A stretch of 64,000 nucleotides of DNA. Source: Myxacorys californica WJT36-NPBG1. GTDB taxonomy: Bacteria > Cyanobacteriota > Cyanobacteriia > Leptolyngbyales > Leptolyngbyaceae. The DNA is taken from NCBI GenBank assembly GCA_019359315.1, contig JAHHHO010000008.1:62001-126000 (forward strand), in the 5' to 3' direction. A program made the position numbers and the translations under genes. Shown in pieces: positions 1 to 64,000 of this stretch (the first letter of the stretch is position 1; each line of letters starts with the position of its first letter). The notes under the pieces were generated by a model, which did not search any database, was not told where the DNA came from, and saw nothing but the letters and a program-made list of their open reading frames with translations.

Positions 1-322
1 CAGTTTGGAGGACATAGACGCTCCTATGACAGAGAGAGGACAAAGCAAACCGAAAGTGGACTCATTCAACGCAGGTTTGCCGATTAAACTTTACAGGAAC
101 TCGGCCTATAGCGAGTAACCTATTTGGGTGAGAATACAGAACTGCATCTTTACGGATACTTTACATCTGATTCTAGAGCCTTGGGTGCCTCACTATATAG
201 CTTTAAGAACTCTTCATAAAGAATTAGGTGAACGTACTCTGTATCACTGGTATATGCAAGAGTTATAGAAATGTTCCGGAAATCGTTCGTTATTCCTTGC
301 TGAAGTAAAGCAAGAGTGCTCC
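1..322. other. Left-edge stretch, possible 3' end of a gene
   Basis: One plus-strand frame is open from base 2 to a TAA at 116-118 (38 codons) and could be the C-terminus of a gene cut by the window edge. It resembles no family I recognise and is short enough to be chance. From 119 to 322 I see no gene, hairpin or repeat; this part presumably holds the promoter of the gene starting at 323. Confidence 0.25.
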
Positions 323-1969
323 ATGACAGGCTGTGATCAAATTTCTCGTAATAAGCTCCTCCCGTTTCTATGGCTCTCGCAAAGTGTCTCTCAGGGGCGG
401 AGACAACAGCAAGTGAACCAGTTTAGCTTTCATAGCTTAGGACAATTTGTATTTTGGGTCAGCTTAGGAGTTTCAACCCCTGTTTGGTCTGCGCCGATGC
501 CGCTGTCTCAGCAAATTCCGCAAAATCGTGCAGAGAAGCTAGGCACGCTTGAAGTGCGCCTAGCGCCAAAGGCGCAAGCTCCGAAGGACATAGCGCAAAG
601 CCCAACTTTCAAAAAGCTGGAGTTGTTCAACTCTGAGGCCAATCGCGTAGGAGGGGCTAAAGAGCTGGTTGAGAAGACACAGAGTGAGGAGGTACAGAGC
701 CAAATTCCCAGTTCATTTAGTCAGACTAGAATCGTTTCGCAAGGAATTCTGAATCAGCCACTACAGAATCCGCTTCAGCCTTCACCGTGTTGGCAATCCT
801 TGAGTCGATCGCGCTGCTCGTTTCAAGCGAGCCAGGCGCGATTGAAGCAAACCAATTCTGACGGTGCAAACGCCCTGCAAGCGGCGCAAGCTCTCGATCC
901 AGAATTAGGAATCTTGCGAGTCGCACCGGAGACCGAGCGATCGCAAAATGAACTGGGAACGTTGCAAGTCGCACCAGAGACCGCACAAAACAGCGAGCTA
1001 GGAACGTTGCGAGTTGAGCCAGGGATGGACGACGAGCTAGGAACGTTGCGAGTCGCACCGGAGACGGCACAGCCAGATGAACTGGGAACCCTTGCGCCCC
1101 CTGATCTTAATGCTCAGTCAATTGATGGAGCCGCCGATCCAGAATTAGGAATATTAAGGTTGCAAGAAGACACCGTTCCACAACTTCCAGAACTGCCATC
1201 TCCTACCAAGCAAGCCTCTGTTTTCTTGCTGTCACGAATCGATTATTTTCGTACCACCAATGTTTTCTCGGGCATCGATCCCACCGATGATGGGCTAATC
1301 CGCTCAGGGGTGACGCTGTTTTATGCTCCCCGACTGGGACCTAAGACATTTTTGGTTACATCGATCGATGCAAACTTGATTCGCTACACGACTCTTGGAT
1401 CGACTCGTGCTACTCGCGCTAATAGCCAAGGCTTTCTCAACTATGACGAACTCCGGTTTCGAGCGGGCATTTTTCATCAACTGACCCCTCGCATGTCGGG
1501 GGAAATCGGCTGGAGTAATCAACAACTCTTTACAGCAAAAGAAGGATTGCAAACGATCTTTAGCGGCGATCGCTTCTTAGGTGAAAATGCCCTCCGCATC
1601 GAGTTGAACCGCCAAGATCAAATTGCTCGAAAGCTGACGCTAAATACGTATTATCAGTTTCGCCTAAATTTTTCTGACCCTAACGATCGCAGCCGCCTGA
1701 TCAATTCGCTGACAACATCTTTGAGCTACGACATTACCCCGAAGCTTCAAACCGCGATCGACTATCAAGTTGCGTGGTCACACTTCACTCAGCAGTCGCG
1801 AAATGATGTATTTAACCAGCTTGTGGGGCGTCTGAGCTATACGCTCAATCGGAGCAGCCAAGTCAATGTGTTTACAGGATTTAGCTTTGGCAATTCCTCT
1901 GAGCGTAATATTGATTTTAATGGGTTTGTTTTTGGGGCAGGGCTGGTATTTAACGTGCCACTGTTCTAG
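323..1969 (+). CDS. Outer-membrane beta-barrel candidate with ELGTLRV repeats
   Basis: 548 residues. A hydrophobic stretch with small residues (about 35-57, ending in VWSAP) looks like a late signal peptide. Residues 193-282 hold six spaced copies of an (D/N)ELG(T/I)L(R/Q)V-type motif, most followed by APET, at 13-21 residue intervals; a divergent copy lies at 72-78. The rest, about 300-548, alternates polar and aromatic/hydrophobic residues and ends in a terminal phenylalanine (NVPLF), typical of outer-membrane barrels recognised by the BAM complex. I infer a secreted barrel with a periplasmic repeat region; ligand and function are unknown. It stands alone, followed by a strong hairpin. Confidence 0.7.
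   Translation: MTGCDQISRNKLLPFLWLSQSVSQGRRQQQVNQFSFHSLGQFVFWVSLGVSTPVWSAPMPLSQQIPQNRAEKLGTLEVRLAPKAQAPKDIAQSPTFKKLELFNSEANRVGGAKELVEKTQSEEVQSQIPSSFSQTRIVSQGILNQPLQNPLQPSPCWQSLSRSRCSFQASQARLKQTNSDGANALQAAQALDPELGILRVAPETERSQNELGTLQVAPETAQNSELGTLRVEPGMDDELGTLRVAPETAQPDELGTLAPPDLNAQSIDGAADPELGILRLQEDTVPQLPELPSPTKQASVFLLSRIDYFRTTNVFSGIDPTDDGLIRSGVTLFYAPRLGPKTFLVTSIDANLIRYTTLGSTRATRANSQGFLNYDELRFRAGIFHQLTPRMSGEIGWSNQQLFTAKEGLQTIFSGDRFLGENALRIELNRQDQIARKLTLNTYYQFRLNFSDPNDRSRLINSLTTSLSYDITPKLQTAIDYQVAWSHFTQQSRNDVFNQLVGRLSYTLNRSSQVNVFTGFSFGNSSERNIDFNGFVFGAGLVFNVPLF
893..1165 (+). repeat. Coding tandem repeats (ELGTLRV units)
   Basis: Six imperfect repeats of about 39-63 bp lie inside the barrel-protein gene. 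Each encodes ELG-T/I-L-R/Q-V and most add APET. The nucleotide copies are similar enough (for example gagctaggaacgttgcgagt recurs) to suggest recent duplication or copy-number drift. Confidence 0.8.
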
Positions 1970-2003
1970 GGTGAGCTTCTCACGGTGTGAAGACAAGTAT
2001 GCA

Positions 2004-2042
2004 GAACGGAGGGTAGATCAAGCATTTGTCTACCCTCCGTTC
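2004..2042. terminator. Bidirectional hairpin terminator
   Basis: A perfect 14-bp stem (GAACGGAGGGTAGA at 2004-2017 with its complement at 2029-2042) and an 11-nt loop sit between two convergent genes. A long U tract is lacking on either side, but the position suits a shared terminator. Confidence 0.75.
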
Positions 2043-2102
2043 ATCAATAGTCAGTCAAGTTTTATTAACTACTCCCCCGCCTCCAGCACAAGGCTTTAGA
2101 CA

Positions 2103-2810
2103 TCACGATCTGTAAGGGTTCAATGTTAACGACGAGTTGAGGCGCACACGCAAATCCTGTGGATTGACGACAACCACCTCATTTCGGTTGCGTCCAAGGA
2201 GCAGACCACCTAATGCACCTGCACCCGTTCCGATCAAGACTTTACCCAGCGTGATCCTCTTGTTGCCAGTGATGCCTGAAATGATGGCAGCGGCACCAGA
2301 ACCAAGTGCTGCCCCTTTTAAAAGAGAATCGGTGCTCACTCCTCGGCGGATCGTTTCTCGGCGAGTTTCGACATTAGAAATCGCATCAATTTCTTGACGA
2401 GTTCCATTCGGGAAAATCAAGGTTCTAGCGAAAAATTGCGTTCCGCCCCCAGTCGGTCGGAATTCTCCTTCTACTTTGCTGCCTGAGGGAATCAAGATCG
2501 TGCGATCGCGGTCATTGCCGCGAACGTTCACCGGCAGCGTCAAGGTTGCCTTCAGCGTTTCATTTGGAGCAACCAAAATTTTCTCCTGGTCATAGCTCAT
2601 CGGCAGCGTTGTCCCGGCAGGAATGGTGGTTCTTCCAGAGTAAACAGGTGGGGTTGAGCTTGGAGAGGGTGGGAAGAGTTGTGCCAGCGTCATGGGTGCG
2701 GGCGTGGCGGTAGCAGAACCCATCAGCGCGATCGGTGCGACAGCAGTAGAAGACATGCCGACGGTCAACGCAAGAGCAGTACTGGTTTGAAGTTTTTTCA
2801 GGTTCAGCAT
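2103..2810 (-). CDS. Exported glycine-zipper protein, function unknown
   Basis: 235 residues. The N-terminus has a signal-peptide pattern (about 1-35). A Pro/Ser-rich stretch is followed by a beta-rich part at about 60-145 with the phrases IPAGTTLP, IPSGSKVEGEF and FPNGTRQEIDA, which recall the TrbI/VirB10-like beta fold of many cyanobacterial exported proteins. A Gly/Ala-rich glycine zipper at about 165-205 suggests membrane insertion or oligomerisation. The ATG is preceded by AAGGAT at a workable distance. No conjugation genes are nearby, so I do not call it a secretion component. Confidence 0.65.
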   Translation of the reverse strand: MLNLKKLQTSTALALTVGMSSTAVAPIALMGSATATPAPMTLAQLFPPSPSSTPPVYSGRTTIPAGTTLPMSYDQEKILVAPNETLKATLTLPVNVRGNDRDRTILIPSGSKVEGEFRPTGGGTQFFARTLIFPNGTRQEIDAISNVETRRETIRRGVSTDSLLKGAALGSGAAAIISGITGNKRITLGKVLIGTGAGALGGLLLGRNRNEVVVVNPQDLRVRLNSSLTLNPYRS

Positions 2811-3270
2811 ATAGATCCTTAAGTCAGTCTGGTGGCGATTAGATCTATTGACTCTGGGGAAGAGACAGGAGTTCCTTATTATTTTAAAGAAATGAAAACT
2901 TGGATCTTCCTAAATTGAAGGGATGAGGGATAAAGGAGAAGAGACGCTTGCGGCAACGCTAACGCCAACAAGCAAGAAGCTAGACTGAATTCATTCCTGC
3001 TGCGCGTCTTGACAAAGTAGTAGAAGCAAGTAGCAAAAGACCAAGCACAATTAAAAATACTATTTCAGTCAATCTAATATTGAAAGGCAAATCCAAAATC
3101 TCTTACAAATCAACCCTTTTAGCGATTACACTCAATAAATAAGAGTGCTGGTGTACTTTCGTGCATCTGTACTGAGTCTCGTCCTCTAAGGACATCGGCA
3201 CTGGGGCTTTGGTCAAGGGTGACTGGATTCTCCACATCCCCCACCCTACACTCCATCTCGCATCTCTCTT
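2811..3270. other. Intergenic, divergent promoter region
   Basis: This 460-bp AT-rich gap separates the minus-strand exported-protein gene from sbcC. It should hold both promoters. I see no RNA gene, strong hairpin or conserved operator. Confidence 0.5.
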
Positions 3271-6200
3271 ATGATTCCGCAGTCCCTCACGCTGAGAAAT
3301 TTCCTGAGTTATCTCGACGCAACGCTCGATTTTCGAGGGCTGCACACAGCGTGCGTTTGCGGTGCGAATGGAGCAGGCAAATCGTCTCTGCTAGAGGCAA
3401 TTTCTTGGGCAATTTGGGGCGAGAGCCGGGCAACTTCAGAAGACGATGTTATTCATGTTGGGGCAAAAGAAGCAAAGGTCGAGTTCATTTTTAGCATTCA
3501 TCAGCAAACCTATCGCATTTTGCGATCGCGTCACCGCTCCCAAGGCGTTTCTCTAGAATTTCAGTCTCAAGATTCCACGGGTACACACTTCCGCTCCCTC
3601 ACCGCGAAAACGGTTCGAGCGACACAGCAACTCATTTTTGATCATCTCAAGCTGGACTACGACACCTTCGTCAACTCAGCCTATCTTCGTCAAGGGCGCG
3701 CTGATGAATTCATGCTTAAGCGCCCTGCCGAGCGCAAGCAGATTTTGGCAGACCTACTCAAGTTGCAGCAGTACGACGACCTTGCTGAACAAGCAAAAGA
3801 TCAGTCGCGCCAGTTCAAAGGACAAGTCGAACTGCTAGAGCGAAATTTGACTCGCGTTGAAGATCAGTTGCAACAGCGAGACGCGATCGCGCAAGAACGC
3901 ACCCAGCTAGAACTTGCGCTCCAGCACCTCCAAGCAGAACAAGCCGCGAGAGCAGAACACCTCCAGCACCTCCAAGCGCGTCAGCATCAGCGACAGCACT
4001 ATCAACAGCAATTGACGTGGCAACAGCAACAGCAACGCCACCTGACGCAAGATTGCCAACGGTTGCAAAAAGAGCTTGCTCAAGCCGAGCAGCAACGGCA
4101 GAGTTTAGGAATGCTGTTAGGTCAAGAAGGCGCGATCGTAGCGGGTTATGAACATTGGCAAACCCTACAAGCCCAAGAAGAAACTCTCGCTGCCAAATCG
4201 CAAGCCCATCAAATTGCTCAATCTCAACGACAACACTACCAGCAGCAGCAAACCGAAAAATTAAATACGTTGCACAGCCAGCTTCAGCAGCTTCAAACCC
4301 AAGATGCCGCCCTTGAGGAGCAACTCCAAGACATTGAACGTACGCTGACCAAAGAAGCAGATATTGCCGCCGGAGTAGAGCAGCTACAGCAGGCAAGAGC
4401 GCAACTGCAAACGCTCGATCAACGTCAACTGCAAGCCATGCCACTGATACAACGGCGACAGCAATTGCAGGCAACCCTCGATCGCGCCTCAACCCGGCTG
4501 GCAACGCGGTTAGAAGAACTCCGAACCTCTCTCCAGCAATTGCAGGCTCAGCAGCAGCGTCAACCCAACCTGCAACGGGCGGCTGTGGAAGTTGCCACTC
4601 GCATTGAAGCGTTAGAAAAATTGCAGGCGTATCAAGATCAAGTCCGCGATAAAGGACTTGAGCGACGTGCATTCATGGAACGACTTCAAGCGCAACAACG
4701 GGGCTACGAAACTCAGATTGCCGAAATTGACCATAAGATTCGACTGTTGCAAGCAGAAAATGTCATTGTTGAACCTGTTGTCTCTCGATCTGGTGAGGCG
4801 GGTGAGAGCGAATTGCTGGAGTTGCGCTCTGAGCTAACTTCGACGTTAACCCAGGCCGCAACAGTCACGAAATCTAAGCCGTCATCCTTCGTTCAATCTC
4901 AAAACTTTCCGCCCTGCCCCTTGTGCAGTCGTCCTTTGGATGAGCATCACTGGCAGCTAGTTCAACAAAAGCATCACGAGGAGAAACAGGAGGTGTTGGC
5001 GCAATTGTGGGTCGTTCGCGAACAACTCACCGTTTCTGAACGAGAAATCCAAGTGTTGCGGCAAGAGTACCTGGAGATTGATCAAAAACTTAAACAGTAT
5101 GGGCAAAATTTAGAACGGCGCGGACAATTGCAAGAGCAATTGCAAACCACAGTAGAAGCCCAAAAAAAATTAGAACAACTGAATGCAGAAGCAATTCAAG
5201 TTGACTCAACCTTAAAGTCTAGAGCGTTTGAGCAGGAGTTACAGCAAGAGCTAGAATTGCTCGATCAAAGCCTGCACCAGATCAGCTACGATGAGCGCGA
5301 CCATGCTTTAGCTCGTGGAGCAGTTGATCGCTGGCGATGGGCAGAAATCAAATTTGTTGAGATTAAGCAAGCTCGAAAACGCCAGGAACAGATTGCCAAG
5401 CGGCAGCCGGAACTGCGATCGCAAATCTCCATCCTCGAACAGCAGATCGAGGCGCTAAACCATCATCTCGCGATCGCGCTGGCTGATCGCGATCGACAGC
5501 TTGCGGAAATTGGCTACAACCTCAACCAACACAATGCGATTCGCACGGCATTGCGTAACGCTCAATCGTGGCAGCTTCGCTATCAAGAACTGTGCCAAGC
5601 CCAACAGCACTATCCTCAAGTGCAGCAACGACTTCAAGAACTCGCTCAAACGCTGCATGTCCGCAAAACCGATCTGACGACAATCATCCATCAGTGTCAA
5701 GAATTGGTTCACCTTCTGGAGCAAACCCCCGATCTGACACCCCACATTCAAACGTTGGAACAGCAAATTCAACAACAGCGACTTCAGCTTGACCAACAGA
5801 TTGTTCAACTCGGGCGAGTTCAGCAGCAGCAACAGCAGCAAGAGGCGCTGAGTCAGGAGTATGAAACGTTAGTTGCTCAACTGCAAACTGCTCGTCAGCA
5901 GAGCCGCGTTTATGGAGAACTCGCGCAAGCATTCGGCAAAAACGGGATTCAGGCGTTGATGATTGAGAACGTTTTGCCGCAGCTCGAAGCTGCCACCAAT
6001 CAAATTTTGTCTCGCCTTAGTGCCAATCAGTTACATGTCCAGTTTGTGACTCAGCGTGCCCGAAATGCCAAGTCTAAAATTACAAAGGCAATGGAGACAC
6101 TCGATATTCTGATTGCCGATGCTCACGGAACTCGGCCCTATGAAACCTATTCGGGTGGTGAAGCGTTTCGAGTTAATTTTGCGGTGCGGCTAGCGTTGGC

Positions 6201-6435
6201 GCGGTTATTGTCGCAGAGATCGGGTACAGCGCTGCAAATGCTGATTGTCGATGAAGGGTTTGGCAATCAAGACCAAGACGGCTGCGATCGCTTGATTGCG
6301 GCTATTAATGCGATCGCGCCTGAATTCGCCTGTATTCTCACCATTACTCACATGCCTTACTTCCGCGAAGCCTTCCAAGCTCGCATCGAAGTCACGAAAA
6401 CTCAAAACGGCTCACAGATTGCCTTGTGTTTGTAA
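3271..6435 (+). CDS. sbcC: Exonuclease subunit SbcC (Rad50-like ATPase)
   Basis: 1054 residues, the usual SbcC length. It forms with SbcD the SMC-like nuclease that cleaves DNA hairpins and processes ends during repair. The N-terminal ABC half has a Walker A (GANGAGKS, 31-38). Long Gln-rich coiled coils flank a zinc hook, C549-P-L-C552, which dimerises the arms. The C-terminal half carries the ABC signature (TYSGGEAFRVNFA) and Walker B (LIVDEGFGNQD). The Gln-rich coils are compositionally striking but normal for the family. No sbcD lies in the window, so the partner must be encoded elsewhere. The gene stands alone. Confidence 0.95.
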   Translation: MIPQSLTLRNFLSYLDATLDFRGLHTACVCGANGAGKSSLLEAISWAIWGESRATSEDDVIHVGAKEAKVEFIFSIHQQTYRILRSRHRSQGVSLEFQSQDSTGTHFRSLTAKTVRATQQLIFDHLKLDYDTFVNSAYLRQGRADEFMLKRPAERKQILADLLKLQQYDDLAEQAKDQSRQFKGQVELLERNLTRVEDQLQQRDAIAQERTQLELALQHLQAEQAARAEHLQHLQARQHQRQHYQQQLTWQQQQQRHLTQDCQRLQKELAQAEQQRQSLGMLLGQEGAIVAGYEHWQTLQAQEETLAAKSQAHQIAQSQRQHYQQQQTEKLNTLHSQLQQLQTQDAALEEQLQDIERTLTKEADIAAGVEQLQQARAQLQTLDQRQLQAMPLIQRRQQLQATLDRASTRLATRLEELRTSLQQLQAQQQRQPNLQRAAVEVATRIEALEKLQAYQDQVRDKGLERRAFMERLQAQQRGYETQIAEIDHKIRLLQAENVIVEPVVSRSGEAGESELLELRSELTSTLTQAATVTKSKPSSFVQSQNFPPCPLCSRPLDEHHWQLVQQKHHEEKQEVLAQLWVVREQLTVSEREIQVLRQEYLEIDQKLKQYGQNLERRGQLQEQLQTTVEAQKKLEQLNAEAIQVDSTLKSRAFEQELQQELELLDQSLHQISYDERDHALARGAVDRWRWAEIKFVEIKQARKRQEQIAKRQPELRSQISILEQQIEALNHHLAIALADRDRQLAEIGYNLNQHNAIRTALRNAQSWQLRYQELCQAQQHYPQVQQRLQELAQTLHVRKTDLTTIIHQCQELVHLLEQTPDLTPHIQTLEQQIQQQRLQLDQQIVQLGRVQQQQQQQEALSQEYETLVAQLQTARQQSRVYGELAQAFGKNGIQALMIENVLPQLEAATNQILSRLSANQLHVQFVTQRARNAKSKITKAMETLDILIADAHGTRPYETYSGGEAFRVNFAVRLALARLLSQRSGTALQMLIVDEGFGNQDQDGCDRLIAAINAIAPEFACILTITHMPYFREAFQARIEVTKTQNGSQIALCL

Positions 6436-6619
6436 ACCTATTCGATGTAAGCACTCAAAACACGGATGATTCGTTAATGCTTCAGAAGGTGCTTAAAAGA
6501 CGAGTTTTAAAGCGATCTTTTGGGGCTTGAAGCGATCGCAAATACTTCTATAGTCTTGAACCATCCGCTCCGCTTCACATTCATATCGATCTTGATCGCA
6601 AGCAAAGTAACCTTCAACT

Positions 6620-6650
6620 AAAAAAAGGCAACTCCAGTGTGGAATTGCCT
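6620..6650 (-). terminator. Rho-independent terminator of glnB
   Basis: Read on the minus strand, AGGCAA pairs with TTGCCT (6645-6650 with 6626-6631), extended inward by TTCCA/TGGAG-type pairing, and is followed directly by seven T residues (6620-6626). It lies 42 bp past the glnB stop. Confidence 0.85.
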
Positions 6651-6691
6651 GTAATGTCTGGAACAGTAAATCGATAAAAATTCAGAAGAAA

Positions 6692-7054
<363 letters not shown>

Positions 7055-7103
7055 CTATATCAACAGCATGACTCTATCTATCATCGTTACATAGATTAAG
7101 TTT

Positions 7104-7117
7104 GTAACAAGTAATAC
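7104..7117 (-). promoter_or_regulatory. NtcA binding site of glnB
   Basis: GTA-N8-TAC (GTAACAAGTAATAC on the plus strand) matches the NtcA consensus exactly and lies about 75-90 bp upstream of the glnB start. NtcA activation of glnB is well known in cyanobacteria. A -10 element at the ideal spacing is not clear; a TAGAGT lies somewhat further downstream. Confidence 0.8.
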
Positions 7118-7323
7118 ATTTTATTCCAATGTAGGAGTCACGCTGTCACACCTAATCCTAAAGTGTCCCACAATCGCACCGCGATTTGCTTAAAAAACTA
7201 TTTCAGGGTCACTACTCCGTATTTCGTTTTATCACGAAATCATTGAGATACTTCGCAATTCTCTCAAACAAATGTGATCCGTGGAAGTTTCGCAAAACCA
7301 ATCGCGGCACTTTAATCTATTCG

Positions 7324-7917
7324 TTATTTTGAAGCCGGAGACGGCAGCAGCGGACGTACGATCAAGAAGCCTGCACCAAAGGCAGTCACCACAATTAACG
7401 CGATCGCAACCCCTAACCACCATCCACTTAACTGGTTACCTGATGACTCCGACTCTGGCAAAAGCTTGCGGCGGGGCTTGCTGTCTTGCTCGATCACCAG
7501 CGTTTCAGGAGGAAACGGAGAATCGAGATTGGGCAACTTAGATAGCATCGGCGCGCGCGGAGTTACTGGGGCGGCGATTGGAGCGATCTCTAATTGAGGT
7601 AGTGTTTCAAAGCGAGACGGCGTTAAACTTTCCTCAACAACTGAGTTTCCAGCAGAGGTGCGCGAAACACTTTGAGCCGCTTGGCGCAAATTCAGCGCGG
7701 ACTGGACGGCTTTCTCAATTTCTTGATGCAAGTGCCGATTTTGCTGGGTCAACTGCTGATTTTGCTGCTTTATCTCGTCTAGAGCGGCTTTGGTCGCTTG
7801 CAGTTCGGCAGTCACTTCTCGGTAGAGTGAGATTGGAACTGAAGGAGCATAGGAAGGTGAGGACGAGGGAACTGCCTGTCCAGCGTTAGTTACATTTCGC
7901 ATGGGGTTTGAATTCAT
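7324..7917 (-). CDS. Coiled-coil protein with C-terminal membrane anchor
   Basis: 197 residues, not a family I recognise. From N to C: a Pro/Ser-rich start, a Gln-rich heptad coiled coil at about 32-80 (LKATKAALDEIKQQNQQLTQQN-like), a Pro-rich linker, a basic patch (PRRKLL), and one strongly hydrophobic segment (about 166-190, WWLGVAIALIVVTAFGAGFLIV) followed by a short tail. This suggests a single-pass, tail-anchored protein with a cytoplasmic coiled coil. It stands alone between glnB and queF. Confidence 0.65.
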   Translation of the reverse strand: MNSNPMRNVTNAGQAVPSSSPSYAPSVPISLYREVTAELQATKAALDEIKQQNQQLTQQNRHLHQEIEKAVQSALNLRQAAQSVSRTSAGNSVVEESLTPSRFETLPQLEIAPIAAPVTPRAPMLSKLPNLDSPFPPETLVIEQDSKPRRKLLPESESSGNQLSGWWLGVAIALIVVTAFGAGFLIVRPLLPSPASK

Positions 7918-8310
7918 TGGGTTCGGATCAACGTAGAAGTGAAGTTCAAAGTTGGGTTAAATCGCTAGAGGCAGTTCCACAATCGTTATGCCTGGTCATG
8001 TCTTACGTTTTTCTGCCATAAGAATAGCTGCAATTACACCAAGCAATGCGCTAATAGTCAAGGTTTTTCTGAGAAAAGTAATGTTTTTCCGTAAAACTGA
8101 GGATCTTGAGGTCGCTAGTTTGATGAGAGGGGATCACTATCAGAGATCTGGAGAAGGAAATCGGTTGTGTTCTGTAGATTCAAATTGGTTTTTATTCAAC
8201 GTTTTGCAAGTGAAGAAGGGCTAACGGCTTCGCTTATGGCTAGATTCTTATGGTTAGAGCAGAATTGATAGAATCAAAACACTGAACTATATAGACCAGG
8301 CTGGCTAGAC
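7918..8310. other. Intergenic between coiled-coil gene and queF
   Basis: This 393-bp gap holds both promoters. A 78-codon open frame (7988-8224) has unlikely composition and I do not call it. Near 8221-8245 there is a short 'ctaacggcttcgcttatggctag'-like motif of the kind scattered between cyanobacterial genes. I see no preQ1 riboswitch before queF. Confidence 0.4.
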
Positions 8311-8706
8311 ATGTCTCAAACTCAAGAAACGCAGGTAAAGTACGGAGAACGGCTGATTGAAGAAGGCAACTTAATTACGTTCCCCAATCCTCGAGCGGGA
8401 CGTCGCTATACCATCAACATTACGCTGCCTGAATTTACCTGCAAGTGTCCGTTTTCTGGCTATCCTGATTTTGCGACGATCTATGTCACCTACACGCCCG
8501 ATCAGCGTGTGGTTGAACTGAAAGCGATTAAGCTGTACATCAATAGCTACCGCGATCGCTATATCTCCCACGAAGAAGCCGCCAACCAAATTTTAGATGA
8601 CATCGTAGCGGCTTGCGATCCGCTCGAAATCACAGTGAAAGCAGACTATACACCGCGGGGCAACGTTCACACCGTCGTCGAAGTGACGCACAGCAAAGCG
8701 GTCTAA
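8311..8706 (+). CDS. queF: NADPH-dependent 7-cyano-7-deazaguanine reductase
   Basis: 131 residues, the short unimodular QueF type. It reduces preQ0 to preQ1 in queuosine biosynthesis. The active-site segment is FTCKCPFSGYPDF; Cys46, just before Pro, is the expected thioimide-forming cysteine. ELKAIKLYINSYRDR matches the substrate/NADPH-binding helix region with the QueF E-(L/S)K-S/A-x-KLY signature. The end of the gene faces a convergent DUF2809 gene 13 bp away. No other queuosine genes are adjacent. Confidence 0.95.
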   Translation: MSQTQETQVKYGERLIEEGNLITFPNPRAGRRYTINITLPEFTCKCPFSGYPDFATIYVTYTPDQRVVELKAIKLYINSYRDRYISHEEAANQILDDIVAACDPLEITVKADYTPRGNVHTVVEVTHSKAV

Positions 8707-8719
8707 GCTATTCTTAAGT

Positions 8720-9109
8720 TTAAGCCATCCTTTGCCAGCGGCGCAGTCCCTCTAGCCACAGCCACCCCATCACACTGCCGATGAAGTAGGGCGGAAAATC
8801 TGACCAGGAAAAGGTATTGCCAAGCACAAGCCGTCCGGGAAGGGTGGCGCGAAGGGCTTGAAGCCATGATGGTTGCCAGAGTTGCAGCACCTCGATCGCA
8901 CAGGTGGCAAGACTGACTGCGATCGCAATTCTCAATGGCGGTATTTTGGGATAGAGAAGCTGAACCAGCAAAATCCAAAACACTTCATAGGCAAGGCTGC
9001 CCAGAGCGTCGTGAAGACTGTTAGGCAGCCAACCCTGGGAAAATCGAACCCCATACCCAACTGGAATAATGAACAAAATGCTGACCAGCAATGCAACGCG
9101 GTAGGGCAT
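8720..9109 (-). CDS. DUF2809 family integral membrane protein
   Basis: 129 residues with about four hydrophobic segments (4-22, 33-53, 58-77, 100-120) and short basic loops. The WFSQGWLPNSLHDALGSLAYE- and EVLQLWQPSWLQALR-like phrases match the DUF2809 family of small bacterial membrane proteins, whose function is unknown. The ATG at 9109 is the only sensible start. It is downstream of kaiC on the same strand, 105 bp away, so it could be read through from the clock operon, though nothing links it to clock function. Confidence 0.75.
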   Translation of the reverse strand: MPYRVALLVSILFIIPVGYGVRFSQGWLPNSLHDALGSLAYEVFWILLVQLLYPKIPPLRIAIAVSLATCAIEVLQLWQPSWLQALRATLPGRLVLGNTFSWSDFPPYFIGSVMGWLWLEGLRRWQRMA

Positions 9110-9214
9110 AAGACGCGCAATTAGAAACGTAGAGTCGGCGTTCGTACTTAATCGATTAAAGTCCAGCGACTAAAATTCAGTGATTAAAGTTAAGCCAAGA
9201 TTAGCCGCCCTAAA

Positions 9215-10768
9215 TCATAACGTGCCCTCTTTCAATCCTTTTGTGATCCGCGCCAAATCCGATTTTTCGTCCACCGCAACTCGTGTCGGAGAGCCGCTAA
9301 TGATGCGCTCGAAGTTGCGGAACGAATCTTTAATCTCAGGGCCTTGAGCGCTAATCGTGTACTCGCGAATGCCCTTATCGTGCCAAGAGCCACGCATCTT
9401 AAACACATTCAGCGCCCGCGACATTTCCCCTCGAATTTCGACATATTGCAGCATCAAGATTGTATCGGTGATCGTCGAAATGTGGGTGTCGGTGATCGAA
9501 TGCGATCCCATAAATTGATCGGTTGTGTTGGTGAAGAATCCTGTAATTTCTTCTTGTTTGGCAAAGCCAGTCACACCAATCACAAATTGACGGAAGGCAT
9601 TGTTGCTTACTCCCCGTGCTAAGGCAGACAACGAATCGATCGCAATCCGGGACGGCTTAAACTCAGCAATCTCTGACTTGATAATCTGCAAATGATCCTC
9701 TAGTCCCGCCGATTCAGGATAGGCGCAAATGATCTTGAGCAACCCTTTCTGCTCTAAGTCCTCAAAATCAATGCCCCACGAGTAGGCGTTACGCGACAGT
9801 TGAGCGCGCGATTCTTCGTAGGCAAACAGGATTGCGCGATCGCCGCGTTGACAGGCCTCTTGCAAAAACTTGCTCACCAGCAGGGTCTTGCCCGTCCCGG
9901 TTGCGCCCGTTGCCAAAATAATCGAGTCTTTGAAAAAACCGCCGCCACACATTTGATCTAGGGTCGTGACTCCCGACGACACCCGCACGTTTGACGATCG
10001 CTGGGTTAATCTCATCGCGCCTAGCGGGAAGATATTGATGCCGTCGTTGGTGATCGTGAATGGATACTCCCCTTTCATGTGGGTTGTTCCGCGCAGTTTG
10101 AGAATTTCAATCGTGCGGCGACGACGTTCTCCTTCTAAAACATTGCGCACGATCGCAACATTATCAGAGACAAATTCTTCGACGCCAAACCGAGCGACCG
10201 GACCGTACTCTTCCACCCGTTCGGTCGTCATGATCGTGGTTGCGCCAACTTGCTTTAGGCGTGCCACCAAGCGAAAAATTTCTCGGCGCACCACCGATGC
10301 GGCATCATACTGCTGAAACACGGCTGTAACCGAGTCGATCGATACACGCCGCGCTTTGTACTTGCGAATTGCGTATTGAATCCGTTCAATCAGGGCAGAC
10401 AGATCAAAACTGCCGACCACATCTTGCCCTTCTGGGTCAGGAGACGCATCTAAGATAAACAGCTTACCTTCATCGATCAACTGTTGCAGATCCCATCCAA
10501 AGCTAAGTGCGTTTTTAATCACGTCGGCTGGAGACTCTTCAAACGTGACAAAGATCCCCGGCTCATCAAATTGAGTAATTCCGTGATAGAGAAACTGAAC
10601 GGCAAATAAGGTTTTTCCAGTTCCAGACGTGCCACTAACGAGAGTTGTTCGTCCAACGGGCAAACCTCCATGACTGATGTCATCGAAGCCCTCAATCATT
10701 GTCTGGATCTTTTGAACGCCTACCATTTCTAACGAACTGCGAGGATCGGTCTGATTAATCGAATTCAT
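9215..10768 (-). CDS. kaiC: Circadian clock protein KaiC
   Basis: 517 residues from the ATG at 10768. KaiC is the hexameric ATPase/autokinase core of the clock. Two RecA-like domains are present: CI with Walker A GTSGTGKT (Lys52) and catalytic Glu77/Glu78, and CII with GATGTGKT (Lys294) and Glu318/Glu319. The phosphosites fall at Ser431 and Thr432 in HISTITD, exactly the Synechococcus elongatus numbering. An in-frame TTG 15 bases upstream (10783) would shift this by five, so I prefer the ATG. The C-terminal tail (ISGSPTRVAVDEKSDLAR), which KaiA binds, is present. It follows kaiB by 127 bp. Confidence 0.97.
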   Translation of the reverse strand: MNSINQTDPRSSLEMVGVQKIQTMIEGFDDISHGGLPVGRTTLVSGTSGTGKTLFAVQFLYHGITQFDEPGIFVTFEESPADVIKNALSFGWDLQQLIDEGKLFILDASPDPEGQDVVGSFDLSALIERIQYAIRKYKARRVSIDSVTAVFQQYDAASVVRREIFRLVARLKQVGATTIMTTERVEEYGPVARFGVEEFVSDNVAIVRNVLEGERRRRTIEILKLRGTTHMKGEYPFTITNDGINIFPLGAMRLTQRSSNVRVSSGVTTLDQMCGGGFFKDSIILATGATGTGKTLLVSKFLQEACQRGDRAILFAYEESRAQLSRNAYSWGIDFEDLEQKGLLKIICAYPESAGLEDHLQIIKSEIAEFKPSRIAIDSLSALARGVSNNAFRQFVIGVTGFAKQEEITGFFTNTTDQFMGSHSITDTHISTITDTILMLQYVEIRGEMSRALNVFKMRGSWHDKGIREYTISAQGPEIKDSFRNFERIISGSPTRVAVDEKSDLARITKGLKEGTL

Positions 10769-10895
10769 AAGAGTAGTTATCAAGCATGCGGAGCGAGGCT
10801 CCTAAAATTGAAGGCTAGACCTGTTACATTTTTACATTGAATCACCTAAAAAACTTGATAAATCAGGGCTTTGCTTCCAATATATCGGCAGTATG

Positions 10896-11210
10896 TTACC
10901 GTTCCATTTCCTCTTCGCGCAATTCTTCGTACAAGAGATCAAGACCGATCAATACTTTTTCTCGATCAGAGAGATCTCCAATGATTCTGCGCACAGGTGG
11001 AGGCAAAATTTTGGCTAATGTGGGCGTTGCCAGGATCTTATCTTCTTCCGCAAGTTGAGGGTTTTTAAGTACATCAATGACTTTCAGGGCGTAGACGCCT
11101 TGAAACTCTTTTTCAAGGATGTTGTTTAGGGTTTTTAAGGCACGAATTGAGTTCGGCGTGTTCCCTGCAACGTACAGTTTTAGAACGTAGGTTTTCCGTA
11201 GTGAACTCAT
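10896..11210 (-). CDS. kaiB: Circadian clock protein KaiB
   Basis: 104 residues with the thioredoxin-like KaiB sequence ([15 protein letters not shown] at the N-terminus, [15 protein letters not shown] in the fold-switching part, and an acidic C-terminal tail). The fold-switched form binds the KaiC CI ring, sequesters KaiA and recruits CikA or SasA. AAGGG precedes the ATG. It lies between kaiA (253 bp upstream) and kaiC (127 bp downstream); in the well-studied clock, kaiBC is one transcript from a promoter in the kaiA-kaiB gap. Confidence 0.97.
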
Positions 11211-11463
11211 AATTGACCCTTATTTTTTGAGCGCTTTAGAAGATACGCAAAAAATCATTTTGGAGGATAGATAGCAGATAAAAATCACTAAGAATTGTAG
11301 ATTAATTTACCTCCGGTGCGTCAGGTATGCTCAGCAAAAGCCTTGAATTTAATTGAATTGCGATCGATCATGCGATCGACATAAAGATACAAGCTCTGAA
11401 TCAAAGGCTGGGCAGGCGCTAATTCGGATTTGCGTTATTAAGCCCCAAAGATACAGAGGAAAT

Positions 11464-12390
11464 TTACGATTCGCGAGGAACTGATCGTCGATACATCTCA
11501 CACAAATGCGCGATCGTATCGATCAGCGTTAACCGATAATCGAGCAACACCTCCTCACTCCGGCCTTCTAATTTTAGCTGCTTAGAAAACTCGTCCATAA
11601 AGTCCATGTGAATCTCTACAATTTGCGCCACTGGAATATCCGCAAAAAAGGCAGCATTAACAAAATTATCAACCTTTTGGTTGAGATCAACGTCTTCTGT
11701 AAAATACGTCAAAATAATTTCTCGATAGTCTTTTCGCAACTGAGCTAACAGCGCATGGCGCTCTGTCGGAGGTAGATGACGCAAAAAATCTTGGGGATTT
11801 CGCTTGTAGTAGACGCCCAAATATCCCAATCGCTCTTTCAGTTTGTCGGTGAGCCGCCGCTGTTGCAGCATGAGAAAATTTTGGGTTGTTAACTCTCGGG
11901 TCAGGTCAAGGCCTGCGGTGCTATCGGGTAAACGGCAGGACGGAGAGAGATTCAAAAATGCTGCGATCGCAGAATCAATGTACTCCGTGATCTGCTTTAG
12001 CTGATCGAGTGGCACTCGAATCTCAGCCGTGTGGTAGATCGGGGCAACAGACGTCACTCCGGTCTTACTGGCTTCCGGGTCGGTGACAGTGTCGGGGTCA
12101 AGAATCACCGTTGGCAAGAGCGTTGCCTGAGCGTGCAGCCAGTCGATCAGCTGAGGAAGGGGTTGTCCATCTTGCAAGATCAAACAGTCAAGCTGCTGCT
12201 TCTCGCGCTCGATTAAGTCAAAGAAGGCGGCTTGCGAGTCGGGTTGCACAACCTTGTAGCGCTCATCATCGAACATTGACACCAGCGATCCTTCGGAGCT
12301 TGGTGAAGCCAATCGGGCCAATGCTAGAGAGTTAACAAAAATACAGATAAATAGTCGCGGACGAATGCCGGAAGGGGATGAAGCGGTCAA
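11464..12390 (-). CDS. kaiA: Circadian clock protein KaiA, full length
   Basis: 308 residues. KaiA stimulates KaiC phosphorylation by binding its C-terminal tail. The N-terminal part (about 12-135) is the family's pseudo-receiver, with LFICIFVNS and DCLILQDG strands and no phosphoacceptor. The C-terminal helical KaiC-binding domain is strongly conserved (KERLGYLGVYYKR, NFVNAAFFADIPV, MYRRSVPRES). This is the long form, not the truncated KaiA of heterocystous species. The start is uncertain: a TTG at 12390 is used, while the first ATG would delete the first receiver strand. Confidence 0.95.
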   Translation of the reverse strand: MTASSPSGIRPRLFICIFVNSLALARLASPSSEGSLVSMFDDERYKVVQPDSQAAFFDLIEREKQQLDCLILQDGQPLPQLIDWLHAQATLLPTVILDPDTVTDPEASKTGVTSVAPIYHTAEIRVPLDQLKQITEYIDSAIAAFLNLSPSCRLPDSTAGLDLTRELTTQNFLMLQQRRLTDKLKERLGYLGVYYKRNPQDFLRHLPPTERHALLAQLRKDYREIILTYFTEDVDLNQKVDNFVNAAFFADIPVAQIVEIHMDFMDEFSKQLKLEGRSEEVLLDYRLTLIDTIAHLCEMYRRSVPRES

Positions 12391-12885
12391 GGCTGACTAA
12401 CCCTGCGAAATGACATAAAACAATCTAAGAATAAATCTTAAACAGTGAGAGTAAGGAATGCAATGGAACAAACTCAATCACTCAGGTCAGAGAGCATCTT
12501 AATGATTGGCATCATAAGGATTTGGACTACGCTATGATGGAGAGTCTCAAAAACAATCTGCTGAAAGACTTCTTAATGATTATTTAAACCTTATCGTACA
12601 TTGTTCATTATAATGACAAGAGGAGATAACCTTGATCAGAAGTTCGGAAGTAAGTGGTTCTCCTAATATATAAAAAACTTGATTTCAGGCCTTGCCTTCA
12701 AGTAGTTTCGGCAACAAGGCTCTGCAAAAGACACAGTAATTTAAGGCTTAGCCAATTATCTTAGTAATAGTATTTCTGGTGACGATACCTAATTCTTTTA
12801 ATTGCACAGATAATTGCACAGAGTTGACAACTGACTAACATGTAAGCGTTGACGCTCTTGATGGTTAGCTCCATGGCAGGTCTCA
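12391..12885. other. Divergent promoter region, kaiA / hybrid kinase
   Basis: This 495-bp AT-rich intergenic region separates kaiA from the divergent hybrid histidine kinase and should contain both promoters. I see no coding frame, strong hairpin or recognisable operator in it. Confidence 0.5.
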
Positions 12886-15800
12886 ATGGTTATGCTCAAT
12901 GCTAAGTTCCGTGAGTTTATTGAACCTGCCCCCGTTTGTTCCGCCTCGGCAGGCATTTCGATCGCGGCTGAACTGGTTCACCAGCAGGCGTGCGATCGCA
13001 TCGTAATGATTGACGACTCGAAGTATCCTGTTGGTTTAGTCCATCTCCACCAACTGCTGCCTTTCTTGAGAGCAGATTGCGTCCACCAACCCCTTTCAAC
13101 GCTACTTAACACTGGCTCGCTGCCCTGTGTTATGCAGGATCAGATGCTAAGCGATTATGCTGCAGAACTGGAGTATTCTCCGGTGCGATTTTGGGCAGTC
13201 ATCGATTGCGATCGCAACTATTTGGGCATTGTCGATATTTTCTACCTGCGGAAGTTCTTAGCGATCTCGACCTCAGACGACCGAGATGATAGCTTGAGAA
13301 CTGATCTTGACGCGGTTCTCGCCTGCGACTTTGAAAGAATTCCCCTAGAGTGCAATGAAGACACCGGAGCGGGTGCAACATTAACGACACTGACCAACAT
13401 TTCTGAGTCACAAATTCCTGAGTCGCGGCATCAGCTTCAACCAGAAGGCCTACCAGAAGCCGCCGAATTGCCTGCTGATATGGTGCGCCTGAAGCGGCAG
13501 TTGCGCTGGCAGATCGATCAGCTCCGGACTCAGGTTCAAACGCGTTCTCTGGTCGCTTCGACTAAAGCATCGCTTTCGACGAGCTTAGCAGAGCCAGTCG
13601 CGGCGCTGCGATCGCTGATGCAATTTTTAGAGCGCTTACCGTTGCCGCTCATGCTGCAAACGACCGCAGGCGATGTCGTGGCTCGAAACATACACTGGCA
13701 ACAGCAGTTGGGCGATTTAGTCGATCCGGGCTGGGTGCAACGCGAAGCCGCCGCCATTTTAGAATATGCGATGCCGCCGCCCGAAGCCGACGTCAACCGA
13801 CAGTCGTTAGAAAATACGGTCGGGCATTTGGATGAGGAGGAACTGCCTCTGGCGGTGGGTTCGTGCCAGGTAGGTGCCACTCCCAATACCTGTATTTGCA
13901 TTTGCCCATTAAAGAGTGGACAAGAAAGGACTCTACAGTTTATCAAGATTCCGCTAGGTGACTTACTATCGGGGCGGAAGTTAGAGATATTCTCAGCTGT
14001 CCCATCTTGGTCAGAGTTGCCGTTTAGGCTGGCGACGCTGGACGGAGTGCAACCCGGAATGCGCCTGTCATCTCCCGCCTTGCCCGAAGAAGATTTGTGG
14101 CTTGTGCTAGCACAGGATGTCACCGAGCAACATCATCTGGCTAGAGAATTAGCGGCTAAAAATGCAGATTTGGTTCACCTCAATCGGTTGAAGGATGAGT
14201 TTTTAGCCTGCATCAGCCACGAGTTGAGAACGCCTCTCACAGCAGTACTGGGCTTATCGGGTTTGCTCAAAGACCAGTTGTCTGGTTCGCTAAATGAGCG
14301 ACAGGTGCGCTATGCCAACCTGATTCACAAAAGCGGGCGGCATTTGATGACGATCGTGAATGACATTCTCGATCTAACCCGCATAGAAAGCGGGCAATTA
14401 GAGTTAGCCCTAGAGCCAGTAACCATCGCAACCGTGTGCGATCGCGCCTTTGAGCAAGCCCAGAACCTCTGTTTTGAAGAACACGAATCAGACGCGAATT
14501 CAGGGAGTCCTGCCTTTAGCTACACGATCGAACCAGGGCTAGAAACATTGGTGGCAGACGAATTGCGGCTGCGTCAAATGCTGGTTCACCTCCTCTCCAA
14601 TGCGTTGAAGTTCACCGAGGCTTCGGGGCTCATCGGGCTGGATGTGAGCTTATGGGAAGGCTGGATTGCCTTTACCGTATGGGATACAGGAATTGGAATT
14701 CCGGCAGAAAAACAACATCTTATTTTTCAGAAATTCCAGCAGCTTGAGAACCCGTTGACGCGACGGTTTGAAGGGGCAGGACTCGGACTTGTGCTGACGC
14801 AACGCTTAGCGCGGCTTCACGGCGGCGATATTTCCTTTACCTCTGAAGAACATCAGGGCAGCCAATTTACGCTGTTGCTGCCGCTGACGCACCCGCAGCC
14901 GACTCGAACCATTGGCGGAACGACCCATCGCCCGACTCAAAATCGGTTGGTGCTGATTGTAGAAGCCGTGGTGCAATCGCTCGAAAACTTGGCTCAGCAA
15001 CTAGGTGAACTCGGCTATCGCTTCGTCGTCGCGCGTTCGGGAACCGAAGCGGTCGAAAAAGCTCGTCGCTTGCAGCCCTGCGCGGTGTTTCTCAATCCGC
15101 TTTTACCGACCCTATCGGGGTGGGATGTGCTGACGCTTTTAAAAGCCGATGCCCAAACGCGAGGCATTCCTGTGATTGTCATGGGGACTCGCAACGATCG
15201 CACCTCTGCCTACCGCAATCAGGCAGACGGGTTTTTAAGCTTGCCCATTGCTAAAAAGCCGCTTAAGCAGATTCTCAGCCAGTTTACTGAAGCAGCGTCT
15301 ATTGAGTCCTCTGAGCCTGAGACAAACTTGGTTGTGCTGCGAATCAGTCCGACTCGGTACGCTGATCTGCATCGGTCACGCCATGAAGCGGTGATCGATC
15401 TCAATGCGCTGCTGCATAGCCACAACTACCGCGTTCTCGAAGCCGATGATTTAGAGCAAGCGGAGCTACTCGCTCAGGTTTGGAAGCCCAATGTCGTTGT
15501 GCTTGATCCAGTGATGCCCGATCCAGCGGCATATTTAAAGCGGTTGGGTGAGCAATCGTTTCTTTCCTCCTTGCCCCTCGTGACGCTCGATACTGCCACC
15601 ACTCAAGCGGCGAACCAGGTGTCTGGCTTGACCGTCTTTCCGTGCCTAGCGCCCCTCGTTGAGCCATCGGTTTCTGCTGAACAGTCAGAAACGTCGGCAT
15701 TACTTCAGGTGATTCAGGTTGCGGCAGGGTTTGCGTGGCGTCCGTTGGTGTTGGCGCTCGATGCGGCGAGGTTAGGCAATGTGAAGGACGCCCATCCCAA

Positions 15801-16164
15801 AGAGTCGGAATGGCTGCAAGCGCTGATACAGTATCTGCAAACGGCTGGGTTTCGGGGAATGGTGGCGCGATCGCACTCCGAAGCGCTACAAAAACTTCAA
15901 ACTAGAAGCGTCGATTTGCTGCTGGTCTATTGGCATGAAACTGATTTGGACGGCTCTAGCCGAGATGTCCTGAATGCGATCGAACAGTTGCCTTACAAGC
16001 CGCCTGTTCTCGTGATCGATCATTACTCAACGGCAGATGGCATTCGGTCCAGCCAGTTAGAGGATGAGATTTTTGCGCTGTTAAATAGCCTTTCTACCCA
16101 CACTCTTCCGCCGTTGCCGATGGAAGAATTGCTAAGCCAAATTAACCAAATTTTGACGAATTGA
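12886..16164 (+). CDS. CBS-domain hybrid histidine kinase with three degenerate receivers
   Basis: 1092 residues, no signal peptide or membrane segment, so a soluble cytoplasmic sensor. Order: a CBS-like pair (about 24-128), a helical linker (200-240), a PAS-like region (245-415), HisKA with phosphoacceptor His445 (SHELRTPL), HATPase with N box Asn572, G1 DTGIGIP (from 600) and G2 GAGLGL (630-635). Then come three receiver-like repeats. The first (686-800) has Asn737 where Asp is expected and a weakened acidic pair; the second (about 820-930) keeps Asp874 but lacks the acidic pair; the third (about 955-1070) has Tyr1015. CikA also ends in a pseudo-receiver, so divergence from kaiA suggests a clock-linked role, which is inference. 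Confidence 0.85.
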   Translation: MVMLNAKFREFIEPAPVCSASAGISIAAELVHQQACDRIVMIDDSKYPVGLVHLHQLLPFLRADCVHQPLSTLLNTGSLPCVMQDQMLSDYAAELEYSPVRFWAVIDCDRNYLGIVDIFYLRKFLAISTSDDRDDSLRTDLDAVLACDFERIPLECNEDTGAGATLTTLTNISESQIPESRHQLQPEGLPEAAELPADMVRLKRQLRWQIDQLRTQVQTRSLVASTKASLSTSLAEPVAALRSLMQFLERLPLPLMLQTTAGDVVARNIHWQQQLGDLVDPGWVQREAAAILEYAMPPPEADVNRQSLENTVGHLDEEELPLAVGSCQVGATPNTCICICPLKSGQERTLQFIKIPLGDLLSGRKLEIFSAVPSWSELPFRLATLDGVQPGMRLSSPALPEEDLWLVLAQDVTEQHHLARELAAKNADLVHLNRLKDEFLACISHELRTPLTAVLGLSGLLKDQLSGSLNERQVRYANLIHKSGRHLMTIVNDILDLTRIESGQLELALEPVTIATVCDRAFEQAQNLCFEEHESDANSGSPAFSYTIEPGLETLVADELRLRQMLVHLLSNALKFTEASGLIGLDVSLWEGWIAFTVWDTGIGIPAEKQHLIFQKFQQLENPLTRRFEGAGLGLVLTQRLARLHGGDISFTSEEHQGSQFTLLLPLTHPQPTRTIGGTTHRPTQNRLVLIVEAVVQSLENLAQQLGELGYRFVVARSGTEAVEKARRLQPCAVFLNPLLPTLSGWDVLTLLKADAQTRGIPVIVMGTRNDRTSAYRNQADGFLSLPIAKKPLKQILSQFTEAASIESSEPETNLVVLRISPTRYADLHRSRHEAVIDLNALLHSHNYRVLEADDLEQAELLAQVWKPNVVVLDPVMPDPAAYLKRLGEQSFLSSLPLVTLDTATTQAANQVSGLTVFPCLAPLVEPSVSAEQSETSALLQVIQVAAGFAWRPLVLALDAARLGNVKDAHPKESEWLQALIQYLQTAGFRGMVARSHSEALQKLQTRSVDLLLVYWHETDLDGSSRDVLNAIEQLPYKPPVLVIDHYSTADGIRSSQLEDEIFALLNSLSTHTLPPLPMEELLSQINQILTN

Positions 16165-16254
16165 GTTTGGCTCTACGTAGGTTTCACTCTCTGCCTTCCT
16201 GGAGTGGGTAATATTGTGGACCTGTTGATCACTACAACACTACCGGTTGTCAAA

Positions 16255-17001
16255 TTATGCGGCGGCCAGAAACTTGAGGTAGGCTTCACTCATTTCCTCA
16301 ACCGCTAACTGGTAGAACTGCTGCCCGTGTTCTGGAGTCGCTAGGGCAGGATTTGACCCCATTCGTCCATCAGGGTATCGCTGACGAAAATCGACAGCGC
16401 TATAAATTCGGTGGTCTTTTGATACAGCTTCACTGAGGGGCGCATGTTTAATGGATGCTGGATAAACGTACTGCGTTAGCGCTACTTCACTCGGCGTTGC
16501 GTGAGAGCCTTCCTGGTCGCCGTATAATTCTTTCGCTAGCTTATAAACTGAACTGCCCATATACCAATTACTGACTTGACATTGAATCAAGTGGCTGTGG
16601 GGAATGCCGATTTCTGCTAGATGAGCGTAGGTTTCAGAAAAGGCGGCTTTTAAAGTCGCGACATTTCCGCCGTGTCCATTGATGAAGAAGAATTTGTGAA
16701 AGCCAGCTTTTGCTAAAGAAGTGAGGTAGTCACGAATTAGCAGAATCATCGTGCTGGGGCGGAGGCTAATACTTCCCGGAAAAGCGGTATGATGGAGCGC
16801 CATGCCAACCTGAATGGTCGGTGCAACGAGGGCTTGGGTGGCGTCTCCAACTCCATGCGCGATCGCTTCTGCACAAATTGCATCCGTCCCTATCAACCCG
16901 GTAGGGCCATGCTGTTCGGTTGATCCGATCGGAAAAATAATGCCTCTGGAGTGTTCGAGATAGGTCTCGACTTCTTGCCAGGTACTGAGGTGGAGTAACA
17001 T
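16255..17001 (-). CDS. Creatininase-family amidohydrolase
   Basis: 248 residues from the ATG at 17001; a TTG two codons upstream is also possible. The family signature is clear: FPIGSTEQHGPTGLIGTD supplies the metal-binding Glu/His/Asp, and FFINGHGGNVATLK and QEGSHATPSEVA supply the second metal site. Family members hydrolyse creatinine or act in biosynthesis (ArfB, MftE). The true substrate here cannot be read from sequence; cyanobacteria are not known to use creatinine as a main nitrogen source. It diverges from btpA with a 148-bp shared promoter region. Confidence 0.9.
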   Translation of the reverse strand: MLLHLSTWQEVETYLEHSRGIIFPIGSTEQHGPTGLIGTDAICAEAIAHGVGDATQALVAPTIQVGMALHHTAFPGSISLRPSTMILLIRDYLTSLAKAGFHKFFFINGHGGNVATLKAAFSETYAHLAEIGIPHSHLIQCQVSNWYMGSSVYKLAKELYGDQEGSHATPSEVALTQYVYPASIKHAPLSEAVSKDHRIYSAVDFRQRYPDGRMGSNPALATPEHGQQFYQLAVEEMSEAYLKFLAAA

Positions 17002-17149
17002 AGTCAACGTGTCTAAAATCAGAGGTTAGCAGTTTATGAAGATGGTGGGGTCTCCTCGGGTACGCTAAGACGTTATCATTTTCAGTAGTGATGTTGCTCA
17101 GAAAGCCGATTGTTTAGGCCTTCTACTATTTAGGCATTGTTTAGGCATT

Positions 17150-17998
17150 GTGGACTTAAACCAAGTATTCAAAACTCCGAATCCCGTCATTGGCGTCGTG
17201 CATTTGCTGCCGTTGCCGACTTCTCCGCGTTGGGGAGGCAGTCTCAAAGCGGTGATCGATCGAGCAGAGCAAGAAGCAACGGCTCTCGCGGCAGGTGGCG
17301 TCGATGGCATGATTGTTGAAAACTTTTTTGATGCGCCCTTTCCCAAGGATCAAGTTGACCCTGCGGTGGTGAGCGCGATGACGGTTGTGGTGCAACGGCT
17401 AATGAACCTTGTGACGCTGCCAATTGGGCTGAATGTGCTGCGGAATGATGCCCGCAGTGCACTTGCGATCGCGTCCTGCGTGCAGGCTCAATTCATCCGC
17501 GTCAACGTTTGGACGGGCATTATGGCAACCGATCAGGGCTTGATCGAGGGACGCGCTCACGAGCTAATGCGCTATCGTCGCGAGTTGGGCAGCGATGTCA
17601 AAATTATGGCAGATGTGCTGGTCAAACATGCTCGCCCTCTGGGATCGGTGAATTTGACGACAGCAGTACAAGATACGATCGAACGCGGCTTAGCCGATGC
17701 CGTGATTCTGTCTGGATGGGCGACGGGTAACCCGACGAGTCGAGAGGATCTTGAACTCGCTAGCGCTGCTGCCAACGGAACTCCGGTGTTTATCGGCAGT
17801 GGAGCCGACTGGGAAAACATTTCTGACCTGATGCACGCGGCAGATGGGGTGATTGTGTCGAGTTCGCTCAAGCGCCAAGGCAAGCGCGAAAATCCGATCG
17901 ATCCAATTCGAGTCAGTCGGTTTGTCGAGGCGGCGCGGCGGAGTGTCCCGTTAGAGAACCCTAAGAAGTCTATTTCTTCAGTCAAGATGCATTCGTAG
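17150..17998 (+). CDS. btpA: BtpA/SgcQ-family TIM-barrel protein
   Basis: 282 residues. In cyanobacteria BtpA is a thylakoid-associated factor that stabilises PSI reaction-centre proteins, especially at low temperature; the fold is a phosphate-binding TIM barrel. Recognisable parts are the N-terminal VIGVVHLLPLPTSPRWGG, the VDGMIVENFFDAPF strand/loop, and the C-terminal VFIGSGADWEN and GVIVSSSLK phosphate-site segments. The start is GTG at 17150, placed inside a short direct duplication (taggcattgt twice, 17131-17151). The expected length is about 275-290. Confidence 0.9.
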   Translation: MDLNQVFKTPNPVIGVVHLLPLPTSPRWGGSLKAVIDRAEQEATALAAGGVDGMIVENFFDAPFPKDQVDPAVVSAMTVVVQRLMNLVTLPIGLNVLRNDARSALAIASCVQAQFIRVNVWTGIMATDQGLIEGRAHELMRYRRELGSDVKIMADVLVKHARPLGSVNLTTAVQDTIERGLADAVILSGWATGNPTSREDLELASAAANGTPVFIGSGADWENISDLMHAADGVIVSSSLKRQGKRENPIDPIRVSRFVEAARRSVPLENPKKSISSVKMHS

Positions 17999-18027
17999 AG
18001 TTTAAGAAATAGGTAAAACGTAATTAC

Positions 18028-18563
18028 TCAACCCAGTAGCCAATCGGTCTGTTGTGAGGTAAGGGCACGGGAAATAGCATCAAAGGCAGAGATGCCCTGA
18101 CGCTTTGCCGTGTTGACCAGTGAGCGAACTTGAGCGAATAACTCCGCCCCCCAGTCCGAGCGGAACTCGTTGGTCACTTTGCGAAAGACACCACTCCAAC
18201 GCAACGCCTGCTCACTGGAATTATTAGTCGGCGGAATCGGCTCATCGGTCAAACACAGCAACAGATGAGCGTGAATCTTCTAATAGCGTTTGAGCAACCT
18301 TTGTCCCTCGACCGATTTGGGGTTCAGATTCAAAATCTCCCGCAGTGAGCTGGATGCGCTGCTTGGGCTGAATAAATCAGACACCCAAACTTGGCGGTTG
18401 ATGCCCCGCTACCACGCTATCAATGACCGTTTTGCCACGACTGGGACGAATCACATGCAAACACACCTGGTCGTTTTGAAACACCCATTCCCACTGGTTT
18501 TTCCCATTCACTCGTGCTCCTGTCTCATCACTACCAACCAATGGCAAAAGCTTATCATCTTCT
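18028..18563 (-). pseudogene. Decayed IS66-type transposase remnant
   Basis: The 3' end (18028-18261) encodes the transposase C-terminus (PPTNNSSEQALRWSGVFRKV, then FRSDWGAELFAQVRS). Upstream on the same strand, other frames translate to SDETGARVNGKNQWEWVFQN and HVIRPSRGKTVIDSV, the DDE-domain core around the catalytic Asp, then a frameshift to VWVSDLFS, then a large internal deletion and an in-frame stop before the C-terminus. The first 200 or so residues and the accessory genes are missing. This is a dead insertion sequence. Extent at the 5' side is approximate. Confidence 0.85.
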
Positions 18564-18640
18564 GTCGAAGGTGAGCTTAAGTCAACCTAGTTGAGCAATT
18601 ACTCTTGTTCTTCTCTACCTGCACCACAACCCAAAAAATA

Positions 18641-18670
18641 TCCCGCTAGTCTCACAGGAAGTTAGCGGGA
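18641..18670. repeat. Hairpin beside IS remnant
   Basis: TCCCGCTA (18641-18648) and its perfect complement TAGCGGGA (18663-18670) flank a 14-nt spacer. No T tract follows on either strand. It may be a weak terminator for the transporter operon or part of the IS debris. The remaining bases to 18847 show no gene. Confidence 0.5.
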
Positions 18671-18847
18671 ATGGATTTGTAGGAAGAGGGTTGGAACGCC
18701 TACTGCTACATTGACGGTACTGCAAAGATTCGGCTGCTGGGAGGAATGCGATCGACGGAAGGAGCGCTGTTCGGTCGCGGTGAACCAACCGGAGAAGATT
18801 GATCAGCTTGAGAGAATAGTGCTACGACTCGCTACGGGAAGCAAATC

Positions 18848-19747
18848 CTAAACGGCACTACCCAAATTTGATTGCAAAAACTCTTTCACCACTTGTTTCA
18901 CATCCTCTTTTTTGCCATCCACGCGATAATTCAACTCGCGCATTTTCTGTTCAGAAAGTTTGCCACCAAGTTGATCGAGAACTTGACGCAAGTCGGGATG
19001 TTTTTGAAACAGGTCTTGACGCGCCACGGCAGCAGCTTGGTAAGGCGGAAAATAGCGCTTATCGTCTTCAAGCACTACTAGATCTTGCGCCGACAGCAAT
19101 CCATCGGTTGTGTTACCTGCAACGAGGTCTACTTGTTTGTCTTGAAGCGCCCGGTAGAGCAGACCAAGATCTAACACTTTGGGTTGCCCTGCAAATTTCA
19201 GATTGTACGTTTTTGATAGACCCGGAAAGCCATCTTCGCGATTGAGAAATTCAAATCCAAATCCGGCCGTCCATTTTGGGGTTTGTGCTGCCGCCTGAGA
19301 AAGCGTTTTTAATTTGTATTGACGGGCATCTGCACCACGAATTACCATCGCAAATCCATTGTTGAAGCCAAAGGGTACGCTCCATGCCAGTTTAAACCGT
19401 CGAACATATTCATCTTTTACGGTCTCAAAAACCTGCTTTGGATCTGTGATGACAGGTAGCTTCAGAATCGTTGTATAAGCCGTTCCAGAATATTCTGGGT
19501 ACAGATCAATCTGTCCATTTACGATGCCGTTGTGACAGACAAAGGTTCCACCGAGATTAAACTTTCGCTCGACTTGTAACTTTGTTTTGCTCTCAATCTG
19601 CTGCGCTAGGATTTCTCCTAAAATAACTTGTTCAGTGAAATTCTTAGTACCGATGACAATCTTATCTTGTGTCGGTTGGCAAGCCGCGATCGCACTGAGC
19701 AATCCCATCATCAGCAAGAACAACGCTACAAACTTTTTAACCTTCAT
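18848..19747 (-). CDS. Glycine betaine/choline-type ABC transporter, binding lipoprotein
   Basis: 299 residues. It begins with a lipoprotein signal (hydrophobic stretch ending LSAIAAC, lipid-modified Cys about 23) and continues as an OpuAC/OpuBC/ProX-type type II binding protein: IVIGTKNFTEQVILGEILAQ, DLYPEYSGTAYTTIL and VDLVAGNTTDGLL are family hallmarks. It captures a compatible solute such as glycine betaine, choline or carnitine in the periplasm; the substrate is not assignable. Its ATG overlaps the permease stop by four bases, so the two are translationally coupled in the order ATPase, permease, binding protein. Confidence 0.93.
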   Translation of the reverse strand: MKVKKFVALFLLMMGLLSAIAACQPTQDKIVIGTKNFTEQVILGEILAQQIESKTKLQVERKFNLGGTFVCHNGIVNGQIDLYPEYSGTAYTTILKLPVITDPKQVFETVKDEYVRRFKLAWSVPFGFNNGFAMVIRGADARQYKLKTLSQAAAQTPKWTAGFGFEFLNREDGFPGLSKTYNLKFAGQPKVLDLGLLYRALQDKQVDLVAGNTTDGLLSAQDLVVLEDDKRYFPPYQAAAVARQDLFQKHPDLRQVLDQLGGKLSEQKMRELNYRVDGKKEDVKQVVKEFLQSNLGSAV

Positions 19748-20370
19748 TTCTTCACCGTAAGACGACGTTCAACCCAACCCAGAATAAAATCAGCGACGAG
19801 TGCTAAAATCGCTGCCGGAACCGCTCCCGCGAGGATAAGTTGATTATCCACCACAGCGACTCCCCGAAAAATAAACGTCCCTAACCCTCCTGCCCCCACA
19901 GCCGCCGCGATCGTTGCGAGTCCGATACTAATCACAGTTGCTACACGCACGCCTGCCAAAATCACGCCCAGAGCCAACGGCAGTTCGACCTGTAGCAGGA
20001 GTTGTCTGTCGGTCATGCCTAGCCCTCGTCCTGCTTCTCGAATGGCTGGATCGACGCTCATAATCCCAACGTATGTGTTGCGAATAATCGGCAGTAGAGA
20101 GTAGAGAATGAGCGCGACGATCGCGGTTCGCGCTCCGATGCCACCAATGATTGGAACGGGTAATAGAAGTCCAAACAGTGCCAAACTTGGAATGGTTTGC
20201 ATCACGTTTGCGAATCCTAAAATCGGTGTTCTCAGTTGAGGTTTACGCGTGATCAAAATGCCAAGCGGAAGGCCGATTAGAATTGCGATCGCAGTCGCCA
20301 CTAACACTAACGTTAAATGTTCTCCGGTAGATTGCAAAATTTCGTTGGCGTAACGAGTGAGAAAATCCAT
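19744..20370 (-). CDS. Glycine betaine/choline-type ABC transporter, permease
   Basis: 208 residues with five or six membrane segments. The BPD_transp_1 EAA-type cytoplasmic loop is visible (DPAIREAGRGLGMTDRQ), as is the OpuBB-type QTIPSLALFGLL segment. It is the membrane channel of the transporter, dimerising in the inner membrane. The gene lies 45 bp after the ATPase gene and overlaps the binding-protein gene by four bases. Only one permease is present, so the channel is probably a homodimer, unlike Opu operons with two permeases. Confidence 0.93.
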   Translation of the reverse strand: MDFLTRYANEILQSTGEHLTLVLVATAIAILIGLPLGILITRKPQLRTPILGFANVMQTIPSLALFGLLLPVPIIGGIGARTAIVALILYSLLPIIRNTYVGIMSVDPAIREAGRGLGMTDRQLLLQVELPLALGVILAGVRVATVISIGLATIAAAVGAGGLGTFIFRGVAVVDNQLILAGAVPAAILALVADFILGWVERRLTVKK

Positions 20371-20415
20371 TCGGCTAATCCATTGAACTTAAATCCATTA
20401 AACCTAGAAGGGAGC

Positions 20416-21150
20416 TTAAGGGTACTCCGATTTGCGAGTGCTGAGAAACGCTTGGGCTTCGGGATGCTGCGATCGCGCAAAGTCGTGTGGGGTCGCCAGT
20501 TCTACTAATTGTCCCGCCTGCATTAAGCCAATCTGAGAACCGAGAGTAAAGGCTTCTCCAATATCGTGAGTCACGAAGACAACAGTTTTGCCTAACTGTT
20601 GCTGCAAGCGTTTGAACTCCCGCTGAAGTTCGACTCGCGTAATCGGATCAAGCGCGCCGAATGGCTCGTCCATCAGCAGAAGTGGCGGGTCGGCAGCTAA
20701 AGCTCTGGCAACTCCCACGCGCTGGCGCTGCCCACCAGAAAGCTCGTGAGGATAACGACGGGCAAATTGAGCCGGATCTAACCCAACAAGATGAAGTAAT
20801 TCGTCTACTCTCGATTTGATGCGCTGGGAAGGCCATTTCTCTAGCGCCGGAACAACGCCAACGTTGCGCTCAATGGTCAAGTGAGGAAATAGACCGACCT
20901 CCTGAATCACGTATCCAATTCGCCGCCGTAGGTGAATCGGATTCCACGTTTGGGTGGAAACGCCTTCAACTTGGATTTCACCTGCTGTTGGGGTTAGCAA
21001 ATGATTGATTAATCGCAAGGTTGTTGTTTTGCCGCAGCCGCTTCTCCCCAATAATACTAATGTCTCACCCTGATCAATGCTAAAACTTAGGTCAGAGAGT
21101 AAGGGGCGGCGTTCTAGAGAGTAGTAGACGTGACGGAACTCAACAACCAT
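20416..21150 (-). CDS. Glycine betaine/choline-type ABC transporter, ATPase
   Basis: 244 residues. Walker A (LLGRSGCGKTT), Q-loop (YVIQEVGLFPHLT), signature (LSGGQRQRVGVARAL), Walker B (LLLMDEPFGALDP) and H-switch (VTHD) are all intact, and the family resemblance is to ProV/OpuBA. It lacks the C-terminal CBS pair that gives osmosensing in longer ProV and OpuAA proteins, so osmotic control, if any, must come from elsewhere. It is the first gene of a three-gene minus-strand operon. Confidence 0.93.
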   Translation of the reverse strand: MVVEFRHVYYSLERRPLLSDLSFSIDQGETLVLLGRSGCGKTTTLRLINHLLTPTAGEIQVEGVSTQTWNPIHLRRRIGYVIQEVGLFPHLTIERNVGVVPALEKWPSQRIKSRVDELLHLVGLDPAQFARRYPHELSGGQRQRVGVARALAADPPLLLMDEPFGALDPITRVELQREFKRLQQQLGKTVVFVTHDIGEAFTLGSQIGLMQAGQLVELATPHDFARSQHPEAQAFLSTRKSEYP

Positions 21151-21257
21151 AGTCTGTCATTCATGATTCGTGAATTTGGTAAGCCGATCTCGGATATTAG
21201 GTCGAATATTAGATGGAGTGACCCAACGGATTGACACAGTTTTTAGATGAGTCGTGG

Positions 21258-22895
21258 CTAATATCCGTTGCGATCTCGCTCCTTACCTAAAATATCCACT
21301 TCATAACGCTCTGCCGCTAATAGCACTTGAATGCCTCGTTCCTGGCAGCGTTGGGAGAGAGCTTCAACTTGAGCCACAGTCGCGGCGCTTGAGGAATCTA
21401 GTTCGGGCTGCAACGCATCTAAGCATCCCTTAAACCCTAAGCACGCTAACCCGTAAATTAGCCGTTTGCTTAGATCAGCATGTTGGTTATAAATATAGCC
21501 GCCGTGCGTATCTAAATTTTTAGTCGAAACGATTCGGGAAAAGTAGCTGCCAACTCGCTTATTGGGCTTACCCTTGGCGTAGCTCACAATGCCCACTTCT
21601 TTACCTGTTTTCTTGTTGATCTCGGTGTAGTCTGTGCAGTCAAAACAGGTAAATAGTTCTGCGATCGATTTGCCGCCCGCACTTACCATATCTTGCCGAC
21701 GCGAGAGCGGAATGTTTCTACTAATTGACAAATAATCTAGATAATTGGGGCGCTTAACATTAACGCTGCACACTGTTTCCAGATTGACAATGCCGAACTT
21801 CATCTTGTAGCGCTTTCCTAAATTGTTCTGAACGGTCTGAGCACATACAAAGATATTGCCGAGCCGATAGCCCCCTTCCCGCGTTCTGGCCGGAAAACTA
21901 AAGTAGTTGGCGATCGTTGAAGCTAATTTGAGAACAGTGTCGTGTTTGTTGACAAACAAGTAAGCTTCCTCAAATCGACGCAGGGAGGAGCGCAAGGTAT
22001 TTCCGCGACCTGAAATAATGGTATCGGCTGGGATATCAGGCGCAATTAACACCAGTTTGCTCAGCCGAAAGACGTTGCCAATGTCGGGCGAGGGCGTCTT
22101 ATTTTGCGCGTTCATGCTAAGGCTGCCAATCGACTCTCGATCAAACACGTCCGATAGAATGCGTACGGCCTCGGTGACAACAAACGCGCCCATACTATGG
22201 CCAATAAACGAAAGCCGAATGCGCTTGTTCTTCCAGTAGTCCACTCCTGCGTCCGGCTGAGGTGATGCCGCCTCAACGATCGCGAGATCGAGTTGACGCA
22301 CAAGCTCAACCAAATCAGGCACGCCGTAATAATTTGCCCGCCACGTATCTCTGAAATAAACGGTGAGTCTCAACACAATGAGTGTTGCAATAAACAGAAT
22401 AATTGGAACGGTCAAAAACAGAAAAATTTTCAGAGAAGCGACAGATAAGCTGCACAGGCTAACGAAAATGCTAACTGCTAGAAAGATTCCCATTAGCAAT
22501 GGAATTGAGTTCAACGTATAACGCAGTTTGTTCCAAAAGCTGCCCGATTCATCGTTGTTAAATTTCTCCGATGACCATCGATACCCAATCACGACTAATC
22601 CTTCCGGAACGCGATCGCGATACTGATCGCGCAAATATTCACACGCAGTTGTATACCAGGTATTTGCCCCGTTACGATCGGTGTTGTAACCATGAGTCAG
22701 AACTAAAACTTGCGCATCACTCTCGTGTTTTCTAAGATGTTGAGCAATATCGCTCATTGCCGTATTAGGTTCCCCCGACACATCTTCTTCGATCCGATCC
22801 TCAACATTGATCGGAGCCGTACTCATGACAAAATACCCCGGGCAAACAGCGTCCTGCACGTATAGGGGACGAATATTGAGTAGATGATGGCTCAT
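21258..22895 (-). CDS. Membrane-anchored alpha/beta hydrolase
   Basis: 545 residues. The N-terminal part has the oxyanion-region HGYNT (69-72). Two hydrophobic segments follow at about 131-150 and 157-177. The hydrolase then resumes with the nucleophile elbow GHSMG (Ser234) and a LVLIAPDIPADT strand that may carry the acid. The membrane hairpin is thus inserted between early strands and the elbow. The rest (300-545) is unfamiliar and ends in a domain mentioning LAAERYEVDIL. The esterase/lipase chemistry is inferred; the substrate is unknown. The arrangement is like DUF900-type hydrolases. It stands alone between the transporter and rpoC2. Confidence 0.75.
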   Translation of the reverse strand: MSHHLLNIRPLYVQDAVCPGYFVMSTAPINVEDRIEEDVSGEPNTAMSDIAQHLRKHESDAQVLVLTHGYNTDRNGANTWYTTACEYLRDQYRDRVPEGLVVIGYRWSSEKFNNDESGSFWNKLRYTLNSIPLLMGIFLAVSIFVSLCSLSVASLKIFLFLTVPIILFIATLIVLRLTVYFRDTWRANYYGVPDLVELVRQLDLAIVEAASPQPDAGVDYWKNKRIRLSFIGHSMGAFVVTEAVRILSDVFDRESIGSLSMNAQNKTPSPDIGNVFRLSKLVLIAPDIPADTIISGRGNTLRSSLRRFEEAYLFVNKHDTVLKLASTIANYFSFPARTREGGYRLGNIFVCAQTVQNNLGKRYKMKFGIVNLETVCSVNVKRPNYLDYLSISRNIPLSRRQDMVSAGGKSIAELFTCFDCTDYTEINKKTGKEVGIVSYAKGKPNKRVGSYFSRIVSTKNLDTHGGYIYNQHADLSKRLIYGLACLGFKGCLDALQPELDSSSAATVAQVEALSQRCQERGIQVLLAAERYEVDILGKERDRNGY

Positions 22896-22990
22896 GGCTT
22901 GTTCTAGGGGGGCTAAAAGAACAGTGAATAGTGCGTCGCAATCATAACGTGGCTCTCGGACAACGCTAAACTCGCGTTAACAATACATAC

Positions 22991-23027
22991 AAAAAAACCT
23001 CTCAGTTTACGCAAAACTGAGAGGTTT
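22991..23027 (-). terminator. Rho-independent terminator of the rpo operon
   Basis: A perfect 14-bp stem (AAACCTCTCAGTTT at 22995-23008 with 23014-23027), a 5-nt loop and, on the minus strand, a run of seven T residues make a textbook terminator 37 bp after rpoC2. Confidence 0.93.
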
Positions 23028-23063
23028 AATCATAAAGGCAGATAGCCTTAGAGAAACTAACGA

Positions 23064-26000
23064 TTACAGATCGTCATCTAGAGTGTCATCAATCAAGTCG
23101 TCATCATCGTCATCCAAAATCGGTGAGAACGATGCACTCGGGACACCTTCATCTTCCAAGACATCTGGCGTCTCCGCCGCTCCAAAGCTCTCGAAGCTAA
23201 AGCTGGGGCGATCCTCGATGCTATCTAAGCCGTAAGTACGAGCGGTGCGATCGTCGAGTACCATTTCCGAAAAATCGGTCTCGTCATCAAAGATCGTCGG
23301 GTCGTACACCGGATCGAGATCTGGGCTACCCACTTCTTCGTAAGCATTGAATCCCGTTCCAGCCGGGATCAGGCGACCAATGATCACGTTCTCTTTGAGA
23401 CCACGCAGCCAGTCGGACTTGCCCTCGATCGCCGCTTCGGTTAAGACGCGAGTCGTCTCTTGGAAACTCGCCGCCGAGATGAAGCTATCGGTGTTGAGCG
23501 ATGCCTTCGTGATTCCCAACAGTACCGGAGTATATTGGGCAGGCGCACCTCCCGTAATCGACATCGCTTCATTCACCTGATCGATTTGGTACAGCTCGAC
23601 CAGTTCTCCAGGCAGCATGGTGGTGTCACCACCGTCATCCACCCGCCCCTTCGAGGTCATCTGACGCACGACGACTTCGATGTGCTTATCCGAAATGTCA
23701 ATCCCTTGAGATTGATACACCGCTTGCACTTCGTTCACCAGGAAGGTCTGCACCTCGCGCAAACTAAAGGCGGAGGCATCGAGACTTCCCAATTCCTCAC
23801 TCTTAGCTTGGAAGAGCACTTCCAGCAATTCATGGGGATTCGCTGGGCCGTCGGTGAGGCGCTCTCCCGCCAGCACTTTTTGTTCGTCAGACACGATCAC
23901 ATTCTGGCCCGGCCCCAAGGGATACTCGGTGATTAGACCATCGCGATCGATAATCTTCACCTCAACCGAATCATCCTCTCCATAAACCACTTGTGCGGTT
24001 CCAGCTCGTTTTGCCAGGACGCACGCTTCCTTCGGTTTGCGACCTTCTAGCAGTTCTTCAATTCTCGGTAAACCTTGAATGATGTCTCCGGTTTTGGTGC
24101 GCTCAAAAATTAGCAGTACCAGGTTGTCACCCCGCTGTACCAAGTCACCATCGTCTACGTGCAACACGGCTCCTGGAGACACTCGATATGGACGTGCCAC
24201 TCGCAGCGTCACCTGATTTCCGTCCACTCGCAGCACTTGACCAGAGTCTTCGAGCGGTTGCTTAGGCGAAAGATCCGTGCCAGCAACCATCAGATCACCT
24301 GGACTGACGGACGGTGTGCCTTTGGCTTCCAGTGTGACCGTATCTGCTTCACGCACTACAAGAATGCGACGAATCGCTTCTGCCCCTTGGCGAATCCCCT
24401 GAACTTCTCCAGCTTCCTTACACTGAATTTCAGTTCGAGCGACGACGGCTCCCGGTGCAATTTGGTCACCGTCTTGTACCAAGATCTGTGTGCTGGTCCT
24501 GCCCTGCGTGGTATCTGCTGAGATGTCCCGGCGAATCACTAGCGATTCAAGAATCACCAACTGTAAGCGATTAACATCCGGATCATCGGTATCGGTCACC
24601 ACTTCGATATCGGCTGCCAAAGCGGAATCTTGATCGATCTCTAGCACCAGTTGAGTCCGCAGCAGGTCGTGTCCTTCGACCGACTTGACACGCTCACCGT
24701 CTTTGTAAGGCAAACGTTGCACTGCCCGCAGTCGAATTGCCCGTCCAGATTCCTCAGCGCTCGATTCTTGGCTCGGCACAGATGGCTCATCGGGTACGGT
24801 AAATTCCATCACTGGACGCAGCAAAATTGCTGGACCTTCAGGTGTCTCAATGTACTCTGCGTAGCGCAGTTCTTCAGAAGTCAATCCGGGCATCACCTGC
24901 TGACCAGGATTAACCAAAACGGCTTCTCCCTTAGTAATCACATCATCGAGGCTATCGATCATGTGCAGATCGCCCGGTTTAACCACGATTTCCCGCAGAA
25001 TATCGTTCTTCTGGGTCACTTCGACGACCCCATTGCTCTGACAGAAGATGTCTTTTACCACTTCTGTGCCAGCTTCCACATACTGACCGTCTTCGACCAT
25101 CAGCAAGGAAATGTCTTTGTTGACCTCATGCGCTTCTTCTGGAATCCACAGCAGCGTACCGCCTTTGACAACTTCGTACCCTTGCTTGGCTTTGCCTTTT
25201 TTGCCAATTTCAACTCCAGAGTATTTGATGATGCCACCCGTTTGAGTATGGTAGCGATCGTCAACTAACTCGGCGACCACCTGACCGCTTGTGACCTCGG
25301 TTCCGGGCGTGGCTTTCAGCAAGAAGATCTGGTTGTTGGTCGTTTCAAGGAAATACTGATCGCGTCCTTGGTTGCTATCCACGCGCACTTTGGCTTGATC
25401 AAGCATCACCGAAGCGGTAATGATTTCAATCTCCCGTCCACCTTTGCTGTTTTCGCTTGTTTCCGGTAGTCGAACGATACCGCCGTTTTCGGTCACAACC
25501 TTTGTCTCGGCGATCGTCCCACCTGCCACCACGCGATCGCCGTTCTTCACGATCGGTTCAGCTCCCGGCGGCAAGTTGTAGACTTCTCCAGAGAGAACCC
25601 ACATCAAGCCACCCCGCTGAGCAATCCGGGTGGTGTTGCCCTGACGGTCTTTTTTCTCTTCGGGCACAACGTCTGCAAATCGGACTTCCCCTGCTAGATC
25701 AGAGGCAACGTCTTTTGCTGCTTTCTCAGTCGTCTTGCGACCCCGGCCTGTCAACGGCACTTCGGCTAAGATCTGACCGGCTTTCACATGCTGTCCGTCT
25801 CTCACCAGCAGGGTTGCACCTTGAGCAACCGTGAACGTTTGCTGCTGTCCGTCTTTACTGTCGAGCAAAATCTTGAGGTCAGATCCGACGCTTTCAACGA
25901 TCAGCGCATCTTCTCCGTGACGGGTGCGGAGCGGACGAGTTCTCAATTTCTTCGGTAGTTTGATGGTGCCCGCAAAGCTAGCTTTTTCTTGACGCGCCAT

Positions 26001-27053
26001 TTCTCCGGTAAACACACCACCCGTGTGGAATGTCCGCATCGTAAGCTGGGTTCCCGGTTCACCGATCGACTGCGCCGCGATGATGCCCACCGCTTCGCCG
26101 ATGTCAACCATCTGATTGTGGGCCAAGCTCCAGCCATAGCAGTGCTGACAGACCGATCGCGCCGCTTCGCAGGTCAGCGGTGATCGGGCCAATACCTCTT
26201 TCACTTTGGCTTTGCCGATCTGCTGAGTCATTTCGTTGGAGATCGCTTCGTTGCGAGCCACAATGACTTCGCCAGTTTCAGGATGTAGCACATCAGCCGC
26301 CGCAACCCGTCCTAACAGCCGATCTTTAAGGGGAATGAGGGTGCGATCGCCATCCATCATTGGACGAACCGGAATGCCGCGCTCAGTGCCGCAATCCACC
26401 TCACGGATAATCACGTCCTGAGAGACATCGACCAAACGACGAGTGAGATAGCCAGAGTCTGCTGTTCGCAGGGCTGTATCAACAAGGCCTTTCCGCGCAC
26501 CATACGAGGAGATGATGTACTCAGTAACGGTCAAGCCCTCCCGGAAGTTGGTCTTAATCGGTAGGTCAATAATTTCCCCTTGCGGGTTTGCCATCAAACC
26601 GCGCATTCCGACTAACTGACGAACTTGGGAAATGTTACCCCGCGCTCCAGAGAACGCCATCATGTAAACCGAGTTCAAGGGGTCGTTTGACTGGAAGTGA
26701 CGCACCACTTCATCTTTTAGGTCTTCGCTGGTTCCGTTCCACGTATCGATAACTTTCTGGAATCGCTCGACTTCTGTAATTTCGCCGCGCGTGTACTTTT
26801 CTTCTGTTTCCCGAATCGTTTCCTCGGCGGCATCTAACAATTGGCGCTTACTGGGAGGAATTTGCAAGTCATCGACACTAATCGATACGCCTGCTTTCGT
26901 CGCATATCGGAAGCCCAATTCTTTGATCAAATCCGCCATTTGAGCCGTTCGCGCCGTTCCATAGTGCGTGAACGACCACGAAATCAGGTTTGTCAACTGC
27001 TTCTTGTTGATTACCTGATTGCGAAATACTTGCTTTTCTGTTTGCTCTGCCAT
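23064..27053 (-). CDS. rpoC2: RNA polymerase subunit beta' (RpoC2)
   Basis: 1329 residues from the ATG at 27053, which gives the standard cyanobacterial N-terminus ([13 protein letters not shown]) and follows a GAGG. An in-frame extension of 25 codons upstream is unlikely. It is the C-terminal half of the split beta' subunit. It carries the bridge helix/trigger loop region ([19 protein letters not shown] and [20 protein letters not shown]) with the large beta-barrel sandwich-hybrid insertion typical of cyanobacteria between them and the C-terminus. The tail (about 1310-1329) is almost all Asp. It ends the operon. Confidence 0.97.
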
Positions 27054-27134
27054 CGGTTGCTCGCCTCTAGATTTATGATTTTGGAGTTGGGACTTGGGCT
27101 CTAGAAGATACTCTATCCAAAATCCCAATTCGCT

Positions 27135-29009
27135 CTAACCCACTACCGCATCCAGAACCGTCTTGTTGTAGATGATGCGTCCTGGCGTAGTCTTGACATA
27201 TTGAGAGATGAGATTGCCGTCTTGGTCTTCCCGCACCCGACGATAGTTATAGAGTTTGGTCACGATGCCATCGGGCGATCGCTCTTCCTCAATCACTTCG
27301 TTATCGTCAACGTCCATCTCGACCTTGCCGTCAAAGCGAACCCAAACGTAGGCATGCAAATCAACAATATTCTGCTCGTAGGCATTGATCGCATCGTCTA
27401 AACTCGCAAAGTAACGCCCCACGCCTTTAGTGGCTCTGGGGTTTTCGGCGGTCAGGTAGTAGCAACCCAACACCATATCCTGGCTAGGCGTAATGATCGG
27501 ACGACCCGTTGCGGGCGAGAGAATGTTATTCGAGGCCAACATCAGGAGCCGCGCTTCTGACTGAGACTCAATCGAGAGCGGCACGTGAACCGCCATCTGG
27601 TCTCCGTCAAAGTCCGCGTTAAACGCAGGACAGACTAAGGGGTGAAGTTGAATGGCACGCCCATCGACCAAAATTGGCTCAAAGGCTTGAATCCCGAGAC
27701 GGTGTAGCGTTGGGGCACGGTTGAGCATCACCGGATGTCCTTCAATCACCTCTTCGAGGACATCCCACACGGTCGGATCGTTGCGCTGAATCAGCTTCTT
27801 CGCGGCTTTGATGTTATTGACCAAGCCTTGACGAATTAAACGGTGAATCACGAACGGCTGGAATAGCTCGATCGCCATTTCCTTAGGCAGTCCGCACTGG
27901 TGAATCTTGAGTTTCGGACCGACCACAATGACGGAACGTCCCGAGTAGTCAACCCGCTTACCCAAGAGGTTTTGACGGAAGCGACCCTGCTTTCCTTCAA
28001 TAATGTCGGAGAGCGATTTGAGCGGACGATTGTTTGCACCCACCACGGTTCGACCGCGACGACCGTTATCAATCAGCGCATCCACCGCTTCTTGCAGCAT
28101 CCGCTTTTCGTTTCGCACAATGATCTCAGGCGCAAGAATCTCTTGCAACCGAGCTAGACGATTGTTACGGTTAATCACTCGACGATACAAATCGTTCAAG
28201 TCAGAGGTAGCAAATCGTCCACCGTCAAGCTGTACCATCGGACGCAAATCAGGCGGAATCACCGGAATCACATCCAACACCATCCACTCCGGCAGCGATC
28301 CAGTGGCAATAAAGTTATCCAAAACCCGCAGTCGCTTGATCAACTTGGCCCGCTTCTGCCCTTTAGACACCGCAATTTCTTCACGCAGCCGCTCTGCTTC
28401 TTCGTCTAAGTTGATGTCCTGTAACAACTGCTTCAGCGCTTCTGCTCCAATTCCGACCTCGACTCCAGTCAGTTGAGAATCTTCGCTGTAGAGTTCGTCC
28501 TCAATTTCAATCCACTGATCTTCCGTCAGCAGTTGCTTGTAGGTCAAATTCTCTGCGTTGCCCGGATTCAGCACGACATAAGCGTTGAAGTAGACAATTT
28601 GCTCCACATCGCGCAATGGCATATCGAGCAAAATTGCCATGTAGCTGGGAATTCCTTTGAGATACCAAACATGTGCCACTGGGGCTGCTAATTTGATAAA
28701 GCCCATGCGATGACGGCGAACTCGCGATTCAGTCACTTCTACGCCGCATCGCTCACACACAATCCCCCGGTGGCGCACGCGCTTGTACTTACCACAGTGG
28801 CATTCCCAATCTTTTGCAGGTCCAAAAATGCGCTCACAAAACAAGCCATCCATCTCAGGCTTGAGGGTGCGATAATTGATTGTTTCTGGCTTGGTAACTT
28901 CGCCTACAACCTGCCCGTTAGGTAAAGTCCGTTCTCCCCATTGACGAATTCGTTCGGGAGATGCCAGACCGATTTTCACATAGTCAAACCGTTGCTCTAG
29001 CTTTGGCAT
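27135..29009 (-). CDS. rpoC1: RNA polymerase subunit gamma (RpoC1)
   Basis: 624 residues, the N-terminal half of beta' as in all cyanobacteria and plastids. It has the zinc-ribbon cysteines (CHCG and CERCG), the lid/rudder region and the catalytic Mg-binding loop [12 protein letters not shown]. The start [19 protein letters not shown] matches homologues. An 81-bp gap separates it from rpoC2 and 88 bp from rpoB. Confidence 0.97.
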
Positions 29010-29064
29010 CGCATCGTTTCCTTATATTCCGAGTGCAGCGAAAAAGGGGAATGAGAAGAAAAGG

Positions 29065-29090
29065 TGAGGGATAAAAAATTTCATCCCTCA
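29065..29090. repeat. Intercistronic hairpin between rpoB and rpoC1
   Basis: TGAGGGAT (29065-29072) pairs perfectly with ATCCCTCA (29083-29090) around a 10-nt A/T-rich loop. It begins 7 bp after the rpoB stop. It may act as a weak attenuator or an RNA processing/stability site; on the minus strand no T tract follows. Confidence 0.55.
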
Positions 29091-29097
29091 TTCCTTC

Positions 29098-32000
29098 CTA
29101 GTCTTCGTCGTCTTCTAGAGATTCCCTAGAGATCGACTCATAAGTTGGGCGAGACGGTGCGCGGCGATTGTTGACATCTGCCATCAGATCAACTTCCATG
29201 TCGCTGCTGCTGCCATCGTCCTTGGTTTCAACTTTATGAACAGCAACGTCGAGACAGAGGGACTGCAACTCTCGCATCAGTACCTTGAACGATTCCGGTG
29301 TGCCAGGGCGGGGAATCGCTTTGCCTTTCACGATCGCATTGAGTGCTTCGTTTCGTCCCTGCATGTCATCAGACTTCACCGTCAGCAATTCTTGCAGCGT
29401 ATAAGCCGCACCAAATGCTTCGAGTGCCCACACTTCCATTTCTCCAAAGCGCTGACCGCCTTGCTGAGCCTTACCACCAAGCGGCTGTTGAGTCACGAGC
29501 GAGTAAGGGCCTGTTGAGCGAGCGTGAATCTTGTCGTCTACCAGGTGAACCAGCTTCAGCATGTAGGCTTTACCCACGGTGACAGGACGATCAAACGGAT
29601 CGCCGGTTCGTCCGTCATACACCTGAATCTTGCCTGCATTATCAGGGTTGTAGAGCCACTTTCCATCCCGCCCTTCACTTGTCTCAAGCCGTGAATCCCG
29701 TGATTCTTGCAGCTTGCCGTGAACGGTTTCTCTCGACTTTTGCTCTCCGTGCATTTCATCAAAAGGAATAACCTTGAAGCGAGAATCGAGACATTCTGCT
29801 GCCCATCCCAGCAAGCACTCGTAGACCTGACCGACGTTCATCCGGCTCGGTACGCCAAGAGGATTCAATACAATGTCGATCGGGGTGCCATCGGGCAAGT
29901 AAGGCATGTCTTCAATCGGCAAAATCCGAGAAATAATCCCTTTATTGCCGTGGCGACCTGCCATCTTGTCACCAACTTGAATCTTCCGTTTCTGAGCCAC
30001 ATAGACGCGGACGACCATGTTGGCCCCCGGCGGCAATTCATCACCTTGCTCACGAGTAAACACCCGTACATCGACAATGCGACCTTTCTCGCCGTTGGGA
30101 ACGCGCAGCGAATTGTCTCGCACATCTCGTGCTTTTTCACCAAAGATGGCACGCAACAGCTTTTCTTCTGGCGGCTGATCCGATTCTCCTTTCGGAGTCA
30201 CTTTACCGACGAGAATATCGCCCGATTCGACAAAAGCTCCAATCCGAATAATGCCATTCTCATCCAACTGGCGCAGGGAGTCTTCCCCAACGTTCGGAAT
30301 TTCGCGCGTGATCTCCTCAGGACCAAGTTTGGTTTGACGAGCCTCGATCTCAAACTTCTCAACGTGGATGGAGGTATAAACATCGTTATAAACCAACCGT
30401 TCGCTAATCAGAATGGCGTCCTCGTAGTTGTAGCCTTCCCAGGGCATGTAGGCCACGAGAATGTTCTGACCAAGGGCGAGTTCACCTCGTTCAGTAGCAG
30501 AACCATCTGCCAAGATTTCTCCTGCAACAACCTTGTCACCGACAAAGACGATCGGGCGCTGGTTGAGACAAGTATCTTGGTTCGATCGCTGATATTTCTG
30601 AAGCGAGTAGCTCAATTCTTTGCCCGAATCTGCGCTACGAACTTTGATAGTGTTAGCGTCCACATAGGTCACTTCTCCATCAGAGCGACTCACAATGACC
30701 ATGCCGGAGTCACGCGCTGCTTGTGCTTCTAAGCCCGTTCCCACGAGAGGGCGCTCAGGGCGCAGTAAAGGAACTGCCTGACGCTGCATGTTCGACCCCA
30801 TCAGGGCACGGTTTGCATCGTCGTGTTCCAAGAACGGAATCAGCGAGGTTGCAACAGAAATAATCTGCACGGGTGAAACAGCGACATAGTCTACTTCTTC
30901 AGGAGATGCTGTCGTGAAGTCTTGACGATAGCGAACTGCGATCGAGTCACCAAGAATTTTATTGTCTTCATCGGTGGTGATATCGCCTGCGGCCACCCGC
31001 AGATCATCTTCTTCATCCGCCGTCATATAGGCCGGAGCTTGATCTTTTAGCACACGCCCGTTTTCGACTTTGTAGAAGGGAGTCTCGATGAATCCGTAGG
31101 CATTGACACGGGCGTGAGTTGCCAACGAACCGATTAGACCTGCGTTTGGACCTTCAGGCGTTTCGATCGGGCAAATGCGTCCGTAGTGGGACGGGTGAAT
31201 GTCTCGAACGGCAAATCCTGCCCGTTCACGAGTCAGACCACCGGGACCGAGAGCGCTAATGCGTCGCTTATGGGTCAATTCCGCTAGCGGATTGGTTTGA
31301 TCCATAAACTGAGATAACTGCGAAGACCCAAAGAATTCTTTAATCGCCGCAACTAGTGGTTTTGGGTTCACTAATGAGGCAGGCGTTAGAGAATCGGAGT
31401 CCGAAACAGTCATCCGTTCACGAATGATTCGCTCTAAACGGTTGAGACCAACTCGGACTTGGTTTTGTAGCAGTTCACCGACCGACCGGACGCGACGGTT
31501 GCCCAAATGATCGATGTCGTCGATCATGCCGATGTCAAACTCTAAGTTGATCAAATAGTCGATCGAGGTGAGGATGTCTTGTGGTGTCAGAACGCGAATG
31601 GCTTCTGCAACGTTGAGGCGCAATTTCTTATTCAGCTTGTAGCGTCCGACTTTGCCCAAGTCGTACCGTTTCGGATCAAAGAATCGAGACTCTAATAGCT
31701 GAGCGCCGCCATTGACCGTTGGAGGTTCACCCGGACGCAGTTTTCGGTAAAGCTCTAGCAGCGCTTCTTCTTCACCGTACTGACCTTCTTTCTCAATTGT
31801 CTTCTGAAAATATTCAGGGTGACGCAGCGAGTCAAAAATTTCGTTGTCGCTCAGACCTAGAGCTTTGAGCAGCACCTGAGCCGACAGTTTACGAGTTTTG
31901 TCGATCCGCACCCAAACGAGATCATTCTTGTCGGTCTCAAACTTTAGCCATGCGCCACGGTTGGGAATTAGGCTCGCATTGTAGGTGCGGCGTCCGTTTT

Positions 32001-32421
32001 TATCTGTCTCCGACTTGTAGTATACGCCAGGACTACGAACAATCTGATTGACGATGACTCGCTCAGCACCGTTGATAATGAACGTACCGCGATCGGTCAT
32101 CAGCGGCAGATCGCCAATGAAAACCTCTTGCTCTTTAATTTCTCCAGTTTCTTTATTAATCAGGCGAGTGGGCACATACATCTGTACCGCATAGGTGCTA
32201 TCGCGACGTTTCGCTTCATCAACGTCGTATTTCGGGCGCTTCAGCTTATAGTCTTTTCCAATAAAGTGAAGCTCTAGCTTTCCGGTGTAGTCTGTAATGG
32301 GTGAAAAACTATCGAGTTCTTCGATCAAGCCTTCTTCAAGAAACCAACGGAAGCTCTCCCGTTGAATTTCAACCAAGTCAGGTAGAACAAAAGCGGGGGT
32401 GGTGTAGGTCTGCTCAGTCAT
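29098..32421 (-). CDS. rpoB: RNA polymerase subunit beta (RpoB)
   Basis: 1107 residues from the ATG at 32421. GAGGAG lies six bases before this ATG; a GTG seven codons upstream (32442) is a less likely start. All beta landmarks are present: the rifampicin region ([21 protein letters not shown]), [21 protein letters not shown], and the C-terminal [12 protein letters not shown]. The Ser/Asp-rich acidic tail is unremarkable. It is transcribed with rpoC1 and rpoC2, and downstream of rpsT and tatD. Confidence 0.97.
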
Positions 32422-32812
32422 GCGTCTCCTCTGAAGGGTCACGCCCAGCGCGAATCCCAGATTTTACGGTATTTGCAAAAATATGTCAATGCAAAAAGTT
32501 TGGAGTTCCTAACGAATTCCAAATTTACGAAATATTCGAGTTCAGGTGGTCAGTAGCCAGGGGAGCCTCCAAGATTTCCAACAAGTTTGGAAGAAAGATG
32601 TGAGTTGAGCATCGTCGCCACTGGCACTTGCGAAGCTAATCGCTTTGGAAGATCAAGCTTTGATGGAAGAGATAAAGCTAAAAAAACGGTTGGCATTCGG
32701 ACATTTGGCTGCACTCCTCCCATTATGGCGCAGAATTTACAATTTGTGGGTTGACGAATCAGGAAACTTATGTGATCAGAGTGTTCGAAATTTCGAACGA
32801 GATGCTGTAATT
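32422..32812. other. Leader/promoter region of rpoB
   Basis: This 391-bp gap between tatD and rpoB probably carries the rpoBC promoter and leader. It includes a repeat of TGCAAAAA (around 32473-32500) and the 16-bp palindrome at 32783-32798. A 60-codon open frame on the opposite strand (32645-32827) has no recognisable sequence and I do not call it. Confidence 0.45.
32783..32798. repeat. Perfect 16-bp palindrome
   Basis: GTTCGAAATTTCGAAC is its own reverse complement. It lies 15 bp past the tatD stop and upstream of rpoB. It could be an operator or simply chance in AT-rich DNA; it does not match a cyanobacterial site I know. Confidence 0.5.
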
Positions 32813-33604
32813 TTAGGGAGCGGCTAGTCCAAACAAAGCGCAGGCATTTTGAGTGGTCTGTTCTGCAAGTTGTTCTAGGGGAACGTTGCGCAGCGCTGCC
32901 ACTTGTTGAGCCACGTACTGAACATAAGAGGGTTCATTTCGCTTTTCTCCTCGTTTTGGCACTGGCGAGAGGAAGGGACAGTCCGTTTCGATCAAGATGC
33001 GATCGCTCGGAACAATCCTAGCCGACTGGTGAATCTGCTTAGCGTTCTTAAAAGTGACCGTCCCGCTAAAACTGACATACAGCCCCAGATCGAGAAACCA
33101 CTGAGTTTCTGTTGGCGTGCCGCCCCAGCAGTGCATGACGCCATTCACCGATCCGTGATCCTGCCACCATCGCCGCAACACCTCTGCCATCGTTTCGGCA
33201 GCATCGCGACAGTGAATAATGACAGGCAAGTTCAGTTGATGCGCGATCGCAAGGTGGGCTTGAAAGGATTCAATCTGCTGGTCTCGGTTCTCCGCTTTAA
33301 AGAAATCCAGCCCCGTTTCACCAAGAGCAACAACCCGCACATCAGATTGAGCCAATGTCAAAATTTCTTCCTTCGTTGAATCGGGCGACCACTTTTCCTC
33401 GACATCGAGTGGATGTAATCCCACCGCAAACGAGAGTTCGGAGAAGCGATCGGCAAGACTCTGAATGGTTGAAAATTCGGACGGCTCAACACACGAATGA
33501 ATCAACCGGACAACGCCTGCCTCACGCCAACGAGTCGCGATCGCATCTAGATCCGGCTGAAACGCCTCGAAATTAATGTGAACATGGGTGTCAATCAGGT
33601 GCAT
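32813..33604 (-). CDS. TatD-family metal-dependent hydrolase
   Basis: 263 residues, the family length. Motifs: the metal ligands in [37 protein letters not shown] and LIETDCPFL. TatD proteins are 3'-5' exonucleases/DNases linked to repair and RNA turnover. Note THVH in place of the more common SHCH. The gene lies 63 bp after rpsT and upstream of rpoB; rpsT-tatD-rpoB-rpoC1-rpoC2 is an arrangement commonly found in cyanobacteria. Confidence 0.93.
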
Positions 33605-33667
33605 TGGAAACGGGTGTCAAGAAGCAAAGTGTGGAGACGGGCACTTGAAACCCAACCCAATCAAAAC

Positions 33668-33982
<315 letters not shown>

Positions 33983-34196
33983 CTACTTAAAATGTAGGTG
34001 GATACAAAATCGTCAGATAAAATACTATAACATCTAGCGCCAGCAATCGCATGATCCCCTAAAAATCCGAGTTAGGCTAGACAGCATATCCAGATAAAGC
34101 TAGATACAATAGTAGTTGTGGGCTAACTCAGGGCACAACCAAGACCGCTCAATTCTTCAGACGAGTTTTTTCTCAAGACGGACACTGCAAAACTCC

Positions 34197-35510
34197 ATGC
34201 TGCGAATCATTACTCAGTGGACTGAGGCGAAAGCCGAACTGCGACGGATTTGCGATCGCACTCATGACGATCAAGTTATGCACAAGGAAGCGACTGTCCG
34301 AGAGGTGTTGCAAGCTGTGAAGCGGCAAGGCGATCGGGCAGTGCTAGAGTACACCCTAGAGTTTGACCAGCAGCAACTCGCGCCTGAAGATCTGCGGGTG
34401 GGTTCTGCTGAAATTGATGCTGCCTATCAGCAGGTGTCTCAAGAGTTTGTTGAGGCAATTCGGCTAGCAAAACAGCAAATCGAAGCGTTTCATAAGCAGC
34501 GTGTGCCCAAAAGTTGGGTTCACTTTGGCGATGACGAAATTGTTTTAGGAAAGCGTTACACACCTGTGGATCGGGCGGGCTTATACGTCCCAGGCGGAAA
34601 AGCGGCGTATCCCAGTACTGTTTTGATGAATGCAGTCCCGGCTAAGGTTGCTCAGGTTCCGAGAATTGTTATGGTGACGCCTCCCGGAAAAGATAAAACG
34701 GTTAACCCCGCCGTTTTAGTTGCGGCACACGAAGCAGGAATTACTGAGATCTATCGAGTTGGCGGGGCGCAAGCGATAGCTGCCCTTGCCTATGGAACGG
34801 AATCAATTCCTAAAGTGGACGTGATTACAGGCCCAGGAAACATTTACGTCACGTTGGCAAAAAAATTAGTCTACGGAACAGTTGGCATTGACTCTCTAGC
34901 AGGTCCTTCTGAAGTTTTGGTAATTGCTGACCATACGGCAGAGCCAAGCCACGTGGCGGCGGATCTATTAGCCCAAGCCGAGCACGATACGATGGCAGCG
35001 GCGATTTTGATTACGACGGATGCCACGATCGCCCGGAAGGTGGTGGATGAAGTGGAGCGGCAGCTAGTTGATCATCCCCGAAAACTGCTGACCGAAAAAG
35101 CGATCGCTCACTATGGCTTGATCATCACCGTCGATTCGCTCAAAGCGGCAGCGGAGCTATCGAATGATTTTGCCCCCGAACATTTAGAACTCGAAGTGGA
35201 AGATCCGTGGAGTTTGCTTCAAGACATTCGCCATGCTGGGGCAATTTTCCTGGGAGATTCGACGCCTGAAGCGGTGGGAGACTATTTAGCCGGACCTAAT
35301 CACACGTTGCCCACGTCTGGGTCTGCTCGCTATGCCTCTCCGCTTGGTGTCGAGACATTCTTGAAGCACTCTAGTTTGATTCAATACTCTCCGACGGCTT
35401 TGCAGAAGGTGGCGAACGCCGTTGATACGCTGGCAACGGCAGAAGGACTGCACTCTCACGCTAATTCTGTGCGGATTCGGATGCGGGGCAATTTGAATCC
35501 CGAAGCTTAA
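34197..35510 (+). CDS. hisD: Histidinol dehydrogenase
   Basis: 437 residues from the ATG at 34197 (MLRIITQWTEAKAELRRI); an in-frame ATG 27 codons upstream would add an unrelated leader. HisD oxidises histidinol to histidine in two NAD-dependent steps. The zinc/catalytic region is intact: VGGAQAIAALAYGT, DVITGPGNIYVTLAKK, IDSLAGPSEVLVIAD, LLAQAEHDTMA and DYLAGPNHTLPTSG with the catalytic His. The gene stands alone, as his genes usually do in cyanobacteria. Confidence 0.96.
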   Translation: MLRIITQWTEAKAELRRICDRTHDDQVMHKEATVREVLQAVKRQGDRAVLEYTLEFDQQQLAPEDLRVGSAEIDAAYQQVSQEFVEAIRLAKQQIEAFHKQRVPKSWVHFGDDEIVLGKRYTPVDRAGLYVPGGKAAYPSTVLMNAVPAKVAQVPRIVMVTPPGKDKTVNPAVLVAAHEAGITEIYRVGGAQAIAALAYGTESIPKVDVITGPGNIYVTLAKKLVYGTVGIDSLAGPSEVLVIADHTAEPSHVAADLLAQAEHDTMAAAILITTDATIARKVVDEVERQLVDHPRKLLTEKAIAHYGLIITVDSLKAAAELSNDFAPEHLELEVEDPWSLLQDIRHAGAIFLGDSTPEAVGDYLAGPNHTLPTSGSARYASPLGVETFLKHSSLIQYSPTALQKVANAVDTLATAEGLHSHANSVRIRMRGNLNPEA

Positions 35511-35874
35511 CTATTGCACGGGTAGGTGGTCATAAGTGGGGTGGCAGGATCGCAATGATTTTGACATGTCAATAATTTAGCGATCTACTACAACAAGAAT
35601 CAGATCAAATCTCGCGATTTTCGCCGCCCTATTTTACTTTGTTGCACGGGAAGCTACCACATCCTCTTCAGAGTTGAGATGTGTGGAGTGGTTAAAAAGC
35701 AGTCAGCTCGTCGCTTCAATCGATCCTTCTTGTGGAGCAATCACGATAAGACATCCTTTCTGTTCTCAGTGAATGTTGACTTGGCCTGTCAACGCATTCG
35801 TACAAATGTTGATTTAACTATCAACGTTTACGGGCAATATTTACGGGTTTCTTATCCTCTAACAGATTGAGCGT
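35511..35874. other. Intergenic after hisD
   Basis: This 364-bp stretch has no coding frame I trust; the small open frame at 35679-35870 shows no recognisable sequence. Its 3' part contains two palindromes (see 35775-35825) directly upstream of the broken HTH gene. Confidence 0.5.
35775..35825. promoter_or_regulatory. Two operator-like palindromes
   Basis: GTTGAC-N7-GTCAAC (35775-35793) and GTTGAT-N6-ATCAAC (35808-35825) are near-identical inverted repeats whose starts are 33 bp apart, about three helical turns. Both are preceded by AAT and followed by G. They lie 50-100 bp before the HTH pseudogene and may be binding sites for that regulator or a relative. Confidence 0.5.
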
Positions 35875-36124
35875 ATGGGAAGAGCAGGAAAAGCCCCCAA
35901 ACAGTGGCAGCATATGAAGTTAGCCAGAATAAATTAGCTGTCGTTTTAGATGTAGATCGTGCTGTTGTGAATCGCTGGTTTCACGAGCAAGTCGATTCAA
36001 GCGCGGAAACGGTTGCAGATACTGTCAAAGCTTTTATCTTAAAAGTATCGATGCTGCTGCTGAAGAATTTATTGAGGTATATCTGGGTAATTCGATGCAA
36101 GATGATGGCCCACTGACGATCTAG
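35875..36124 (+). pseudogene. Broken helix-turn-helix (XRE-like) regulator
   Basis: Three frames together spell one small HTH protein of about 80 residues. It starts MGRAGKA in frame one, continues as VAAYEVSQNKLAVVLDVDRA (35904 on), whose NKLA and DRAVVNRWFHEQ are the HTH, and after a second shift near 36030 ends KSIDAAAEEFIEVYLGNSMQ with a TAG at 36122-36124. The first shift is explained by one missing G after 'aaacag' near 35902. Either it is a true pseudogene or there are two sequencing errors; conservation in all three frames argues it was recently functional. Confidence 0.75.
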
Positions 36125-36225
36125 TCGCTTGAACTCCTAAATACTGGTGTAGAGTCAAGTCAAGAGTTCAACTATTGGCACTAGACAGAATCAGCAAATC
36201 AAGGCTCGACGCAGAGAGAGGGCAA

Positions 36226-36765
36226 ATGCTAAATACCATTTTGATTGCTTTGGATATTCATGCGGATGCTGCGGTTTCTCCGGATTCGCGCTCTGCGCTA
36301 ACCGCTTCAGAATCTCGTCCTACGTCACTCCATCAGCGCTTGGCAGAGCCGACTACGACGAACGCTCTTTCAGATCAACTGCTTGAAACATTGCAGCACC
36401 TCCAGCTTCAGCCCAGTACGAAGGTTGTCTTATCGCATATTGTGCCAGCAATTGAAAGCGAAGTAGAGATCAGTGCCGATCGCCCTCAAGCAGACTTAGA
36501 AAGTTTTCCTTACGCTCAAATAGAGAAACAGCTACAGGCATATCAACAGCAACTGCCTTATGAAAGCGATATCGAGATTGTCACGGGTGATCCGATCGAG
36601 GAAATTCTGCGATTAGCAAATATTCATAGGGTGGATCTCATCATTATCGGTAGCCGAGGATTAACAGGAATGCAGAGAATTGTGCTTGGCTCGGTGAGCA
36701 GCCAAATTGTGGCAGACGCGCCCTGTTCGGTGTGGGTGGTGAAAGGGATTAGGGATGAGGGATGA
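36226..36765 (+). CDS. Universal stress protein family
   Basis: 179 residues from the ATG at 36226, which has GAGAGAGGG upstream; a TTG 17 codons earlier is less likely. It has a single UspA domain: MLNTILIALD at the start, VVLSHIVP, a DLIIIGSRGLTGMQRIVLGS nucleotide-binding loop (the G-2x-G-9x-G(S) motif) and CSVWVVK at the end. An insertion of about 50 residues after the first strand is common in cyanobacterial members. The ATP-binding motif suggests it binds ATP. Role in stress is by family. Confidence 0.9.
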   Translation: MLNTILIALDIHADAAVSPDSRSALTASESRPTSLHQRLAEPTTTNALSDQLLETLQHLQLQPSTKVVLSHIVPAIESEVEISADRPQADLESFPYAQIEKQLQAYQQQLPYESDIEIVTGDPIEEILRLANIHRVDLIIIGSRGLTGMQRIVLGSVSSQIVADAPCSVWVVKGIRDEG

Positions 36766-36872
36766 AATAGAGTTTCAGCTTTAATTTCTTAACGCTAAAG
36801 AGAACCTTAAAACCTCCAAAATCGGCTGTTGCATCCCTCCTTGCGACGCAGGTCGAAGACCTCCCTTTTGAT

Positions 36873-38039
<1,167 letters not shown>

Positions 38040-39980
38040 ATGACCAGAAATCGCGGTGTTCCAAATCGGATTCCAAAATCGTCAGACCGACGCTTATTAA
38101 GGCAGGGGAATTCGCGACGGAACGTGCGTTCTGAGTCAGAAGCAGCTCAGCCGCCATTAGACTCAAAGGCTTCTGGTCACGCCATTCAAATGAAACTAAC
38201 TCACCGGGGCAACCGATTTGAAACTGCGTCTGATACGGCTCGCAAGTGGCTAACCAGCGATTGGAAAATTCCGGTCACGCTCAGTCTAGCCGTCACAGGA
38301 GGATTAACGGCACTCTCGATCGGATTTTTGCTAAAGTTGCCTGCTGTCCCTAACTGTCCCTCTATTTTTTGGCCCCTCGCTTCTGGCTCGTTGCGCTTGC
38401 ATTGCGCTCAGCTTGCCGCCGGAAAACGGACAGCAAACGATCTGTTAGAAGCGATCCGTCTGCTCAACACGTTGTCGCCGGATCATCCGCTATATGATGA
38501 AGCGACGCGCATGATCGGGATGTGGTCAAAAGACATTCTTGATCTAGGTGAAGAAGCCTTTAATGCTGGAAAACTAGACGAGGCCATTAGTACCGCGAAG
38601 AAGGTTCCTCAGCAGTCTATTGTACGGGCTGAAGTAGAGGGAAGAATTAAGCGCTGGCAAGGCATTTGGGCAAAAGCTGAGAAAATTTATCGTGGTGCAG
38701 AAGACGCGCTCCGGGCGGAAAACTGGCGTCAGGCATCGACGAATGCATCTCGGCTGTTGTCGATTGACAACGTATTCTGGCAGACCACCAAGTATCAGGA
38801 ATTAGCTGAGAAAATTTCTATTACCCGCGACGATATTTCAAAACTGGCAAAGGCGAAAGATTTACTCGCTCAAGGAGGCTTGAAGAGTCTTCAGGAAGCC
38901 GTCAAGCTGGCGTCTGAAGTGCAGGACAAAAGCTATGTCTATCAAGCGGCTCAAGAGGTGCTGGCAAAAACGGGGCACAAGCTGTTTGAGTTGGCCGAAG
39001 CAACAATTAAGCAACGAGATTTGAATGGCGCACTGGACATCGTGAAGCAGATTCCGGCAGCCGCCAAGTTACAAAAGGAAACTGAGGATTTTGAAAAGCT
39101 CGCGATCGCTCAGTCCAGAACGTGGAGTGGTAACGAAGCGGACTTTGATTCTGCGATCGCAACGGCTCAAGGCATTGCCGCAGGTCGTCCACTTCATGCG
39201 CAAGCGCAGCTGTTGATTGAGCGTTGGCAGCTAGAAAAAGGCGATTTGGCACAACTTAACCGGGCTAGAGAGTTAGCTCAGTCAGGTCGCCCGGAGGATT
39301 TGCAGGCTGCGATCGCAAACGCCGCTCAAATCCCTAGCTCAAATCCTCGCTCTGCCGAAGCCCAAAAACTCGTCAATCAACTGACTACTGATGTCCAGAC
39401 CAAACAAGACCGCCCAATTTTAGAGCGAGCCGAACAACTGGCAGGTGCAGGAGATTTGGCATCGCTTGAGAGCGCGATCGCCCAAATTGATCGCATCGGT
39501 TCTGGACGGGCGCTCTTTGCCGAAGCTCAAGATCGACGGCAGCAATGGCGGCGGCAGATTCGGCAAATTGAAGAGCAAGAACGGGCGCTAGCCGCCCCTC
39601 CTCCGAGTCAGGCCCCAATCGCATCTGCTGCGGGCGTAAATGGGTTGTCGCAAGATCCACAGTCGATTCAGAGTCAAGAAATACAGGCGGATCAACAAAC
39701 ATTAGAGACCGCTCGCAAAGCAGCAAATGGCGGCACGATCGATGACTATGCTAACGCCATCCGGTTAGCCGATAGTGTGCCTTCAACAAGCTCAATTCGG
39801 GGTCAGGCTCAGGAGTTTATGAATCAACTGAGTCAGCAAATGTATGTCGCTGCCCGCAGTCAGGCAGATTTCGATATGTTAGGCGCGATCGCGTCAGCAG
39901 AAAAAGTTCCGCCGGGAACCGATTCCTATGCTCAAGCTCAACAGCTTGTGCGATCGCTAAAACGGAGTTTAGGCCAGTAA
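38040..39980 (+). CDS. Single-pass membrane protein with helical repeats
   Basis: 646 residues. A basic cytoplasmic N-terminus (1-75) is followed by one membrane segment at about 78-100 and a long, probably periplasmic or lumenal, helical part. That part holds irregular TPR-like repeats of about 60-70 residues in which phrases such as LNTLSPDHPLYDEATRMI, AISTAKKVPQQS and ANAAQIPSSNPRSAEAQ recur (A-x-x-I/V-P-x-x-S/H-x-x-x-x-A-Q). A Pro/Gln-rich break lies near 518-550. Proteins like this are often labelled 'chromosome segregation ATPase' in cyanobacteria, but there is no Walker motif here. Function unknown. Confidence 0.75.
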   Translation: MTRNRGVPNRIPKSSDRRLLRQGNSRRNVRSESEAAQPPLDSKASGHAIQMKLTHRGNRFETASDTARKWLTSDWKIPVTLSLAVTGGLTALSIGFLLKLPAVPNCPSIFWPLASGSLRLHCAQLAAGKRTANDLLEAIRLLNTLSPDHPLYDEATRMIGMWSKDILDLGEEAFNAGKLDEAISTAKKVPQQSIVRAEVEGRIKRWQGIWAKAEKIYRGAEDALRAENWRQASTNASRLLSIDNVFWQTTKYQELAEKISITRDDISKLAKAKDLLAQGGLKSLQEAVKLASEVQDKSYVYQAAQEVLAKTGHKLFELAEATIKQRDLNGALDIVKQIPAAAKLQKETEDFEKLAIAQSRTWSGNEADFDSAIATAQGIAAGRPLHAQAQLLIERWQLEKGDLAQLNRARELAQSGRPEDLQAAIANAAQIPSSNPRSAEAQKLVNQLTTDVQTKQDRPILERAEQLAGAGDLASLESAIAQIDRIGSGRALFAEAQDRRQQWRRQIRQIEEQERALAAPPPSQAPIASAAGVNGLSQDPQSIQSQEIQADQQTLETARKAANGGTIDDYANAIRLADSVPSTSSIRGQAQEFMNQLSQQMYVAARSQADFDMLGAIASAEKVPPGTDSYAQAQQLVRSLKRSLGQ

Positions 39981-40012
39981 TTGCTTCAAAAAAGTAATTG
40001 CTCCAAAAAATT

Positions 40013-40047
40013 AGAGGCGCAATTGCTTCGTAAGCAATCGCGCCTCT
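40013..40047. terminator. Bidirectional terminator hairpin
   Basis: AGAGGCGC (40013-40020) pairs with GCGCCTCT (40040-40047), and inside it ATTGCTT pairs with AAGCAAT with a one-base bulge. It lies between the convergent membrane-protein gene and the Psb32-like gene. Confidence 0.75.
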
Positions 40048-40082
40048 GACATTACAACATTATCTTTAAGCGCCCATTAGCC

Positions 40083-40886
40083 TCAAACATCAGGGGTTGG
40101 AGCACGGTTAATCGTCGGCGCTAGAAAGGCAACCAGTGCCCCGATCGCAAATCCTGAAATATTACGAACCAACGGCAGCCATTCAGACGTTCGGCTAACA
40201 ACCGGGCCAATGCCAAATGCGAGAAATAAAATTCCCCACAACGGCGAAAAGATCAGCGCCCACTGCCAAGCAAAGACTTGACCTTCTTTACGGGGCATTC
40301 CTGCAAATCCGAAAATCACACCGCCGAGCGTCGAAGTAATTAGGGTTAAAACCCACTGCTCTCTTGGCAAGCCCGGAACAACGTTACATCCGCCTTGCCG
40401 CAAACAGCCTTGTACCGATTCGAGAGCTTGAATAATAGACTGGTCTTCGCCATGCTCCCGGACAAAGAACTGATTTCCAAATCGAGTTTGTAACTCGATC
40501 CAGAAGGTTCGAGACAGTAATGGATAGAGATCATCTCCAACACTAAAGTTTAGAATGTTGCCGCCCCGCGAATCTGCAACCAGCATGACGCTTTTGTCAT
40601 CAAGTCCCCAAAATTCCTTAACTGCCCTTCCAGGAGTGCGATCGAACTGCGTCAGAACCCGCAACTTCCAACCTGTTTCTGCTTCAAACTCAGACAGGTT
40701 TTTAGAGAGGTTCTCTTCTTGAATCGAGGTTAGAGCATTGGCTAAATCAATAACGTTTGTGGGCTTGTCCGGCAACAAGTCCGGGTTGTTGAATGCCTGA
40801 GCCGCAGGTGCGATCGACCAAACAGAAATAAGAACCAGAAAAGCCGCAAGTCCTTGGATTAAGCGGCGTGCCCATAAGTTTTGCAT
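40083..40886 (-). CDS. psb32: TPM-domain protein, Psb32-like
   Basis: 267 residues from the ATG at 40886 (MQNLWARRLIQG). A Sec signal peptide ends AAQAF near residue 32. The TPM domain (about 40-160) contains NVIDLANALTSIQEENLSKNLSEF and WGLDDKSVMLVADSRGGNILNF. A Cys pair (CLRQGGC) follows, then three hydrophobic segments near the C-terminus. Psb32 in cyanobacteria and TLP18.3 in plants assist PSII repair on the lumenal side. The match is to domain order and family; I cannot exclude a paralogue. Confidence 0.75.
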   Translation of the reverse strand: MQNLWARRLIQGLAAFLVLISVWSIAPAAQAFNNPDLLPDKPTNVIDLANALTSIQEENLSKNLSEFEAETGWKLRVLTQFDRTPGRAVKEFWGLDDKSVMLVADSRGGNILNFSVGDDLYPLLSRTFWIELQTRFGNQFFVREHGEDQSIIQALESVQGCLRQGGCNVVPGLPREQWVLTLITSTLGGVIFGFAGMPRKEGQVFAWQWALIFSPLWGILFLAFGIGPVVSRTSEWLPLVRNISGFAIGALVAFLAPTINRAPTPDV

Positions 40887-41215
40887 TAGTTGTTGCTTCA
40901 CGACGACCTTAAAAGAACCATCAATAAACAAAATAAAAGCCTGAACAGGATTACTAAAACGTGATGTCTTTTAGCTTACCATTCGTTACATTTGTTAACC
41001 ATACTCTAATATTACGAATATTACAGAGAATTAACAGACCGGGTATGAGGAATTGGAGACTGAAAAACAAGAAGGGCATCCCACCAAGGACACCCTCTGT
41101 TTAAAAGTAAATGTTAAAAGTAATGCTATGAACTCATTCCTCCTCTCGTTCTCGCTCACCGAATGCTGAATTTGCCGCCGAGGAATCTTAGAAGCATTAG
41201 AGCGAGCTGCTCGCG
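40887..41215. other. Intergenic upstream of psb32-like gene
   Basis: 329 bp. It includes an AT-rich tract with a directly repeated AATATTAC (41008-41015 and 41017-41024) in the presumed psb32 promoter and the terminator at 41074-41095. No gene is visible. Confidence 0.45.
41074..41095 (-). terminator. Terminator of the DUF948 gene
   Basis: GGGCATCC (41074-41081) pairs with GGACACCC (41088-41095) with two G-U pairs on the minus strand, followed by a T-rich stretch. It lies about 120 bp after the DUF948 stop. Confidence 0.55.
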
Positions 41216-41935
41216 CTAATACTCATTCTCTCGTTGAGCAGGTTGGAGATCGGGAGAACGAGTCGAGTCTTGATTTTCAGAAATCCCATGATTTCTATTG
41301 TTTAAATTCTGCTCAGCTTGAAGCAGTTGCTCATCTAATGGCTCATCTACTAGATCATCTAAATCGTCGTAGTCCTCTAGCTCTAGGTAGGGCGGCTCAA
41401 AATCAGAATCATCTCGATAACGCTCTCGTTGGGAAGAACGTTGCGTTTCTCTGATTAACTCAGAACGACTTGAGGGTAAGCGGGGCGAGTTGCGATTGGC
41501 TTTGCCAAGCTCCGAAGGATCGCTAGGGAATTCGGCGCGTCGAGACTGGGAAGCAGTTGTCCCTGGCGGTTGAGTAAAGGTACGCCACGCCGTTTTTACT
41601 CCTGCCAAAACACTCCGGCTAGTCACTTGAGCCTTCTGAACCTGCTGTTTTACCCCAGTAATACTTTGATCAACTTGCTTGACCACTTGTCCTGCACTCT
41701 GAACGCCCTGACTCATATCATCGGTCAACTCGCTCACTTCTAGACCCGTTAACCGCATTGCTTCTAATGTCGGCGGCAACTCTCGATTGAGTGTGTCAAA
41801 TAGCTTCTCAGCGCTGCGAGCCGCCCTACCGAGTTCTTGCAGCGCAGGCACAGCAACAATTAGGACAGCCGTAAGGCTAACTGCCACTAAAAGAATAGAT
41901 AATCCTAGCCAAAAGATGGGATCAATCACCAGCAT
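41216..41935 (-). CDS. DUF948 domain membrane protein
   Basis: 239 residues from the ATG at 41935. A membrane segment at about 6-31 is followed by the DUF948 helical region (LGRAARSAEKLFDTLNRELPPTLEAMRLTGLEVSELTDDMSQ...QVVKQVDQSITGVKQQV, to about 125). The C-terminal half is a disordered, Arg/Ser-rich then Asp/Glu-rich tail. DUF948 proteins are membrane-bound and often described as general stress proteins. It begins right after the YtxH gene and is probably co-transcribed. Confidence 0.85.
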   Translation of the reverse strand: MLVIDPIFWLGLSILLVAVSLTAVLIVAVPALQELGRAARSAEKLFDTLNRELPPTLEAMRLTGLEVSELTDDMSQGVQSAGQVVKQVDQSITGVKQQVQKAQVTSRSVLAGVKTAWRTFTQPPGTTASQSRRAEFPSDPSELGKANRNSPRLPSSRSELIRETQRSSQRERYRDDSDFEPPYLELEDYDDLDDLVDEPLDEQLLQAEQNLNNRNHGISENQDSTRSPDLQPAQRENEY

Positions 41936-41939
41936 GTGC

Positions 41940-42287
41940 CTATCGCAAACGATCGCGCAGGGGAGGTTGAGAGTCAGATTTTCGCTCAGCATCGCGATTG
42001 AGCAACTGATCTTCACGAGTGGCTTCGACGCCTGCTGAAATGGCTTCTCGCAAGCGACCTAATGTTCCGTCCCAGTTTCGCATTGCCGTTTCAGACAAGC
42101 GATCGGCTTGAAGTTGAACGGTGGTAGATAAATCTTCCGCTAAATCAGGAAGGGCATCTGCCGATTTTTTGAGCAGTTGCCGCGTTTCTTGCCCCGTTCG
42201 AGGAGTCGCCAATATTCCAGCGATCGCGCCGATCGCGGCACCCACGATCATGCCTCCTAAAAACGCTCCAGACCGATTGTTTGACAT
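41940..42287 (-). CDS. YtxH domain-containing protein
   Basis: 115 residues. The Gly-rich hydrophobic N-terminus (GAFLGGMIVGAAIGAIAGILATPRTGQETRQLL) is the YtxH/GvpP-like signature, followed by an amphipathic helix (about 40-95) and a charged tail. Such proteins are membrane-associated and stress-linked. The stop is 4 bp upstream of the DUF948 start, so these form an operon; that pairing is frequent in cyanobacteria. Confidence 0.88.
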   Translation of the reverse strand: MSNNRSGAFLGGMIVGAAIGAIAGILATPRTGQETRQLLKKSADALPDLAEDLSTTVQLQADRLSETAMRNWDGTLGRLREAISAGVEATREDQLLNRDAERKSDSQPPLRDRLR

Positions 42288-42378
42288 ATCCCGTTTCCTT
42301 CCTTAACTCAGCCAAATTGTGCTTCTGGGTGCAAACCTACTTCATGGAGCTTATCTTATTCTGCCAGATCCAAACGAT

Positions 42379-42720
42379 CTAGCTTCGATACCTCCGTCTT
42401 GCAGCAGATTTTCTAATGCGGAGAGGCAGCAGCCCACGGGTTAACAGGGTTTGACTCAGGTCAAGCAGAGCCAGCGCTTGTTTCGCTTGACGAACCTTTG
42501 GTTGAAGTTGCTGATAGGTTCGACGCAGTTCTTGAGTGCTAAGTTGCCCCCGTAAAATCGCTTCAGGGGCTTTGTGCAGAACCCGGTGAGTATTGCGCTC
42601 TGCCACTGTTAGAGCATCAGCAGCTTGAGAGAATGCTTGACGTAGCCGCCAAACTTGCCAAGTCAGGTAGAAGCCTAATAGCGCGATCGTCAGGTTAATG
42701 ACTACAACTACCATGACCAT
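42379..42720 (-). CDS. Small membrane-anchored protein, unknown
   Basis: 113 residues from the ATG at 42720, with GAGAGA upstream. An N-terminal membrane segment (MVMVVVVINLTIALLGFYLTWQVW region) is followed by a basic, Gln/Leu-rich amphipathic helix and an Arg-rich C-terminus. It lies 91 bp upstream of YtxH and DUF948 on the same strand, so it may belong to the same envelope operon. I do not recognise the family. Confidence 0.7.
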   Translation of the reverse strand: MVMVVVVINLTIALLGFYLTWQVWRLRQAFSQAADALTVAERNTHRVLHKAPEAILRGQLSTQELRRTYQQLQPKVRQAKQALALLDLSQTLLTRGLLPLRIRKSAARRRYRS

Positions 42721-43081
42721 AAGGTGTCTCTCTAGGTAGGTTAAAGATCCATAGGTTAACGCTCCATGATTTAGAAATCGCATGATTTAAAGATCATGGG
42801 TTTAGCTCATCGCCCATTGGTTCCTTCTCATAATAGCTGTGGCTTTGAGAGTCCGACCGAGACTAAAGACAAATTTGATGAGACAAATTCAATTTTTACA
42901 GGTAAAAAGATATTGCCAAAGCAGTGCTATCTCAGTAGCGCTCAGTATCATGAGGAACTTGTGAATGCTGGTCTGTAAAGGATTTTCACTCCTTAATCTG
43001 TAATCTGCGCTGAGACAGGTTCAGCGACCTCTGTGTAGAACATTTCTGTGTAGAACATCGTATATTCGGAACGTTTGAGTT
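42721..43081. other. Divergent intergenic region before SLH gene
   Basis: 361 bp. A 60-codon open frame (42796-42978) has no features and I do not call it. The repeat 'acatttctgtgtagaacat'-like at 43030-43060 (GTGTAGAACAT twice) is the only visible structure. Confidence 0.4.
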
Positions 43082-45280
43082 ATGGTACAGTCCCCGTCAT
43101 CTGCCCTTTATGTCAATCCAGCCAGCGGTAATGATAGCGCCGCAGGAACTCAGGCTGCGCCTTTCAAAACAATTGCCCGTGCGCTTCAACAAGCCAGATC
43201 TGGCATTATTCAGCTTGCGCCCGGAACCTATGATGTATCGAGTGGCGAAGTGTTTCCGTTGGTAATTCCGAGCGGTGTCACGGTGGTTGGCAATGAATCA
43301 GCTAAGGGGAATGGCATTCTAGTTAAGGGCGGCGGAATCTATGCCAGCCCAACTTTCGCCGGACAAAATGTGACGTTTCGGATGGAAACGAATGCCCAGT
43401 TGCGCGGGGTTACGGTGACGAATCCCAACACGCGTGGAACTGGGGCTTGGATGGAATCGACAGCTCCCACGATCGCAGGCTGCACCTTCACTGAATGCAA
43501 GCGAGAAGGCGTGTTCGCAACGGGCAGCGCCAATCCGATCGTGGTGGATTGCGTATTTATCAGAAACGACGCGAACGGGGTGTCGATCGTCCGCAATACA
43601 AAGGGAGAATTTCGGCGCAACGTCTGTCAGAACACCGGATATGGATTCGCGATCGGTGATAATGCCGCTCCGTTGCTGATCGACAATCGCATTTCTGAGA
43701 ACCGCAATGGCATTGTCCTCTCTCGATCTGCCCGTCCAGTTTTACGCAACAACATCATCGAAAAAAGTACTGAGAGTGGCTTGGTGGCGGTAGAAAGCTC
43801 AGTGCCAAACTTAGGCAGTCCTCAAGATCCGGGCGGGAATATTTTGAGAGATAACGGCGAGTTTGATCTCCAGAACGCGACAAATCCACCGATTACGATC
43901 GCATCTGTCGGCAATCAACTCAACCCTGCCAAGATTTCTGGTCCTGTAGATTTATTGGTTAGTCAAGTTCCGACCCCAACGCCCACACCTAGTCCGACCC
44001 CTACTCCTAGCCCGACCCCTACTCCTACTCCGACCCCGGCTCCTAGTCCGTCTCCAACTCCGATTCCCGTCCCAACTCCAACCCCTACACCGACCCCGAC
44101 ACCTGCTCCATCCGGTGAATTAGCGGATATTCGTGGACATTGGGCAGAAAGCTTTGTTCAAGGATTGATCAGCCGAGGATCGATTAGCGGTTTCCCAGAT
44201 GGCACGTTTAAGCCTGAATCTCCTCTGACTCGTGCAGAATTTGCTGCGATCGTGTTCAAATCCTTTGATCTGCCGTTCAAACAGGAAGCTCCTAATTTCT
44301 CTGATGTCCCGCAAAACTACTGGGCGTATGAAGCGATCAGGCGAGCGAGCCGAATGGGCTTCATTACCGGGTTTCCGGATGGATCGTTTCGCCCAGGATT
44401 AAATATCACGCGGGTTCAAGCCTTGGTTGCTCTGGTGAATGGATTGGGGTTAAGTGGTGGAACTCCGTCAAATTTGGGGCTGTATCGCGATCGCGAGCAA
44501 ATTCCCAGCTATGCCGTAGATAAAGTGGCAACGGCAACGCAGCGCCGTTTGGTGGTGAATTATCCGAATGTGGCTCAGCTAAAGCCGTTGCAAGATATTA
44601 CTCGCGCTGAAGTGACAACATTTATCTATCAAGCTTTGGTGGCGAGCAATAAAGCAACTGCGATCGCATCCAATTACATTGTCAATCCTGATACCTCAAC
44701 AACAGCATTCGTTGACATCAACACTCATTGGGCAAAAGATTTTATTCTTGGTCTCTCCAGTCAAAATTTTATTCAAGGCTTTGCAGACGGAACGTTTAAG
44801 CCTGACACACCCATGACTCGCGCTCAATATGCCACACTTCTTGCCAAAGCCTTTAACCCAACCCCAAAACGGCAGGCAGCTACCTTCTCCGATGTTCCAG
44901 GGAATTTTTGGGCGAAAGGAGCCATTGAACAAGCCTACCGAGCAGGGTTCATCTCTGGTTTTCCGGATGGAACATTCAAGCCTAACCAGAATGTAACTCG
45001 CCTGCAATTAGTGCTGTCATTGGTGAGTGGGTTTGGGCTGACCCCCGCTAGTCCAAACGTGCTGGCGATTTTTGACGATCGCACTGCCATTCCATCCGCG
45101 TTTCAAGATCGCGTGGCGGCGGCAGCTCAAGTCGATATCATTGTGAACTACCCCAATCAACGCCAGTTTAATCCCAATCGAGAAGCCAGCCGCGCGGATG
45201 TGTCGGCAATGGTCTATCAGACTCTGGTGCGAGACGGACGGGTGGCTGCGATCGATTCGCCTTATGTCGTAACTGTCTGA
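43082..45280 (+). CDS. Beta-helix (DUF1565) and SLH-domain surface protein
   Basis: 732 residues. Residues 8-290 form a DUF1565/right-handed beta-helix ([10 protein letters not shown]...[14 protein letters not shown], then [18 protein letters not shown]-type rungs). A Thr/Pro linker (297-342) follows, then six SLH repeats in two sets of three (about 348-510 and 540-700). In each set the first two are canonical ([26 protein letters not shown]) and the third is divergent with VVNYPN. SLH domains attach proteins to peptidoglycan-linked polymers. No signal peptide is visible after the ATG and a TGA lies two codons upstream in frame. The two triplets look like a duplication. Confidence 0.9.
43970..44111 (+). 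repeat. Coding (ACTCCTACCCCG)-type Pro/Thr microsatellite
   Basis: About 140 bp of near-regular hexamer/12-mer repeats (ccgacccctactcctagc units) encode the (TP)n/(SP)n linker of the SLH protein. It is prone to copy-number change, so linker length may vary between strains. Confidence 0.85.
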
Positions 45281-45318
45281 AGCGGCGGTGGCTCAATGTT
45301 AAGAAGCTAGACAAATAT

Positions 45319-45361
45319 AAATCGCCTGGAAGTCCACAATGTGCGCCTCTCCGGGCGATTT
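45319..45361. terminator. Terminator of the SLH gene
   Basis: AAATCGCC (45319-45326) pairs with GGCGATTT (45354-45361) around a 27-nt loop, 40 bp past the stop. Few T residues follow, so it is a moderate candidate. Confidence 0.6.
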
Positions 45362-45445
45362 AGCCAATGCTAATTTTCGTTATGACGTTTTGTAAAGTTC
45401 CCTGAGATGGGAGAATAGATTTCAACGTATTGCGATCGCATCACT

Positions 45446-45784
45446 ATGGCTAAAATCCAATTTTCTCAAGGCATTGACGAAGAAGTAATTCCTGATGTGC
45501 GTCTAACCCGTGCCAAAGACGGCAGCAACGGAACGGCAACATTCTATTTTGATAGACCCAAAGCCTTGGAACTGACAAGCACTGACAGCATCACGGGCAT
45601 GTACATGATCGATGAAGAAGGCGAAATCGTTACTCGTGAAGTCAATGCCAAATTTGTCAACGGGCAGCCGACTGCACTTGAAGTGCTTTATCTCATGAGA
45701 TCGGTCCAAGAGTGGGATCGATTTATGAGATTTATGGAACGCTACGCTGAGCAAAACGAGCTAGGCTTCTCCAAATCTAGCTAA
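45446..45784 (+). CDS. psb28: Photosystem II assembly factor Psb28
   Basis: 112 residues, the standard length. The conserved stretches [43 protein letters not shown] and the C-terminal [25 protein letters not shown] are all present. Psb28 binds CP47-containing PSII assembly intermediates on the cytoplasmic side and protects them during biogenesis and repair. moaB follows 4 bp downstream, so they form an operon. Confidence 0.96.
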
Positions 45785-45788
45785 AGGA

Positions 45789-46295
45789 ATGGCACATCCT
45801 CATCCTGATGCGCCCGATCGCTCGATCTGCTGCGCCGTGATTACAGTGAGCGACACTCGAACGCCTGACACCGATCGCAGTGGTCAACTCATTCAGCAGG
45901 TCTTAACGGAAGCAGGTCATGCGATCGTTCATTACGCGCTGGTCAAAGACGAACCGGATCAAATCCGCGCTCAACTCGTCGCCTTGAGTGCTGACCCAAG
46001 GTTAGAAGCCCTAATTTTTAACGGTGGAACTGGGATTGCGCCAAGAGATACAACCTTTGACGCAATCGCAGGTCTGCTCGAAAAAACGTTGCCTGGATTT
46101 GGTGAGCTTTTTCGGATGCTGAGCTATGAAGAAATTGGCTCACGCGCGATCGCTTCACGCGCGATCGCGGGCATTTATGGAGGCAAACTCGTCTTCTCCA
46201 TGCCCGGTTCGTCCAATGCCGTGAGACTTGCAATGGAAAAATTAATTCTTCCAGAACTGGTTCACCTAGTCACACAGCTAAACGACGAACACTAA
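45789..46295 (+). CDS. moaB: Molybdenum cofactor biosynthesis protein MoaB
   Basis: 168 residues, a MoCF-domain protein. It shows [30 protein letters not shown] and the C-terminal [22 protein letters not shown]. MoaB/Mog proteins adenylylate molybdopterin before molybdate insertion. AAAGGA precedes the ATG at the right distance and the gene follows psb28 by 4 bp. A local tandem of GCGATCGC-containing text (46147-46168) encodes RAIASRAIA, a small in-frame duplication. Confidence 0.9.
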
Positions 46296-46296
46296 A

Positions 46297-46330
46297 AATC
46301 CCCTTCTTCTAGGTTTAGAGAAAGGGGATT
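46297..46330. terminator. Bidirectional terminator, moaB / ctp
   Basis: AATCCCCTT (46297-46305) pairs perfectly with AAGGGGATT (46322-46330). A-rich sequence precedes it, giving T residues on the minus strand. It serves two convergent genes. Confidence 0.8.
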
Positions 46331-46349
46331 AAAGCTCTTCTCAACCTAC

Positions 46350-47651
46350 TTATTTAACATTTAAGCTTTGCTGAGCAGTCTGCTTCATCATTGGCTTAGC
46401 TAATGCCGTGCGCTGAATCACAGAAATAGCACGGGCATACTGCGGATCTTGCGGTGTGCCGATCAGCTTAGGATTCGAGCTTAAGAATTTTTGTTGCGCC
46501 TCAGACAACTCAATCTTGACATCAGGAGTTACCCCTTTGTGACTAATGTCGGTTCCTTTAGGCGTGTAGTAGTGAGCGATCGTCACCGCTAAACCAGAAC
46601 CATCCGACAAGGAGTGGACAGACTGCACCAGCGCTTTTCCAAAGGTTTGGCTACCAATGATGGTTGCACGTTGATTGTCTTTTAGCGCTCCGGTCACAAT
46701 TTCACTAGAGCTTGCCGATTGACCATTGACCAAGACGGCTAATGGCAGCTTGGTCAATGCCGTATTACGAGCCGTAAACTCTTCGCTGCCGCCCTGACGA
46801 TTCACAGTTTTAACGATCGCGCCTCGATCCATCCACATGCGGCTAATTTCGATACTCGATTGCAGCAAACCACCCGGATTTCCGCGCAGGTCTAGCACAA
46901 AGCCATCGACCTTCTGAGTCGATAGATCCTGAATCGCCCGACGCATCTGGGCAGAAGCATGACTGCTAAATTCGTTCAATCGAATGTAACCAATCCGATT
47001 TTTGCCTTCTTGCTTGAGGCTATAGCGGACAGCTTGCAATTCGATTCTCGCTCTCGTAATGGGCAGATCGAATGCACTGGCATTCCGTCCAATTTTCAGC
47101 GTTACCCTAGTTCCAACTTCCCCACGAATCAGGTTTGACGCATCTTCAACGGTCATTCCTTTTGTGGCTTTGCCGTTGATCGCCAAGATGCGATCGCCCG
47201 ATTTAATGCCTCCCTTAAACGCCGGGGAGTTCTCGATCGGCTCGACAACGGTTAATTCCTTTGTCTTTTCGTTGAGTTCTAGCCGAATTCCAACCCCGGA
47301 CAATTCCCCAGAAGTCTGACTGCTTAACGATTCAAACTGCTTTGGATCCATAAAGCGCGTGTAGGGGTCGTCCAGCTTTTTCAGCGCGTCTCGCAGCGCA
47401 TCATATGCTTGCTGACGAGACGTGTAATTTTTGCTGAGTAACTCCTGACGAATCGTTGACCAGTTGTTTTTATTAAACGTTCCGTCTACGTACTCGCGAT
47501 TGACGATCTGCCATGCCTCATCAAGTATTGCCTTGGGGCTATCTTGCAGTGCGGCGCGGACCGAACGACCAGGACCAAACAGAGTTGTGGTAGCTGTAGC
47601 GGCGATTACACCACTGCAGAGGGCTACTTGGAGAAGCGAGGGTCGATTCAT
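46350..47651 (-). CDS. C-terminal processing peptidase (S41 family)
   Basis: 433 residues. A signal peptide (to about residue 33, ending SVRAA) exports it. A PDZ domain (about 115-205, GVGIRLELN and SGDRILAING) precedes the protease domain with catalytic Ser314 (QSASSSE) and Lys339 (TFGKA), 25 apart as in CtpA. CtpA cleaves the D1 C-terminal extension in the lumen; cyanobacteria carry three paralogues (CtpA, CtpB, CtpC) and I cannot tell which this is. The C-terminus (about 395-433) is not conserved. Confidence 0.92.
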   Translation of the reverse strand: MNRPSLLQVALCSGVIAATATTTLFGPGRSVRAALQDSPKAILDEAWQIVNREYVDGTFNKNNWSTIRQELLSKNYTSRQQAYDALRDALKKLDDPYTRFMDPKQFESLSSQTSGELSGVGIRLELNEKTKELTVVEPIENSPAFKGGIKSGDRILAINGKATKGMTVEDASNLIRGEVGTRVTLKIGRNASAFDLPITRARIELQAVRYSLKQEGKNRIGYIRLNEFSSHASAQMRRAIQDLSTQKVDGFVLDLRGNPGGLLQSSIEISRMWMDRGAIVKTVNRQGGSEEFTARNTALTKLPLAVLVNGQSASSSEIVTGALKDNQRATIIGSQTFGKALVQSVHSLSDGSGLAVTIAHYYTPKGTDISHKGVTPDVKIELSEAQQKFLSSNPKLIGTPQDPQYARAISVIQRTALAKPMMKQTAQQSLNVK

Positions 47652-48041
47652 TGAGGGTGGTGCTGATTTTAAGGTGGACAGCTACATACAGATGAATTCA
47701 AGATGTCCTAGCAAATTTAGTCAGTCTCGCAAAAGGTTTGGAAGATACTAACTACTTCAGTTAGAACGTATGACTATCAGTATGACCGAAAATATTAAGG
47801 GTGCGGAGCAAAAAAGACCGCAATTTGACGGAGAAGAGTATGAACAGAGTACACAGGTGACGTGGAGGGATTGTGACAGTTTCAGGACACTTTACAAAGT
47901 GTCTTGGCTGCAAGAGTAATGTAGCTCAATCTGACGCAAATCGCACACGGTGATTGCAGTCTTCACAACAATTGCATCAAATCCGGGCATATTAACCAAA
48001 ATATTTGCCTCATTTAATTCAATTTGTTGCGAGGTTGCCCT
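47652..48041. other. Divergent intergenic region, ctp / exported helical protein
   Basis: About 390 bp with no trusted gene. An 18-bp inverted repeat, GACACTTT-AC-AAAGTGTC (47886-47903), is visible and could be an operator or a weak hairpin. Both promoters should lie here. Confidence 0.45.
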
Positions 48042-48881
48042 GTGGAGTTTAGTGTTAGGCCGTCTGTTCTTACCGTTGTCAAAGTTGGGATCAGCGTTGG
48101 GTTGCAGGGCGCGATCGCTCTGTCTGCGATCGCGGGGATCATCTCTATGCAACGCACACAGCTTCAAAAACCATCACTTTGGGTGGAAAATCCGGCGCAA
48201 GCGCAAAAACAGGAATCGCTGCGATTAGATCTATTGAGCAAAGCGCCGAGCTTCGGGTTTGACAATCTGATCGCAGACTGGGCGTTTCTCAATTTTTTGC
48301 AATATTACGGAGATGAAGAGGCGCGATCGCAGACGGACTATTCTCTTAGCCCAAAGTATTTTGATATTGTGACGCAGCGCGACCCGCGTTTTGCCGACAC
48401 CTATCTCTTTCTATCGGGCACAGTTTCTCACCAGATAGGACAACCCGAACAAGCCTTGACGCTGATGCAACGCGGAATGAAGACGCTATCACCGCAAATT
48501 AACTCGAAAGCGTTTGCGGTTTGGCGGTTTGCCGCTCTAGATCAACTGTTGCTGTTAGGAGATGTTCCAGGCGCAATTCATTCTCTAGAGATGGCGTCGA
48601 ATTGGAGCGCTCAGACGCAGGAGTATCGAGACCTTGCCCCTGTTTTTAAGGGATCAGCAGCGTTTCTAAAAACAGATCCTGATAGTAAGCTGATCCGCTT
48701 TCAGGCATGGGCGGCGGTGTACATGCAAGCCGGAGCAATGGGCGATCGCAAAACTCAGGCGCGAGCAAAACAAGAAATTTTAGCGCTGGGAGGAGTGGAA
48801 AAAGTTGATGAAAAAGGACGACCTATCTTTACGCTTCCCCAAGCGGCTCAGACTCCAAAAAAGCAGACTGAAACGCCTTAG
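48042..48881 (+). CDS. Membrane-anchored helical-repeat protein, unknown
   Basis: 279 residues from a GTG with GAGG seven bases upstream; a TTG at 48024 would add six residues. One hydrophobic segment (about 10-32) is an anchor or signal. The rest is helical with TPR-like features (LFLSGTVSHQIGQPEQALTLMQRGMK; AVWRFAALDQLLLLGDVPGAIHSLE). I do not recognise the family; similar proteins occur in cyanobacteria. Its last 74 bp overlap the start of the YdcF-like gene in another frame, suggesting coupled translation. Confidence 0.75.
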   Translation: MEFSVRPSVLTVVKVGISVGLQGAIALSAIAGIISMQRTQLQKPSLWVENPAQAQKQESLRLDLLSKAPSFGFDNLIADWAFLNFLQYYGDEEARSQTDYSLSPKYFDIVTQRDPRFADTYLFLSGTVSHQIGQPEQALTLMQRGMKTLSPQINSKAFAVWRFAALDQLLLLGDVPGAIHSLEMASNWSAQTQEYRDLAPVFKGSAAFLKTDPDSKLIRFQAWAAVYMQAGAMGDRKTQARAKQEILALGGVEKVDEKGRPIFTLPQAAQTPKKQTETP

Positions 48882-49539
48882 ACTGCTTCCGGTGCTGGGG
48901 ACGGGACTGCTGCTCTGGTTTGCCTCAGTTTGGCTCTCGCTTTGGTTGGCGGCTTCACGTCCGGTCGATGTAGTGTTGGTATTGGGCGGCAGCGTTCAGC
49001 GAGAGATCGCCGCCGCGCAAATAGCAAAGCAATCGCCCACGACGCCGATTCTAATCTCTCAAGGTTCCCTTGATCCTTGCATTCGCTCCATATTTCAGCA
49101 GGCTGAAGCGCCAATGGAACGGGTTTGGCTAGAGAAGTGTGCCCAATCGACGTTTGACAATTTCTGCTTTAGCATTCCAACCCTCCGCCAGTGGAAAGCT
49201 CGTCATGTAAAACTGATGACCTCCAAAACCCATCTGCCAAGAGCGATGTGGTTAGCGCAAATTCTGCTTGGCTCTCATGGGATTTGGGTAGAATCTGCGA
49301 TCGCCGAAGAACCAGGCATTCCTGGTAATCGAGAATTTGCTTGGAAGACAGGATTAGATGTCGGTCGGAGTTTAGTTTGGGCGTTGGTGAGCCAGGTTTA
49401 TTCGCCAAACTGCTCAAACATGGTTCGGCTCCGCGACGTTAATTCGAGCGATTGGTCACCGCAAGGGTATACCTGTGAGCGGCAAGGGCGGCGCTCAAGC
49501 GAACCTAACCGTTTAAGATCTGCTCCATCATCCGATTAG
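48808..49539 (+). CDS. YdcF/SanA-like DUF218 protein
   Basis: 243 residues. A basic N-terminus and one membrane segment (about 27-48) precede a DUF218 domain: PVDVVLVLGGSVQRE, PILISQGS, TFDNFCFSIPTL and LMTSKTHLPRAMWLAQILLG match the family core. DUF218 proteins such as SanA and ElyC act in envelope integrity; no enzyme reaction is established. The gene begins inside the preceding one and its 3' end overlaps the convergent kinase-like gene by 35 bp. Confidence 0.8.
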   Translation: MKKDDLSLRFPKRLRLQKSRLKRLRLLPVLGTGLLLWFASVWLSLWLAASRPVDVVLVLGGSVQREIAAAQIAKQSPTTPILISQGSLDPCIRSIFQQAEAPMERVWLEKCAQSTFDNFCFSIPTLRQWKARHVKLMTSKTHLPRAMWLAQILLGSHGIWVESAIAEEPGIPGNREFAWKTGLDVGRSLVWALVSQVYSPNCSNMVRLRDVNSSDWSPQGYTCERQGRRSSEPNRLRSAPSSD

Positions 49540-50392
49540 CTTGAGCGGCGTACCCGCCTCCAAACAAGTTGTAATGATTGAGAACATGGTAGAGATTGTA
49601 GAGAATCTTCCGTTGCTGATATCCCGCATCTACCGGGAAAACCTCGTTGTAGCCTGCATAAAACTCCGATGGAAATCCCCCAAATAGTTCTGTCATGGCG
49701 AGGTCAACTTCGCGATCGCCCCAATAGGTTGCCGGATCAAAAATCGTAGGTTGCCCTGTCGCTGTAACTGCTGCGTTACCTGACCATAAATCTCCGTGAA
49801 CCAACGAAGGTTTGGGCTTGTGTTGGGCCAGCAGTTCCGGAATGAAAGCAAGTAAGCGGTCTTGCTTGGGAAACCGTTCGCCTCGCTTGTTGGCAAGCTG
49901 GATCTGATAGCCAATGCGATGCTGAGTGAAAAAATCACTCCAATTTGATGTCCAGGGATTGAGTTGAGGCGTAGACCCGATCGTGTTATCTCGCTCCCAT
50001 CCAAACGCGATCGCCGTTTGAACCTGATGAAGCTGGGCGAGTTGCCGCCCCATATCTGTCCAGGCTTGGCTACTGCCTCGACCCAAATCCAACCATTCTT
50101 GCACCAAATAAGCCGAACCCTCTGCCACTCCCCAACAGATGGGTTGGGGGACTAAAATTGTCTGCGTCTCCCGCATCTGCTGCAAACCAAGTGCTTCCGC
50201 TTCAAACATTGCAATCTGATCGGCGCGATTGAGTTTTACAAAGAATGCCCGATTGGTGCCAAGCTCGGAAGGATTGCCATCAGAAACGCGATAACCTCGA
50301 TTGATGCAGCCTCCTGTGACAGAACTGCGATCGCGAGCTTCAAACAAGCGTCCGGTTGCTTGAGAAATTTGAGCGTCAATGGAAGACCACAT
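49505..50392 (-). CDS. Fructosamine kinase family protein
   Basis: 295 residues, the size of bacterial fructosamine/ribulosamine-3-kinases. The kinase-like core shows GGCINRGYRV near the N-terminus, FFVKLN, the catalytic loop SLVHGDLWSGNA and the metal-binding IFDPATYWGDREVDLAMTELFG. Members phosphorylate ketoamine adducts on glycated proteins, a protein-repair step. The gene lies 20 bp after the M16 peptidase, on the same strand, so they are co-transcribed. Confidence 0.92.
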   Translation of the reverse strand: MWSSIDAQISQATGRLFEARDRSSVTGGCINRGYRVSDGNPSELGTNRAFFVKLNRADQIAMFEAEALGLQQMRETQTILVPQPICWGVAEGSAYLVQEWLDLGRGSSQAWTDMGRQLAQLHQVQTAIAFGWERDNTIGSTPQLNPWTSNWSDFFTQHRIGYQIQLANKRGERFPKQDRLLAFIPELLAQHKPKPSLVHGDLWSGNAAVTATGQPTIFDPATYWGDREVDLAMTELFGGFPSEFYAGYNEVFPVDAGYQQRKILYNLYHVLNHYNLFGGGYAAQANRMMEQILNG

Positions 50393-50412
50393 GACAAGAC
50401 CACACGACAGGA

Positions 50413-51696
50413 TTATTCGCCGGGTTTGATGATGACGATGCCGTAAGCGTCAGTTGGGAGGTACTGTTGAGCGGCAGCCTGAAGATCAGCGGCGGAGAGG
50501 GATTGAATATAGGCGGAGTAGCTGAAGGCGGGTTCTAAATCACCGACTAAGGTTTGGTAGTAGCCGTATAAACCAGCGCGATCGCTGGGCGTTTCATTGC
50601 CAAACGTAAAGTGATTGGCAACTTGAGTTTGAACGCGGGACAGCTCGGCTTCGGTCACGCGACCGGATTGTAGCTGTTCGATGTGGGCTACGATCGCGGC
50701 TTCTACAGCATCGATGTTTTCTACGGGCAACTGCGCTGATACCGCGAAAACGCCCTGGTGCAGGTAAGTCATATTACTCACCGACACGTTAGAGACTAAT
50801 CCCCGCTCTTCGCGTAAGTCTTTCACCAATCGAGCGGTTCTGCCATGACCCAGCACACTGGTGAGAACGTCTAGCTCGTAGGTATTCTGTAAGTCCGTCA
50901 AGCCCGGAACCCGCCATAACAGCATCAATCGAGCTTGCTTGAGAGTTGGGTCAGTGTACTCTTGGCGAACGATCTGGGTGAAAGACGTTTCAGCAGAGGG
51001 AGAGGAAATGTAGGGTGTGGGGCAAGAAGTGGAGGGCGCAAGCTGAGTGAAACTATCTTCAATGATTTGGATCAAGCGATCGACGGGCAGATTGCCAACT
51101 GCTACAGCCGTCATGGACTGAGGCTGATACCAAGCGGAGTGAAAATCTCGCATCTGTTGCGGAACGAGTTGTTCGATCACTGAAGTAGGACCTAAAACCT
51201 GACGGCGATAGGGCAGTCGCTCAAATGCCAATTCTGCCATGCGCTGATAGGTGCGACGGCGCGGGTTATCCTCAGAGCGGCGAATTTCTTCTAAGACCAC
51301 CGATCGTTCTCGCTCAAACCCATCATCTGGAATGCTGGCATTAAGCAACACATCCAGTTGAAGCGGCGCTAACTCGGCAAAATCTCGGGGAGCCGTTGTG
51401 ATGTAGTAGTGCGTATAGTCTTGGCTCGTCGCGGCATTCGTGACTGCACCGCGCTGCTCGATTTTTTGCTCAAACTCTCCGCTCTCAAGGCGCTGAGTTC
51501 CTTTGAAAATCATGTGTTCTAAAAAGTGAGCCATGCCGTTGATGGGAGCAGACTCGATCGCAGAACCGACGTTGAGCCACACATTGAGATTGACAGCATC
51601 GACGGGAATCTGTTCGGCAATGATCGTTAAGCCATTCGACAAACGATGCACTGTAGGAGAGTTTAGTTTCGGAGATTTAACTAGAATCGAAGTCAT
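50413..51696 (-). CDS. M16-family zinc metallopeptidase
   Basis: 427 residues. The inverted zinc motif H57-F-L-E60-H61 is present, with the third ligand about 75 residues on in VVLEEIRRSEDNP. Downstream M16 features (RRQVLGP, YQPQSMTAVAVGN, GRTARLVKDLREERGLVSNVS) are complete. Related enzymes are processing peptidases of mitochondria and PqqL-like bacterial proteases; substrate unknown. There is no signal peptide, so it is probably cytoplasmic. It is upstream of the fructosamine-kinase-like gene. Confidence 0.93.
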   Translation of the reverse strand: MTSILVKSPKLNSPTVHRLSNGLTIIAEQIPVDAVNLNVWLNVGSAIESAPINGMAHFLEHMIFKGTQRLESGEFEQKIEQRGAVTNAATSQDYTHYYITTAPRDFAELAPLQLDVLLNASIPDDGFERERSVVLEEIRRSEDNPRRRTYQRMAELAFERLPYRRQVLGPTSVIEQLVPQQMRDFHSAWYQPQSMTAVAVGNLPVDRLIQIIEDSFTQLAPSTSCPTPYISSPSAETSFTQIVRQEYTDPTLKQARLMLLWRVPGLTDLQNTYELDVLTSVLGHGRTARLVKDLREERGLVSNVSVSNMTYLHQGVFAVSAQLPVENIDAVEAAIVAHIEQLQSGRVTEAELSRVQTQVANHFTFGNETPSDRAGLYGYYQTLVGDLEPAFSYSAYIQSLSAADLQAAAQQYLPTDAYGIVIIKPGE

Positions 51697-51868
51697 GTCT
51701 CGCCCAATATCAGCGTTTGCTTAGTCCATCTTACTCCGTAGTAAAACTTAAGACTTCTTTTAGAAGATCTTTTATGAATAGCGAAGAATTCCCTCTTCTG
51801 AATCTATCAACCCGTTGCTATCAGATTCTTCAACAGCATCGTACATTATTCGTCTAATCACTACTTCA

Positions 51869-51902
51869 TTAAGGGATATTAAGGATTAAGGGAAATTAAG
51901 GA
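51869..51902. repeat. Four ATTAAGG iterons
   Basis: Exact copies at 51869-51875, 51879-51885, 51886-51892 and 51896-51902. On the minus strand this reads CCTTAAT and lies about 175-205 bp upstream of the M16 peptidase start. Confidence 0.75.
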
Positions 51903-52327
51903 AAACGCTAAGAACCACTCAAGCCAGCGCGATCGCTCTTGAAATCTAATTTAAGTGCAGCTCAATGTCGATAGGCGATTTTGAAGAATTAGGTAGCGTG
52001 ACTACTCAAACTTCGGTGATTTTTAAGAATCTACCAAAAGGAGGAGTAGCACCTGAGTGAACGAAGATGTTAAGTTTTGTGTCTTTGAGAAATAGGGGTG
52101 TGAAGGATACCAAGGATGAAGATCGTAAGTGCTCCTTCAGAGCTTGGATAGCCTATCCTGTGTAGCTTGTGCTTCTAGCGGTAGTCAGTCTGGAGGTTTG
52201 CGTGCCCCACTTTGATCCGATTGAAATAGCTGTTCTATCCTAGTCGCTAAAATCTGTCGCTGGAGCCACTAGGATTTTAAGGCTCAGCGCTAAAGTGAAA
52301 TTAAAGATTAAGTAGCTTAAACAGAGA

Positions 52328-52376
52328 AGAACGCTATTTTGCATCTGAATTTTTACATCCGAATGTAGAGCGTTCT
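52328..52376 (+). promoter_or_regulatory. Structured 5' leader of cp12
   Basis: AGAACGCT (52328-52335) pairs with AGCGTTCT (52369-52376), enclosing a second small hairpin, TACAT...ATGTA (52354-52367). It ends 26 bp before the start codon; ACGAGG lies between as the ribosome site. Possible leader control; unproved. Confidence 0.5.
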
Positions 52377-52402
52377 GAAGAACATAAAACGAGGTAATTC
52401 TA

Positions 52403-52642
52403 ATGACTCAATCAAAAGCAAATGCTCAACCAATGGAGCAGCAGTTAGACCAGTTAATCGATCAGGCACATGATGCTTGCAAAACGAGCGGTGACGTTTC
52501 CAGCGAGTGTGCGGCAGCTTGGGATGCGGTAGAAGAGGTGCAAGCGGCCATGTCAGATAAGCGCGATCGCCAGAAGACTAAATTTCAAAACTACTGTGAT
52601 GAGAATCCAGATGCGTCAGAATGCCGTATCTATGATGTCTAG
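52403..52642 (+). CDS. cp12: Calvin cycle regulator CP12
   Basis: 79 residues. CP12 is a disordered redox switch that, when oxidised in the dark, bridges GAPDH and phosphoribulokinase into an inactive complex. Both disulfide pairs are present: Cys26/Cys36 for PRK and Cys65/Cys74 for GAPDH. The core AWDAVEEVQA (39-48) is the CP12 signature. The C-terminus ends RIYDV, where GAPDH binds. A GAGG precedes the ATG. Confidence 0.96.
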   Translation: MTQSKANAQPMEQQLDQLIDQAHDACKTSGDVSSECAAAWDAVEEVQAAMSDKRDRQKTKFQNYCDENPDASECRIYDV

Positions 52643-52660
52643 ATATCTATGATGTCTAGA
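52627..52660 (+). repeat. Exact 17-bp tandem duplication across the cp12 stop
   Basis: TATCTATGATGTCTAGA occurs twice head to tail (52627-52643, 52644-52660), followed by a partial third copy (GATGTCTAGA, 52661-52670). The first copy holds the last codons and stop of cp12; the second repeats them after the stop. Confidence 0.85.
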
Positions 52661-52692
52661 GATGTCTAGAGAATAGAATTCAAATCCGCTGC

Positions 52693-52727
52693 GCCCTTTT
52701 CGTTTTTGACGAAGAGGGCAGTTTTCT
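52693..52727 (+). terminator. Rho-independent terminator of cp12
   Basis: GCCCTTTTCGT (52693-52703) pairs with ACGAAGAGGGC (52709-52719) with one G-U pair, loop TTTTG, then a T-rich tail. Confidence 0.85.
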
Positions 52728-52770
52728 TTTGAAGAAATATGAGTTATTGAAAAACTGAATTCACGAAAAA

Positions 52771-53403
52771 CTACACACACTGTCTCAACGCTTCGATATC
52801 AGCGCTGACGATTTTTTCTAAATTTCTCGTAATTTTTTCAATATCCCAATTCCACCAAGCCGTTTCTAGTAAAACAGCAATTGTTTCGTCAGAAAACCGT
52901 TTGCGTAAAGGACAAGCTGGATTTCCGCCCACGATCGTATAAGGTGGCACACTCTTAGTCACGACAGATTTTGCAGCCACGATCGCACCATCCCCGATGC
53001 TAACGCCAGGCATGATCACGGCTTGGTATCCAATCCAAACATCATTCCCAATTTCAGTGTTGCCCTTAAATGGCAATTCACTCAGTTGCGGCATTACCCG
53101 TTCCCAACCATTACCAAAAATCTGAAATGGATAGGTTGAGAACCCAGACATTTTGTGATTCGCGCCATTCATGATAAACGTCACGCCTGTCGCTAAGGCA
53201 CAGAATTTACCGATAATCAATTTGTCGCCAATGAACGGATAGTGGTAGAGGACATTGCGCTCAAAATTCTCGGAGTCTTCCGGATCATCGTAGTAAGTGT
53301 AGTCTCCGACGATGATATTTGGGTTAGAGATAACCATGTTGATAAAACAAATTTGAGGAAATCCCGGCATCGGATGCGGATTTTTTGAATCGGGATGTTG
53401 CAT
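52771..53403 (-). CDS. Hexapeptide acyltransferase (XAT/CatB family)
   Basis: 210 residues. The left-handed beta-helix is made of hexapeptide rungs ([31 protein letters not shown] with the catalytic His, [49 protein letters not shown]). The order and WWNWDIEKI at the end match xenobiotic acyltransferases (Vat/CatB type), trimeric enzymes using acetyl-CoA. Resistance is not implied: many members have other acceptors. It stands alone. Confidence 0.9.
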
Positions 53404-53555
53404 TAATTTTGATGGATGAGGAATGTCTTCGACCCGCTTCGCGACGAGGGATGAGACCGTTCTGATTGTTTTTCATCTCTCGTCCTTAGCTCGATAAAAC
53501 ACTAGTTCAGTCGCGATCGTAGCAATTGCAAAAGCTGAACATTGCTCTAAATTAT

Positions 53556-54872
53556 TTACAACGGCTTGTCACTAAAGCGATACTTTACCGGAAATTTGCC
53601 CGTCCACCGCAGCAGGACAACTTCTTCCCGCAGTTGCTCCTTGGTGGCGGTCGCTAGACGAGTGCGAAATAAATCGATCGCTTCTACTTCGTAGCCTAAC
53701 GCCTCAGCAAGGTCTGCAATCAGTTGCCCCGTGCGAATCATCACGCGCAGATAGGAGGCTTGATCCCCAACCACATATGCCAATCGCGCTCCTGGACGCA
53801 AAGCATGGCGCAAATCGGCTAAATGCTTTGCCATGCCGCCAAAATACAGCTTTGTAGCTTGAGCATAAACGCGCTCAAACCCACTCGTTTTTCCTTGTTC
53901 TAGACGTCGCGCATCAATCTCACGCGCAATGCGCTGAATTTCGGGGTGATGTACGACCCACTGATCATCGTCATCGGATGTGTAAACGTTGCGGCTGTTC
54001 GATCGCATCAATCCCCGCTTCAAAGTCTGAAGATCCGATTTGTTTTTGAGAAATCCTAGTAGAACCGATTCTAGCCGCGTTGTGCGGGTGTAATCTTTCT
54101 CATTGGGATAGGGCGGAGAGGTAATCACCGCATCAATGGAGGCAGGTTTTAAAACCGTCAACAGTTGGCGAGAGTCGGCATGATGAATCGTCGCAGGGGT
54201 AGGAGACAACTGCTGGAGGTTAGGCAAATCATTTGCAATTTCGCGCACGGCTTCTAGCCACGCCTCTACAACAGGCGCATCTGCTTTGGCTTTGCCAATA
54301 CTGACTTCGGGCGCAAACCGAATATTGCTGATCGAAAAGACGATCGCTTTGGCTAAGGCAAGTTGCTGATGGCGAGAAAAGGGTGATGACGCCTGAAGCT
54401 GGTCGAGCAGAATCAGCGTTTTGTGGAGCGGTAGCGGACTAATGGAGTTTTTCAACAGCAATTTCTGACTTTCTTCGGGTAACGTCCGCAATCCCCGCTC
54501 CTGTTGAATTTGGGCTTGTGCGATCGCGCCAATCTGCTGAACGTGCTGAAGTAGCGCTTCGGGATCAGGCGTCCAGTCGAGCTTGACGCAACCCGCAAAC
54601 CACGCCATTCGATTTGCCTCAACCCCAACTGTGGGAATGCCGTTTTTCTTGCACTCGACGACCGTTGTTCCGGTTCCACAAAATGGGTCAAGCACCGTCT
54701 GCTCTGGTGTAATTCCAAATTTCTCTAAGTACTGCTGCACGAGGTGAGGCGGAAATGACAGCACAAATCGATACCAGTCGTGAGCCGGTCGATCTTCCTC
54801 GCGTAACTGATTGGCATCCGATTTACGTCGCTCAATGTTTAAATTTGGAATTAGCGGCTGGAAGTACTGCAA
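53556..54872 (-). CDS. DNA methyltransferase, N4/N6 type, solitary
   Basis: 438 residues from a TTG at 54872; a stop lies three codons upstream and the next ATG is far inside. Motif I (DPFCGTGTT, 62-70) precedes motif IV (TSPPY, 251-255), with an intervening helical block that may be the target-recognition domain, an order like alpha-type methyltransferases. SPPY is typical of N4-cytosine enzymes but also occurs in N6-adenine ones. No restriction nuclease is adjacent, so this looks like an orphan methyltransferase, of which cyanobacteria keep several conserved examples. Target site unknown. Confidence 0.85.
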   Translation of the reverse strand: MQYFQPLIPNLNIERRKSDANQLREEDRPAHDWYRFVLSFPPHLVQQYLEKFGITPEQTVLDPFCGTGTTVVECKKNGIPTVGVEANRMAWFAGCVKLDWTPDPEALLQHVQQIGAIAQAQIQQERGLRTLPEESQKLLLKNSISPLPLHKTLILLDQLQASSPFSRHQQLALAKAIVFSISNIRFAPEVSIGKAKADAPVVEAWLEAVREIANDLPNLQQLSPTPATIHHADSRQLLTVLKPASIDAVITSPPYPNEKDYTRTTRLESVLLGFLKNKSDLQTLKRGLMRSNSRNVYTSDDDDQWVVHHPEIQRIAREIDARRLEQGKTSGFERVYAQATKLYFGGMAKHLADLRHALRPGARLAYVVGDQASYLRVMIRTGQLIADLAEALGYEVEAIDLFRTRLATATKEQLREEVVLLRWTGKFPVKYRFSDKPL

Positions 54873-55438
54873 CGGGGATCAGAACAGATGGCAATGGCAT
54901 TCTATTCGAGCGATCGCAGCAATGCAAGCACAGCGACAGAACTTGCCGTTGATACATAGGCTTCTCTCATCCCTTTCCTGATCAAGTACCAAAGCATAGA
55001 GAGAAATTGCAAAGTGTAGCGAAATCGTAAATTTGATCTACAAAAGTTCAAACACTTCTAACTGAATACATTTTGCGATTCAATGAAAGTTAGTGATAAA
55101 CGCAGCGTGGTGAATCGCTTAACAACATTGTTCATCATTCCAATCACATCAGATGCCATCACAATCTAACTCAGGACGTGGACTAGATGAGCAACAAGTT
55201 ACGCTTTGAGTTAGATTGTGATTTTCTTGAGCTTCACTAAACTGTTCACACTAACAGCTACGTAACTGTCGCAAAGATATTGTCGAAGAATTGAACTTGC
55301 TAGCAATTAGAGCTTGAAGCTTGGAGCCTGAAACTGATAAGCATTCTATGTTAGGCTGTGAAACTCGCAGAATTTAAAAAGCTTTAGCCCCAGCGTTGCC
55401 GTTCAGAAGCTCTTATAATCTTTTTTGGTCTTACTTTC
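54873..55438. other. Divergent intergenic region, methyltransferase / GH57
   Basis: 566 bp without a trusted gene. It contains the perfect 16-bp inverted repeat at 55158-55222, and should contain the promoters of both flanking genes. Confidence 0.5.
55158..55222. repeat. Perfect 16-bp inverted repeat with T-rich tail
   Basis: ATCACAATCTAACTCA (55158-55173) and its exact complement (55207-55222) flank a 33-nt spacer. TTTTC follows on the plus strand. It could be the terminator of a small RNA, a hairpin in a long leader, or a tiny mobile element. Confidence 0.8.
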
Positions 55439-57988
55439 ATGACATTAACTCCTGATGCGCCCTCTCAATTGTCTGCTTCAGAAATAGCTGAAGCAGCGAT
55501 GATTCAAGCCTTTAACCCTCCGGGGATCGCTTCCTCTCAGACTACAGCTCAGACCACAACGGGAGTCTACATCACCGTTCACGGGCACTTCTATCAGCCG
55601 CCTCGCGAGAATCCTTATTTAGATGCGATCGAGCGTCAACCCAGTGCGGCGCCCTTTCATGATTGGAATGAGCGAATTCATCACGAATGTTACCGCCCCA
55701 ATGCATTTGCGCGAGTTCTTAACGATCGCGGCGAAGTCGTGGGGATCGTCAATAATTATGAGTATCTCAGCTTTAATATTGGCCCAACTTTGATGAGTTG
55801 GATTGAGCGTCACGATGTGGAAGTGTATCAACGTATCGTTGATGCCGATCGCAAAAGCTGCGATCGCTTAAATGGACACGGCAATGCGATCGCTCAAGCT
55901 TACAATCACATGATCCTGCCGCTTGCCAATGCGCGAGACAAGCACACTCAAATTCGATGGGGCAAAGAAGACTTCAAATCTCACTTTGGGCGCGATCCCG
56001 AAGGAATGTGGCTAGCCGAAACCGCCGTTGATTACGCAACGTTAGAAGCGTTGGTTGCAGAAGGAATCAAGTTCATTGTTCTCGCGCCTTCTCAAGCGCA
56101 GCGCTGCCGTCCTCTAGCCCAAGCAGACTGGCACGAAGTCGGCGGCAGTCAAATTGATCCCACTCGCCCCTATCGCTGCTTCTTGCCCAACCGCGATTCT
56201 GATTCCCCCGCTCCGTTTATCGATATTTTCTTCTACGATGGCCCAATTTCCCGTGACATGGGATTCGATCAGGCACTCAGCAGCTCTCACCATTTGGCAG
56301 GGCGGTTAGGGCAAGCTGTGCGCGGGGATCACCGCCCATCGCAACTAATTTCGGTGGCAACGGATGGGGAAACGTTTGGACATCATAAAGGCGGCACGGA
56401 GAAATGTTTGGCGTATGCCTTTGTCGGCGAGTTTCCCGATCGCGGCTGGACCGTGACTAACTTTGCCCATTACCTCAGTTTGAGGCCGCCCGAATGGGAA
56501 GTCGAACTCAAGTCTGTTACCGCTTGGAGCTGTGCCCACGGCGTCGATCGCTGGCAGGATGACTGTGGCTGCGGGGGTGGTGGACTGTGGAATCAAAAGT
56601 GGCGTCGCCCTTTGCGGGATGCGTTGGACTGGCTTCGGGATCAGATGGTCAAAGTCTACGAAGAGGTGGGCGGAAAGCTATTTTCTGATCCGTGGTTGGC
56701 GCGGGATGAATACATTCAAGTGGTGAGATCGCGCACACCTGCCACAGTTCAAAAATTTCTCGCTCAGCATCAGTCTCACCGACTGAATGCGTCAGAGCGG
56801 CTCGATGCGCTGCGATTGCTCGAAATGCAGCGTCACGCCATGCTGATGTACACGAGCTGCGGCTGGTTCTTTGAAGAACTGTCTCGACCGGAAGGCACTC
56901 AAATTCTCCGCTATGCCGCTCGTGCGCTAGAACTGGCGGGCGATGTAGCGGGCGTGCAGCTTGAGAAAGGCTTTATCAAACGCTTAGCCCTTGCGCCCAG
57001 TAATGTTGACTGCTTCAAAACGGGGGCAGAAGTCTATCGGCAATTGGTGATCCCGGCTCAGATCAGTTTTGAGCAAGTCGCGGCTCACTATGCGATTAGC
57101 TCTTTATTTGCGACTTACAGCCGAGAAGAGCGAGTGTATTGCTACACGGCAAACCAACTGGATTACCAACTGCATCGAATGGGGTCGATGAGCTTGGCGA
57201 TCGGGCAACTCCAACTCACCTCAGAGATTACTCGCGAAACAGAACACCTCGTGTTTGCGGTGCTGCATCTGAGTGGTTGGGATTTTCATTGCTGCATTCA
57301 GCCGTTCTCAGGACGACGACAGTATACGCAATTAAAAGAAAATTTATCTGAAGCGCTGAGTCAAGGAAGTGCTGCTAAAACGATTCTGACGATGAATCGG
57401 TACTTCAACGATCGCTCTTACAGTTTGCAAGATTTGTTTGCAGAAGAGCGGCATCGAATCATGCAATTGTTGAGTCAGGAAACGCTGACACGACTCGATC
57501 AGCTTTACACGCAGGTGTATCGCGATAACTATGGCGTTCTGATTGCGTTTCACCGAGATGAACTGCCTGTGCCACGAGAATTGCAGGTGGCAGCAGAAAT
57601 TGCGTTAGGACATCGGCTTCTGGTGACGCTGCGATCGCTAGAACACGATCCAAATTCCCATGATTTGGTTCAGCTTGACGCGATCGCGACAGAGGCAAGT
57701 CACTTACGTTGTCAGCTTCAGCTTCCTGAAGCACGGCAGATTCTAGAGCGCACACTGGCGCGATCGCTGCAAACCCTCCTATACGATCCGGAACCTTCAG
57801 ACCTCCAAATTCAATTTCTGGGGAAACTGATTGATCTGAGTCAGCAATTAAATTTAGGTGTTTCGTTGGAGCGATCGCAGGAGTTATATCTTCAGTGGTT
57901 ACATCATGTTGCGATCGAACGCCAATCTGCCAATCATCTGTTATTGGAGTTAGCCTATAAGCTTGCGATCAACGTTTCGGTCAATTAA
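55439..57988 (+). CDS. GH57/DUF3536 glycoside hydrolase
   Basis: 849 residues. The N-terminal part is a GH57 catalytic domain (about 45-345): GVYITVHGHFYQPPREN at the start, MWLAETAVD with candidate nucleophile Glu194, and DGETFGHHKGG with candidate acid Asp309. The C-terminal DUF3536 (about 380-790) follows, including a Cys-rich CGCGGGG segment near 378. GH57 enzymes act on alpha-glucans (amylase, branching), so glycogen metabolism is plausible; this DUF3536 subtype has no established substrate that I know. It ends in a clear terminator. Confidence 0.9.
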   Translation: MTLTPDAPSQLSASEIAEAAMIQAFNPPGIASSQTTAQTTTGVYITVHGHFYQPPRENPYLDAIERQPSAAPFHDWNERIHHECYRPNAFARVLNDRGEVVGIVNNYEYLSFNIGPTLMSWIERHDVEVYQRIVDADRKSCDRLNGHGNAIAQAYNHMILPLANARDKHTQIRWGKEDFKSHFGRDPEGMWLAETAVDYATLEALVAEGIKFIVLAPSQAQRCRPLAQADWHEVGGSQIDPTRPYRCFLPNRDSDSPAPFIDIFFYDGPISRDMGFDQALSSSHHLAGRLGQAVRGDHRPSQLISVATDGETFGHHKGGTEKCLAYAFVGEFPDRGWTVTNFAHYLSLRPPEWEVELKSVTAWSCAHGVDRWQDDCGCGGGGLWNQKWRRPLRDALDWLRDQMVKVYEEVGGKLFSDPWLARDEYIQVVRSRTPATVQKFLAQHQSHRLNASERLDALRLLEMQRHAMLMYTSCGWFFEELSRPEGTQILRYAARALELAGDVAGVQLEKGFIKRLALAPSNVDCFKTGAEVYRQLVIPAQISFEQVAAHYAISSLFATYSREERVYCYTANQLDYQLHRMGSMSLAIGQLQLTSEITRETEHLVFAVLHLSGWDFHCCIQPFSGRRQYTQLKENLSEALSQGSAAKTILTMNRYFNDRSYSLQDLFAEERHRIMQLLSQETLTRLDQLYTQVYRDNYGVLIAFHRDELPVPRELQVAAEIALGHRLLVTLRSLEHDPNSHDLVQLDAIATEASHLRCQLQLPEARQILERTLARSLQTLLYDPEPSDLQIQFLGKLIDLSQQLNLGVSLERSQELYLQWLHHVAIERQSANHLLLELAYKLAINVSVN

Positions 57989-58017
57989 TTTTTGTCTTCA
58001 TTGCTGATAGATACAAG

Positions 58018-58077
58018 CGGATGAATTGGATAAGCGATCAGTGAGTCACTGCATCAGCCTCCGATTCATCCGTTTTT
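58018..58077 (+). terminator. Rho-independent terminator of the GH57 gene
   Basis: CGGATGAAT (58018-58026) pairs with ATTCATCCG (58064-58072), followed by five T residues. The loop is long (37 nt) but has internal pairing. Confidence 0.75.
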
Positions 58078-58137
58078 AATTGGTTCTACTTTGGAGCGAG
58101 ATTTAGTAGAAACGCTGAGAACTCAATTTAGTCAAGT

Positions 58138-58168
58138 CTTAACCTAGCATTAGCTAGTTCATTAACTT
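58138..58168 (+). promoter_or_regulatory. Candidate Pho box (SphR/PhoB-type)
   Basis: Three octamers spaced by 3 and 4 bp, CTTAACCT (58138-58145), ATTAGCTA (58149-58156) and ATTAACTT (58161-58168), resemble the cyanobacterial Pho-box unit PyTTAAPyPy(T/A). The first is perfect, the third has one mismatch and the second two. The site is 225 bp upstream of the phosphoesterase gene. Confidence 0.5.
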
Positions 58169-58392
58169 AATAGACTACTGTTCAATGTGTGTTTAAGCAA
58201 TGAGCGTTGATTCGTTTGTCAACAATCTATTTAATTAGTGACTAACCTTTCATTCGTATTTCAATCGTTAAAGAATACGTTTCGGGTTTAGTTAGTCATT
58301 GCCTTGGTAATTCTAACCATCTAGCTTGACGTTGCATACAAAACATAAAAAATAATCTCAATCTGATTCGCTTTACATTGCTTTAACTGTGT

Positions 58393-61300
58393 GTGCAGTC
58401 AACTTTCGAGTCTTTTGAGGGTCAACGAGTGTTCATAGATAGTTTTTTAATTGGAACATCTGCTTCTTCGAGTAATGGTGGTTTGACGACTAACATCGAG
58501 CAATCTCGCCGATCTCAGATCGATCTACAAGCCGCGCCTCAATCGTTGCAAGCAAGTAGCGCAAACGGTAGCCTAAATGCAGCCCTGACTTCTAACGCCA
58601 GTGGCACGGCAGCGTATACGACCCGTCAAGTGGGCGATATGCTTTATTTTGATGTGGCCGATTTTGTTCGTTCTACCCTTGGACTTCCCACCTCTGACGG
58701 CTCAGGTGGACAGAAAACCTTTGCGGTTTCTGGGGGAAACACCGTTACGATCGCAAACTTCGGCGGCATCGGTTCTAAACTCGAAGAAGATCGGATCGCG
58801 TTGCCAGAGAATGTGAAGTTTGAGCAGCTCTCGATCGTGTCAGGCACGGGCGAAAACGCTAGCGATACACTGGTGAAGTTAACAGACACAGGGTCAGTCT
58901 TAGCGCTTCTCAAGGGCATTAAACCGACTGCGATCGATGAGCTAACTTTCGTTCGTCTAGACAGCAACAATCAAGTCATTCCAGACGTGAAAACAGAGCT
59001 GGTGAAACGCTCTGTGCTGCCCGCTAACACCTTCGCAACGGGTGCAACTTCTGGGCAATTTCTGGCGCTTAACAACGATGGCAGTGTGAGTGCAGTCAAC
59101 GCGAATGGAGTTCCTGTTCCGTTTAACGCTCCTAATGGTCAATCCGTGCAAGGCTTCTCTGCGGTGCTACCCGGCGCGAAAGCAGGAACTTACTTGGTGC
59201 TATCCGATAATGGCTACGGCTCGAAAGCCAATTCTGCTGATGCGTTGCTGCGCTTTTATGCCATTGAGCCAAACTTTGAAACCGGAAGTGTTTCTCCAGT
59301 CAATCTAAAAACGGGAGACAAGTTAGAGGGCTTTACCTCCGATAGTTTCGTTCAACTCAACGACAAGAACGGCGTCCTTAAAGGGATTCAAACGATCGTT
59401 GCCGATCTAGAAACCTACCCCAACAGCGACAAGATTCAAGCGGGTGGAATTCCGGTCGATCCGAGCATTAAGCAAAACCGCTTGCTAACCGGAGCCGACT
59501 TTGATCTCGAATCGTTCCGTCGCGCTGCGGATGGAACCTACTGGTTTGGCGAAGAATTTGGTCCATTCCTGCTGCACACTGATGCCAACGGGACACTGTT
59601 AAAAGCCCCGATCGCAACCCCCAACCCGTCTAAACTCAACACGCTGAATGGTCAAGATCCGCTCGTGATCGGTCACCGAGGCGCTTCTGGGTATCGTCCT
59701 GAGCACACGCTCGAAGCGTATCGATATGCGATCGAGCTAGGCGCTGACTTCGTTGAACCGGACGTAGTATCCACCAAAGACGGCGTGCTGATTGCCCGTC
59801 ACGAAGTCAACATCAAAGATACAACCGATGTCGCAGACCGTCCTGAGTTTGCCGATCGCTTCACCACAAAAACGATCGATGGCACAGAGGAAAGCGGCTG
59901 GTTTGCTGACGACTTCACGCTGGCAGAAATCAAAACTCTGCGAGCGAAAGAGCGGTTAGCGTTCCGAGATCAATCGTTCAACGGTCAGTTTGAAATTCCA
60001 ACGCTGCAAGAAATCATCGATTTCGTGAAAACTGTCGAAGCGACAACGGGAAAGAAAATTGGCATCTACCCCGAAACCAAACATCCCACCTATCACACGG
60101 AGAAAGGGCTGGCGCTAGAAGAACCGTTGGTGAAACTTCTCAAAGACAACAATTTTACCGATCCAAGTCGCGTCTTCATTCAATCCTTTGAAGTTGGCAA
60201 TCTGAAGAAGCTGAACGGCTTGATTGATGTGCCGCTCGTGCAATTGATGGACGCCGCTGATACAAATTTAGACGGTTCACTGGTCGAGGTGAAACCTTAC
60301 GATTTTGTTGCAAGCGGCGATTCGCGCACCTATAAAGATCTGCGATCGCCCGAAGGATTGGCAGAAGTGGCGACCTACGCGGATGGAATTGGTCCTTGGA
60401 AACGCATGATTGTCTCGGTCAAAGGGACGGATGCGAATGGCGATGGCAAAGCGGATGATGTCAATGGTGATGGTGCGGTCAATGATGCCGATAAGACGCT
60501 AACTCCTTCAACGACGCTGGTACAAGACGCGCACAACGCGGGTCTGCTGGTTCATCCTTACACCTTCCGCAACGAACCCCGCTACCTAGCATCGGATTAC
60601 AAAGGCGATCCAGAAAAAGAGATTCGTCAGTTTATTGAACTCGGAGTAGACGGCTACTTCACTGATTTTTCAGACACGGGCGCGGCAGCAAAAGCCTACG
60701 AGACACAAGATTTTGTGCGATCGCCAGATAACCCCGCGTTTGCCAATCTCTCTGAAGCCGATAAGGTGAAGGCAGCGAATCTGGCTCGTTCTAGAGGTTT
60801 TGAGGGCATGGCGAGCAGTCCTGATGGCTCTAAACTCTACACGCTGCTAGAAGGGGCAGTTACTACCGATTCAAATCAGAATCGCCTGTTTATTTCTGAG
60901 TTTGATACCAGTACCAAAAAATACACTGACAACGTTTACGCCTACCGCTTGAATGCTCCCAATCGTGCGATCGGGGACATGACGGCGATTAACGATCATG
61001 AGTTCATCGTGATTGAACGGGATAATGGTCAGGGTGATGCAAGTGATCCGGCGGTCACCAATCCAGCCCGATCGAAGAAGCTCTACAAAATCGATATCAA
61101 CCAAATCGATCGCGAGGGCTTTGTCAAGAAAGAACTGCTAGCGGATCTGCTCAACATTGCCGATCCATCTGGAATCGGAGGCGATGGAACCAAGAATGGC
61201 GTGTTTACCTTCCCCTTCGTCACCATCGAAGATGTGTTGATTCTTGACCCTCAAACGCTATTAGTCGCAAACGACAACAACTATCCATTTAGCGTTGGTC

Positions 61301-63438
61301 GCAAACCGGGGCAAGCCGATAACAGCGAGTTTATTCAGATCAAGTTAGATCAATCGCTCGATCTAGCGTTGCCTGCTCCCACTCCTAAACCCAAAGTAGT
61401 TGTGATTTCTCTCGATGGCGCAACCCCTCGCCTCGTAAATCAGTACTTAGAGTCAGGAGTTTTGAAGCAGGATGAAGGCTTAGGACTGTTAAAAAATAAA
61501 GGCGTTTCTGCCGATCGCAACGAAACGATCACACCTTCGCTCACGGCTCCGAGTCACATTGCGATCGCAACAGGCTCCAACGCTGCCAACAATGACATCA
61601 ACGCCAACAGCTTCCACTTAGTTGCAAGTCCATTTACCCAAAATATTAGTGGATTTGGCGCACCGATTGGCGGTTACTCGTTTGATGTGCATGGACCGAC
61701 CGAAAGTGCTGAGCCAACGGCTGAACCGCTTTGGATCAACTTGCGAAACAACGGTAAGAAAGTTGTCGCCGCCACGTTTCCGGGTGCGGATGGTGTCGAT
61801 GTCAAAATTCCGGGATTGCCAGACAGTCCGATCGTTCAACCCGCTAGCGATCGTACCGTCGATTACACCGTTCCCTTTGGTGCGTTTGCAGGCGTGGGAG
61901 CGCAAGGCTTCAACCTAACGGCAGCCGATTTTGCAACGGCTAGCGATCGCACTGTTTCGCAGCTTGCTAGCGCAGGTAAAACGGTTTATAGTCCGGTGCT
62001 GCAAACGAAAAATTCGTTTGACATATTCACTGTGGGCGGTGTGAACTATGACATTCAAGCTGCCGCTCTAGACACTACAAACGACAACAAAGTTGACTAC
62101 GATACGCTGGTCTTCTTCGATGCCACGTTAGGAATTCAATCGGGTCCGTTTAACCTGCCGTCAACGGGTCCGGCTTATGTGAAAGCGGGTAGCAAAACGT
62201 CTAGCCCGTTCTATCTGGAAGGAAGCTCTAACAAAGCGGGAACGGCGTTCTATGTCAGCAATTTCGCGCCTGACCTTTCGACCGTCCGGTTTGCTCGCTA
62301 CTCTGCCAACTTCATTCCTGCTACCCCTGCGGTGCAAGCGAATGTAGACGACATCAACAACAATGTTGGATTCTGGGCACCCCAACCCGATTTCCGGATT
62401 CCGCAGAAACTTAGTCCTGGATTTAACACGTTCTCTGACGCCGAGTTAGAAGCGATCTACGACGATCAGGTTCGGAGTTTTGTCGATTATCAAACTCGCG
62501 TTGCGCTGCGATCGATTACTCAAAACCCTGATTCCGATTTGGTTCTCACTTACATTGAGCAACCTGATGGTTCGCAACATCAGTTCTTAATTAGCGATCC
62601 TCGTCAGGCAAACAATCCCCTTGATCCCACCTCGATTGGAACTGGACAAGACAAGGCAAAGATCGAGCGCTACAACTCCTATGTAGAAACGGCTTACAAG
62701 GCGGCTGATGCTGCGGTTCAAAAAATCATTCAGACTGTTGGAGTGGATAGCAATGGCATTCCTAATAGCGACATCATTGTTGTTTCCGATCACGGATTTG
62801 CTCCGTTTTACACCTCGGTTAACGTGAACAACTTCCTCAAGAGCCAAGGGTTTGACTCAAACAAAGTTCGTGCGGTCACATCGGGTCCGGCAGTTAATGT
62901 CTACTTCAACCTGCAAGGGCGCGAACCCAACGGAACTGTGAGCCGCGAAGAATATGTGACCTTGCAGAAGCAGGTGACAGAAGCCCTCAAGAACTTTGTA
63001 GACACCAACCCGAAATATGTCGATGGAACAAGACCTGTGTTTGACAAGATCTACGATCGCCCGCTTCCAACTGACCTAAACGATCCATCGTTTGGTCGAG
63101 GAACCAGTGAGTTTATCGGACAAGACTCTGGCGATGTGTTTGCTCTGCTGACCGAAGGCTATAACTTCGATGGAACTCAAACTCCAGTTGTGCAACGCTT
63201 GGGAGATGCGCCGACCCAGACTCCTGTGTTCTCAGTGCCCAGCTTCTACGGCGCTCACGGGTACGATCCAACGTCGCCTAACATGAGCGCGATTTTCTAC
63301 GCGGCTGGACCTACTTTTAGTAACGGGACGCTTTCTCAAGTGAAGAACATTGATATTGCCCCCACAATCTCGAAGATTCTAGGCGTAGAGCTAGCTTCAA
63401 CTGTGCAAGGAACGCCGATTGATACTTCCAACCCATAA
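58393..63438 (+). CDS. Multi-phosphoesterase: phytase-like domain with nested GDPD, plus phosphodiesterase
   Basis: 1681 residues from a GTG; a TAA lies three codons upstream. Order: an unrecognised beta-rich start (1-205), the first half of an esterase-like-of-phytase domain (about 210-410, with [11 protein letters not shown] and [10 protein letters not shown]), a GDPD domain (424-765, [18 protein letters not shown] with His428, EPDVV, YPETKHP, DGYFTDF), the second half of the phytase-like domain (770-985, [16 protein letters not shown]), and a nucleotide-pyrophosphatase/phosphodiesterase domain (1001-1681) with D1008, candidate nucleophile Thr1051 (LTAPSH) and [10 protein letters not shown] Ca-binding-like DxNGDG pair (680-701) is in the GDPD. 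No signal peptide is visible. Probably scavenges phosphate from organic phosphates; location uncertain. Confidence 0.85.
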
Positions 63439-63489
63439 AGGCAATTCTCGCAACTTTAGAAGATTGCAGGTCTTAATGTGAAGCAGGAT

Positions 63490-63525
63490 AAACAGACGCA
63501 TTACTCACCGTAGTGCGTCTGTTTT
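63490..63525 (+). terminator. Rho-independent terminator of the phosphoesterase gene
   Basis: AAACAGACGCA (63490-63500) pairs perfectly with TGCGTCTGTTT (63514-63524), 52 bp past the stop, with T residues at the end. Confidence 0.88.
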
Positions 63526-63625
63526 CATAATTGTGTGACGGCGTGATTCTTACGTGATTCTTATATGTTGAGGATGAACTGAGTTGAAGATCAGAGAGAC
63601 CAGGAGAATCGGCTGCGATCTATTC

Positions 63626-63665
63626 GGAGCTTGCGAAGCGATCCTTTGGAGCTTGCGAAGTGATC
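63626..63665. repeat. Two near-identical 18-bp direct repeats
   Basis: GGAGCTTGCGAAGCGATC (63626-63643) and the same with one change (63648-63665) are 22 bp apart. Short 'gcttgcgaagcgatc' units are scattered in cyanobacterial intergenic DNA. Confidence 0.7.
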
Positions 63666-63768
63666 GCTATAATGGCAAAGATGAGCGGTGACGAGTAACC
63701 TTGAACGCTAAGACCCAAGGACTACAAACCAAGCGCTCCATCGTGTTGTTAGGCAGCACACTGGGGAA

Positions 63769-64000
63769 TTAGACGATCTTGATGCCGATAGAATAAGCAG
63801 TCAAAGTTGCAGGTGATGGTTTCATGTGATCTTTACCACCTGCAGTAAAGTCTTGGTTTGCAAGATCTGTTGTTGGTCGAAGTTGCCATAAAAGATTTCC
63901 CTCACCACTCCAATGAATTTCGGCTCCTCCACCAACAAGGGCAAAACCTGGAAGAACATCTGCTGTTGTAGAAGGATGTGCAGCATGTCCAGAATCTTTT
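63769..64000 (-). CDS. 3' end of an unrecognised gene, cut by window edge
   Basis: The minus strand is open for 77 codons from the window end to a TAA at 63769-63771. The translation has natural composition: it contains FALVGGGAEIHWSGEGNLLW and ends PSPATLTAYSIGIKIV, with GGG-A-x-x-x-WSG and a KDHMKPSPATLTAY block that look like a conserved beta-rich domain. I do not recognise the family. The start and most of the gene lie outside the window. Confidence 0.7.
   Translation of the reverse strand, partial: KDSGHAAHPSTTADVLPGFALVGGGAEIHWSGEGNLLWQLRPTTDLANQDFTAGGKDHMKPSPATLTAYSIGIKIV

Follow-up and report, generated by a model that had tools for sequence, protein, structure and literature searches.

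Can a complete glycerophosphodiester phosphodiesterase (GDPD) reside within another domain of the same polypeptide, and what would such an arrangement do? This question is raised by an open reading frame (ORF) near the end of the window, i.e., the 64,000-nt stretch of the Myxacorys californica WJT36-NPBG1 genome analysed here (GCA_019359315.1, contig JAHHHO010000008.1, positions 62,001 to 126,000 of the forward strand). An earlier note had proposed from sequence motifs that the encoded protein carries a GDPD nested in a phytase-like domain and followed by a second phosphodiesterase (PDE). Positions refer to the window, and the features discussed are collected in Table 1.

Domain architecture of the window protein

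Pfam searches of the 1681-aa protein returned, in this order, a first stretch of PF13449 (Phytase-like), PF03009 (GDPD), a second stretch of PF13449, and PF01663. The PF13449 match in two stretches reached 3.6e-53 (181.8 bits, curated cut-off 27.6), with the order of profile positions preserved across the insert, and PF03009 was matched at residues 428-762 (2.2e-52, 179.1 bits, cut-off 23.6), so that a complete GDPD separates the two flanks, as had been supposed. On an un-nested relative, PF13449 covered positions 1-284 of 284 in a single stretch. Un-nested relatives (405-469 aa) can be aligned with the window protein on either side of the insert; only the middle block is missing from them, and the empty site falls cleanly between ATPNP and FVRSPDNP. 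The two segments that had suggested the nesting (ten letters at residue 386, twelve at 801) were located where the earlier note had placed them; its statement that they lie side by side in ordinary family members holds in that one unbroken PF13449 match spans both, but a few tens of residues still separate them.

Only two more in-frame codons lie between the upstream stop and the GTG start. In the N-terminal region (58393-58990), the module that is like the RTX-side segment of relatives is present while the repeats themselves are absent (no PF00353 match to RTX nonapeptide repeats in the window protein by Pfam search; Phormidesmis does have RTX repeats). No signal peptide was recognisable in the window protein, which may nevertheless be exported.

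Table 1 Features of the locus (window coordinates)
Feature	Position	Strand	Details
Predicted SphR/Pho-box array TTTAGTCA agt CTTAACCT agc ATTAGCTA gtt CATTAACT	58127..58167	+	four 8-mers, 11-bp period, 226-266 bp upstream of GTG
1681-aa ORF, GTG start	58393..63438	+	N-terminal module, split propeller with nested GDPD, linker, NPP-type phosphodiesterase
N-terminal module, ~residues 87-190	58651..58962	+	resembles stretch adjoining RTX repeats in relatives
Propeller part 1, ~residues 205-409, blades 1-3	59005..59620	+	invariant D272, N273, D283, E373, E388
Inserted cassette, ~residues 410-773	59621..60711	+	linker LNTLNGQ (415-421), GlpQ-type GDPD (~417-763), exit linker; sequence-based boundaries
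GDPD catalytic/metal residues (presumed roles)	59674..60077	+	H428-R429, E455, D457, H470, E561; alignment with E. coli GlpQ
Propeller part 2, ~residues 774-992, blades 4-6	60712..61368	+	invariant E804, E820, D826, E875, D877, E946, N960, D961, N962; near-invariant D862
Fusion linker LPAPTPKPK, residues 993-1001	61369..61395	+	replaces stop of relatives' nested protein and signal-like segment of separate PDE
NPP-type phosphodiesterase domain (PF01663)	61399..63435	+	D1008, T1051, D1392, H1396, D1466, H1467, H1622

Structure models of the nest

Residues 200-995 of the window protein were modelled with AlphaFold from a 31-sequence alignment (pLDDT 81, pTM 0.73). Fold-alignment ranges are given as first and last residue only. 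The flanks of the model were aligned with 7plb (xylonolactonase; Z 14.4, 240 residues, model range 2..796) and with 4gnc (SMP30; Z 14.1, 253 residues), and the single continuous propellers 7plb, 4gnc, and 9m58 (a D. radiodurans protein) were each aligned over about 240-253 residues, from 1-2 to 790-796. A model of the un-nested propeller of Microseira (pTM 0.90) matched propellers of this class, at Z 14-15. The alignment ranges are strong, though indirect, evidence that the two flanks (~205-409 and 774-992) fold into one beta-propeller that carries the GDPD as an insertion, and profile search, un-nested relatives, and structure prediction agree on the nesting. The alternatives named in the earlier note were both addressed: independent flanking domains are rejected by the un-nested relatives and the structure models, and a family match was found for the flanks.

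The closest relative type of the nested GDPD is E. coli GlpQ (1t8q, 1ydy), with which it has the fold and the catalytic residues in common (1t8q: Z 37.9, 307 residues, 2.4 A); the catalytic and metal-binding roles of the residues in Table 1 are presumed from family knowledge. Unlike the window GDPD, which sits inside a propeller, GlpQ is a free-standing periplasmic enzyme.

By strand order, the GDPD follows the outermost strand of blade 3 and precedes the innermost one of blade 4. Loops that join consecutive blades in this way are found, in propellers, on the face where strand A starts. Because the blade 3-blade 4 loop lies there, the GDPD would be situated on the propeller face bearing the invariant carboxylates described below.

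Conserved carboxylates and the role of the propeller

Across 35 sequences, 14 D/E/N positions were invariant among those tallied and D862 was nearly so (33/35). With strands taken from the un-nested model, the start of strand A in blades 3-6 is acidic (E373, E804, and E946 invariant, with D862 as the fourth), as is the end of strand B (E388, E820, E875, D961). We infer that these conserved carboxylates form a metal site.

The fold of a propeller is by itself no sign of a phosphatase. No solved structure was matched by PF13449 at E up to 1, and neither BPP (beta-propeller phytase) nor PhoX was among the fold matches listed, an absence that does not in itself count against them. Identity of the window propeller with a BPP phytase was rejected, as PF02333 gave no match to the window protein, with E values up to 1 considered; that profile is present in other cyanobacterial polyproteins. 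It is possible, if on balance rather unlikely, that the propeller has no catalytic role and serves as a scaffold or binds substrates or surfaces, in which case only the GDPD and the PDE would hydrolyse and the nest would serve to display the GDPD. This reading is in keeping with the variety of the best fold matches (an SOD-associated propeller, lactonases, DFPase, glycosidases), among which no one enzyme class prevails, and with the lack of a solved relative in the PF13449 search. A catalytic propeller is favoured by the (near-)invariance of the carboxylates in blades 3-6, a pattern typical of a metal site, and by the occurrence of un-nested PF13449 proteins on their own.

Evolutionary history of the nest

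Phylogenies were evaluated for the window clade, comprising the window protein, two Phormidesmis proteins, G117, and G293. In the rooted tree, the propeller of this clade groups with un-nested propellers (support 100/99). With closer outgroups, whose branches are still long, a single propeller clade of all nested proteins was rejected (p-AU 0.024); in a first test, in which the window clade was free to sit on the middle branch, p-AU was 0.24. The GDPD of the window clade falls inside the other nested GDPDs, and its exclusion was rejected in a rooted test with closer but long-branched outgroups (p-AU 0.013; 0.078 in an earlier test with a single long outgroup).

The GDPD looks like an exchanged cassette, because window GDPD and GDPDs of the main nested group are up to 79% identical yet the propellers of the window clade share only 45-60% identity with their counterparts in that group. 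Pairs between window clade and main group exceed the trend of main-main pairs by 19.8 points on average (sd 7.8, the pairs not being independent). The sequence following the insert is as in un-nested proteins, and the entry linker as in the main nested group. The simplest reading is that the GDPD is a cassette exchanged at one site by recombination.

Descent of all nested proteins from a single insertion by vertical inheritance, with loss of the GDPD in the un-nested relatives of the window clade, appears improbable: such a history is consistent with the identical insertion site and similar linker (LNTLNGQ) in both groups, with a loss in another branch (L032-L034, see below), and with the non-significant single-outgroup test, but both rooted tests reject such a history, the window-clade GDPDs exceed the identity to the main group that the propellers predict by about 20 points on average, and a flank of un-nested type follows the insert.

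Separately, three un-nested propellers (L032, L033, L034) branch within the nested clade, which points to loss of the GDPD in these lineages.

C-terminal phosphodiesterase and its fusion

An NPP-type phosphodiesterase with a candidate Thr nucleophile had been expected after the nest, and PF01663 was matched there with 1e-32 (114.5 bits, cut-off 23). The domain was aligned with the bacterial NPP 2gsn across the Thr, DH, and HGYDP motifs. Thr1051 is the candidate nucleophile, and six further NPP metal-ligand positions are present: D1008, D1392, H1396, D1466, H1467, and H1622, of which D1392 and H1396 were assigned by eye. The nucleophile Thr and the metal-ligand motifs of type-I phosphodiesterases are common to both proteins; 2gsn differs in being free-standing and shorter, and overall similarity is weak (E 4e-11).

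The PDE lies outside the nest and is normally a separate protein that has here been fused on; in close relatives it has about 750 aa and an N-terminal hydrophobic, signal-like segment. Among 390 class members, both sides of the join were covered by one match in the window protein only. It is very unlikely that two separate genes were joined artificially, by a mistake in sequencing or assembly: the fusion is known from one genome only and the two parts lie on different contigs in the closely related Phormidesmis, but the join is in frame through a Pro-rich linker, the stop of the first gene and the signal-like segment of the PDE are cleanly gone, no second, separate PDE copy was found by genome search in the window's genome, and another genome has both modules in a single ORF in different order.

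A predicted Pho-box array upstream of the gene

Candidate SphR sites were scored with a matrix of 27 non-duplicate cyanobacterial site rows (PMC1906773, Table 1). Two overlapping triplets, at 58127 and 58138, ranked first and second of all window positions on both strands, and 2/1000 shuffles of the upstream region scored as high as the array. At least three tandem CTTAACCT-like 8-mers with 3-bp linkers are thus found upstream of the window gene, and the score at the array is high with the 3-bp spacer only. Upstream regions of relatives scored >=15 in 37/77 cases (relatives not being independent owing to common ancestry), compared with 24/261 for other ORFs and 1/77 for reversed sequences; with other spacer lengths, 2-12/77 reached this score. 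From these sites, the window gene is predicted to be regulated by SphR/Pho under phosphate starvation. A gene comparable by annotation is NSP_RS02895 of Nodularia spumigena, a "glycerophosphoryl diester phosphodiesterase (phytase domain)" whose annotation names both window domains and which is strongly upregulated under P limitation, by a log2 fold of 4.6-5.5 (PMC9846622).

Elsewhere in the window, two Pho-box-like triplets on the minus strand, weaker than the array, lie upstream of a short-chain dehydrogenase gene (triplet at 37909, score 16.0; gene 36873-37637, minus strand) and of an M16 peptidase gene (triplet at 51883, score 15.5; gene 50413-51696, minus strand).

Distribution and related architectures

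Our own profiles for the propeller N part (PN), GDPD (GD), propeller C part (PC), and PDE were run on all ORFs of the loci. About 70 nested loci were found in cyanobacteria, roughly 30 of them PN-GD-PC and 40 PN-GD-GD-PC. The split is far above chance, since it is kept in these ~70 loci. The suggestion that similar fusions exist in other cyanobacteria is borne out for the nest; the nest with a C-terminal PDE was found in the window only, and other orders exist.

The two nested proteins of Phormidesmis priestleyi (L049, L050) have the same propeller, insertion site, and GlpQ-type GDPD (79-80% identity over the nested part) without a fused PDE, and that of strain ULC007 carries N-terminal RTX repeats. 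Many other cyanobacterial nested proteins likewise lack the fused PDE and hold two GDPDs at the window's insertion site. Un-nested arrangements occur as three adjacent genes (propeller and two GDPDs; Microseira, L116) or as one ORF with the GDPD after the propeller (uncultured Synechococcales, L115).

Several window modules also occur in one chain in cyanobacterial multi-phosphatase polyproteins, which differ from the window protein in order and partners and are much larger (2273-2847 aa): a single 2847-aa ORF reads PDE-PhoD-DUF11-phytase-like[GDPDx2]-DUF4114 (L129), and two others PDE-phytase-like-BPP phytase-PhoD (L130, L132). In L131, a nested ORF lies 22 bp upstream of a PDE-phytase-like ORF. 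Over L129-L132, ORFs of 1133-2847 aa chain PDE, PhoD, phytase-like, BPP phytase, GDPD, or PhoX-like modules in varying order.

Outside cyanobacteria, nested homologues with 47% identity were detected on two Deinococcus plasmids (L143, 3441-5666, D. radiodurans MP1 plasmid; L144, 432-2669). The D. radiodurans MP1 protein DR_RS16015 (WP_227086047.1) shows the same nested order, with this identity extending over the whole nested part; it is without a PDE and is annotated as "glycerophosphodiester phosphodiesterase family protein", the nest being unmentioned. The neighbours of these two genes are genes for class Ib ribonucleotide reductase or for a transposase.

No description of the nest itself was found in open-licence full texts. 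So far, the three-part order is known from the window protein only, and the nest is widespread yet undescribed in such searchable texts.

Proposed function and implications

Probably, the window protein is a Pho-regulated multi-enzyme scavenger of organic phosphate with a nested, exchangeable GDPD cassette and a fused PDE. This proposal rests on the domain content, the empty site in relatives, the one-propeller model, the conserved active-site residues, the Pho-box array, and the discordant trees; catalysis by each part, metal use, secretion, and cooperation of the parts are inferred. At phosphate starvation, the SphR/Pho system would turn on the gene, and a PF13449 beta-propeller would be assembled from its two separated parts, with the GDPD inserted in the blade 3-blade 4 loop on the face of the putative metal site and a type-I phosphodiesterase/nucleotide pyrophosphatase joined C-terminally via the Pro-rich linker. 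The GDPD would convert glycerophosphodiesters to glycerol-3-phosphate and alcohol, the PDE would cut other phosphodiesters or nucleotides via Thr1051 and two metal ions, and the propeller would act on phosphomonoesters, e.g., the GDPD product, or bind substrates. A single polypeptide may therefore, as the earlier note had suggested, hydrolyse several classes of organic phosphate. In the window clade, the cassette would have come from another nested lineage into an un-nested-type propeller at the same site.

A more speculative extension, which we regard as unlikely, is that the GDPD sits over a metal-lined propeller mouth and passes glycerol-3-phosphate directly to the propeller, which would remove the phosphate, i.e., a two-step diester-to-phosphate enzyme with an exchangeable cassette, to which a third phosphodiesterase has been added.

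With the scavenger proposal, PF13449, for which no match among solved structures was obtained here, gains a testable role. At one propeller loop, a whole enzyme domain has been acquired, duplicated, and lost, and it has apparently passed from lineage to lineage. The finding bears on the annotation of such genes, because they are labelled only "GDPD" or "phytase", and on the use of dissolved organic phosphorus by cyanobacteria, where different enzymes that hydrolyse phosphate esters have repeatedly been fused into one polypeptide, in this case with predicted control by phosphate.
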